Part shown: positions 1-38,571 of the stretch, piece by piece | Layout of the letters: every line of letters begins with the position of its first letter | Numbering within the stretch: the stretch's first letter is position 1 | Assembly (NCBI GenBank): GCA_024637035.1 | Contig: JAGXFW010000029.1 | Coordinates: forward strand, 1-38,571 | Origin: Actinomycetes bacterium | Lineage (GTDB): Bacteria; Actinomycetota; Thermoleophilia; RBG-16-64-13 | Direction: 5' to 3' | DNA: 38,571 nt | Position numbers and translations under genes: made by a program | The notes under the pieces: model-generated | Databases searched by the model: none | What the model was told of the DNA's origin: nothing | Seen by the model: the letters and a program-made list of their open reading frames with translations, nothing else

Positions 1-330
1 CCCGAGAACAGAATCGAACAGGTCGGGTCGAGCCCCGAGCGCTTCCGTATCGGCTTGGAGGTCATCGCGGATGATCTCCAAGAACGCCTGCACCGCGTCC
101 GTGCGCGACACGAGTTCCGACGTAGCTTGTTGGTCGAGCACCCCGGCCACGTAGTTCGACGCCAATGGCGTACCGATGAGGGCTATCATCAGCAGCAGCA
201 GCAGGAAGGGCAGGGCGATCTTGCGGCCGATCGACAGATTGCGGAATAGGTCGACAAACCAGGTGCCCCGGATGGTGGGATCGACCTTATCTGGCGGCGT
301 GGTCGGAACTTTTACGGCCCGGTCAGGCAT
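1..330 (-). CDS. Membrane-anchored sensor protein, N-terminal part (truncated by window edge)
   Basis: A frame on the minus strand stays open from an ATG at 330 down to base 1, giving 110 codons with no stop. About 30 residues of polar N-terminus come first, then a positively charged stretch (SIGRKIALP), then a strong transmembrane helix (LPFLLLLLMIALIGTPLA). After that comes an acidic, helical region that would lie outside the membrane (VLDQQATSELVSRTDAVQAF and onward). This is the usual start of a one- or two-helix sensor: a histidine kinase, diguanylate cyclase or chemoreceptor. The output domain lies outside the window, so the class cannot be decided. It starts 21 bases after the stop of the NarL-type regulator on the same strand, so it is probably the last gene of that signalling operon. 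A GGGGGC stretch at 343-348 is a weak, distant ribosome site. Confidence 0.7.
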   Translation of the reverse strand, partial: MPDRAVKVPTTPPDKVDPTIRGTWFVDLFRNLSIGRKIALPFLLLLLMIALIGTPLASNYVAGVLDQQATSELVSRTDAVQAFLEIIRDDLQADTEALGARPDLFDSVLG

Positions 331-351
331 CCGTGAACGTCTTGCCCCCAA

Positions 352-1011
352 TCAAGATCTTGTGACCAGCCCCAGCTCCATGGAGCGGACGACCGCTTCT
401 GTTCGGCTGTTCACATCGAGCTTGCGGTAGATGTTGGAGATGTGGTTCTGGACGGTCTTGGTGGAGATGAAGAGCTCTCGACCTATCTGGGCGGGGCTCT
501 TCGGGGTACTCAGCTGACGGAGGATCTCCAGCTCTCTGTCGGATAGACTCAGCTTTCGCCGCTCGGTCTCAGCCGGATCGTAGCCCATCTCCCGTACCCC
601 TTGAAGGAGTTGAGCGGTCACCGAAGGGCTCACGATAGAACCGCCCGCTGCCACCACCCGGATCGCCCGCGCCAACTCCTCGGGCTCAGTGTCCTTGATC
701 AGGTAGCCAGCCGCACCCGCGTCGATGGCCGCGAACAGCGCATCGCGGTCTTCGTGGGCGCTCAGCACCAGCACCTTCACCTGCGGGTACAGGGCGCTGA
801 CCTGAGCCGTCGCTTCGACGCCGTCCATGTCGGGCATCGTGATATCCATTATCACCACATCGGGCAGCTGGACTTTGAGTCGCTCGAGCACCTCTCGTCC
901 GGTCGACGCCTGGGCCATGACCACGATGTCGGACTCGAGCTCGAGAAGGCGGGCCAGTCCTTGGCGGAAGAGAACGTGGTCGTCGGCCAGTATGACCTCG
1001 ATTTGGCTCAT
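352..1011 (-). CDS. NarL/FixJ-family response regulator with LuxR DNA-binding domain
   Basis: This 219-residue protein has a receiver domain (about 1-120) followed by a LuxR-type helix-turn-helix (about 152-214). Receiver landmarks are the acidic pair D10/D11, the phospho-acceptor D56 in VIMDITMP, and K106 in GYLIKD. The C-terminal half carries the typical LSDRELEILRQL and ISTKTVQNHISNIYRKL segments. It should act as a phosphorylation-controlled transcription factor. Its ATG at 1011 overlaps the TGA of the upstream hybrid kinase by one base (TGATG), so the two are translationally coupled and this is very probably the kinase's output partner. The target genes cannot be read from the sequence. 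Confidence 0.93.
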   Translation of the reverse strand: MSQIEVILADDHVLFRQGLARLLELESDIVVMAQASTGREVLERLKVQLPDVVIMDITMPDMDGVEATAQVSALYPQVKVLVLSAHEDRDALFAAIDAGAAGYLIKDTEPEELARAIRVVAAGGSIVSPSVTAQLLQGVREMGYDPAETERRKLSLSDRELEILRQLSTPKSPAQIGRELFISTKTVQNHISNIYRKLDVNSRTEAVVRSMELGLVTRS

Positions 1012-2459
1012 CAGTCCTTCTCATCCATGTTTGACGTCTCCCACAGTAGATACGACAGGGCCATACCGAACTCCTCGGCCGGGAATGGCTTCATGAGGAA
1101 GGCTACTCCGCGACGGCTTTCGAGCGCTTGGACGGCTTCCTCTTCGACCAGGCCGGAGATCATGAGCACAGGCATGTCATGAGGAAGCTGCCGAAGCAAC
1201 GTATGGCCGCCCCCGGCGGGCATGTTGATGTCCGTGATGAGGATATCGAACCGCTCGTGTTCCAGGAGTTCGAGCGCCTCGAGACCCCCCGCGGCTTCCT
1301 GGGTAGCGGTTCCGAGGGTGTGAAGCTGCCGGCACAAGAGCCGACGGATGGTGGCATCGTCTTCGACGACAAGTGCGTTCTTGCCCTTCAGGTCCGACGT
1401 CGCCAGACTGGGTAGCCTCACCTGTACTTTCGCGCCACCTTCTTCAGTGTTGCCCAGCTCCAGGGTCCCCCCGACACCCTGCACGATACGGCGCACCACC
1501 CACAGGCCCAGACCGGTTCCTCGCTGTTTGGTGGTGAAGAAGGGTTGGAGCAGACGCTGTACGTCTTCGTCGGGGAACCCGGGGCCGCCGTCACGCACGA
1601 AGAACACGGTGCGCCCGTCGCGTGAGGTGAGTTCGACGTGAACGACGCCGGGCTCGTCGAGAGCTTCAGCGGCGTTCGTGATGAGATTCGAGACGATCGA
1701 GAGAGCGTCGGACGCATTGAGCGGCACGTGGTGCTCGCCGGGTGCCACGTCTGTCGAGAACGTCACGTGCGGGAGGCCGCTTGCGTCCTTCTCGAGGTAT
1801 GTGCGGAGGACGGAAGCAAGGTCGGTGACCGCGAGCTTGCGAGGTTCGTCTGACTGTAGGGTGAGCGAGCGGAGCATGTCGGAGATGCGCGACTGAGCCA
1901 AGACGACTTGCTCGCGGATCACCTGGACTATGTCCTGGTGCGAAGGATCGATGTTCTTGCTCGCCAACTGAGCATACATCTGGATGGTGGCAAGCGGGTT
2001 CTTCACCTCGTGGGCCATCCAGGAGGCAACTCGTCCTACCTGGGCGAACCGCTCGTTCTCGAGTCGGATACGCTCCTTCTCACGGACCTCCGTAAGGTCC
2101 GTGAAGATCACGACGGCGCCATCGGGTGTTGCGTCGCGCATCAGGGGGGCGACGGTATATCCCAGGATCCGCACGCCTTCGCCGATGATCGCAGTCTGTC
2201 TGCGAAGGACTCGGGGAGATGCCAGGCAGCCGAGCAGGGCGTTGGCGAGTGCACGCAGCTCGTTCGACTGATCGTCCCCCGGCCCCACGAGTCGGGCACC
2301 CATCAGGGGCCTGTCCACACCCAGTATCGCCTTGGCTTCGGCGTTGGCAAGGATGACAGTGCCTTTGGCGTCGACTGCGAGGATCGCGGAGGTCACCTGG
2401 TCGAGAAGTCTGCCGAGCATGTCCACGGAGATCGTGGGATGAGCTATGTCAAGCGTCAT
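1011..2459 (-). CDS. Soluble PAS hybrid histidine kinase with C-terminal receiver domain
   Basis: The protein has 482 residues and no membrane segment. The order is PAS-like sensor (about 15-125), HisKA dimerisation domain with phospho-acceptor H150 in WMAHEVKNPL, and HATPase (N box near 258-267, G1 DGGPGF near 290, F box FFTTK, G2 GTGLGL near 314). A receiver domain follows from about 360, with D367/D368, phospho-acceptor D410 in ITDINMP and K457. The reaction is ATP-dependent autophosphorylation on H150 and transfer to D410 and/or the NarL regulator encoded immediately downstream. The ATG at 2459 has no strong ribosome site. A second Met at residue 14 is a possible alternative start. The gene diverges from the HD-GYP regulator across about 190 bases. 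Confidence 0.92.
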   Translation of the reverse strand: MTLDIAHPTISVDMLGRLLDQVTSAILAVDAKGTVILANAEAKAILGVDRPLMGARLVGPGDDQSNELRALANALLGCLASPRVLRRQTAIIGEGVRILGYTVAPLMRDATPDGAVVIFTDLTEVREKERIRLENERFAQVGRVASWMAHEVKNPLATIQMYAQLASKNIDPSHQDIVQVIREQVVLAQSRISDMLRSLTLQSDEPRKLAVTDLASVLRTYLEKDASGLPHVTFSTDVAPGEHHVPLNASDALSIVSNLITNAAEALDEPGVVHVELTSRDGRTVFFVRDGGPGFPDEDVQRLLQPFFTTKQRGTGLGLWVVRRIVQGVGGTLELGNTEEGGAKVQVRLPSLATSDLKGKNALVVEDDATIRRLLCRQLHTLGTATQEAAGGLEALELLEHERFDILITDINMPAGGGHTLLRQLPHDMPVLMISGLVEEEAVQALESRRGVAFLMKPFPAEEFGMALSYLLWETSNMDEKD

Positions 2460-2650
2460 GAGTCGAGCCCGATACTACCATGGGAGTCATTCACCTCAGC
2501 CCTCGCACGAGTCCATCAAACATAGTTATCGTACATCCTCGGGATACCCTTGAGGTTACCATCGGGCTCTGGAGGCGCGCGGGTGCGGTCCGGGCCCCGA
2601 GAGTAAGCGTATACTACTCATATTCCTTCGACCAAAAGGAGTCTGAACCG

Positions 2651-3823
2651 TTGGACATGGGTCCTGAGAAGGTCATGGTGATTGACGATGAGCCGGGGGT
2701 GCGGTATTTCCTGCGGCGCGCGGTGACCGCACTCAAGCTTGAGGTCGTGGAGCGTGACACGGCCGATGAGGGGCTGGCCGCTTTGCTCGAAGGTGGGTTC
2801 GCGGTAGCCCTCGTGGACATCCATATGCCCGGCCGCGACGGACGCTGGCTGCTCGATCGTATCGTGGAATCAGGATCGGACGTGTCGGTGGTGATGGTGA
2901 CCGGCCAGGGGGATGTGCGCACGGCTGTCGACTGTCTCACCCGGGGCGCAGCCAACTACGTCACCAAACCGGTCGATCCCGAAGAACTGGGGCAAGTGGT
3001 GATCCGAGCCCTCGAAGACAGACGTCTTCGGGTGGAGAACCGCGCGTATCGCGAAGATCTCGAGCGCTTGGTAGCTGAACGGACGACTCAGTTGGAAGCC
3101 GCGCACGGCGATGTGCAATCGGCGAACCTGGCAAGGGAAGCGGCCTACCGTGAGACCATCTACCGCCTGTCGGCGGCCGCGGAGTACCGCGACGAGGAAA
3201 CCGGCAATCACATCAGGCGGATCGGCCTCTACTCTCATGTGCTCGCGGAAGGGATGGGCGTGGATCGGGAGTTCCTTGATCTGATCCTTCTCGCGAGCCC
3301 GATGCACGATATCGGAAAGATCGGTATCCGCGACTCCATACTACTGAAGCCCGGCAGACTCACTCCGGAGGAATTCGACGAGATGAGGGCCCACACCACT
3401 ATCGGCGCAGGCATATTGGCCGAATCGAGTTCGCAACTCATGCAGCTCGCCGAGGTTATCGCGTTGACCCACCACGAGCGCTTTGAAGGCGGGGGATATC
3501 CGGCCGGTCTCTCGGGGGAGCGCATCCCGCTGGCCGGACGTATCGTCGCCCTGGCCGACGTGTTCGATGCGCTCACCAGCAATCGGGTCTACAAGTCGGC
3601 CTATCCGATCGACAAGTCGCTGCACATCATCCGGAACGAGTCGCCCGGACATTTCGATCCGACGGTGCTGGGCTCGTTCGAGTCTGGGTTGGACCGCTTC
3701 CTTGCGATCCGCGACGAGTTCGAAGACCCGGAGAGCGCAGGTGGATTGCGGGGCGCCTCGAGGTCTGAGCCCGAGGTGCTCTCGGCGTTGAGGGACCTGG
3801 AGGAGCGCGCGTCTTCAGACTGA
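2651..3823 (+). CDS. HD-GYP response regulator, probable cyclic-di-GMP phosphodiesterase
   Basis: The protein has 390 residues. A receiver domain (about 6-122) carries IDDEP and phospho-acceptor D56 in VALVDIHMP. A coiled-coil-like linker (about 128-165) joins it to an HD-GYP domain. The metal-binding HD pair is at 219-220 (MHDIGKIG), a second histidine pair is at 274-275 (THHERFEGGGYP), and the GYP triad is at 282-284. HD-GYP proteins hydrolyse cyclic di-GMP, so the expected role is phosphorylation-controlled lowering of that messenger in the cytoplasm. I chose the TTG at 2651 because AAAAGGAG at 2634-2641 lies nine bases upstream; the ATG at 2657 would be too far. A TATACT at 2610-2615 is a plausible -10 element. 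No kinase is co-transcribed; the divergent hybrid kinase is a candidate partner by position only. Confidence 0.92.
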   Translation: MDMGPEKVMVIDDEPGVRYFLRRAVTALKLEVVERDTADEGLAALLEGGFAVALVDIHMPGRDGRWLLDRIVESGSDVSVVMVTGQGDVRTAVDCLTRGAANYVTKPVDPEELGQVVIRALEDRRLRVENRAYREDLERLVAERTTQLEAAHGDVQSANLAREAAYRETIYRLSAAAEYRDEETGNHIRRIGLYSHVLAEGMGVDREFLDLILLASPMHDIGKIGIRDSILLKPGRLTPEEFDEMRAHTTIGAGILAESSSQLMQLAEVIALTHHERFEGGGYPAGLSGERIPLAGRIVALADVFDALTSNRVYKSAYPIDKSLHIIRNESPGHFDPTVLGSFESGLDRFLAIRDEFEDPESAGGLRGASRSEPEVLSALRDLEERASSD

Positions 3824-3920
3824 AGAAGCTCCCTCTGGTATCCTTCGAAATCCCGCACGTGTTCTTCGCACTGGCACCTGCCGCGGCGGGGTCGTCGGTG
3901 CGAGCCAAGAGAGGAAATCG

Positions 3921-4952
3921 ATGACCACTGATTACCGCTTCCTGAAGGCCTGCCGTCGCGAGCAGGTCGATTGCACCCCCGTCTGGATGATGAGGCAGGC
4001 CGGACGATATCTTGAGGAATACAGGACCATCCGCGCGCAGCACTCCTTCTTGGAGATGTGTCGCACGCCCGAGTTGGCGGCGGAGGTCACCATCCAACCC
4101 CTGCGGCGTTTCGAGCTCGACGCCGCGATCATCTTCGCCGACATCCTTCTGCCCCTTCCCGGCATGGGCATAGACCTCGAGTTCGCGCAGGGGGAGGGGC
4201 CGGTGATCGGCAACCCCGTGCGCTCGGCGGCCGACGTCGACGCCCTCCGTCCCCTCACTCCCGAACGCGATGTGCCCTTCCTCGCCGAAGCGATCAAGAT
4301 GGTACGCCGTGAGATCGAAGGGAAGGTGCCCCTGATCGGCTTCTCCGGCGCTCCCTTCACGCTGGCGGCGTATGTGATCGAAGGAGGGGGATCGCGCAAC
4401 TACGTGCACACGAAGCAGCTCATGTATAGCGATCCACCGGCGTGGCACAGGCTCATGGAGAAGATGAGCGATGTGGTCTCGGTGTACCTCGCCTATCAGA
4501 TCGAAGCCGGCGCCCAGGTGGTGCAGCTCTTCGACAGCTGGGTGGGCACTCTCAGCCCTGCCGACTACCGGGAATACGTCCTGCCGTACAGCCAACGGGT
4601 CATCGAGTCCGTGGGTGGTGCCGTCCCAGTGATCCACTTCGGCACCGATACTGCCACGCTCCTCACTTCGATGAAGGAGGCCGGAGGCGATGTGATCGGC
4701 GTCGATTGGCGTATGGACATCGGCGAAGCCTGGGCGCTTCTCGGCGACGACGTGGGTGTGCAGGGCAACATGGACCCGGTGGTGCTCTACGCCCCGCCGG
4801 AGGTCATCGAGGCGAAGGTGCAGGAGGTGCTTGACGGTGCCGCGGGTAGGGCCGGCCACATCTTCAATCTCGGTCATGGCATCCTGCCCACCACGCCGGT
4901 GGATCACGCCAAGGTGATGATCGACGCGGTGCATCGCCTGAGCACGAGGTAG
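3921..4952 (+). CDS. hemE: Uroporphyrinogen decarboxylase
   Basis: This 343-residue protein has the usual length for the family. It decarboxylates the four acetate side chains of uroporphyrinogen III to give coproporphyrinogen III in the cytoplasm. The N-terminal family signature is clear at residues 20-30 (PVWMMRQAGRY), and the catalytic aspartate is D74 in IIFADILLPLPGMG. The conserved GFSGAPFTLAAY segment and the C-terminal GNMDP and NLGHG motifs are also present. AGAGAGGA just upstream of the ATG is a good ribosome site. It is the first gene of a three-gene haem operon, with the next start only five bases after its stop. Confidence 0.97.
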   Translation: MTTDYRFLKACRREQVDCTPVWMMRQAGRYLEEYRTIRAQHSFLEMCRTPELAAEVTIQPLRRFELDAAIIFADILLPLPGMGIDLEFAQGEGPVIGNPVRSAADVDALRPLTPERDVPFLAEAIKMVRREIEGKVPLIGFSGAPFTLAAYVIEGGGSRNYVHTKQLMYSDPPAWHRLMEKMSDVVSVYLAYQIEAGAQVVQLFDSWVGTLSPADYREYVLPYSQRVIESVGGAVPVIHFGTDTATLLTSMKEAGGDVIGVDWRMDIGEAWALLGDDVGVQGNMDPVVLYAPPEVIEAKVQEVLDGAAGRAGHIFNLGHGILPTTPVDHAKVMIDAVHRLSTR

Positions 4953-4957
4953 TTTCC

Positions 4958-5965
4958 GTGTCGGCGGAACGGGTGGCTGTGCTGGTGCTCGCCTACGGGG
5001 GCCCGGCCTCGCTCGACGAGGTGGGGCCGTTCCTCGCCCGAGTCATGGCACCCCGGGTGCCCTCGCCCGAAGCGGTCGCTCGGGCGGCCGAGCGCTATCG
5101 CGCCATCGGGGGTGGGTCACCGCTCGTGAGGGGTACGCTGGCCTTCGCACGCCGCTTCCAAGATCGCCTCGAGCAGGCCGTGAGAGAACGCGCGGCGGCT
5201 CCAGGGCAGAGCGCGCCCATCCACGTTGTCGCCGGTATGCGCCACACCGAACCGTCCATAGCGGGTGCTGTGAACGAGGCCTTCCTACACGCGGACCGGG
5301 TCGTGGCCGTGGTGATGGCCTCGCATCAGTCCGAGCGTGCGACGGGGGGCTACTCCCGGGATGTCCGGGCGGCCTACGAGGCTCTCCCCTTGTCGCTCAC
5401 TGATGGGAGGGCCGCACCGACCTTCGTGCACTCCTGGCATCGGGCGCCCGCGTACGTGGGCGCCGTCGCTGACGCCGCCCGCGTCGCCCTCGTGCGCCTT
5501 TCCAGTCGGGTGACGCCTCCGGAGACCCACGTCCTGTTCACTGCTCACAGCGTACCGCTCGGTGGTGTCGGCGGAGATCCCGAATACGAGGGCTCGTTGA
5601 GAGAGACAGCGGAAGACGTGGCACGCCTTCTCGGCATCGACACATGGAGCCTCGCCTATCAGAGCCGATCGCCAGGGGGATCACACGACTGGCTGGGACC
5701 GGCTTCAGAAGACGTCCTGCGACAAGCGGCGTCGGATGGTGTGAAAGGTGTGGTCGTGGTGCCGCTGGGTTTCGTGAGCGAACACCTGGAGACCCTGTAC
5801 GACCTCGACATCGAGCTCGCGCGCACCGCTGACGATCTGGGGCTCGAGACGGAACGAGCGGCCACCGTCCAGGAATCGGAGGGCTTCATGTCCACGCTGG
5901 TAGACGCCGTCTTCACGCGGCTCTGGATCGACTCGTCTATCGAGAAGAAGGAGCCGGGGAATTGA
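4958..5965 (+). CDS. hemH: Ferrochelatase (probably the coproporphyrin type)
   Basis: This is a 335-residue ferrochelatase-family protein from a GTG start five bases after hemE. The two catalytic residues of the family can be placed. H197 lies in FTAHSVP and E278 in EHLETLYDLD, with the same 81-residue spacing as H183/E264 of the Bacillus enzyme. The enzyme inserts ferrous iron into a porphyrin. Linked to hemE and a hemY-type oxidase in an apparently monoderm genome, it most likely acts on coproporphyrin III (CpfC) rather than protoporphyrin. That assignment is an inference from context, because no hemQ/chdC is visible in the window. No C-terminal iron-sulfur cysteine motif is seen. The gene overlaps the next one by three bases. 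Confidence 0.95.
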   Translation: MSAERVAVLVLAYGGPASLDEVGPFLARVMAPRVPSPEAVARAAERYRAIGGGSPLVRGTLAFARRFQDRLEQAVRERAAAPGQSAPIHVVAGMRHTEPSIAGAVNEAFLHADRVVAVVMASHQSERATGGYSRDVRAAYEALPLSLTDGRAAPTFVHSWHRAPAYVGAVADAARVALVRLSSRVTPPETHVLFTAHSVPLGGVGGDPEYEGSLRETAEDVARLLGIDTWSLAYQSRSPGGSHDWLGPASEDVLRQAASDGVKGVVVVPLGFVSEHLETLYDLDIELARTADDLGLETERAATVQESEGFMSTLVDAVFTRLWIDSSIEKKEPGN

Positions 5966-7410
5966 AGAGCGTCACTGAACCGAAGCGCATCGTGGTCGTG
6001 GGCGGTGGAGTGGGGGGGATGGTGGCCGCTTGGGAAGCTCAGCGGGCTGCCCGTGAACTCGACCTTCCCGTCACGATCACCGTGCTGGAGCAGCGCGACC
6101 GGGTGGGTGGCAGCATCGTCACGGAGGACATCGACGGATGCCTGGTCGAGGGTGGTCCCGACTGCTTCGTGAGCGAGAAGCCATGGGGGCTGCAGTTGGT
6201 CAGAGAACTCGGCCTGGCGGACGCGCTCTCAGCCACGAACGACGACCGCCGCAAGACATACGTGTATTGGAAGGGGAAGCTGCACCCCTTGCCTGACGGG
6301 CTGATCCTCCTCGTTCCGACCCGCGTGATGCCGTTCATCACTGCGACGCTCTTCTCCTGGCCCGGAAAGCTGCGCATGGCGCTCGACCTCGTGCTGCCCC
6401 GCCGCACCGACGGTGCGGACGAATCGTTGGGGGACTTCATCCGTAGACGTCTGGGGCGTGAGACACTCGACAAGCTGGGCGAGCCGCTGGTCGCCGGCAT
6501 CCACAGCGGGGATCCGGAGACCATGAGCGTGCGGGCGACGTTTCCGCGCTTCGTCGATATGGAGCGGGAAGACAGGAGCCTGATCCTGGCCATGTTGAAG
6601 AGGATGAAGGCGGCGCGTGCCGCGAGGGCTCGCGCGGCTCTGGGGGCCGCAAAGGTGACCATGTTCATGACGCTCACCGGTGGCCTGGGCCGACTGATCA
6701 AGGCGCTCGAGCACGACGTGGGACCGGATGCCCTGGTGACCTCTACGCGGGTGCAGAGCGTGGAGCGCTCGGCCGACGGGGCCTGGACGGTGCGGACCGA
6801 CACCGAGGCGTGTTGGGCCGCCGATGCGGTCATCGTAGCCGCACCCGCCTATGCCGCCGCCGCCATGCTCCGCGCGGCGGCCCCCGCGCTCGCCGAGGAG
6901 CTGGCAGCCATACCCTACGTGACGTCGGCCACCGTCACGCTGGCCTACGACGAAGCTACCTTCCCGCGTGATCCGGACGGCTTCGGTGTAGTGATCCCCA
7001 AGGCGCAGAACCGCCGGATCAAAGCCCTTACCTGGGTCACCAGCAAGTTCTATGGCCGGGCTCCCGAAGGCACCGTACTGATGCGGACTTTCGTGCGACC
7101 GAACGACCAGGCGGGGAACCCACTCGACGAGCCGGCGCTGATCGCCGCCGCCACGGAGGAGATCGCCCACATCGTGGGCGTGACGGCGGCCCCGAGGTGG
7201 GCGCGGGCGTTCCGTTGGGACCGGGCGATGCCCCAGTACGTGGTGGGTCACCTTGCGCGGGTCGACCGTATCGACGAGGAGCTGACTTCCCTGCCCGGCC
7301 TCGCGCTCGCCGGCGGGGCATATCGGGGTTCGGGCATACCCGACACCGTGCGCCACAGTCGCGAACAGGCGCGCCGGGTGGTACAGGCGTTGGCGCCTCC
7401 TGGGGACTGA
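5962..7410 (+). CDS. hemY: FAD-dependent (copro)protoporphyrinogen oxidase, HemY/CgoX type
   Basis: This 482-residue flavoprotein oxidises a porphyrinogen to its porphyrin. An N-terminal FAD-binding glycine motif sits at residues 10-20 (IVVVGGGVGGM), followed by VLEQRDRVGGSI, typical of the amine-oxidase/PPO fold. The C-terminal FAD segment is near GLALAGGAYRGSGIPD. The start is a TTG that overlaps the hemH stop (TTGA), with GAAGGAG about nine bases upstream. The coupling implies sequential action with HemH. In the monoderm pathway the substrate order would be coproporphyrinogen III to coproporphyrin III before iron insertion. The HemY family is oxygen-dependent. Confidence 0.94.
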   Translation: MKSVTEPKRIVVVGGGVGGMVAAWEAQRAARELDLPVTITVLEQRDRVGGSIVTEDIDGCLVEGGPDCFVSEKPWGLQLVRELGLADALSATNDDRRKTYVYWKGKLHPLPDGLILLVPTRVMPFITATLFSWPGKLRMALDLVLPRRTDGADESLGDFIRRRLGRETLDKLGEPLVAGIHSGDPETMSVRATFPRFVDMEREDRSLILAMLKRMKAARAARARAALGAAKVTMFMTLTGGLGRLIKALEHDVGPDALVTSTRVQSVERSADGAWTVRTDTEACWAADAVIVAAPAYAAAAMLRAAAPALAEELAAIPYVTSATVTLAYDEATFPRDPDGFGVVIPKAQNRRIKALTWVTSKFYGRAPEGTVLMRTFVRPNDQAGNPLDEPALIAAATEEIAHIVGVTAAPRWARAFRWDRAMPQYVVGHLARVDRIDEELTSLPGLALAGGAYRGSGIPDTVRHSREQARRVVQALAPPGD

Positions 7411-7421
7411 TCGTTCCGCCC

Positions 7422-7457
7422 TGGAAGGCGCTGCCAGCAGACGCCTAGGCGTCTTCC
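7422..7457. terminator. Stem-loop with 16-bp perfect palindrome between convergent hemY and lon-type genes
   Basis: AGACGCCTAGGCGTCT at 7439-7454 is a perfect 16-base palindrome that contains the TAG stop of the minus-strand protease gene. An alternative fold pairs 7422-7429 with 7450-7457 (GGAAGGCG with CGTCTTCC, one G-U pair). It lies exactly where two convergent transcripts meet, so a bidirectional terminator is the simplest reading. There is no U-tract on either side. Confidence 0.4.
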
Positions 7458-9898
7458 TTCGGAGTCCGGCGCTCCTTCGCCGTCTCGACGAACTCGGTGA
7501 TCTTGTCGTACACGAGGCGATTCACGGTGCCTGGCGGATAGTATGACCCACGGAGGCGCCCGGCCTTCACGCCGGTGAGTATCTCTATGCCCTGGTCGAT
7601 CGTGGAGACTGGGTGGATGTGGAACCTACCTGCGGCGATCGCGTCCCTCACGCGCGAGTCGAGCATCAGGTTGCGCACGTTCGCGGCCGGGATGAGCACT
7701 CCTTGGTCGCCCGTGAAGCGCTTCTCGCGACATACGTCGAAGAAGCCTTCGATCTTCTCGTTCACCCCGCCGATGGCCTGCACTTGACCCATCTGGTTCA
7801 CCGACCCGGTGACCGCGAAGCACTGGCGGATGGGCAGGCCGGAGAGCGCCGACAGGATCGCGTAGAGCTCGGTGGATGAGGCGCTGTCGCCGTCGACACC
7901 CGAGTAGGACTGTTCGAACACCAAGCGTGCGGTCCGGGAGAGCGGCCGGTCGGCCGCGTAGCGGGCGCCGAGGAACCCTGCCAGTATCATGACTCCCTTG
8001 GAGTGAGCGGGCCCGCCCATGGCGACCTCGCGTTCGATGTCGACGACGTCGCCGGTTCCCAGGCGCGTAGTGGCGGTGATGCGGCTGGGACGCCCGAAGG
8101 CGTGGTCACCTACGGCAGAGACTGCCAGGCCGTTCACCTGGCCCACGACACTCCCTGCCGTGTCGACGAGAATGGTGCCCTCGGTGATCATCTCGCGTAC
8201 GCGTTCTTCGATGCGGCCCGATCGGTGCAACCGCTCGTCGATCGCCTTCTGCACGTCGTCCGCCGAGACGACCCTGGCTGTCTTCTTTCGGCGAGTGGTC
8301 CAGAACACCGCCTCTCTCACCAGATCGACCACCACCATGAAGCGGGTGGAGAGCTTGTCCTGGTCGGCCACCAGTCGCGAAGCGTGTTCGATGACGCGAG
8401 CGACCGCAGCGGCCGAGAAGTGGGGGCTCTTGTCGAGACGGCAGATGTGGCCGATGAATCGGGCGTACAGCTGCTCGGACTGGGGGGTACGGTCTTCCAC
8501 CGTATCGAAGTCCGCCTGCACCTTGAAGAGCTCTTGGAAGTCGGGATCGGCCTCGTAGAGCAGATAGTAGATGTACGCTTCGCCCACGATAACGATCTTC
8601 GCCTGGAGCGGGATGGGCCCGGGGTCGAGGGTGGCTGTGGCTGCGTAGCCGAGTTGCTGGCCCACGTCCTCGATGCGAATCTCACTGGTCTTCAGCGTAC
8701 GCTTGAGAGCATCCCAAGCGAAGGGTCGAGTGAGGAGGTCGCGGGCTTCAAGCATCAAGAACCCACCATTGGCCGCGTGGAGGGCTCCGGGCTTGATCAT
8801 GTTGAAGTCGGTGACCAGGGCGCCGAACTGAGCCTGATGCTCCACCCGCCCGACCAGGTTGTGGAGGTTCGGGTTCGTCTCGCGCACGACCGGGGCGCCC
8901 TTCAGACCGCTGTTGTCCACGAACACGTTCACACGGTACTTGCGGAACGCCGCCTCGGCCCGCTGTTTGGCGGGGATGGTGATACCCATGAAAGAGGCCG
9001 GTGCTTCCTCGTCCGATGCCTTGAACTCGGATGCGTTCTCCACCACGTCCTTGAGGACCGCTTCGAGATGGTCACCCACCGCGGGGACGTCTGACCATCG
9101 CTCGCGCACGTCGTCGATGAGGTGTTTGGCGGCGTAGGTGGTCACCTGTTCGTCGAGTTCGCGCAGGCTCTCTCTACCGCTCTTCTCCTCTTGACGCACC
9201 TGGCGCATCAGCTGCTGAAGTTCCTGATTCAGTCGCTCGAGCCCGGTGTCGATCGCCGCCTGTTCCTCGGCGGGCAGTTCGTTGTACTGGTCGCGCGACA
9301 TCGTCTCGCCTTCCGGCGTGCGTGGAGCGAATGCCAAGCCCGCAGGCGTGCGCACCATGACGAACCCGTCGGTCTCGGCTTCCCCGCGGAGCGCGTCGAT
9401 CAGCTTCTCCTGTCGCTCGCTGATACTCTGCGCGACGGTGTGACGCTGCTGGTCGTACTCCTCGCCGTCGAACGCGAGGGTTATCGCGCTCTGGAGGTCT
9501 TCCACCAACTTCTCCATGCCGTGGCGGAAGTCACACGCCCGTCCGGGCGGGAGTCGCACTGCGACGGGTTGATGGGGGAGAGCGAAGTTGTTCACGTACA
9601 CCCAGTCGTCGGGCACAGGGAGGGACGCTGCCTCCTTCTCCAAGAAGAGGGAGATGGTGCTCGCCTTCCCGGTTCCGGGAGGTCCGAGCGCGTAGATATT
9701 GAAGCCGTCACTGCGGATGGTGATGCCGAAATCGACCGCCTTGACGGCTCGCTCTTGGCCGATCACCTCGTCGAGTTCGGGGAGGGCCGAGGTGGTCTTG
9801 AATGGAAAGTCGGCTGGGTTGCAGGCCTTGTAGACCTCGGAGGCGGGAAGTCCCGCGGGGGTGGGAGCGTTCTTCAGTCCGGGTCTGGGGCGAGCCAT
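7445..9898 (-). CDS. Lon-type AAA+ ATP-dependent serine protease (LonB/YcbZ-like)
   Basis: This 817-residue protein resembles the LonB/YcbZ group rather than classical LonA, because it lacks the long LonA substrate-binding N-terminus. Walker A is at about 72-79 (GPPGTGKA). A long, helical, Glu/Gln-rich insertion (roughly 170-290) interrupts the ATPase. The Lon proteolytic domain ends the protein. Its Ser-Lys dyad is S672 in DGDSASSTELYA and K715 in GGVNEKIEGF, 43 residues apart as in E. coli Lon (S679/K722). The ATG at 9898 has GGAGGTG just upstream; a longer open frame exists but lacks support. The gene lies 67 bases downstream of kbl on the same strand. The expected role is energy-dependent protein turnover; substrates are unknown. 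Confidence 0.93.
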   Translation of the reverse strand: MARPRPGLKNAPTPAGLPASEVYKACNPADFPFKTTSALPELDEVIGQERAVKAVDFGITIRSDGFNIYALGPPGTGKASTISLFLEKEAASLPVPDDWVYVNNFALPHQPVAVRLPPGRACDFRHGMEKLVEDLQSAITLAFDGEEYDQQRHTVAQSISERQEKLIDALRGEAETDGFVMVRTPAGLAFAPRTPEGETMSRDQYNELPAEEQAAIDTGLERLNQELQQLMRQVRQEEKSGRESLRELDEQVTTYAAKHLIDDVRERWSDVPAVGDHLEAVLKDVVENASEFKASDEEAPASFMGITIPAKQRAEAAFRKYRVNVFVDNSGLKGAPVVRETNPNLHNLVGRVEHQAQFGALVTDFNMIKPGALHAANGGFLMLEARDLLTRPFAWDALKRTLKTSEIRIEDVGQQLGYAATATLDPGPIPLQAKIVIVGEAYIYYLLYEADPDFQELFKVQADFDTVEDRTPQSEQLYARFIGHICRLDKSPHFSAAAVARVIEHASRLVADQDKLSTRFMVVVDLVREAVFWTTRRKKTARVVSADDVQKAIDERLHRSGRIEERVREMITEGTILVDTAGSVVGQVNGLAVSAVGDHAFGRPSRITATTRLGTGDVVDIEREVAMGGPAHSKGVMILAGFLGARYAADRPLSRTARLVFEQSYSGVDGDSASSTELYAILSALSGLPIRQCFAVTGSVNQMGQVQAIGGVNEKIEGFFDVCREKRFTGDQGVLIPAANVRNLMLDSRVRDAIAAGRFHIHPVSTIDQGIEILTGVKAGRLRGSYYPPGTVNRLVYDKITEFVETAKERRTPKEDA

Positions 9899-9965
9899 GA
9901 CACCTCCGGTTGGATCGTGGTCTGTCTTGGTTGACTGTACCTTTTCTCTCGCCACGGTCAAGCGG

Positions 9966-11168
9966 CTAGGAGGACACGAGACCCATCCGAGCCCCCACCT
10001 TCCTGAACGCCGCGATGGCCAGGTCGATGTGCTCCGGCTCGTGTGCGGCCGAGAGTTGCACCCGTATGCGCGCCTCATCTCGGGGCACGACGGGATAGCT
10101 GAACCCGATCACGTAGATGCCCTCTTCCAGGAGCGCCTCGGCCGCCTCGGTGGCCAACCGTGCGTCGCCGATCATGACCGGCACGATCGGATGGTCGCCG
10201 GGCTTGATGGTGAAACCGGCCGCGCTCATACCCTCTCGGAAGCGGGCCGTGTTCGCGCGCAGACGCTCTCTGAGCCCAGAGGTCTCCGCGAGCAGTCTGA
10301 GGGCCGCCAGGCCGGCGGCCACGATGGGTGGAGGGAGGGCGTTGCTGAAGAGGTAGGGGCGTGACCGTTGGCGCAGGAGGTCGGTCACGGCCCGAGTGGA
10401 GGCCGTGAAGCCGCCCGATGCCCCGCCAAGTGCTTTTCCCAGGGTGCTGGTGAGGATGTCCACGTGGCCTGTCACGCCGAAGTGCTCTGGCGTGCCTCGA
10501 CCGGTCGCTCCCACGAAGCCGGAAGCGTGTGAGTCATCCACCATGACCAGAGCGTCGTAGCGCGCGGCGAGGTCGCAGATGCGGTCGAGTGGGGCGAGGG
10601 TACCGTCCATGCTGAAAACGCCATCTGTGGCGATCAGACGCAGGTCGGCGTCGTGGGCGGATCGCAAACGGTCCTCCAACTCGGCCATGTCTCCCGAGGC
10701 ATAGCGCAGACGGCGGGCTTTGCAGAGGCGGATGCCGTCGATGACCGAAGCGTGGTTCAGCGCGTCGCTGATGATCGCGTCGTCCTGGCCGAGAAGCGTC
10801 TCGAAAAGACCGCCATTGGCGTCGTAGCAGGACCCGTACAGAACGGCATCCTCGAATCCGAAGAAGGCGGCGAGTTCGGCCTCGAGTTCCCCGTGGCGGT
10901 CTTGTGTGCCACAGATGAACCGCACGCTGGACATCCCGTAGCCCCGGTCGTCCAGACCGCGGTGCGCCGCCTCCACGAGCGTGGGGTGGGCGGAGAGACC
11001 GAGGTAGTTGTTCGCGCAGAAGTCGAGCACCTCCCTGCTCCCGGCCTCTGTGTCCACGGTGATGACGGCTCCCTGGGGCGAGGTGATCACTCTCTCCGTC
11101 TTCCAGAGACCCGCGGTCCTTATCTCGTCCGCCGACGCACTGAAGCGCCGATGCGCTCTCTCGTTCAC
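9966..11168 (-). CDS. kbl: Glycine C-acetyltransferase (2-amino-3-ketobutyrate CoA ligase)
   Basis: This 400-residue PLP enzyme of the alpha-oxoamine synthase family cleaves 2-amino-3-ketobutyrate with CoA into glycine and acetyl-CoA. The PLP lysine is K245 in [13 protein letters not shown] (K244 in the E. coli enzyme). Other family landmarks are [34 protein letters not shown] and [10 protein letters not shown]. Length matches the family. It is the gene after the threonine-dehydrogenase-like gene on the same strand (61 bases apart), which supports Kbl over the related 8-amino-7-oxononanoate synthase (BioF) and 5-aminolevulinate synthase (HemA). Confidence 0.96.
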
Positions 11169-11229
11169 CTTGTCTCCTTCTGTCGCGGGCCTACGCGGAG
11201 GTTCGATGCGCGATCCCTTGTGCCTTGGG

Positions 11230-12399
11230 TCAGCGCCAGTCCAGTATCACCTTGGGATGGGCGTCGATGAGCCGGCCGAAGTGCTCCTTGTCGAAGTGGG
11301 AGACGGGGACCACGCAGTCCTTACCGCCCTTGAGGATGGTGTCGAAGATGGATCCCTGGATATCCGGGGAACGCGATTCCAGCAGGTTGCGCGTGATGTG
11401 CCACGTCTCCCAGATGCGTCGCCCCACCACGCTGTGAAGGCTGATGCCGTCGACGATCACGCGATCGATGTGCTCGATCACCGCGTCGCCGCTGCGGATG
11501 CCGAAGAGGATCACATTGCCCCCACGCCTGGCGCCGGCGATCGCGGTGTTGAGAGCCGCCGTGGCGCCGCTCATCTCTATGGCGACGTCCACTCCCACAC
11601 CCTCGGTGAGATCGTGGATCTCTTGCGTGATGGCCGCATCGTGGATGTAGCTCTGGGGCGTCGACTGAGACGGACTGATCACCGCGTCTGCGCCGAGATC
11701 CAACGCCATGCGACGGTTGGACTCAACAGGTTCCACCCCGATGATCTGGTGGGCGCCCAGAGCCCGCGCCACTGCGACCGCGAAGAGGCCGATCGTTCCC
11801 AAGCCGATGATGGCCACGTTCTGCCCGCGGAGGTTGACCTTGGTGCAGGCGTGCACGGCGTTGCCGAACGGCTCCTGCAGAACGGCGACCTCGGGTCGGA
11901 TCCTGCTGAGGTCCGTGGGCCACAATGCTTTGGCCGGCAGCTTCACTAGTTGTGCGAAACATCCGTCCAGAGAGATACCGATGATCTGAGCGGTCGCGCA
12001 CACGTGCTTGTCGCCCACGCGGCATTGGTAGCAGGTGTCGTCGACGATGTGGCTCTCGGCACTTACGATGTCACCCGGGCGCAACCCGAAGTCGCGAGTG
12101 GCCTCCGGACCGACCTCGACCACCTCCCCCAACAACTCGTGACCGATGATGCGCACGTCGCTGCCTTCTTCGTCCAGGGAGTCCGAGATCATCGCGCCGA
12201 AAGCCCGGCGGTGCCAGATGCCTCGGTCCGACCCACAGAAGCCCGTAAGGATCGGCCGGATGAGAGCCATCCCAGCGTCACGAAAATCGTGCGAGATATC
12301 GAGAGCGGGGCGGGGAACGCGCTGCATGCGCAGCCCGATAGTGGAGTCCCAGTGGTCTTGGACGCGGTCATATGTGAGCGCCAGCATCGTATCGGACAT
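11230..12399 (-). CDS. tdh: L-threonine 3-dehydrogenase-like zinc alcohol dehydrogenase
   Basis: This 389-residue medium-chain dehydrogenase very probably oxidises L-threonine to 2-amino-3-ketobutyrate with NAD, feeding Kbl next door. Catalytic zinc landmarks are GFCGSD and [14 protein letters not shown]. The segment EPFGNAVHA and the later [10 protein letters not shown] match threonine dehydrogenases specifically. The Rossmann motif is [11 protein letters not shown]. The structural-zinc loop reads [15 protein letters not shown]: where E. coli Tdh has four cysteines, the first is replaced by aspartate. The ATG at 12399 is chosen because GAGGAG lies six bases upstream; a longer frame upstream has no ribosome site. 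Other sugar or polyol dehydrogenases of this family are possible but less likely given kbl. Confidence 0.88.
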
Positions 12400-12524
12400 C
12401 GCGTGCTCCTCGTGGCGGGTCGTTGCAGGAGGAGAGATACCCAAAAGAGAGGCGGGTCTCAAACACGCCACCGGAGCGGAGGACGCATCCCAGACCGGCG
12501 GGGCCGGCTCGAGCGTGGTGGTGA

Positions 12525-12612
<88 letters not shown>

Positions 12613-12637
12613 ACGGGCGTCGCCGTAAAGCTTGGTG

Positions 12638-12666
12638 AGTATAGATGGTGCCTTAGGGGGCGTCAA
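12638..12666 (-). promoter_or_regulatory. Promoter of tRNA-Leu
   Basis: Read on the minus strand, TTGACG (12666-12661) and TATACT (12643-12638) are separated by 17 bases, a near-consensus housekeeping promoter. It ends about 26 bases before the mature 5' end of tRNA-Leu. Confidence 0.8.
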
Positions 12667-12721
12667 CGCCTCCGACGCTTTGACGGCCACGGCGCTTGGT
12701 CGCGCGATCGCCGGCGGGAAC

Positions 12722-12750
12722 TTGGTTCCGTCCGAGCGGTCGGCTATACT
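12722..12750 (+). promoter_or_regulatory. lexA promoter
   Basis: TTGGTT at 12722-12727 and TATACT at 12745-12750 are 17 bases apart. The expected transcription start falls inside the SOS box just downstream, which suits simple repression. Confidence 0.7.
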
Positions 12751-12756
12751 GACGTA

Positions 12757-12770
12757 CGAACAAATGTTCA
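12757..12770 (+). promoter_or_regulatory. SOS box (LexA operator) upstream of lexA
   Basis: CGAACAAATGTTCA matches the Gram-positive/actinobacterial LexA operator (CGAACRNRYGTTYC) at all but the last base, with the invariant GAAC-N4-GTTC core. It sits six bases after the -10 element and about 20 bases before the start codon, so LexA should repress its own gene. Confidence 0.9.
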
Positions 12771-12789
12771 CTCCGTATGGGGGATGGAT

Positions 12790-13422
12790 ATGGAACTAAC
12801 TCCGCGGCAGCACGAGATCCTCGGCATCATCGAGAAGACGGTGAACGAGCAGGGCTATCCACCCACGGTCCGCGAGATCGGCCTCGCTGCCGGGTTGTCC
12901 TCGCCCGCTTCCGTGCAGAACCATCTCACGACCCTCGAGCACCTCGGCTACATACGGCGTGGGGTGGCCAAGCGGCGCGCTCTCGAGTTGTTGCGCACGC
13001 ACGACAACGGTACATCCCGGCAAGCTGAGGGGTCCGCGGCCGAGCACGAGTCTCGTCGGCTGCCGCTGGTGGGAAGGGTCGCGGCCGGTGAACCGTTGTT
13101 GGCAGACGAGAACATCGAGGAGTTGCTCCAGGTGCCCGGCTTCTTGGGGAGCAACCGAGATTGTTTCGTGCTCCGAGTGCGCGGCACCAGCATGATCAAT
13201 GCTGGCATCCTCGACGGAGATCTCGTCGTGGTGCAACATCAAGATGACGCGCAGAACGGTGACATCGTGGTGGCTTTGCTGGGAGACGACGCCACGTTGA
13301 AGCGGTTCTATCGCGAGAAGGACCGTGTCCGTCTCCAGCCGGAGAACGACTCGATGGAACCCATCTTCACGCGGGACCCCCGCATCGTGGGCAAGGTCAC
13401 CGGTGTCATGAGGAGGGTGTGA
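12790..13422 (+). CDS. lexA: LexA repressor
   Basis: This 210-residue SOS repressor has an N-terminal winged helix (MELTPRQHEIL, PPTVREIGLAAGLSS) and a C-terminal self-cleaving peptidase domain. The scissile bond is A99-G100 in GRVAAGEP. The dyad is S134 (RGTSM) and K171 (DATLKRF). The spacings of 35 and 37 residues are identical to E. coli LexA (84/85, 119, 156). I prefer the ATG at 12790, because the GGGGG run directly abuts the in-frame ATG at 12784 and spaces correctly only for the later start. An SOS box lies in its promoter. The stop overlaps the start of the following zinc-ribbon gene by one base. Confidence 0.97.
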   Translation: MELTPRQHEILGIIEKTVNEQGYPPTVREIGLAAGLSSPASVQNHLTTLEHLGYIRRGVAKRRALELLRTHDNGTSRQAEGSAAEHESRRLPLVGRVAAGEPLLADENIEELLQVPGFLGSNRDCFVLRVRGTSMINAGILDGDLVVVQHQDDAQNGDIVVALLGDDATLKRFYREKDRVRLQPENDSMEPIFTRDPRIVGKVTGVMRRV

Positions 13423-13757
13423 TGGCCGGCGTGAGTCAGACGGCGGGAGATCGGCGTGACCATGACGAGGCTCGGCGGTATCCCGACGAGCGGCAACTAA
13501 GGCTCGTCCCCACCGATGACCCGCCGCCTGTCGTGCCCGCGGTCACCCATGAGGGCGTGCGCGTCGACGATGACGGGTGCAACGGATCGGTTGTCAGCTT
13601 GGCCGCATACGTCCTGGGGTTGGCTGAGGGAAGTCAGTGCTTCTGTTGTGGTGAGGCCCTTGTGGCGGCCGACCCACCGGGAGCGGGCGGTGCAGGCGGA
13701 GTGGCGTTGATCTGTGTCGCGTGCGAAGCGGAGGTCGAGCGCGAGGCGCGCACGTAA
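13422..13757 (+). CDS. Small zinc-ribbon-like protein translationally coupled to lexA
   Basis: I do not recognise this 111-residue protein. Its first 50 residues are polar and rich in Arg, Asp and Pro, and probably disordered. A short helical segment (VVSLAAYVLGLAEG) follows. Four cysteines then form two CxxC-type knuckles: C73/C76 (CFCC) and C98/C101 (CVAC). They are separated by a Gly/Pro/Ala-rich loop, suggesting one bound zinc. The ATG at 13422 overlaps the lexA TGA (TGATG) with AGGAGG at 13411-13416, so it shares the lexA transcript and should be induced by DNA damage. No membrane segment or LysM domain is present, so it does not look like the known SOS division inhibitors SulA or YneA. 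Confidence 0.72.
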   Translation: MAGVSQTAGDRRDHDEARRYPDERQLRLVPTDDPPPVVPAVTHEGVRVDDDGCNGSVVSLAAYVLGLAEGSQCFCCGEALVAADPPGAGGAGGVALICVACEAEVEREART

Positions 13758-13764
13758 GCTCGGT

Positions 13765-13792
13765 TTGCAACGCCCAAAAGGTCCGCTATACT
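13765..13792 (+). promoter_or_regulatory. Promoter of tRNA-Asn
   Basis: TTGCAA (13765-13770) and TATACT (13787-13792) are 16 bases apart, ending 14 bases before the tRNA. The same GGTTTGCA string precedes the tRNA-Gly promoter at 33043. Confidence 0.6.
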
Positions 13793-13806
13793 ACCGTCCG
13801 TCGCGC

Positions 13807-13881
13807 TCCTCGGTAGCTCAATGGTAGAGCACCTGGCTGTTAACCAGGGTGTTGCAGGTTCGAGTCCTGCCCGGGGAGCCA
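13807..13881 (+). tRNA. tRNA-Asn (anticodon GTT)
   Basis: The acceptor TCCTCGG/CCGGGGA, D-arm GCTC/GAGC, anticodon stem CCTGG/CCAGG with loop CTGTTAA (anticodon GTT) and T-arm GCAGG TTCGAGT CCTGC all fold correctly. The discriminator is G and CCA is encoded (13879-13881). The 3' half overlaps the last codons of the convergent mscS-like gene. Confidence 0.97.
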
Positions 13882-14892
13882 TTTCTCTCTCATACCATCG
13901 TCTGAGTCCGCCGACCTGAGGTGCAGGTCTCGCTGCGGGAAGGGGATGGTGATCCCCTCCGAACGGAATGCAGCGAAGATCGCGTAATAGAGCTGGCTCC
14001 GTAGGACCGGAGGCGTGCGCACCTGTGTGATCGTCCAAGCGCGCAGCGCGAAGTCCAGTGAGCTCTCTCCGAACCCCGTGAAGATCACGTCTGGGGAGGG
14101 CGACTTCAGCACGTGTGTGTTGGCGAGGGCCGTCTCGATGAGGATGCGGGCGACGACCTCCGGGTCGCTGTCGTACGACACGCCCACCGGTACGTGGATG
14201 CGGATCTGGCGGTCGTTCGCCGTCCAGTTCGTCACTCGCTGCTCGACGAACTCCGAGTTGGGCACGATCATGACCACATTGTCGTTCGTACGGATCCAGG
14301 TGCCTCGGCCACCGATGTGCGTCACGTCTCCCACGAGTTCTCCGACCTCTACTCGGTCACCCACCTTGATCGGCCTCTCGATGAGCAGCACGAGCCCTGA
14401 GGCGAAGTTCTTTGCGATGTTCTGCAGCCCGAACCCCAACCCGATGCCCACCGCCCCGCCGAACACGGCGAGTGTCGAGAGGTCGAGTCCCGCGGACTGG
14501 ATCCCGAGGACTATCCCGAACACGAAGAAGACGTAGCCTGCTCCGCGCTCAAGGGCGAAGGCGGTGCCCTTCTCGAATGTGGTGCGGGCCAAGGTGCGTC
14601 GGGTGACCCTCTGAACGAGGCGGGCCAACACGAGCAAGATGACGATGAACACAAAGGTCTTGAAGAGAAGAGATGGGGTCACCGCGAGATTGCCGAGTCT
14701 GAAGTACGGCTCGACCCAGAGTTCGGCTGCCCCCTCGCCGATGCTCTGGCTGAGCAGTTCTACGACCTTCGGCAGGCTATAGGGGCTCCATAGTCTCCAT
14801 GCGCCCAGAACGGCGATCACCAACGCCAGTAGGCCGAGCGAGCGGAACGTCCATGTGTCGAGGAACGAATGCTTCTTTTCGGGATCGCTCAC
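13840..14892 (-). CDS. MscS-family small-conductance mechanosensitive channel
   Basis: This 350-residue membrane protein releases solutes during hypo-osmotic shock. Hydrophobic segments are visible near the N-terminus (LGLLALVIAVLGAW), at FKTFVFIVILLVLA and at GYVFFVFGIVLGI. The pore helix with the conserved MscS signature GLGFGLQNIAKNFASG is at about 151-166, followed by the beta domain (ERPIKVGDRVEVGELVGDV) and the C-terminal cage motif IPFPQRDLHL. I chose the GTG at 14892 because GGGGAAG lies just upstream; a TTG twelve bases further upstream is the alternative. The last 13 residues, ending GQDSNLQHPG, are encoded opposite tRNA-Asn, so the natural end of the protein is uncertain. Confidence 0.9.
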   Translation of the reverse strand: MSDPEKKHSFLDTWTFRSLGLLALVIAVLGAWRLWSPYSLPKVVELLSQSIGEGAAELWVEPYFRLGNLAVTPSLLFKTFVFIVILLVLARLVQRVTRRTLARTTFEKGTAFALERGAGYVFFVFGIVLGIQSAGLDLSTLAVFGGAVGIGLGFGLQNIAKNFASGLVLLIERPIKVGDRVEVGELVGDVTHIGGRGTWIRTNDNVVMIVPNSEFVEQRVTNWTANDRQIRIHVPVGVSYDSDPEVVARILIETALANTHVLKSPSPDVIFTGFGESSLDFALRAWTITQVRTPPVLRSQLYYAIFAAFRSEGITIPFPQRDLHLRSADSDDGMREKWLPGQDSNLQHPG

Positions 14893-14946
14893 GAGCTTCC
14901 CCAAAGTGGGCGCAAGGCGGAGTCTCCGATGACGAGCGGAGGTGCA

Positions 14947-15363
14947 TCAGCCGCGACCATAGTCGTCCTCCAGGCGCTCGATGTCGTCCTCGCCGAAGTA
15001 GCTGCCGTGCTGCACTTCTATGAATACCAGCACGTCCTCGCCCGGGTTGGAGATGCGGTGTGAAGCGCCTGCCGGCACGTCCAAGGAATCACCTGCGGTC
15101 AGGGAGATCATGTCGGCGTCTCGGGTCGCGGCGCCGACGCCGGCGATGACGAACCAGTGCTCCGAGCGGTGACGATGACGTTGCAGGCTCAGGCGCCCCC
15201 CCGGCAGCACCTCGATGCGCTTCACCTTGTGCGTCCGCGCGTCCTCGAGGACCTGATAGCCTCCCCAAGGGCGCGTGTCGCCCTCAAGGGGCGCGCGCTC
15301 GGAGTTCCCGGCGCTGGCGGCCGTGTCGTCTCCACGATGATGGTGTAAGTCTGCGCTGTGCAC
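14947..15363 (-). CDS. Cupin-domain mannose-6-phosphate isomerase-like protein
   Basis: This is a single-domain cupin of 138 residues. It resembles the isomerase half of bifunctional mannose-1-phosphate guanylyltransferase / mannose-6-phosphate isomerase. The core starts at RPWGGYQVLED. Metal-binding cupin motif 1 is HRHRSEHWFVIAG (63-75) and motif 2 is PAGASHRISNPGE (97-109). The end QHGSYFGEDDIERLEDDYGR is characteristic of that isomerase domain. It probably interconverts fructose-6-phosphate and mannose-6-phosphate, supplying the manC-manB pair at 22-25 kb, whose ManC lacks this domain. The GTG start at 15363 has only a weak ribosome site, and the first ~28 residues look unconserved, so the true start is uncertain. 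Confidence 0.8.
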   Translation of the reverse strand: MHSADLHHHRGDDTAASAGNSERAPLEGDTRPWGGYQVLEDARTHKVKRIEVLPGGRLSLQRHRHRSEHWFVIAGVGAATRDADMISLTAGDSLDVPAGASHRISNPGEDVLVFIEVQHGSYFGEDDIERLEDDYGRG

Positions 15364-15511
15364 TGCCTGCCGGTCGGTCCTCCGCGTAGCGGACCCTCGG
15401 GTCCCGGGCCCATTCCACGCTAAGAGTAACAGACAGGAAAGACAAGCTGCCTGCGCTTACGGACGCTTGCAGGTACAATGTCCGATATCTACTGGATCCC
15501 TTGGAGGAAAT

Positions 15512-16498
15512 GTGCGACTCCCAGAGCTGAAGATAGGTGGATTCACGGCGCGCGTGCCGATCGTACAGGGAGGCATGTCGGTGCGGGTGAGCCGCTCCTC
15601 GCTCGCGGCGGCCGTCGCCGACTGTGGCGGGATCGGCACCATCGGCGGGTCCGGAATACCGCTGGACGAGCTGAAGGCCGACATCAGACGGGCGAAGGAG
15701 ATGACGCGCGGCATCATCGCCGTGAACATCATGTTCGCGATACGCGACTTCGCCGCGGCTGTGCTCGCCTCGATCGAGGCGGGTGTCGACATGATCGTCA
15801 CCGGTGCCGGGTTCTCGCGAGACGTGTTCGCGGTGGGTGAGGAGCACGGGGTGCCGGTGGTGTCCATCGTCTCCTCGCCGCAGCTGGCCAGGTTGGCCGA
15901 GAAGAGCGGGGCCGCGGCCATCGTGGTGGAATCAACAGAGGCGGGCGGCCATCTCGGCACCGACGAGCCATTGCGCACGTTGTTCCCTCGGGTGCGGGAG
16001 CTGGTCACCGGGGTGCCGCTGATAGCGGCCGGTGGCATCAGCGACGGATTCGACATCGCCGAGATGATGGGCGACTTCGGAGCCGACGGCGTGCAGATGG
16101 CGTCGCGCTTCGTGTTGACTCAGGAGTGCGACGTGGCCGATGCCTTCAAAGACCTATACAAGAGGGCGGGGCGCGATGACGTCGTCGAGATGCAGTCGCC
16201 CGTGGGGCTCCCAGGCCGGGCCATCCGTAACCCCTTCATTGATGAGCTGGCCGAGTTCGGCGTTGTGGGTGACGGCCGCTGCAAGCGCGTGTGCCTCAAG
16301 AAATGCACGAAGTCGTTCTGCATCATCGATCGTCTTGACCAGTCGCGCGGGGGCGACGTGGAGGGCGGCCTCGTGTTCTCGGGTTCAGAGGTGTGGCGGT
16401 ACGACGATGAGCCCACGGTGAAGGAACTCATGGATAGGCTTGTGAGCGAGGCCGAGGGCGTATACCGAGGCCAAGGAGTGGCGACGGCGCGGAGGTAG
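15512..16498 (+). CDS. Nitronate monooxygenase-like FMN oxidoreductase with C-terminal cysteine cluster
   Basis: This 328-residue TIM-barrel flavoprotein belongs to the 2-nitropropane dioxygenase / FabK family. Landmarks are PIVQGGMSVRVS at the N-terminus, the conserved segment VVESTEAGGHLGTDE, and the phosphate-binding loops VPLIAAGGISDG and GADGVQMASRF. Family members oxidise alkyl nitronates or reduce enoyl-ACP, and sequence alone does not decide which. An unusual feature is a C-terminal cluster of four cysteines (C257, C261, C265, C270) in a Lys-rich stretch, suggesting a metal or iron-sulfur site. The GTG at 15512 is chosen because GGAGG at 15503-15507 precedes it; longer frames start before this site. 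Confidence 0.85.
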   Translation: MRLPELKIGGFTARVPIVQGGMSVRVSRSSLAAAVADCGGIGTIGGSGIPLDELKADIRRAKEMTRGIIAVNIMFAIRDFAAAVLASIEAGVDMIVTGAGFSRDVFAVGEEHGVPVVSIVSSPQLARLAEKSGAAAIVVESTEAGGHLGTDEPLRTLFPRVRELVTGVPLIAAGGISDGFDIAEMMGDFGADGVQMASRFVLTQECDVADAFKDLYKRAGRDDVVEMQSPVGLPGRAIRNPFIDELAEFGVVGDGRCKRVCLKKCTKSFCIIDRLDQSRGGDVEGGLVFSGSEVWRYDDEPTVKELMDRLVSEAEGVYRGQGVATARR

Positions 16499-16514
16499 GT
16501 CCGTGCCGAGGTCC

Positions 16515-16538
16515 GCGCGGCCGGGGGTCGAGCCGCGC
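16515..16538. terminator. Stem-loop between convergent flavoprotein and CFA-synthase genes
   Basis: GCGCGGC (16515-16521) and GCCGCGC (16532-16538) form a perfect 7-bp stem with a 10-base loop in the 50-base gap between two convergent genes. No U-tract follows, so this is a possible, not certain, bidirectional terminator. Confidence 0.4.
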
Positions 16539-16548
16539 CGGCCTGCGC

Positions 16549-17832
16549 TCAGATGAGGCGCACCTGCGCCACATCGATCATGCCTCGCCTGAAGCCGGCG
16601 ATGCAGTACGCTAGGTAGAAGCGCCACATGCGGATGAAACGCTCGTCGAACCCGAGAGAGCGCACGCTCGTGGTGGCGGCTTCGAAGCTCTGCAGCCAGC
16701 AGGAGAGGGTGCGAGCGTAGCTCGACCCCATCTTCCTGTGCACTTCGGGGGTGAGACCGACCGCACGGGCTTCCGCAAGGAACACATCGAGGCTGGGCAG
16801 CATCCCTCCGGGGAAGATGTAGGTCTGCGTGAAGTCGGGTCGTGTTCGATAGGCCCCGAAACGGGCATGGTCGATGGTGATCACTTGGATCCCCGCCCGG
16901 CCGCCAGGCCGCAGCACCTCGCGTAACCTGGCGAAGAACGCGTTCCAGTACCGTTCTCCCACCGCCTCGAACATCTCGATGGAAGCCACGTGATCGAAGC
17001 GGTCACGCACGTCGCGATAGTCCTGCAGGCGGAATTCCACCGACCCTTGAACGCCGGCTTCGGCGGCCGCGGTCGTGGCGTGGTCGAGCTGCTCTTGCGA
17101 GAGAGTGATCCCCACCACCTCGCACCCTCGCGTGCGTGCGGCGTGAATGGCGAACCCGCCCCACCCGCTGCCGATCTCCAGCATTCGGTCTCCGGGTCGG
17201 GGATCGATGACCGACAAGAGGGCCTCCCACTTCGCCCGCTGTGCCGCTTCTAGAGCCGACCCGGGAAGTGGCTCCGCGGGACCCGATCCATCGTGCGCGC
17301 GATCACCGGCCGGTGTACGGTCGGCCAGAGCAACGTCCGCCTGGCCGACTACGTCGCAGCCCGCGGCGGTCGCGGTCGCGTCTGCGGTTTCGGGGAACAG
17401 GCCGCACGAGTACGTCATCGTCGGGTCGAGCCAAAGGCTATAGAAGTCGTTTCCGAGGTCGTAGTGGTAGCTGATATTGCGTCGGGCGCCGCGCCGAGTG
17501 TTCGCTCGAGCGAGGTGGGTGAGGCGATGGAGCGGGCGCAGCGGCACTCGCTTGCGAGTGGGGCCTCCGACTCCCGGGCTGCCCGCAAGAAGCTCGAGGA
17601 GGGCCACGAGATCCGGCGTGTCCCACTGTTCGTCCATGTATGCCTCGGCGAATCCGATGGTTCCCCGCAGCGCGAGCCGGCGCACCATCGTGAGGTCTCG
17701 TATCACCAGAGTCGCGGAGGGATCGGGTAGCTCGCCGCGGTACACGGTGGGCGGTCCCTCGGGCCATACCACCTCGAGTTCGCCGGACGGCAGCTCGCGC
17801 AGAAAGCGGTCGAGGATGCGAGAACCGATCAC
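16549..17832 (-). CDS. Cyclopropane-fatty-acyl-phospholipid synthase-family methyltransferase (UfaA1-like)
   Basis: This 427-residue SAM-dependent methyltransferase acts on unsaturated acyl chains of membrane phospholipids. Landmarks are ISYHYDLGNDFYSLWLD (120-136), TYSCGLF with the conserved Cys143, the SAM loop LEIGSGWGGFAIHAA (218-232), VGITLSQEQ, SIEMFEAVGERYW and the substrate-site YIFPGGMLPS. Residues about 148-191 form an Ala/Asp/Gly-rich insertion between TYSCGLF and the SAM domain that typical CFA synthases lack. The GTG start shares its G with the TAG of the DUF1365 gene, with GAGGAG upstream. It is the last gene of a three-gene operon like Rv0449c-Rv0448c-ufaA1 of M. tuberculosis, where UfaA1 makes 10-methyl fatty acids. 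Cyclopropanation, methylation or another product cannot be told apart here. Confidence 0.92.
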   Translation of the reverse strand: MIGSRILDRFLRELPSGELEVVWPEGPPTVYRGELPDPSATLVIRDLTMVRRLALRGTIGFAEAYMDEQWDTPDLVALLELLAGSPGVGGPTRKRVPLRPLHRLTHLARANTRRGARRNISYHYDLGNDFYSLWLDPTMTYSCGLFPETADATATAAGCDVVGQADVALADRTPAGDRAHDGSGPAEPLPGSALEAAQRAKWEALLSVIDPRPGDRMLEIGSGWGGFAIHAARTRGCEVVGITLSQEQLDHATTAAAEAGVQGSVEFRLQDYRDVRDRFDHVASIEMFEAVGERYWNAFFARLREVLRPGGRAGIQVITIDHARFGAYRTRPDFTQTYIFPGGMLPSLDVFLAEARAVGLTPEVHRKMGSSYARTLSCWLQSFEAATTSVRSLGFDERFIRMWRFYLAYCIAGFRRGMIDVAQVRLI

Positions 17833-18605
17833 TAGGTCGTCTCCTCGGTGGGGAGGGCCGGCCGGTGCACGTAGGTCGCTCCCTTCCGCCACAGCCTCAC
17901 AGCCTGCCAGCGTATGAGGAGCCAGGCCCTGGTCGACATCGGCCCGTAGCGCAGGACGGTGGCCAGGAGCGCCAGGGAGCGAAGGGGCTGACGTTCGAGG
18001 GAGAGCTCGACGGTGAGCAGGGGTTCTCCCTCCACCACATCGAGCATACGGACGCCGAGCCTCTCGTCGGGTCCGGTGAACTGGAACTCATAGCGCGCGT
18101 CCATCGCGATGAACGGCGACACGTGGAACACCTTGGTCGCATGGAGCGTGTGGCCCTTGGTCAGTGGTGCGCCTCCGTCGTGCAGGAGGTAGTTGTGGTG
18201 CTCGTGGAAGGTGTTGTTGACCTCAGCCAGCACGGCTCTAAGCGTCCCGTCTTCGTGGAAGCAGTACCAGAAGCTCACGGGGAAGAAGCGGCCTCCGAGC
18301 ACTCGGGGAAAGGCCAGCAGCATGATCCGGCCACCGGCCAGCTCGATCTCCGCCGTGGCAAGGATCCCGTCGATCCAGGGTCGGAGGGCTCCACCGTCGC
18401 GGGGGCCATGGTCGCGATCGTGGAACGACACAAGCCCTCTGCGGTTGTATGCGAGCAGGGGCAGCGCGGCGGCGGTTTCCGGAATCGTGTCGATGTCGAG
18501 GAAGAGGAAATAGAGCTCGTAGCGGAACCGGTTGTGCATGGGACGCGAACGATCGTGCCCGACCGTGCCCGTGTACAGTGATGGTGGTCTTTGCGGTGCC
18601 GTCAT
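17832..18605 (-). CDS. DUF1365 family protein
   Basis: This is a 257-residue member of the DUF1365 family, whose biochemical role is not established. Visible family features are the opening SLYTGTVGHDRSRPMHNRFRY, then LLAFPRVLGGRFFPVSFWYCF, VNNTFHEHHNYLL and KVFHVSPFIAMDARYEF. The protein is mostly soluble, with a modestly hydrophobic C-terminal part (SLALLATVLRYGP). The start ATG lies one base after the stop of the FAD oxidase gene, and its TAG overlaps the GTG of the CFA-type synthase. The three are thus almost certainly co-translated and act together on membrane lipids. That functional link rests on conserved neighbourhood. Confidence 0.92.
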   Translation of the reverse strand: MTAPQRPPSLYTGTVGHDRSRPMHNRFRYELYFLFLDIDTIPETAAALPLLAYNRRGLVSFHDRDHGPRDGGALRPWIDGILATAEIELAGGRIMLLAFPRVLGGRFFPVSFWYCFHEDGTLRAVLAEVNNTFHEHHNYLLHDGGAPLTKGHTLHATKVFHVSPFIAMDARYEFQFTGPDERLGVRMLDVVEGEPLLTVELSLERQPLRSLALLATVLRYGPMSTRAWLLIRWQAVRLWRKGATYVHRPALPTEETT

Positions 18606-18606
18606 G

Positions 18607-19977
18607 CTACGCAAGTTCGGCGTCCGGCCTCGGCGACGGATGCTCCCACGGATGTTGCCGCGCTGCCGATGTCGCCTGCGTCGATCGTCCGAGAGCCGCA
18701 GCCCCGGCCTCGCTCGTGACCCATGGCGCGCGGATGCCGAAATCGCCCGCCACCGAAAGGGCGGACAGAAGTCCGTCTTCGTGGAAGCCATATCGCTGCC
18801 ACGCCCCGCAGTACCAGGTGTTCCGAGTGCCCTGGATCTCAGGGATTCGGCGTTGGGCCTCGATCGCGGCCGTGTCGAACATGGGATGCTCGAAGTCGAT
18901 GCGACGAAGCACGTGGTCGCCCCCCGGTTCACGCACGGCGTTGAGCGTCAGGAGCACCGGGCTGTCCACGTCGTGGCCCTGGAGCCGATCGAGATCGTAG
19001 GTGACCGAGAGTTCGGTGCTGCCGACGTCGCAGCTCCCCGCGTAGTAGTTCCACGACGCGCGGGCGAGACGGCGGGTGGGCAGGAGCGACGCGTCGGTGT
19101 GGAGGATCGCTTCGTTCGGTTGGTAGGCGAACGCCCCCAGCACCTGCTCCTCGGCCGGGGTCGGGTCGGTGAGCACGGCCAGGGACTGCGGGGCGTGGCA
19201 CGCCAAGACCACATGGTCGTAGGTGCGCTCGGAGCCATCCGTGAGGGTCAGTAGCGGGCCTCCGGCCGTCCTTCTGAGCGCGCCGGCGCCTACCCCCGTA
19301 GTCACCGTGCCGGAGATCTCTGCCGCAAGCGCGTCGATGTAGCGACGGGCGCCTCCCGGTATGGTCCGCCAGGTCGGTTTGCCGGCGATGTGCAGCAGAC
19401 CATGGTTGTCGGCGAAGCGCAGGAAGGTGCGGGCGGGGAAGGACAGCATGTCCCCTTCAGGTGTCGACCAGATGGCCGACACCATGGGGATCAGGTACAG
19501 GTCGATGAAGGAGGAGCTATAGCCTTCACGCTGCAACATCTCGCCCAGAGTGATGTCGTCCGAGTCGACCTCGGCGAGCAGTCGCTCGGCCGAGGCACTC
19601 AAACGCACTATGTCGAACACCATGCGCCACAGTTCCGAACGGAAGATGTTCGACGGGTGAGCCACTAGACCTAACACGGGTACGCTCGACCACTCCAGTT
19701 CCTCCTCGCCACAGGAGACGCTGAACGACATGTCGCTCTCGCGAGACTCGATCTGGAGGTGGTGAAGGAGACCGACCAGGTTCGGGTACGTGCGTTCGTT
19801 GAACACCATGAAGCCGGTGTCCACGTGCAGCGCCTTGCCGTCCACCGTGATGTCCACCGTGCGGGTGTGTCCACCCAGCACCGGTTGCGACTCGAAGACG
19901 TCTACGTCGTGCCCATCGGACAGCAGCCACGCCGCGGTCATGCCCGCGATCCCTGACCCTACGACCGCCACTCGCAT
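18607..19977 (-). CDS. FAD-dependent amine-oxidase-fold oxidoreductase of the UfaA1-type lipid cluster
   Basis: The protein has 456 residues. The N-terminus is an FAD-binding Rossmann fold (MRVAVVGSGIAGMTAAWLLS, then DVFESQPVLGGHTRT), typical of NAD(P)-binding Rossmann proteins annotated as amine oxidase or desaturase-like. Further family segments are VDTGFMVFNERTYPNL, SFPARTFLRFADNHGLL and WYCGAWQRYGFHEDG. It is the first gene of the operon with DUF1365 and the CFA-type synthase. In such clusters it may desaturate or reduce a fatty-acyl intermediate; this is an inference. The ATG at 19977 is supported by GGAGGTG upstream, although a much longer frame is open. The C-terminal 30 residues are Ala/Ser-rich and look unconserved. 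Confidence 0.9.
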   Translation of the reverse strand: MRVAVVGSGIAGMTAAWLLSDGHDVDVFESQPVLGGHTRTVDITVDGKALHVDTGFMVFNERTYPNLVGLLHHLQIESRESDMSFSVSCGEEELEWSSVPVLGLVAHPSNIFRSELWRMVFDIVRLSASAERLLAEVDSDDITLGEMLQREGYSSSFIDLYLIPMVSAIWSTPEGDMLSFPARTFLRFADNHGLLHIAGKPTWRTIPGGARRYIDALAAEISGTVTTGVGAGALRRTAGGPLLTLTDGSERTYDHVVLACHAPQSLAVLTDPTPAEEQVLGAFAYQPNEAILHTDASLLPTRRLARASWNYYAGSCDVGSTELSVTYDLDRLQGHDVDSPVLLTLNAVREPGGDHVLRRIDFEHPMFDTAAIEAQRRIPEIQGTRNTWYCGAWQRYGFHEDGLLSALSVAGDFGIRAPWVTSEAGAAALGRSTQATSAARQHPWEHPSPRPDAELA

Positions 19978-20136
19978 GCGCGCACCTCCCTCGCTCGTCA
20001 CTGCGCAGTGTATCGCGCGGGTCCAACCGGGGAAAGCTCGAATGGGGCGTACCAGGTCAGGTCTGTGGGTAGTCTGCTGTTCAGCGGTCGATATCGCGAA
20101 AACCACCGTGGAGGCGACTCCCAGGAAGGAGCACGC

Positions 20137-20958
20137 GTGCCGAGCGCATTGATCACCGGAGTGTCGTCGGGCCTGGGCCGCGCGGTCGTGGCTCGCCTCT
20201 CTCGGGAGGGCTGGGAGGTCACGGGAACGGTGCGCACGCTTGAGGGGGCGGGAGCGAAGGGACATCCGCCTGGAGTCCGCCTGCGCGTGCTGGATCTGTC
20301 CCGACCCGAGTCGATCGCCGAGTTGGCGGCCGCAGTGCTGGCGGAATCGGGTCCTCCCGATGTTCTGATCAACAACGCCGGCACGCTGCACTTCGGACCA
20401 CTCGAGGATGCTCCGCCCGCTGAGATCCAGAGGGTGTTCCAGGTGAACGCCTTCGGACAGATAGCCCTGGCCCTTGCGTTCGTGCCAGGCATGCGGGAGC
20501 GCGGCAGCGGGCTCATCGTCAACGTGGGTTCGTTGGGAGGGCGCATGGTCTTCCCCTTCTTCTCCGTGTACAACGCCAGCAAGCACGCTCTGGAGGGCTT
20601 CTCTGAGGGCCTCTGGCACGAACTCAAGCCTTTCGGAGTGAGGGTCAAGATCGTGCGCCCTGGCTACATCGACACCCCGATCTACGAGAAGGCCTCTGTC
20701 GACCGCGCCGGTGTGGCTGGGGCGTCGCAGATCTACCGCGACGCGCTCACGAAGATCGTCGAGTTCGAGCGCAGAGTCACTCGGCGCACCCGGCCGGAGG
20801 AAGCGGCGGAGGAACTCTGGATCGTGGTGAACGACACCTCGGACCGGCTCGCCTACCCGATAGCCGCATACGCTCGGTCCCTGCTGTTCGCGCGGCGTTT
20901 GATCGGAGAGACGCGCTTCCTGCGTATCGCGCACGGACGCTGGTTCGGACGGAGCTGA
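20137..20958 (+). CDS. Short-chain dehydrogenase/reductase (classical SDR)
   Basis: The protein has 273 residues. The cofactor motif is TGVSSGLG near the N-terminus, with NNAG at about 81-84. The catalytic tyrosine and lysine are Y145 and K149 (SVYNASKHALEGF), preceded by the conserved serine in NVGSLGG. NAD(P)-dependent reduction or oxidation of a hydroxyl/keto substrate is expected. The proline-glycine turn VRPGYIDTPIY is also typical. The GTG start at 20137 has AAGGAG five bases upstream. It diverges from the FAD/DUF1365/CFA operon across 159 bases, which suggests shared control and a lipid-like substrate. The substrate cannot be read from sequence. Confidence 0.9.
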   Translation: MPSALITGVSSGLGRAVVARLSREGWEVTGTVRTLEGAGAKGHPPGVRLRVLDLSRPESIAELAAAVLAESGPPDVLINNAGTLHFGPLEDAPPAEIQRVFQVNAFGQIALALAFVPGMRERGSGLIVNVGSLGGRMVFPFFSVYNASKHALEGFSEGLWHELKPFGVRVKIVRPGYIDTPIYEKASVDRAGVAGASQIYRDALTKIVEFERRVTRRTRPEEAAEELWIVVNDTSDRLAYPIAAYARSLLFARRLIGETRFLRIAHGRWFGRS

Positions 20959-21004
20959 AACCGACCGTGGTTGTGGGGTAAGTAGGAGGGCCTGCTGGGA
21001 TACC

Positions 21005-22246
21005 ATGTCTCCGGCCATGATCGAACCTGACACCAGACTCGAACCCCGCCTCGCGGACAGACTTAGCCTGCTTCTCGCGCTGGGCTTCTTCGCGACCGCT
21101 ATCCTACAGGGAGCCATCCCTGTTCTGGCGCCCGGATTGACGGCCGACGAGGGGCTGAGTTCGGCGCGGGTGGGGCTGCTCATGTCGGCGTTCCTTCTCA
21201 CCTATGCGCTCGGTCAGATACCGGCGGGAGCAATCGCCGCCCGTTTCCCGGGACGAGTGCTCGCGGCCGGCTTCGCCGGCATGGTCCTGGGGGCGTTGTT
21301 GTTTGCGCTGTCGTCCTCGTTCGGTTGGTATGCGCTGGCCAGAGGGCTCCAAGGCCTGGGGGCGGGCACCATGATCCCCGCGGCCGGCGTGCTTCTGGTG
21401 CGTCACGTGCCCCTGGATAGACTGGGTCGGGCTTGGTCCATCTACGGCGGGGCCTCGGGCGTGGGGTATCTGCTCTTGCTTCTCGTCCTGGCACGCATCG
21501 TCGAAGCCTACGGCCATCGGCCGTTCTTCCTGGTGGTCGCGGGCATCGCACTGGGTGTGGGGATCCTCACGTTCACCTCATCGCAGGTGCGATCCGGTCC
21601 GCCTGCCGGTTCGGTGCGTCTTACCCCTCGTGGTCTTGTCGCCGACCTGTGGACCTTGATGCGCTCCCGGAAGGTGACCCTTCTCGGCCTGGCGAACGTG
21701 GGTGGGGTCAGCGTGTCGGTTGGGACGCTCACGTGGACCCCGTCGTACCTCCACGACGACCTCGGAGTGAGTCTTGGCGTCGCCGCCGCGGTGACCGCCG
21801 GATTCGCCGCGGCGCAACTCGCCGGCGCACCTGTCGTCGCCTTCTTGCTGACGAAGGTGGGCTATCTGCCTCTCTTGGCGGTGGTGTTCGCCGCCATGGC
21901 AGTGTCGATGGGTCTGATGCCCTACCTTCCAGGGCTGATCTCGACCCTGCTGGTCGTGATGCTTGTGGGGTTCCTCACCATGATCGCATTCGCGCCGAGC
22001 TTCGCGTTGATCCCCGTCGTGGTCGAGATGCGCCTGGTGGGACTGGCCGGAGGATACCTGAACGCATTCGGGTTCATCGGCGCTCTCTTCGGTCCCTGGC
22101 TCTTCGGCATGTTCATCGACAGAGGATGGGGATACGGAGCCGGGTACGGGATGCTGGCCGCGTTCGCCGTGGGTGGTCTCCTGGCGGTCTTGGGCCTGCA
22201 GCGAGCGCTCACCGTAGGGTCACGCCCCGCCGGCGCTATACAATGA
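21005..22246 (+). CDS. Major facilitator superfamily transporter
   Basis: This 413-residue membrane protein has about twelve hydrophobic segments in two halves with a cytoplasmic loop near the middle (VRSGPPAGSVRLTPRGLVAD). Segments such as LLMSAFLLTYALGQIPAG and AARFPGRVLAAGF correspond to helices 2-3 and the basic loop of the MFS signature. GAGTMIPAAGVLLVRH and FVAPS-like FAPSFALIP occur in the expected places. The transported compound cannot be predicted. The start lacks a well-spaced ribosome site: AGGAGG at 20985-20990 is too far from 21005, and a second ATG at 21020 is possible. Its stop overlaps an upstream in-frame ATG of manC. Confidence 0.88.
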   Translation: MSPAMIEPDTRLEPRLADRLSLLLALGFFATAILQGAIPVLAPGLTADEGLSSARVGLLMSAFLLTYALGQIPAGAIAARFPGRVLAAGFAGMVLGALLFALSSSFGWYALARGLQGLGAGTMIPAAGVLLVRHVPLDRLGRAWSIYGGASGVGYLLLLLVLARIVEAYGHRPFFLVVAGIALGVGILTFTSSQVRSGPPAGSVRLTPRGLVADLWTLMRSRKVTLLGLANVGGVSVSVGTLTWTPSYLHDDLGVSLGVAAAVTAGFAAAQLAGAPVVAFLLTKVGYLPLLAVVFAAMAVSMGLMPYLPGLISTLLVVMLVGFLTMIAFAPSFALIPVVVEMRLVGLAGGYLNAFGFIGALFGPWLFGMFIDRGWGYGAGYGMLAAFAVGGLLAVLGLQRALTVGSRPAGAIQ

Positions 22247-22281
22247 ACTCCGGAAACAGCCGTGAGGAGGTCGACGACCCC

Positions 22282-23394
22282 ATGAGTGATGCACACGAAC
22301 CGAAGGGTCTCGACGCGACCGTCTTCGATGGTCCGGTGGTGGTGATAATGGCGGGCGGCGCGGGCACCCGGTTCTGGCCGGCGAGTACCGAGGCGCGGCC
22401 GAAGCAGTTCCTGCGCCTGCTTGGTGAGCGCTCGCTCCTTCAAGAGAGCTACGAGCGCGCGCTTCTGCTCACATCCCGCGAGCGGGTGCTCGTTCTCACC
22501 GGACGCAAGCTGGTGCCGCTGGTGAGCGAGCAATTACCCGAGCTTGCCCCCGAGCAGGTCATCGGTGAACCGATCCGTCGCGACACCGCCGCCGCGGTGT
22601 GCCTGGCTGCCGTGATCGCCCAAGCCCGTTTCGGGGAATGCGTGGTGGTCACCCTGACTTCCGACCAACACATCGAACCGGCCGAAGAGTTCGTCCGTAC
22701 GTTGAGTTCGGTCGTCGAGGCCGCGTCCGGGTCGTCTGCGCTCTATACGCTCGGAGTGCGGCCCACCTATCCGGCCACGGGCTACGGGTACCTCGAGCGT
22801 GGAGACCCCGTCGTAGACAGTGGAGGGGCGGGTCATTTCGAACTCCTTCGGTTCCGGGAGAAGCCGGACCGGAAGACGGCTGAGGAGTTCGTCGCATCCG
22901 GCGCGTTCCTCTGGAACAGCGGCATGTTCGTGTGGTCCACGTCGGCGATCCTCGAGCGGTTCGAGCAGTATCTGCCGCGGCACGTGCACGGGCTGCGGCC
23001 GGTATTGGGAGCCGACGGCAGCCTTGACGAGGTCGCGTTGGAGCACGCCTTCGCGGATCTTGAGCCCATCTCGGTGGACTACGGCATCATGGAGAAAGCC
23101 ACGGGAGCCAGGGTGGCGGAGGCGGCGTTCTACTGGAGCGATATCGGGGGCTGGGAGGCCTTGGGCGCCTTCCTGCCGGACGACGGCGCCGGCAACCGCG
23201 GCACGGCGCGCATCGCGGCACATGCGGCAGAGGGCAACGTGGTGTTCGCGGAAGACACCGATGAGCTCGTGGCTCTGGTCGGGGTAAGCGGATTGGCGGT
23301 GGTTCGGGCCGGCAAGCGCACGCTGGTGGTGCCGCTCGAGCGCGCCGAGGAGGTCAAGAAACTGGTGAAGAACCTGGGAGGGGAAGATACGTGA
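22282..23394 (+). CDS. manC: Mannose-1-phosphate guanylyltransferase
   Basis: This 370-residue nucleotidyltransferase makes GDP-mannose from GTP and mannose-1-phosphate. The pyrophosphorylase signature is at 24-43 (MAGGAGTRFWPASTEARPKQ). Further family motifs are IGEPIRRDTAAAV, TLTSDQHI, ATGYGYLERG, FLWNSGMFVW and FYWSDIGGWEALG. The protein ends without the C-terminal cupin isomerase domain of the bifunctional form; a separate cupin gene lies at 14947-15363. The ATG at 22282 follows GAGGAG at 22264-22269. An in-frame ATG at 22243 overlaps the MFS stop but has no ribosome site. The TGA overlaps the GTG of manB by four bases (GTGA). Confidence 0.94.
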   Translation: MSDAHEPKGLDATVFDGPVVVIMAGGAGTRFWPASTEARPKQFLRLLGERSLLQESYERALLLTSRERVLVLTGRKLVPLVSEQLPELAPEQVIGEPIRRDTAAAVCLAAVIAQARFGECVVVTLTSDQHIEPAEEFVRTLSSVVEAASGSSALYTLGVRPTYPATGYGYLERGDPVVDSGGAGHFELLRFREKPDRKTAEEFVASGAFLWNSGMFVWSTSAILERFEQYLPRHVHGLRPVLGADGSLDEVALEHAFADLEPISVDYGIMEKATGARVAEAAFYWSDIGGWEALGAFLPDDGAGNRGTARIAAHAAEGNVVFAEDTDELVALVGVSGLAVVRAGKRTLVVPLERAEEVKKLVKNLGGEDT

Positions 23395-24785
23395 GCGACA
23401 TCGACCGCCGGCTGGCCGGCTTCAAGGCCTACGACCTGCGCGGCAAGGTGCCGGACGAACTCGACGAAGAGATGGCCGACCTGATCGGCCGGGCCTACGC
23501 TCGCTTCCTGCGTCCGAAGAAGGTTGCGGTGGGCAGAGACATGCGCTTGAGCGGAGCCGCGTTGACCGATTCCCTGATCGCCGGGCTCACCGCTTCGGGC
23601 GTGGACGTAGTCGACATCGGCGAAGTGGGTACGGAGCAGGTGTACTTCGCTACGTTCTCGCTGGGTCTCGACGGGGGCATCATGGTCACGGCCAGCCACA
23701 ACCCCGCCGAGTACAACGGCATGAAGTTCGTGCGCGAGAAGTCGGTGCCCATCTCTGGCGACACCGGTCTCGTCGAGATCAGGGACATGGTCGGCGCCGC
23801 GCTTGCCGGGGAAGAGGTCTTTCGGGACGCTCCAGAGGCCGGTTCGGTGGAGCACGTCGATATCTCGTCGGCATTCGTCGACCATCTGCTCTCGTACGTA
23901 GATCGAGACAAGCTCACTCCGCTTCGCATCGTGGCGAACGGCGGGGATGGGATGGCGGGGCCGGTCATCGAGCTGCTGCGTCCCCATCTACCCTTCGAGA
24001 TCACCCCGCTCTTTGGCGAGCCCGATGGTTCGTTCCCTCGGGGAGTGCCGAACCCCTTGCTGCCCGAGAAGAGGGCCACCACTGCCGAAGCCGTGCTGGC
24101 CAATGGCGCCGATCTTGGTCTGGCCTGGGATGGAGACTTCGACCGCTGCTTCTTCTTCGACGAACGCGGCGAGTTCGTGGAGGGCTACTACCTGGTGGGC
24201 TTGTTGGCGGATCAGGCGCTCCGGCGTCGTCCGGGTGCCGCGATCGTGCACGACCCTCGCTTGGTCTGGAACACCGTGGAACTGGTGGAGGCGGCCGGCG
24301 GGAGACCGGTCGCGAACAAGAGCGGTCACGCGTTCATCAAGGCCCGCATGCGGGAGGAGGAAGCCGCGTACGGGGGCGAGATGTCGGCTCATCACTACTT
24401 CGCCGACTTCTCGTACGCCGACAGCGGCATGATCCCCTGGCTGCTCGTGGCCGAACTCATCTGCGTCAGCGGCAGGTCGCTCTCGGAACTCGTTGGTGAG
24501 AGGGTGGCTCGCTATCCGGTGAGCGGCGAGATCAATCTGGAGTTAGCCGATCCGGCGGCCGCGCTCAAGGCGTTGCGAAGCCACTACGCTTCAGAGGAGC
24601 CGGCCGTGGACGAGATCGACGGCGTGAGCCTGGAGTTCGCACGCTGGCGGGTGAACGTGCGCATGTCGAACACCGAGCCGGTGCTTCGCGTCAACATCGA
24701 GACGCGGGCAGACAAAGACCTGCTTGAGGAGAAGACCGCCGAGGTGCTCGCCGTGCTGCGGCAGGCCGGCTCGGGCGGGGAGTGA
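23391..24785 (+). CDS. manB: Phosphomannomutase/phosphoglucomutase
   Basis: This is a 464-residue alpha-D-phosphohexomutase. The active-site phosphoserine is S102 in VTASHNPAEYNGMKF. The Mg-binding loop is D247/D249/D251 in DGDFDR, followed by the sugar-specificity region GEMSAHHYFADFSYADSG and the phosphate-binding C-terminal loop (RMSNTEPVLRVNIE). It interconverts mannose-6-phosphate and mannose-1-phosphate (and often the glucose esters), feeding ManC. The GTG start overlaps the manC stop, so the pair is translationally coupled. NadE follows after four bases. Confidence 0.94.
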   Translation: MSDIDRRLAGFKAYDLRGKVPDELDEEMADLIGRAYARFLRPKKVAVGRDMRLSGAALTDSLIAGLTASGVDVVDIGEVGTEQVYFATFSLGLDGGIMVTASHNPAEYNGMKFVREKSVPISGDTGLVEIRDMVGAALAGEEVFRDAPEAGSVEHVDISSAFVDHLLSYVDRDKLTPLRIVANGGDGMAGPVIELLRPHLPFEITPLFGEPDGSFPRGVPNPLLPEKRATTAEAVLANGADLGLAWDGDFDRCFFFDERGEFVEGYYLVGLLADQALRRRPGAAIVHDPRLVWNTVELVEAAGGRPVANKSGHAFIKARMREEEAAYGGEMSAHHYFADFSYADSGMIPWLLVAELICVSGRSLSELVGERVARYPVSGEINLELADPAAALKALRSHYASEEPAVDEIDGVSLEFARWRVNVRMSNTEPVLRVNIETRADKDLLEEKTAEVLAVLRQAGSGGE

Positions 24786-24789
24786 CGTC

Positions 24790-26559
24790 GTGCGTCTGGC
24801 TCTTGCACAGGTGAACGCCACGGTAGGCGATGTGACCGGCAATACCCGTCTCGTGCTCGAGTGGCTCGAGCGAGCGCGCGCGGTGGGAGCCGACCTCGTG
24901 GCCTTCCCCGAGATGGTCATCTCGGGCTACCCGCCCGAAGACCTGCTTCTTCGCAACCGTTTCGTGGAGAGATGCGAGATGGCCCTGGAAGAGGTCGCCG
25001 CAAGCACTGGCGACATCGTGGCTGTCGTGGGCGCTCCGGTGCGGCCCCGTGACGGGAGCGGAGTGCAGGCCGGCCCTCCGGTGGCGAACGCAGCCGCCGT
25101 TCTAACCCAGGGTCGTGTGGCGGCCCTGTACGAGAAGATCCACCTGCCCAACTACGCGGTGTTCGACGAAGAGCGCTATTTCTCGCCCGGGGATTCGGTC
25201 TTGGTGCTCGCGCAAGGGGCCGAGCGGTTCGCGGTGAACGTGTGCGAGGACATCTGGAATCCCCACGGACCCACAGAGGAGGCGGCTCTTCGGGGCGGGG
25301 CGCGCCTGGTGGTGAACATAAGCATGTCGCCGTATCACGTGGGCAAGGGCGCCGAGCGCGAGGCGATGATCCGCCGCCGCGCTGAAGACGCTGGAGCCTT
25401 CGTGGCCTACGTGAACGGTGTGGGGGGGCAGGACGAACTCGTCTTCGACGGCTACAGCGTGGTCGTTGCCCCCGATGGGACCATCCTGGCCCGGGGTGCC
25501 CAGTTCGAGGAGCAGCTGATCTTGATCGACCTCGACCTGGATACCGCCGATCGCCACCGGGGCATCGGCACGGCCTCCGGCTCGCTGCGCCTTCGGACTG
25601 TCGAACTGCCCCCGGCGGGAGGTCTGAGCACGGAGGCGGGCGGTGCTTCCTCCGCCGCGGCAGACGGGCTCGCCGCCGCCGCGCCTGCCCTGACACCGGC
25701 CCTCTCAAGGCCGGCCGAGATCTATGGCGCCCTCTGTCTCGGGGTTCGCGACTACGTGAGGAAGAACGGCTTCGAGCACGTCGTGATCGGCTTGAGCGGC
25801 GGCATCGACTCGGCTCTCACGGCCTGCATCGCCGTCGACGCGCTTGGCGCGGGGGCCGTCACCGGTGTCACCATGCCTTCGCGCTATTCCAGTGAGGCAA
25901 CCCGCTCCGACGCCCTCGTGCTCGCGGAGAACCTTGGCATCGAGTGCCTTGAGCTCCCGATCGAGAGCCTCCTGGTGCCCTACCTCGAGACATTGGCCCC
26001 CATCTTCGGCGATCGTCCCGCCGACACCACGGAGGAGAACCTGCAAGCACGCATCCGCGGGAACCTGCTCATGGCCCTTTCGAACAAGTTCGGCTGGATG
26101 GTGCTCGCTACCGGCAACAAGAGCGAGATGGCAGTGGGCTACGCCACGCTCTACGGAGACATGGCGGGCGGCTTCGCGGTGATCAAAGATACTCCGAAGA
26201 CCATGGTCTACGAATTGGCGCGCTATCGGAACTCGAGGGAGTCGGGCGCTCCGGTGCCGATCCCGGTCTCCACGATCGAGCGGGCTCCCTCCGCCGAACT
26301 CCGCCCCGATCAAACCGATCAGGACAGCCTCCCGCCCTACGATCTGCTCGACCGGATCATCGAGGCCTACGTCGTGGGCGACAAGAGCGTCGCGGAGTTG
26401 AAGGCGGCGGGCTTGGACCCGACCGAGGTCGACCGGGTTGTGGCCATGATCGACCGGAACGAGTACAAGCGCCGGCAGGCCGCTCCCGGCGTGCGCATCA
26501 CCTCGAAGGGGTTCGGCAAAGACCGCCGGCTGCCGATCACGAATCGATACCGCGGTTGA
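24790..26559 (+). CDS. nadE: Glutamine-dependent NAD(+) synthetase
   Basis: The protein has 589 residues in two domains. The N-terminal nitrilase-like glutaminase carries the Glu-Lys-Cys triad: E in FPEMVISGYPPEDLLL, K in YEKIHLPNYAVFDEE and C152 in VNVCEDIW. A linker rich in Ala and Gly (about 275-312) joins it to the ATP-pyrophosphatase domain with P-loop SGGIDS at 336-341 and the NAD-synthase segments ATGNKSEMAVGYATLYGD and KDTPKT. It amidates deamido-NAD using ammonia from glutamine, the last step of NAD synthesis. The GTG start at 24790 is preceded by GGGGAG and lies four bases after manB, so it shares that operon. Confidence 0.96.
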   Translation: MRLALAQVNATVGDVTGNTRLVLEWLERARAVGADLVAFPEMVISGYPPEDLLLRNRFVERCEMALEEVAASTGDIVAVVGAPVRPRDGSGVQAGPPVANAAAVLTQGRVAALYEKIHLPNYAVFDEERYFSPGDSVLVLAQGAERFAVNVCEDIWNPHGPTEEAALRGGARLVVNISMSPYHVGKGAEREAMIRRRAEDAGAFVAYVNGVGGQDELVFDGYSVVVAPDGTILARGAQFEEQLILIDLDLDTADRHRGIGTASGSLRLRTVELPPAGGLSTEAGGASSAAADGLAAAAPALTPALSRPAEIYGALCLGVRDYVRKNGFEHVVIGLSGGIDSALTACIAVDALGAGAVTGVTMPSRYSSEATRSDALVLAENLGIECLELPIESLLVPYLETLAPIFGDRPADTTEENLQARIRGNLLMALSNKFGWMVLATGNKSEMAVGYATLYGDMAGGFAVIKDTPKTMVYELARYRNSRESGAPVPIPVSTIERAPSAELRPDQTDQDSLPPYDLLDRIIEAYVVGDKSVAELKAAGLDPTEVDRVVAMIDRNEYKRRQAAPGVRITSKGFGKDRRLPITNRYRG

Positions 26560-26629
26560 GGTAGGCCCGACCGCTGAAGGAGACATGGTTCACTCTTGCC
26601 GGAAGACCGCACGTGTAGTACTTTGTTGA

Positions 26630-28009
<1,380 letters not shown>

Positions 28010-28085
28010 GCCGAACGGCGATGCCGGGCGCCTACCCGGCGCCTCGACGACTTCGTCGGTCGGGCGGCCGGACTGAGGAGGTCGG

Positions 28086-29255
28086 GTGAGCGACTACCAC
28101 ATAGATGGGCAGACATTCGACAGCTCGGTCGGCTGGGTGGAGACACTCTACGCCGAGTTCGATGTGTTGCCCTTGGACTCGGGGCTCACCCTCGCGCCCC
28201 TCACGCTGGCGTACGAGACCTACGGCACGCTGAACGACGAGCGGTCGAATGCCATCCTGCTACTTCACGCCCTGTCGGGCGACGCCCATGCCGCGGGTTT
28301 CCATGAAGGCGATCTCAAGCCCGGCTGGTGGGACATGATGGTGGGGTCCGGCCGGGCTTTCGACACGGACAAGTACTTCATGATCTGCTCGAATGTCATC
28401 GGTGGTTGCCGAGGATCGAGCGGCCCGTCTACCACAGATCCAGCGACCGGCCGCCCGTATGGCCTACGCTTCCCGGTGGTGACCGTGCCCGATATGGTGC
28501 GCGCCCAGAAGCTGCTCCTGGAGCATCTGGGCATCGAGCGTCTGCTGGCGGTCACCGGCGGCTCGATGGGCGGGATGCAGGCCCTGGAATGGGTCACCAC
28601 CTATCCGGAGATGGTGGCATCGGTCATCCCCATCGCCTCCACTCACAGGCACTCGCCCATGCAGATCGCATTCAACGAGGTCGGCCGCCAGGCGATCATG
28701 CGAGATTCCAATTGGCGCGGCGGCGACTACTACGAGCACGACCATCCGGACGCGGGACTCTCCGTAGCCCGAATGATCGGCCACGTCACCTACTTGTCGG
28801 ACGAGTCGATGCACTTCAAGTTCGGCCGGCGGTTGCGCGACAAGGAGGTGCTCGGCTACGATTTCACCACCGACTTCGAGGTCGAGAGCTACCTGCGATA
28901 CCAGGGCGACGTGTTCATCCGTCGCTTCGACGCCAACACCTACCTCTACATCACGAAGGCGCTCGACTACTTCGACCTGGCGGATGGCCACGGTACAGTC
29001 GTGGAAGCACTGCGTGAGGTGCCCGCTGACACCCGGTTCTTGGTGATCGCCTTCAGCAGCGACTGGCTGTACCCGCCCTACCAGTCCAAAGAGATCGTCC
29101 GAGCGCTCAAGGGCAACGGGCTCGACACCACCTACGTAGAGATCCACTCCTCATTCGGGCACGATGCGTTCCTCGTGGAGACCGACCAGCAGACTCACGT
29201 GATCAAGCACTTTCTCGAGGTCACCGCCCACCGGGAGGCAAGACGCCGTGCCTAG
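28086..29255 (+). CDS. metX: Homoserine O-acetyltransferase
   Basis: This 389-residue alpha/beta-hydrolase-fold acyltransferase activates homoserine for MetY. The nucleophile is S160 in [12 protein letters not shown], and the other triad members are D326 (SSDWLYPP) and H359 (FGHDAF). The segment [15 protein letters not shown] is conserved in the family. Some MetX proteins use succinyl-CoA; acetyl specificity is assumed from the MetY partner. The GTG at 28086 follows GAGGAGG. The 76 bases before it contain a GC-rich stem (GCCGGG 28023-28028 with CCCGGC 28035-28040) and a second inverted repeat (CGACGA/TCGTCG), possibly modulating read-through from metY. It overlaps metW by eight bases. Confidence 0.95.
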
Positions 29256-29865
29256 CAGCATCATCGCCCGTGCCCCCAGTGGTGAGCGCCTCGACCATCT
29301 CTTCATCGTGGACGTCGTCGAGCAGGAGTCCCGAGTTCTCGATCTCGGCTGCGGGCGCGGCGTGCTCCTGAAGATGCTTGTGGACCGCAAGGACGTGCGC
29401 GGCACCGGGGTGGAGATCATGGAGGAGAAGGTGTACGACGCGGTGGGCAAGGGGCTCTCGGTGTATCACGGCGACATCGATGAGGGGCTCTCTTACTACC
29501 CCGACGCCATGTTCGATTACGTGATCATCGGGCAGACGCTGCAACAGTCGCGGGAGACCGAGTTCGTTCTTCAGGAGTGCCTGCGTGTGGGGCGGAACGT
29601 GATCGTGAGTCTTCCCAACTTCGCCAATTGGCGGGCGCGCACCCACCTGCTCTTCGCGGGTAGAGCTCCGGTGACCAAGGCGTTGCCCTACGAGTGGTAC
29701 AACACCCCGAACATCCGGAGTTTGAGCGTCAAGGACTTCCAGGTGTTCGCTCGCGAGCAGGGATTCCGTATCACTCGGAGTCTTCACCTCGGACCTCACA
29801 GGCAGGTGACCTTCCTTCCGAACCTGTTCGCGGAGCACGGGGTCTTCGTGCTGACGAAGGCCTGA
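29248..29865 (+). CDS. metW: MetW-type methyltransferase-fold protein
   Basis: This 205-residue protein has a SAM-binding fold at its N-terminus ([15 protein letters not shown]), followed by GVEIMEE, and the family-specific end [19 protein letters not shown]. MetW is nearly always encoded next to metX and is thought to assist homoserine acylation, although its catalytic role is poorly defined. The GTG at 29248 lies inside the last codons of metX, with GGGAGG nine bases upstream, so translation is coupled. A possible weak terminator stem follows: CCGCTCC at 29884-29890 with GGGGCGG at 29907-29913. Confidence 0.93.
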
Positions 29866-30003
29866 ACAGAAGGTCTGAACACGCCGCTCCGGACACTGCC
29901 ACGGAAGGGGCGGCCCGAGGCGGTATACGGACGACGGGCGTGGTCTGGGTGCTCGAACCTCTCGAATGATCTCTCCATCTTGGTACAATGACGCAGCTTA
30001 TCG

Positions 30004-30077
30004 GGGCCCATAGCTCAGTTGGTTAGAGCTGCCGACTCATAATCGGCCGGTCGCAGGTTCGAGTCCTGCTGGGCCCA
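30004..30077 (+). tRNA. tRNA with CAT anticodon (Ile2 or elongator Met)
   Basis: The acceptor GGGCCCA/TGGGCCC, D-arm GCTC/GAGC, anticodon stem GCCGA/TCGGC with loop CTCATAA (anticodon CAT) and T-arm GCAGG TTCGAGT CCTGC give a 74-base tRNA with discriminator A. The first acceptor pair is matched, so it is not the initiator. Lysidine-modified tRNA-Ile2 and elongator tRNA-Met cannot be separated by eye. CCA is not encoded. A TACAAT at 29984-29989 is a possible -10 element. Confidence 0.93.
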
Positions 30078-30426
30078 CTGGAAACACCCGGAAGACCGGG
30101 GCCATACCATGGGGTAGTGGGTGTTATGTACCTCGGATGGTAGCAACTCCGGTGGCAGCCCCGTCACCCTTCGCCAGCGAGAATGGACTGCAAAGCCGCG
30201 GCCGCCGCTCTATCGGCTTCCTGCATCCATCCACGACGCCCCCCAGCACGATGCCCCCAAACCCCGGTAGATTCTTCGGCGACCTTGACTTTGCGCGTGC
30301 TGAGTCGCATTGTTCGCAAATAGGAGGATACCTAGCGGCAGATCGTCCACATCCGCGCACGCGATGGGGGCCTCTCCCTCGCTCCTCCCCACCGACAGGA
30401 TCGAAAATGGGAGGGGTATACCGACG
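30078..30426 (+). other. Intergenic region with a foldable segment
   Basis: No convincing gene lies in these 349 bases. The first ~50 bases can fold. AACACCC (30083-30089) pairs with GGGTGTT (30119-30125). Inside, CCCGG/CCGGG (30087-30100) and TACC/GGTA (30105-30116) can form two small hairpins. This could be the 3' processing or termination region of the tRNA transcript. The rest is unstructured to the eye, apart from GGGAGGGG at 30410-30417, the ribosome site of the following gene. Confidence 0.4.
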
Positions 30427-31146
30427 ATGAGACGCATCCGGATTCTGGTAGTCCTACTGGTGGCCATGATCGCTGTTTTGGCCTTCGCCGGACCGGCCCA
30501 GGCCCTCACGGTGGCGGAGCGCCTGGTCGCCCTGGAGAGCGCAGTTGCCGCATTGCAGACAGACAACACCGCCCTGGCGGGACGGGTGACAACGCTGGAG
30601 ACGGAGAACACCGCCCTGAAGGCGAAGGTGACCACCCTCGAGACCAGCACGGTCATGAAACTGAACCCCTAGCTTCAGGTCACCGGCATAAGCATGAACG
30701 GTCTCAAGGGTCCCCACGTCATCTTGAAAGGTGTGAACCTTCACCTGCGCAACAACAGCGGGATCACGGCCTCCCAGAACGGCCTAGGCAACCTCATCAT
30801 CGGCTACGACGAGAAGCCGACCACCACCCTGCGCTTCGGCTCGCACAACTTGATTATCGGTCCCTACCACAACTTCACCTCCTACGGGGGACTGGTGGCG
30901 GGATATCGGAACACGGTATCGGGCCCCTGCGCCAGCGTGAGCGCGGGCTGTGACAACACGGCAAGCAACTACTACGGCAGCGTGAGCGGGGGAACACGCA
31001 ACACGGCGAGCGGCGAGTACTCCAGCGTGAGCGGGGGCCTATTCAACACGGCGAGCGGGCTTGTGGCCAGTGTGAGCGGCGGCTCTTCCCGTAGCGCCGG
31101 CGGTCAGTACGACTGGCGGGCGGGCGAATTGTTCCAGGATCAGTAG
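30427..31146 (+). pseudogene. Secreted coiled-coil / 15-residue-repeat protein gene interrupted by an in-frame TAG
   Basis: One frame runs from the ATG at 30427 (GGGAGGGG upstream) to the TAG at 31144, interrupted by a single TAG at 30670-30672. The first part (81 residues) has a signal peptide (RRIRILVVLLVAMIAVLAFAGPAQA) and a heptad-like coiled coil with TLETENTALKAKV. After the amber codon the same frame continues as LQVTGISMNGLKGPHV, then NGLGNLIIGYDE, GSHNLIIGPYHN, four repeats of the form NTASGxYxSVSGGxx, and WRAGELFQDQ. The parts fit one extracellular protein related to NTASG/SVSGG repeat proteins, which resemble the stalk-and-head layout of adhesins. A Tyr is likely at the amber position. 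It is probably a recent pseudogene; read-through, suppression or sequencing error are alternatives. Function is unknown. Confidence 0.75.
30910..31089 (+). repeat. Four tandem 45-bp coding repeats (15-residue NTASG...SVSGG unit)
   Basis: Four consecutive units of 45 bases encode NTVSGPCASVSAGCD, NTASNYYGSVSGGTR, NTASGEYSSVSGGLF and NTASGLVASVSGGSS. The Gly/Ser pattern suggests a beta-roll or YadA-head-like fold. Confidence 0.85.
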
Positions 31147-31305
31147 CCGAGCAGTCGGCCGCATGGTTCCCGTCCTTCGCTTGGGCGCGCAGGCGATCGT
31201 CATGCGGCATGCGGTTCTTGCCCAGGTCCCACGCCCTGCCATCGAACACCCGCGCCCGATGCAGCTGCCGTTGCGGCGCGCCTCCGCTGCTGCTAGGCTG
31301 AAGTC

Positions 31306-32949
31306 GTGAGTCGAGGTCAGAAGACCCCTATGCTAGTCGAGGATCTCGAGCGCAGTATCGAGGTCATGCTGCCTCGCGCCCTCGCTGAGTCATGGGACAA
31401 CGTCGGGCTGTTGGTGGGTCGGCGTGGCACGGTAGTACGAAAGATCCTGGTCGCGTTGGATATCTGTGAGGACGTGGTGGTCGAAGCGGTCACCGGCGGC
31501 TTCCAGGCGATCATCACGCACCACCCGCTCATCTTCACGCCGCTGGCCCGCGTCACCGACAGGGACCGAGTCGGCGTCATAGTGACCCAGCTCATCGCCG
31601 CGGACATCGCGCTCTTCGCCTGTCACACTAACCTCGACGCGGCTCCTGAGGGTCTCAACGACATCGTGGCTCGGGAACTCGGGTTGGCCGACATGTGGCC
31701 GCTGGTGCGGGCGACAGCAGGTGTGAAGAAGCTCGTAGGGTTCGTGCCCGAGGAGGCGCTGGGCCGGGTGGCGGACGCGGTCTTCGAAGCCGGCGGTGGT
31801 CGCATAGGCGAGTACGAGCGCTGCGCCTTCGAGACCGGGGGAGAGGGTTCATTCGTTCCCAGTACGGAGGCTCGACCGACCGTAGGTGTTCCGGGGCGAC
31901 CGGAGCGTGTAGCCGAGATCAGGTTCGAGACCGTCGTGCCCGCGGGCAAGGTGGTCTCTGTCGTCCAAGCATTCATCGAATCTCACCCCTACGAAGAACC
32001 CGCGTTCGATGTCTATCCTGTCGACAACGTCATCTCTAACGGTGGGATCGGCCGAGTCGGGAAGACCCGCATACCCATCTCGTTGGTGTCGTTGGCAGAG
32101 ACTGCGGCCGAGGTGTTCGGGCTTCCAGAGGTGTGCTACGTCGGAGACGCCGAGCGCGCCATCGACCGCGTGGCCGTCGTCACGGGCAGCGGCGCCGGCC
32201 TCATGGAGCAGGCGGCCGCCGTGGCCGACGCGTACGTCACCGGCGACCTGAAGTACCACGACGCGGACCGGGCCGCCGCATTGGGGCTCGCTCTGATCGT
32301 GATCCCCCATGATCATCTGGAGACGTGGGCGATGACTCGTTGGTCCGAGGTGCTGGCCGCTCATCTGCTCGATCAGAACGTTGCCGTTCAGTTCTCCACA
32401 AGCGCTCGATCGCCGTGGCGCAAGGCCCGGCCGGTGTCTCACGCGGGAGTACGCGGCGGAGCCTCCCGACTCTTCGATCTGGAGGAGGCGGGAGGAGAGG
32501 TGCCGGAACGCGCGTTGCAGCTGGGGGTGCCTGACACGAACGATGGTGACTCATTCGTGCTTCGCACAGACGGGGCGTCGAGGGGGAATCCGGGGCCCGC
32601 GGCCATAGGTGTGGTGCTCGAGGACCCCGACGGCAACGTGCTCGAGGAGATCGGCGCCTGCATAGGCACAGCCACCAACAATCAGGCCGAGTACCAGGCG
32701 CTACTCACCGGCCTCGAGACCGCCCTCGATAGGGGCGTCGTCCGCGTGCAGATCAACTCGGATTCGGAGCTCATGGTGCGACAGCTGCGCCAGGAATACA
32801 AGGTGAAGAACGAGCAACTCAAGGAGCTGTACCTCCAGGCCCGCGCTTTGATCCAACGATTCGAGCGGGTAGACGTGAAACACGTCCCCAGGGACGAGAA
32901 CCAGCGAGCCGATGCCTTGGCGAACCGGGCGCTCGACGGGTTGAACTGA
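31306..32949 (+). CDS. Fusion protein: NIF3/DUF34 dinuclear-metal domain + ribonuclease HI
   Basis: This single 547-residue protein has two families joined. Residues about 10-370 are a NIF3 (DUF34, YqfO-type) protein. It carries the metal-binding motifs ESWDNVGLLVG, ITHHPLIF, CHTNLDAAPEG and GDLKYHDADRA, with the inserted PII-like domain in the middle (near VPEEALGRVADAVFEAGGG and HPYEEPAFDVYP). A linker of about 45 residues follows. Residues about 417-547 are RNase HI with the complete catalytic set D422 (RTDGASRGNPGP), E462 (NNQAEYQALL), D486 (NSDSEL) and D536 (NQRADALAN). RNase HI removes RNA from RNA-DNA hybrids; the NIF3 role is uncertain. In many actinobacteria the two are separate neighbours with a C4 zinc-ribbon gene between, which is missing here. 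The start is a GTG with only a weak ribosome site. Confidence 0.93.
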   Translation: MSRGQKTPMLVEDLERSIEVMLPRALAESWDNVGLLVGRRGTVVRKILVALDICEDVVVEAVTGGFQAIITHHPLIFTPLARVTDRDRVGVIVTQLIAADIALFACHTNLDAAPEGLNDIVARELGLADMWPLVRATAGVKKLVGFVPEEALGRVADAVFEAGGGRIGEYERCAFETGGEGSFVPSTEARPTVGVPGRPERVAEIRFETVVPAGKVVSVVQAFIESHPYEEPAFDVYPVDNVISNGGIGRVGKTRIPISLVSLAETAAEVFGLPEVCYVGDAERAIDRVAVVTGSGAGLMEQAAAVADAYVTGDLKYHDADRAAALGLALIVIPHDHLETWAMTRWSEVLAAHLLDQNVAVQFSTSARSPWRKARPVSHAGVRGGASRLFDLEEAGGEVPERALQLGVPDTNDGDSFVLRTDGASRGNPGPAAIGVVLEDPDGNVLEEIGACIGTATNNQAEYQALLTGLETALDRGVVRVQINSDSELMVRQLRQEYKVKNEQLKELYLQARALIQRFERVDVKHVPRDENQRADALANRALDGLN

Positions 32950-33045
32950 GGTGGTCTGGCGGAGCTGCCCGGCCGTCGCGAGCCGGCGATCATGCAGACC
33001 CGACGAAGGTTCGTCTGCCGGCTGCGCGCACGTGCTCGGCGCGGT

Positions 33046-33074
33046 TTGCATCTGCCAGAAGGCTCGGCTATAAT
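33046..33074 (+). promoter_or_regulatory. Promoter of the tRNA-Gly-Cys-Val cluster
   Basis: TTGCAT (33046-33051) and a consensus TATAAT (33069-33074) are 17 bases apart, about 55 bases before tRNA-Gly. No similar element is seen between the three tRNAs, so they are probably one transcript. Confidence 0.75.
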
Positions 33075-33128
33075 CCTCAGCCGCTGGGGGTTCCCCGGCG
33101 AGGCCGCGAAGATCGTGGTGCGGAGCGG

Positions 33129-33205
33129 GCGGATGTAGCTCAGTTGGCTAGAGCGTCTGCTTGCCATGCAGAAGGTCGAGGGTTCGAATCCCTTCATCCG
33201 CTCCA
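33129..33205 (+). tRNA. tRNA-Gly (anticodon GCC)
   Basis: The acceptor GCGGATG/CATCCGC, D-arm GCTC/GAGC, anticodon stem TCTGC/GCAGA with loop TTGCCAT (anticodon GCC) and T-arm GAGGG TTCGAAT CCCTT all fold. The discriminator is T and CCA is encoded (33203-33205). Confidence 0.97.
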
Positions 33206-33258
33206 ACAACCACCGTGGTCGTCACGGGGCTCTCGGGCCCCGTTTCTCGTGATGGCAG

Positions 33259-33330
33259 GGCGCCGTGGCCGAGAGGCTGAGGCACGGGTCTGCAAAACCC
33301 GATACACCGGTTCGATTCCGGTCGGCGCCT
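33259..33330 (+). tRNA. tRNA-Cys (anticodon GCA)
   Basis: The acceptor GGCGCCG/CGGCGCC, anticodon stem CGGGT/ACCCG with loop CTGCAAA (anticodon GCA) and T-arm ACCGG TTCGATT CCGGT fold correctly. The discriminator T (U73) is the cysteine identity base. CCA is not encoded. Confidence 0.96.
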
Positions 33331-33390
33331 CCTCTCCTGCCCAGCCTTGTCTCATGAACGCGCACCAAGGTATCATTGCCGGGCTTGATC

Positions 33391-33462
33391 GGGCGCTTAG
33401 CTCAGGGGGAGAGCGCTTCCTTGACACGGAAGAGGCCACAGGTTCAAATCCTGTAGCGCCCA
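33391..33462 (+). tRNA. tRNA-Val (anticodon GAC)
   Basis: The acceptor GGGCGCT/AGCGCCC, D-arm GCTC/GAGC, anticodon stem CTTCC/GGAAG with loop TTGACAC (anticodon GAC) and T-arm ACAGG TTCAAAT CCTGT fold correctly. The discriminator is A. CCA is not encoded; a short T-run follows directly. Confidence 0.96.
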
Positions 33463-33898
33463 CTTTTCATGAAGAAGGCCGCCCGCGTAGGTGGCCCGTT
33501 CCATCCCGTGCGTGCAACCATCCTCCTCCTTCCGACGCAGTACCCGCTTCCCGTACCCCGCGGATGACAGGCGGCGTTCCTTCGGCACCTCACGTCTCGG
33601 CGACCATCTCCTCATAGGGCACTTCCGACGTGCAACGAAACGAGGGTCCTAGCGAACGATGGAAGCGTGCTGAGGAGCCACGCGCGCTCCTGAAACCGAC
33701 GGGATCCCGAGTCGATTCACCCAGCGTACAGCCGCCCTTTTGACTGTCTTTGGGGGCGACAATGCGTATGTTATGCTTCGTTACGCATCCGGTCTGGCTG
33801 GCTTTCAGGCGAAGCGCCGAACCGTTCACGTTCTCTCGCCCGTTTGGGTCGCGACCTCGTCGGATGCGGCCATCCACTTCGGGTATGGAGAAGATCGA
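33463..33898 (+). other. Gene-free region with long leader of the RRM protein
   Basis: I see no gene in these 436 bases. The first half shows nothing recognisable. TTGACT at 33740-33745, with AT-rich TATGTTATGCT about 20 bases on, is a candidate but imperfect promoter. If used, it would give the RRM gene an untranslated leader of more than 100 bases, as is common for cold-responsive RNA-binding protein genes. Confidence 0.4.
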
Positions 33899-34258
33899 AT
33901 GAGTTCGGCGAAACTGTACGTGGGCAATCTGGCGTATTCCACGAACGACACGACGATCAGGGGGCTGTTCGAGGCCCACGGTGAGGTGACTTCGGTCAAC
34001 CTGATCAACGATCGCGACACCGGTCGCCCCAAGGGGTTCGGGTTCGTGGAGATGGCTACTCCTGAGCAGGCCCAAGCCGCCAAGGCGGCTCTCGATGGCA
34101 CCGATGTTGACGGTCGGGCGATCAAGGTCGACTCCGCCAAGGAACAGCAGCCGCGGCGCAGCGGTGGTGGCGGCGGCTACGGCGGCGGTCGTGGCGGCGG
34201 CGGCGGCGGGTATGGCGGCGGCGGTGGTGGTTACGGCGGCGGTGGCGGTCGCTGGTAG
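33899..34258 (+). CDS. RRM-domain RNA-binding protein with glycine-rich tail
   Basis: The protein has 119 residues. An RNA-recognition motif fills residues 4-80, with RNP2 KLYVGNL (5-11) and RNP1 RPKGFGFVEM (43-52), including the two aromatic RNA-stacking positions. Residues about 88-119 are almost pure Gly with regularly spaced Tyr and two Arg (GGGYGGGRGG-type repeats), ending in RW. This resembles the cyanobacterial Rbp and plant glycine-rich RNA-binding proteins. The likely role is RNA chaperoning, possibly in cold or stress. The start at 33899 is chosen for GGAGAAG upstream and because the RRM begins at once; a frame open further upstream looks non-coding. Confidence 0.93.
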   Translation: MSSAKLYVGNLAYSTNDTTIRGLFEAHGEVTSVNLINDRDTGRPKGFGFVEMATPEQAQAAKAALDGTDVDGRAIKVDSAKEQQPRRSGGGGGYGGGRGGGGGGYGGGGGGYGGGGGRW

Positions 34259-34271
34259 ACGAAAGAAGTAT

Positions 34272-34291
34272 GCCGCGGGTGGGCCCGCGGC
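34272..34291 (+). terminator. Stem-loop after the RRM gene
   Basis: GCCGCGGG and CCCGCGGC form a perfect 8-bp stem with a TGGG loop, 14 bases after the RRM stop and six bases before the end of the convergent gene. The stem works for both strands; no U-tract follows. Confidence 0.55.
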
Positions 34292-34296
34292 GCAGG

Positions 34297-37157
34297 TCAG
34301 TCGAGGATCGTCACGACGCCGCGGTCGCCATCGACCATTATCCGTTGCCCAGTCCTGATGATCGTAGTCGCGGGCCCCACGTTCACCACGGCGGGTACGC
34401 CGTACTCGCGGGCGATGATGCTTCCGTGACTCAGCAACCCGCCCATGTTCATCACGACTCCGGCGGCGGGAAGTAGGAACGGCGCCCAGCCTGGGTCCGT
34501 GAACGGGACCACCAGGACCTCGCCCGGCAAGACTCTATCCACGGACTCGACCGTGGGTATCACCCGGGCCGGCCCCTCGACGACCCGGAACTCACAGCAA
34601 GTCCGCTCAGCACCGTTCCTCTCGGTGCGACGTCCTGCGGCGTATCCGCCGTGGGCTCCGTGGGCAAGCGCCCCACGAACACGGCGGGCGGCTCGATCAA
34701 GCGGTCGCACTCGAACTCGGCCCGCCGTTCACCTATCGGGAAGGACCCGAGGGATGTCCGCACGGTGCCACTCATCCCTGCACCGTGAGCAAGATCCATC
34801 GGCCTCTCGGCCTGCAGTAGGTCCTCGATCTCGTCCAGCCCGAAGAAGAAGATGTCGTCTGCTTCGATGAGTACCTTTCGCTCCGCGAGATGCTGCCCGA
34901 GAGCGAGCATCACCGTGCGCATGGCGGCGATGCGTCTCACCGCTTCGCTCTTCAAGTTCTCACGCGCCGCGGAACCCATCTGGGCCTGCCGCAGCACGTA
35001 ATCGAAGATGCCCCGACGCACAGGATCCCACAAGCGCTTCCGGAGGTCGTCCGTGAGGGCGAGCCGGTGTCGTGCGTTGGCAGCTTGGCGGTCGGTCGGA
35101 TCCGCGGCGTCTTCGGTGCGCAGGAAGTTCGTGAGGAGAGTATGGAGATACCCGGGGTCTTCGCGCCAGCGCTTGGTGAAGAGTTCGATCTCCCCACGGG
35201 CGTGGTGACCGTGTTCGTGGAGGAAGAGGTCCCATCCCTGGACGAAGACGTCGCCCGGTCCGGTTAGAGCTCTCGCGATCGCCCGAGGATCCGACCCGAG
35301 CGGTGCGTCGAGAAGGGCAGCCTTCAGCACAGGTTCGGAGGCCGCGAGGTGGGCGAGCTTCCACAGGTCTATGGCTGTGCGGGCGGAGTCGAGGTCGCCG
35401 AGGCCTGTTACCAGCTGGTTGGGAAGCGTGGGCCCCTCGTCGGCGAACCAGCGACGGCAGACCGATTGAAGATTCGTGTAGTTGGCCATGGCCATGCCGG
35501 CGAAAGCCAAGACGTCGGTCAGTCCGTCAAGACTCGCGACCAGACCGCGCAAGCTCTGAGCAAGGTCTTCCTCGGAGGCGCCATCCACGTCGGCACACAA
35601 GAGAGCGGCGGTCTCGGCGCGGAGCCGCTTCGCGAACGCAGGGGCTTTCGTCGAACGGTGGCTGACCGCGAACGAGAGGAAACCGGGGGCTCCCGCGATG
35701 AAACGGAGCGTACCGCCGAGGCTTGCCCGTGACTCTTCGAGTTCGTCCCCGATGTAGCCGAATTCGTGGCGCTCTTGCATGCCGCCAAGCAGCTTGTTCA
35801 CGTCGGGGCGACTGAAGGCGGGGATCGCAGCGAATCCCCTGGTGATCGCGGAGGCGTTGAAGTACACACGTCCGGCAAAGCGGCCGAACAGCGGTTCGTC
35901 GCCGAAACGCACCCCAAGTCGTGAGAATAGGGTGTGGGCGATGATGTCGCCCACCTTCGTGATCACGGAATACGTGGCCGGCGTGACGACTCCCGGGAGC
36001 ACCTCCCCGGTGTTCATGTTGCTCCAAACCGTCTTCGACTGGTCGTGACGCTTGAAAGGGGTGACTCCGATCGAAGGCGCCGAAGACTTGGCGAGCTCGT
36101 CTGCACCTGGCGTCCTGTCGGGCACTCGTTCGACGCCCTGGGAAGACTCTAGGTCGGCACCCTCGAGTGCGAGGGGCAAAGCCTGAGCCGAATCGACCTC
36201 CGATGTCTCAGCGGAAATCCTGATGGGGTTGGTGCCGAGGGCGGTGACCGGCCGAGCCTGGAGCAGGAAGATACGTCCGCCCTCCAAAGCCCACTCCACG
36301 TCCACGGGATGCCCGAATCCGTCCGCCGCGGCGAGGGCGTGCCTGGCCAACTCCTTTGCGGTTGCGTCTCCAACCGAGGCCGAGCGGGCGCGATCGTGCG
36401 GGGTGGGCCACTCGTACACGTGTCCATCGAACCCGGCGAGCACCTCCACCTCCTTCCGGCCGATGGTCCGCTCGAGCAGCTCGAAACCCGGGATGGAGAA
36501 CACGAAGCGGTCGGGGGACACCTTGCCCGAGACCAGGGCTTCACCCAGGCCGAAGCATGATTCTACGACCACGCGATCGGTCGCCCCGGTGAGCGGATCG
36601 ACCGTGAACGCCACGCCGGCGGACTCGGCCTTCACGAGGGGCTGCACGATCACGGCCATCGCGACAGCGTCGTGAGCGACCCCGGCATGCTCGCGATAGG
36701 CGAATGCTGCGTCGTTCCAGAGAGACGCCCAGCAATGCTTGACGGCGAGAAGGCAGCCGTCCGATCCCGGGCGGAAGTAGGTGCCGTGCTGTCCCGCGAA
36801 GGAGCGGCCGGGCAGGTCCTCGGAGGTGGCGCTGGAGCGCACCGCCATGGTGCCGCCACCGAGGGACGCGTGGAGTTCCGCCAGCTGGTCGGCGAGTTCG
36901 AGAGACAATGGTTGCTCGATGATGCTGCGGCGAAGGTGGGCCAGATTCGCGGAGTCGGGGCTGGCTAGTGCCAGGCTCAGGGCTGACGCAGGCACCGGCA
37001 TGGCACAGTGCTCTTGGTACGCCGCGGTGGTGATCAAGCCCGCGGGGGGAACGGGCAGACCCATGTGCCGCAGCCGGGCGAGGTTCTCGGCCTTGGGTCC
37101 AACTAGGGCGCCCGCGTCGCGCGGCAGGGTCGCCAGGGTGTAGATACTATGAGTCAC
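34297..37157 (-). pseudogene. PEP-synthase / rifampicin-phosphotransferase-like gene with a one-base frameshift
   Basis: The first frame (GTG at 37157 to TGA at 34560, 865 residues) has the ATP-grasp pyruvate/phosphate dikinase domain: GPKAENLARLRHMGLPVPP, then AVRSSATSEDLPGRSFAGQ, VDPLTGATDRVVVESCFGLG and VEWALEGGRIFLLQARPVTA. A long helical middle region follows. The swivelling phosphohistidine domain starts at RGTVLSGLAVSSGSSRG, then continues only in another frame to a TGA at 34297. That part has the catalytic His (codon 34426-34428) in GGLLSHGSIIAREYGVPAV. Restoring one base in the CCCC run at 34573-34576 gives a continuous 953-residue protein. There is no C-terminal PEP-binding barrel, so the layout matches rifampicin phosphotransferase and related dikinase-like proteins rather than PpsA or PpdK. 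It may be a true pseudogene or a base-call error. Confidence 0.85.
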
Positions 37158-37239
37158 GTCTCTGCATTCTGGAGGAGCGCGTCTCGTCGCGCAAGTGCCA
37201 GGCCACAGGAGGTGCCCGGGTGGGGGATGGGCGGCCGGT

Positions 37240-37248
37240 TGCTATACT
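37240..37248 (+). promoter_or_regulatory. Extended -10 promoter of thrS
   Basis: TGC-TATACT is an extended -10 element about 57 bases before the thrS start. I see no -35 match. The leader is too short for a T-box and no tRNA-binding element is visible. Confidence 0.5.
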
Positions 37249-37305
37249 CTCAGTCCGCGGCGGCATAAGCCCCGCAGCATTGTAGCGGTATGCGAGTGAG
37301 GTCTC

Positions 37306-38571
37306 ATGAACGTCATCTTGCCCGATGGATCGAAACTCTCGGTGCCCGAGGGGGCCACTGCGCTCGTCGTGGCCGAGACCATCGGGGCGCGACTGGCCAA
37401 GGCGGCTGTCGCCGCCAAGATCGGCGACCGACTGGTCGACCTGGCGACGCCCGTACACGAAGGCGACCAGGTGAGCGTGGTCACGTTGGCCTCTGAAGAG
37501 GGTATCGAAGTGCTCCGTCACTCGAGCGCGCACGTTCTCGCCCAGGCGGCCACCCGTGTGTTCCCGGGCACCAAGGTCGCCATCGGGCCGGCCATCAGGG
37601 ATGGGTTCTACTACGACTTCGAGTTCCCCGAACCGATCACCGAGGAAGCGCTTGCCAAGTTCCAGGCCGAGATGGAACGGTCGATCAAAGAGGCCGTGCC
37701 CTTCGTGCGCGAGGAGATCACCCGGGAAGAGGCTCTCACCAAGTTCGCAGACGAGCCGTACAAGGTGGAGCTCATCCGCGAGCTACCCGACGGAGAGACC
37801 ATCTCGCTCTATCGTCACGGGGACTTCGTCGACCTGTGTCGCGGACCCCACGTGCCCGACACAGGGCGTATCCCTGCCGTCAAGGTGCTCTCTACCGCCG
37901 GCGCCTATTGGCGCGGCGACTCCGACAACACGATGCTCACCCGCGTCTACGGCACGGCCTTCCCTTCGAAGAAAGAGCTGCAGGAGCATCTGGAGCGGCT
38001 GGAGATGGCCCGTCTGCGCGACCACCGAAAGTTGGGACGGGATCTCGATCTCTTCAGCTTCCACGACGAAGGCCCGGGCTTCCCGTTCTTCCACGCCAAG
38101 GGCATGCGGGTGGTCAACGCGCTCCTCGAATACTGGCGTGCCGAGCATCGGGTCGCCGGCTACGAGGAGATCAAGACGCCTATCATCCTCGATCGGGCCC
38201 TCTGGGAGCGTTCCGGTCATTGGGACAACTACAAAGACAACATGTACTTTACCCGCATCGACGAGGCCGACTACGCGGTGAAACCGATGAACTGCCCGGG
38301 GGGCATCCTGATCTACAGCTCCGAGCAGCACTCGTATCGGGAGTTCCCCCTCAGGATGGCCGAATTGGGCCTGGTTCATCGCCACGAGCTCTCCGGGGTG
38401 CTCCACGGCCTGTTCCGCGTGCGCACGTTCACGCAGGACGATGCCCACATCTACTGCACCGAAGATCAGCTTGAAAATGAACTCAGCACGGTTCTTGATT
38501 TCATCATTTCGCTGCTGAAGGATTACGGACTTGATGATTTCTATCTTGAGCTGTCGACGAAAGATCCCAAC
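37306..38571 (+). CDS. thrS: Threonyl-tRNA synthetase, N-terminal 422 residues (cut by window edge)
   Basis: An open frame from the ATG at 37306 (GTGAGG upstream) runs off the window. The TGS domain covers about 1-60. The editing/second additional domain follows, with its metal motif HSSAH and the later DLCRGPHVPDTG. The class II catalytic core has LFSFHDEGPGFPFFHAKGM. Zinc ligands are C330 (MNCPGG) and H381 (QDDAHI), spaced 51 residues as in E. coli (C334/H385). The third ligand and the anticodon domain lie beyond the edge. The enzyme charges tRNA-Thr and edits serine mischarging. The last ~37 codons use A/T-ending codons about half the time, unlike the rest of the gene. Confidence 0.96.
   Translation, partial: MNVILPDGSKLSVPEGATALVVAETIGARLAKAAVAAKIGDRLVDLATPVHEGDQVSVVTLASEEGIEVLRHSSAHVLAQAATRVFPGTKVAIGPAIRDGFYYDFEFPEPITEEALAKFQAEMERSIKEAVPFVREEITREEALTKFADEPYKVELIRELPDGETISLYRHGDFVDLCRGPHVPDTGRIPAVKVLSTAGAYWRGDSDNTMLTRVYGTAFPSKKELQEHLERLEMARLRDHRKLGRDLDLFSFHDEGPGFPFFHAKGMRVVNALLEYWRAEHRVAGYEEIKTPIILDRALWERSGHWDNYKDNMYFTRIDEADYAVKPMNCPGGILIYSSEQHSYREFPLRMAELGLVHRHELSGVLHGLFRVRTFTQDDAHIYCTEDQLENELSTVLDFIISLLKDYGLDDFYLELSTKDPN

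Follow-up and report, generated by a model that had tools for sequence, protein, structure and literature searches.

Proteins of the NIF3 (DUF34) family are among the most conserved that lack an agreed function. In the stretch of DNA analysed here (38,571 nucleotides at full length, hereafter the window), one reading frame joins a NIF3 protein to ribonuclease HI (RNase HI), which raises the question of what this join says about NIF3. The main text of a 2021 survey lists a DUF34-COG0328 (RNase HI) class among notable bacterial DUF34 fusions and ranks COG0328 ninth among DUF34 operon neighbours (PMC8469502). The window protein likewise carries both domain families on one chain, with genome context in support, and is therefore a further member of this published class. 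The fusion is thus a clue to the role of NIF3 rather than a protein of a new kind. Found here, and not in the main text of that survey, are its conservation across a lineage, its single clade, its status in most of its genomes as the only RNase HI found, and the pairing of a PII-like gene with RNase H in one family, f4.

Domain layout of the fused protein

The fused gene is an uninterrupted frame with a GTG start; ATG 31330 at residue 9, the start of several orthologues, is a possible alternative. Its parts and the adjacent tRNA genes are as follows.

31306..32949, + strand: fused gene, 547 aa; NIF3 N-terminal half, PII-like insert, NIF3 C-terminal half, linker, RNase HI
31330..31716, + strand: NIF3 N-terminal half, residues about 9–137, ligands H72, H73 and D111 (PF01784 match, invariant columns, model match to 2gx8/3lnl)
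31720..32034, + strand: PII/CutA-like insert of COG3323 type, residues about 139–243, HPYE motif at 227–230 (alignment with YqfO/SA1388-type structures)
32035..32421, + strand: NIF3 C-terminal half, residues 244–372, ligands H335 and E339 (PF01784 match, invariant columns, model)
32422..32553, + strand: linker, residues 373–416, predicted disordered, without cysteine, frame under purifying selection
32554..32943, + strand: RNase HI domain, residues 417–546, D422, E462, D486 and D536, Rv2228c/Halobacterium type (Pfam, alignment, invariant columns, model)
33129..33463, + strand: tRNA-Gly, tRNA-Cys and tRNA-Val, directly downstream of the fused gene

The Pfam family DUF34_NIF3 (PF01784) matched residues 9–369 over profile positions 1–255 of 256 (E 4e-69), and the TIGR00486 score of the fused protein exceeded the cut-off. 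Pfam RVT_3/RNase H matched residues 421–542 (E 2e-29), and the RNase H matches as a whole span residues about 418–542. Scores against two NCBIfam models fell below their curated whole-protein cut-offs: 138.9 against 300 for NF041306 (Halo type RNase HI) and 130.2 against 326 for NF005567 (RNase H/acid phosphatase). The RNase HI domain is related to both models, and the whole fused protein belongs under neither.

The NIF3 half aligns over its full length, insert included, with Bacillus cereus YqfO (2gx8) and Staphylococcus aureus SA1388, and is of the YqfO type, COG0327 with a COG3323 insert, because it carries the PII-like insert with its HPYE motif. The YqfO/SA1388 structures (PDB 2gx8, 3lnl, 2nyd) share the order of NIF3 N-terminal half, PII domain and NIF3 C-terminal half, the metal ligands and HPYE with the fused protein, but lack an RNase H domain; the structure matches cover about 370 columns at 27–36% identity. 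The RNase HI domain is of the Rv2228c/archaeal (Halobacterium) type and not of the Escherichia coli RnhA type. It belongs to the same subtype as Rv2228c/MSMEG_4305 and Halobacterium RNase H1 (PDB 3hst, 4e19), with 45–47% identity and an rmsd of about 1 Å. Unlike the domain studied here, none of these is joined to NIF3; in Rv2228c and MSMEG_4305 the RNase HI is instead fused to a CobC-type phosphatase, which the fused protein lacks.

An AlphaFold monomer model (mean pLDDT 86.7) showed two well-formed parts separated by a disordered stretch in the linker (residues 376–412, pLDDT below 50). Its NIF3 part matched the YqfO/SA1388 structures with Z scores of 35–36, and its RNase H part matched 4e19 and 3hst with Z scores of 25.8 and 24.7. 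The preliminary description of this DNA, made from the sequence alone, had reported NIF3 and RNase HI in one polypeptide, with complete metal-binding and catalytic residues and a linker of ~45 residues. Each of these points was borne out: both Pfam domains lie in a single 547-aa frame that has 25 complete orthologues, the four RNase H residues occupy the positions given for them, the NIF3 ligands are invariant too, and the linker measures 44 aa. The description missed the PII-like domain, which is possibly the relevant partner.

Reality and origin of the join

The same architecture is found in 25 complete orthologues, the window's own counted, which come from separate assemblies of the families f1, f3 and f6; the others are 42–88% identical to the window protein. 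All five NIF3 metal ligands and all four residues of the D-E-D-D active site of RNase H are invariant among the 25, and the linker frame is open in every one. Comparison of the window with a congener gave dN/dS values of 0.085 for the NIF3 part, 0.145 for the linker and 0.074 for the RNase H part. Because the linkers are open in all orthologues and under purifying selection, we excluded a missed stop or frameshift in the linker, a concern raised in the preliminary description, and likewise an assembly error. The join of NIF3 and RNase HI is genuine, and it is old within its lineage. PII-like domains within frames of more than 500 codons occur in further f3, f6 and f75 genomes and, judged by frame length, are consistent with the fusion. 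At one f3 locus (L108) the gene is present as two overlapping frames, which may reflect a sequencing error at that site or a damaged copy.

Among the fused proteins the linker varies from 18 to 72 aa. It was considered as a remnant of a zinc ribbon, and this was rejected: cysteine is missing from the window linker and was present in only 2 of the 26 linkers listed. Several otherwise divergent f1 linkers share an LF[DEG] motif (for example SRLFDLEE), found at about residues 387–394 in the window (32464–32487) and at loci L083–L087 and L099. Judging from sequence, it is possibly a short binding motif and resembles the clamp-binding QxxLF without its Q; since the glutamine is not conserved, a beta-clamp reading was dropped.

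How the two genes came together is suggested by their order elsewhere. The preliminary description had stated that in many actinobacteria the two genes are separate and flank a C4 zinc-ribbon gene, which is absent here, and both statements hold. Further families of the phylum, as well as Corynebacterium, Cellulomonas and Williamsia, have the order NIF3, coiled-coil C4 zinc-ribbon gene, RNase H, and actinobacterial relatives of the Rv2228c-type RNase HI are encoded downstream of both nif3 and the zinc-ribbon gene. In the three-gene loci examined, NIF3 and RNase H are roughly 600–1000 bases apart, and the four middle genes checked against Pfam matched CT398_CC and Zn_ribbon_9. The zinc ribbon PF02591 had no match in the window genome, nor did one turn up among 61 genomes around the window, with or without the fusion.

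All NIF3 parts from fused proteins group in a single clade (support 100/99), which indicates one origin. Trees built from the RNase H domain, with or without the insert, neither show a single origin by themselves nor reject it (AU p 0.15–0.32); these alignments are too short for independent proof. The simplest account is a single fusion event after, or together with, loss of the zinc-ribbon gene. The fusion most likely arose once, in the ancestor of f1, f3 and f6 (by frame length also of f75), where the zinc-ribbon gene that separated nif3 from the RNase H gene would have been lost and the two frames joined.

Distribution and the PII-like gene paired with RNase H

The fusion is carried by f1, f3 and f6. 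In f4, a stand-alone PII-like (COG3323-type) gene of about 100–125 aa lies directly upstream of an RNase H gene of the same type (L114–L120, L206–L215). The stop of the PII-like gene and the start of RNase H overlap by 4 nt (GTGA or ATGA) in 12 of 13 distinct genomes, and in the remaining genome the two genes are about 100 bases apart. The PF01784 core had no match in six of the eight f4 genomes searched and was matched in two, and stand-alone PII-like matches occur in dozens more f4 genomes. This arrangement is new here; neither the f4 coupling nor the missing second RNase HI was found in the open-licence papers searched. According to the main text of the 2021 survey, stand-alone insert proteins without a NIF3 form are absent, bar a mimivirus (PMC8469502), and f4 looks like an exception to this rule. 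Since f4 couples only the PII-like domain to RNase H, mostly with no NIF3 core detected, the true partner of RNase H may, from gene arrangement, be the PII-like lid rather than the NIF3 core. We also considered derivation of the f4 pair from the fusion through loss of the NIF3 core and did not retain it, as the trees are unresolved.

In f5 and f7, RNase H stands alone, with no PII-like partner in our searches, and NIF3, where found, is unlinked to it. In f2 and f8, a NIF3 core that lacks the insert occurs together with classical RnhA. At two f2 loci, L122 and L124, the insert-less core ends long open frames of 980 and 410 codons.

Searches with PF00075 returned nothing beyond the fused domain in 23 of the 25 fused genomes. 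Classical RnhA is also present in the window genome (contig C23) and in its congener, which rules out the fused domain as the only RNase HI of the window genome; RNase HII is present there as well. In Mycobacterium smegmatis, a double deletion of RnhA and the homologous RNase HI MSMEG_4305 was unobtainable (PMC4429107), and RNase HI of the MSMEG_4305 type can therefore carry an essential function. Two f1 genomes rated 96–97% complete (G014 and G016) gave no NIF3 or RNase HI match, although the fusion is present elsewhere in their genera; the fused protein may thus be dispensable, or these assemblies lack the gene.

Possible roles of the NIF3 and PII-like parts

SA1388 is a PII-lidded hexameric toroid whose insert has a PII fold (PMC1779786). 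By analogy, the NIF3 half probably assembles into a hexameric ring whose two lids are PII-like trimers, and this ring would hold six RNase HI domains on flexible tethers. These domains most likely perform housekeeping cutting of the RNA in RNA–DNA hybrids, such as R-loops and primer remnants, and the most likely role of the NIF3/PII ring is to tether, multimerise or regulate them by way of the PII-like lid or the di-metal site. We consider this reading, a YqfO-type NIF3 of single fused origin that carries a tethered, active-site-complete RNase HI for hybrid removal, fairly probable. The fusion persists across families and is mostly the sole RNase HI found; this makes it a test protein for an effect of NIF3 or of the PII lid on hybrid removal.

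The preliminary description had gone further and taken the fusion to tie NIF3 to RNA–DNA hybrid processing. The fusion itself stood; the tie fared less well, as the join may be passive, RNase H in f4 is coupled to the PII-like insert while the core mostly goes undetected, and the genes are unlinked in f5 and f7. Because the two genes lay close together in the ancestor, loss of the intervening gene could join them passively. It is possible, if rather unlikely, that this is all that happened and that the halves work independently, the fusion having no functional meaning. The ancestral gene order, the disordered linker of variable length and the unlinked genes of f5 and f7 fit such a neutral event. 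However, an intact unfused pair was not seen in the f1, f3 and f6 genomes examined, the linker frame is under purifying selection, and f4 keeps a PII-like domain coupled to RNase H.

The f4 pair also bears on whether the functional unit consists of the PII-like insert and RNase HI, with the PII-like part sensing a ligand or metal and controlling RNase H, and the NIF3 core being optional. This is suggested by the near-constant 4-nt overlap, by the f4 genomes without a core match and by the further stand-alone matches, but whether the f4 pair stems from the fusion does not emerge from the trees, and RNase H in f5 and f7 had no such partner in the searches; we hold it to be an unlikely alternative to the tethered housekeeping enzyme. 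A broader proposal, that a PII-like sensor is the conserved partner of RNase HI in this lineage, whether within the NIF3 ring or as the coupled f4 subunit, and makes it a ligand-regulated enzyme, we regard as doubtful. If true, NIF3/YqfO proteins and stand-alone COG3323 proteins would both act in the control of RNA–DNA hybrids. With the f4 pair, the PII-like part can be studied apart from the NIF3 core.

RNase H metals are freely exchangeable Mg2+ or Mn2+, and RNase H is not known to require a metal chaperone. Together with the RNase H genes that lack a detected NIF3 core in most f4 genomes, this makes it improbable that NIF3 is a chaperone loading divalent ions into the fused RNase H, although a published family-wide metal insertase hypothesis counts COG0328 among the metal-binding fusion partners.

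Around the fused gene, the downstream trio of tRNA genes recurs in unchanged order next to the fusions of the congener G001 and of G005; it is a conserved neighbourhood outside the fused protein. Upstream, a small open reading frame (window 30694–31146) encodes repeated SVSGG-NTASG units that resemble the head repeats of trimeric autotransporter adhesins; the host genome is actinobacterial.
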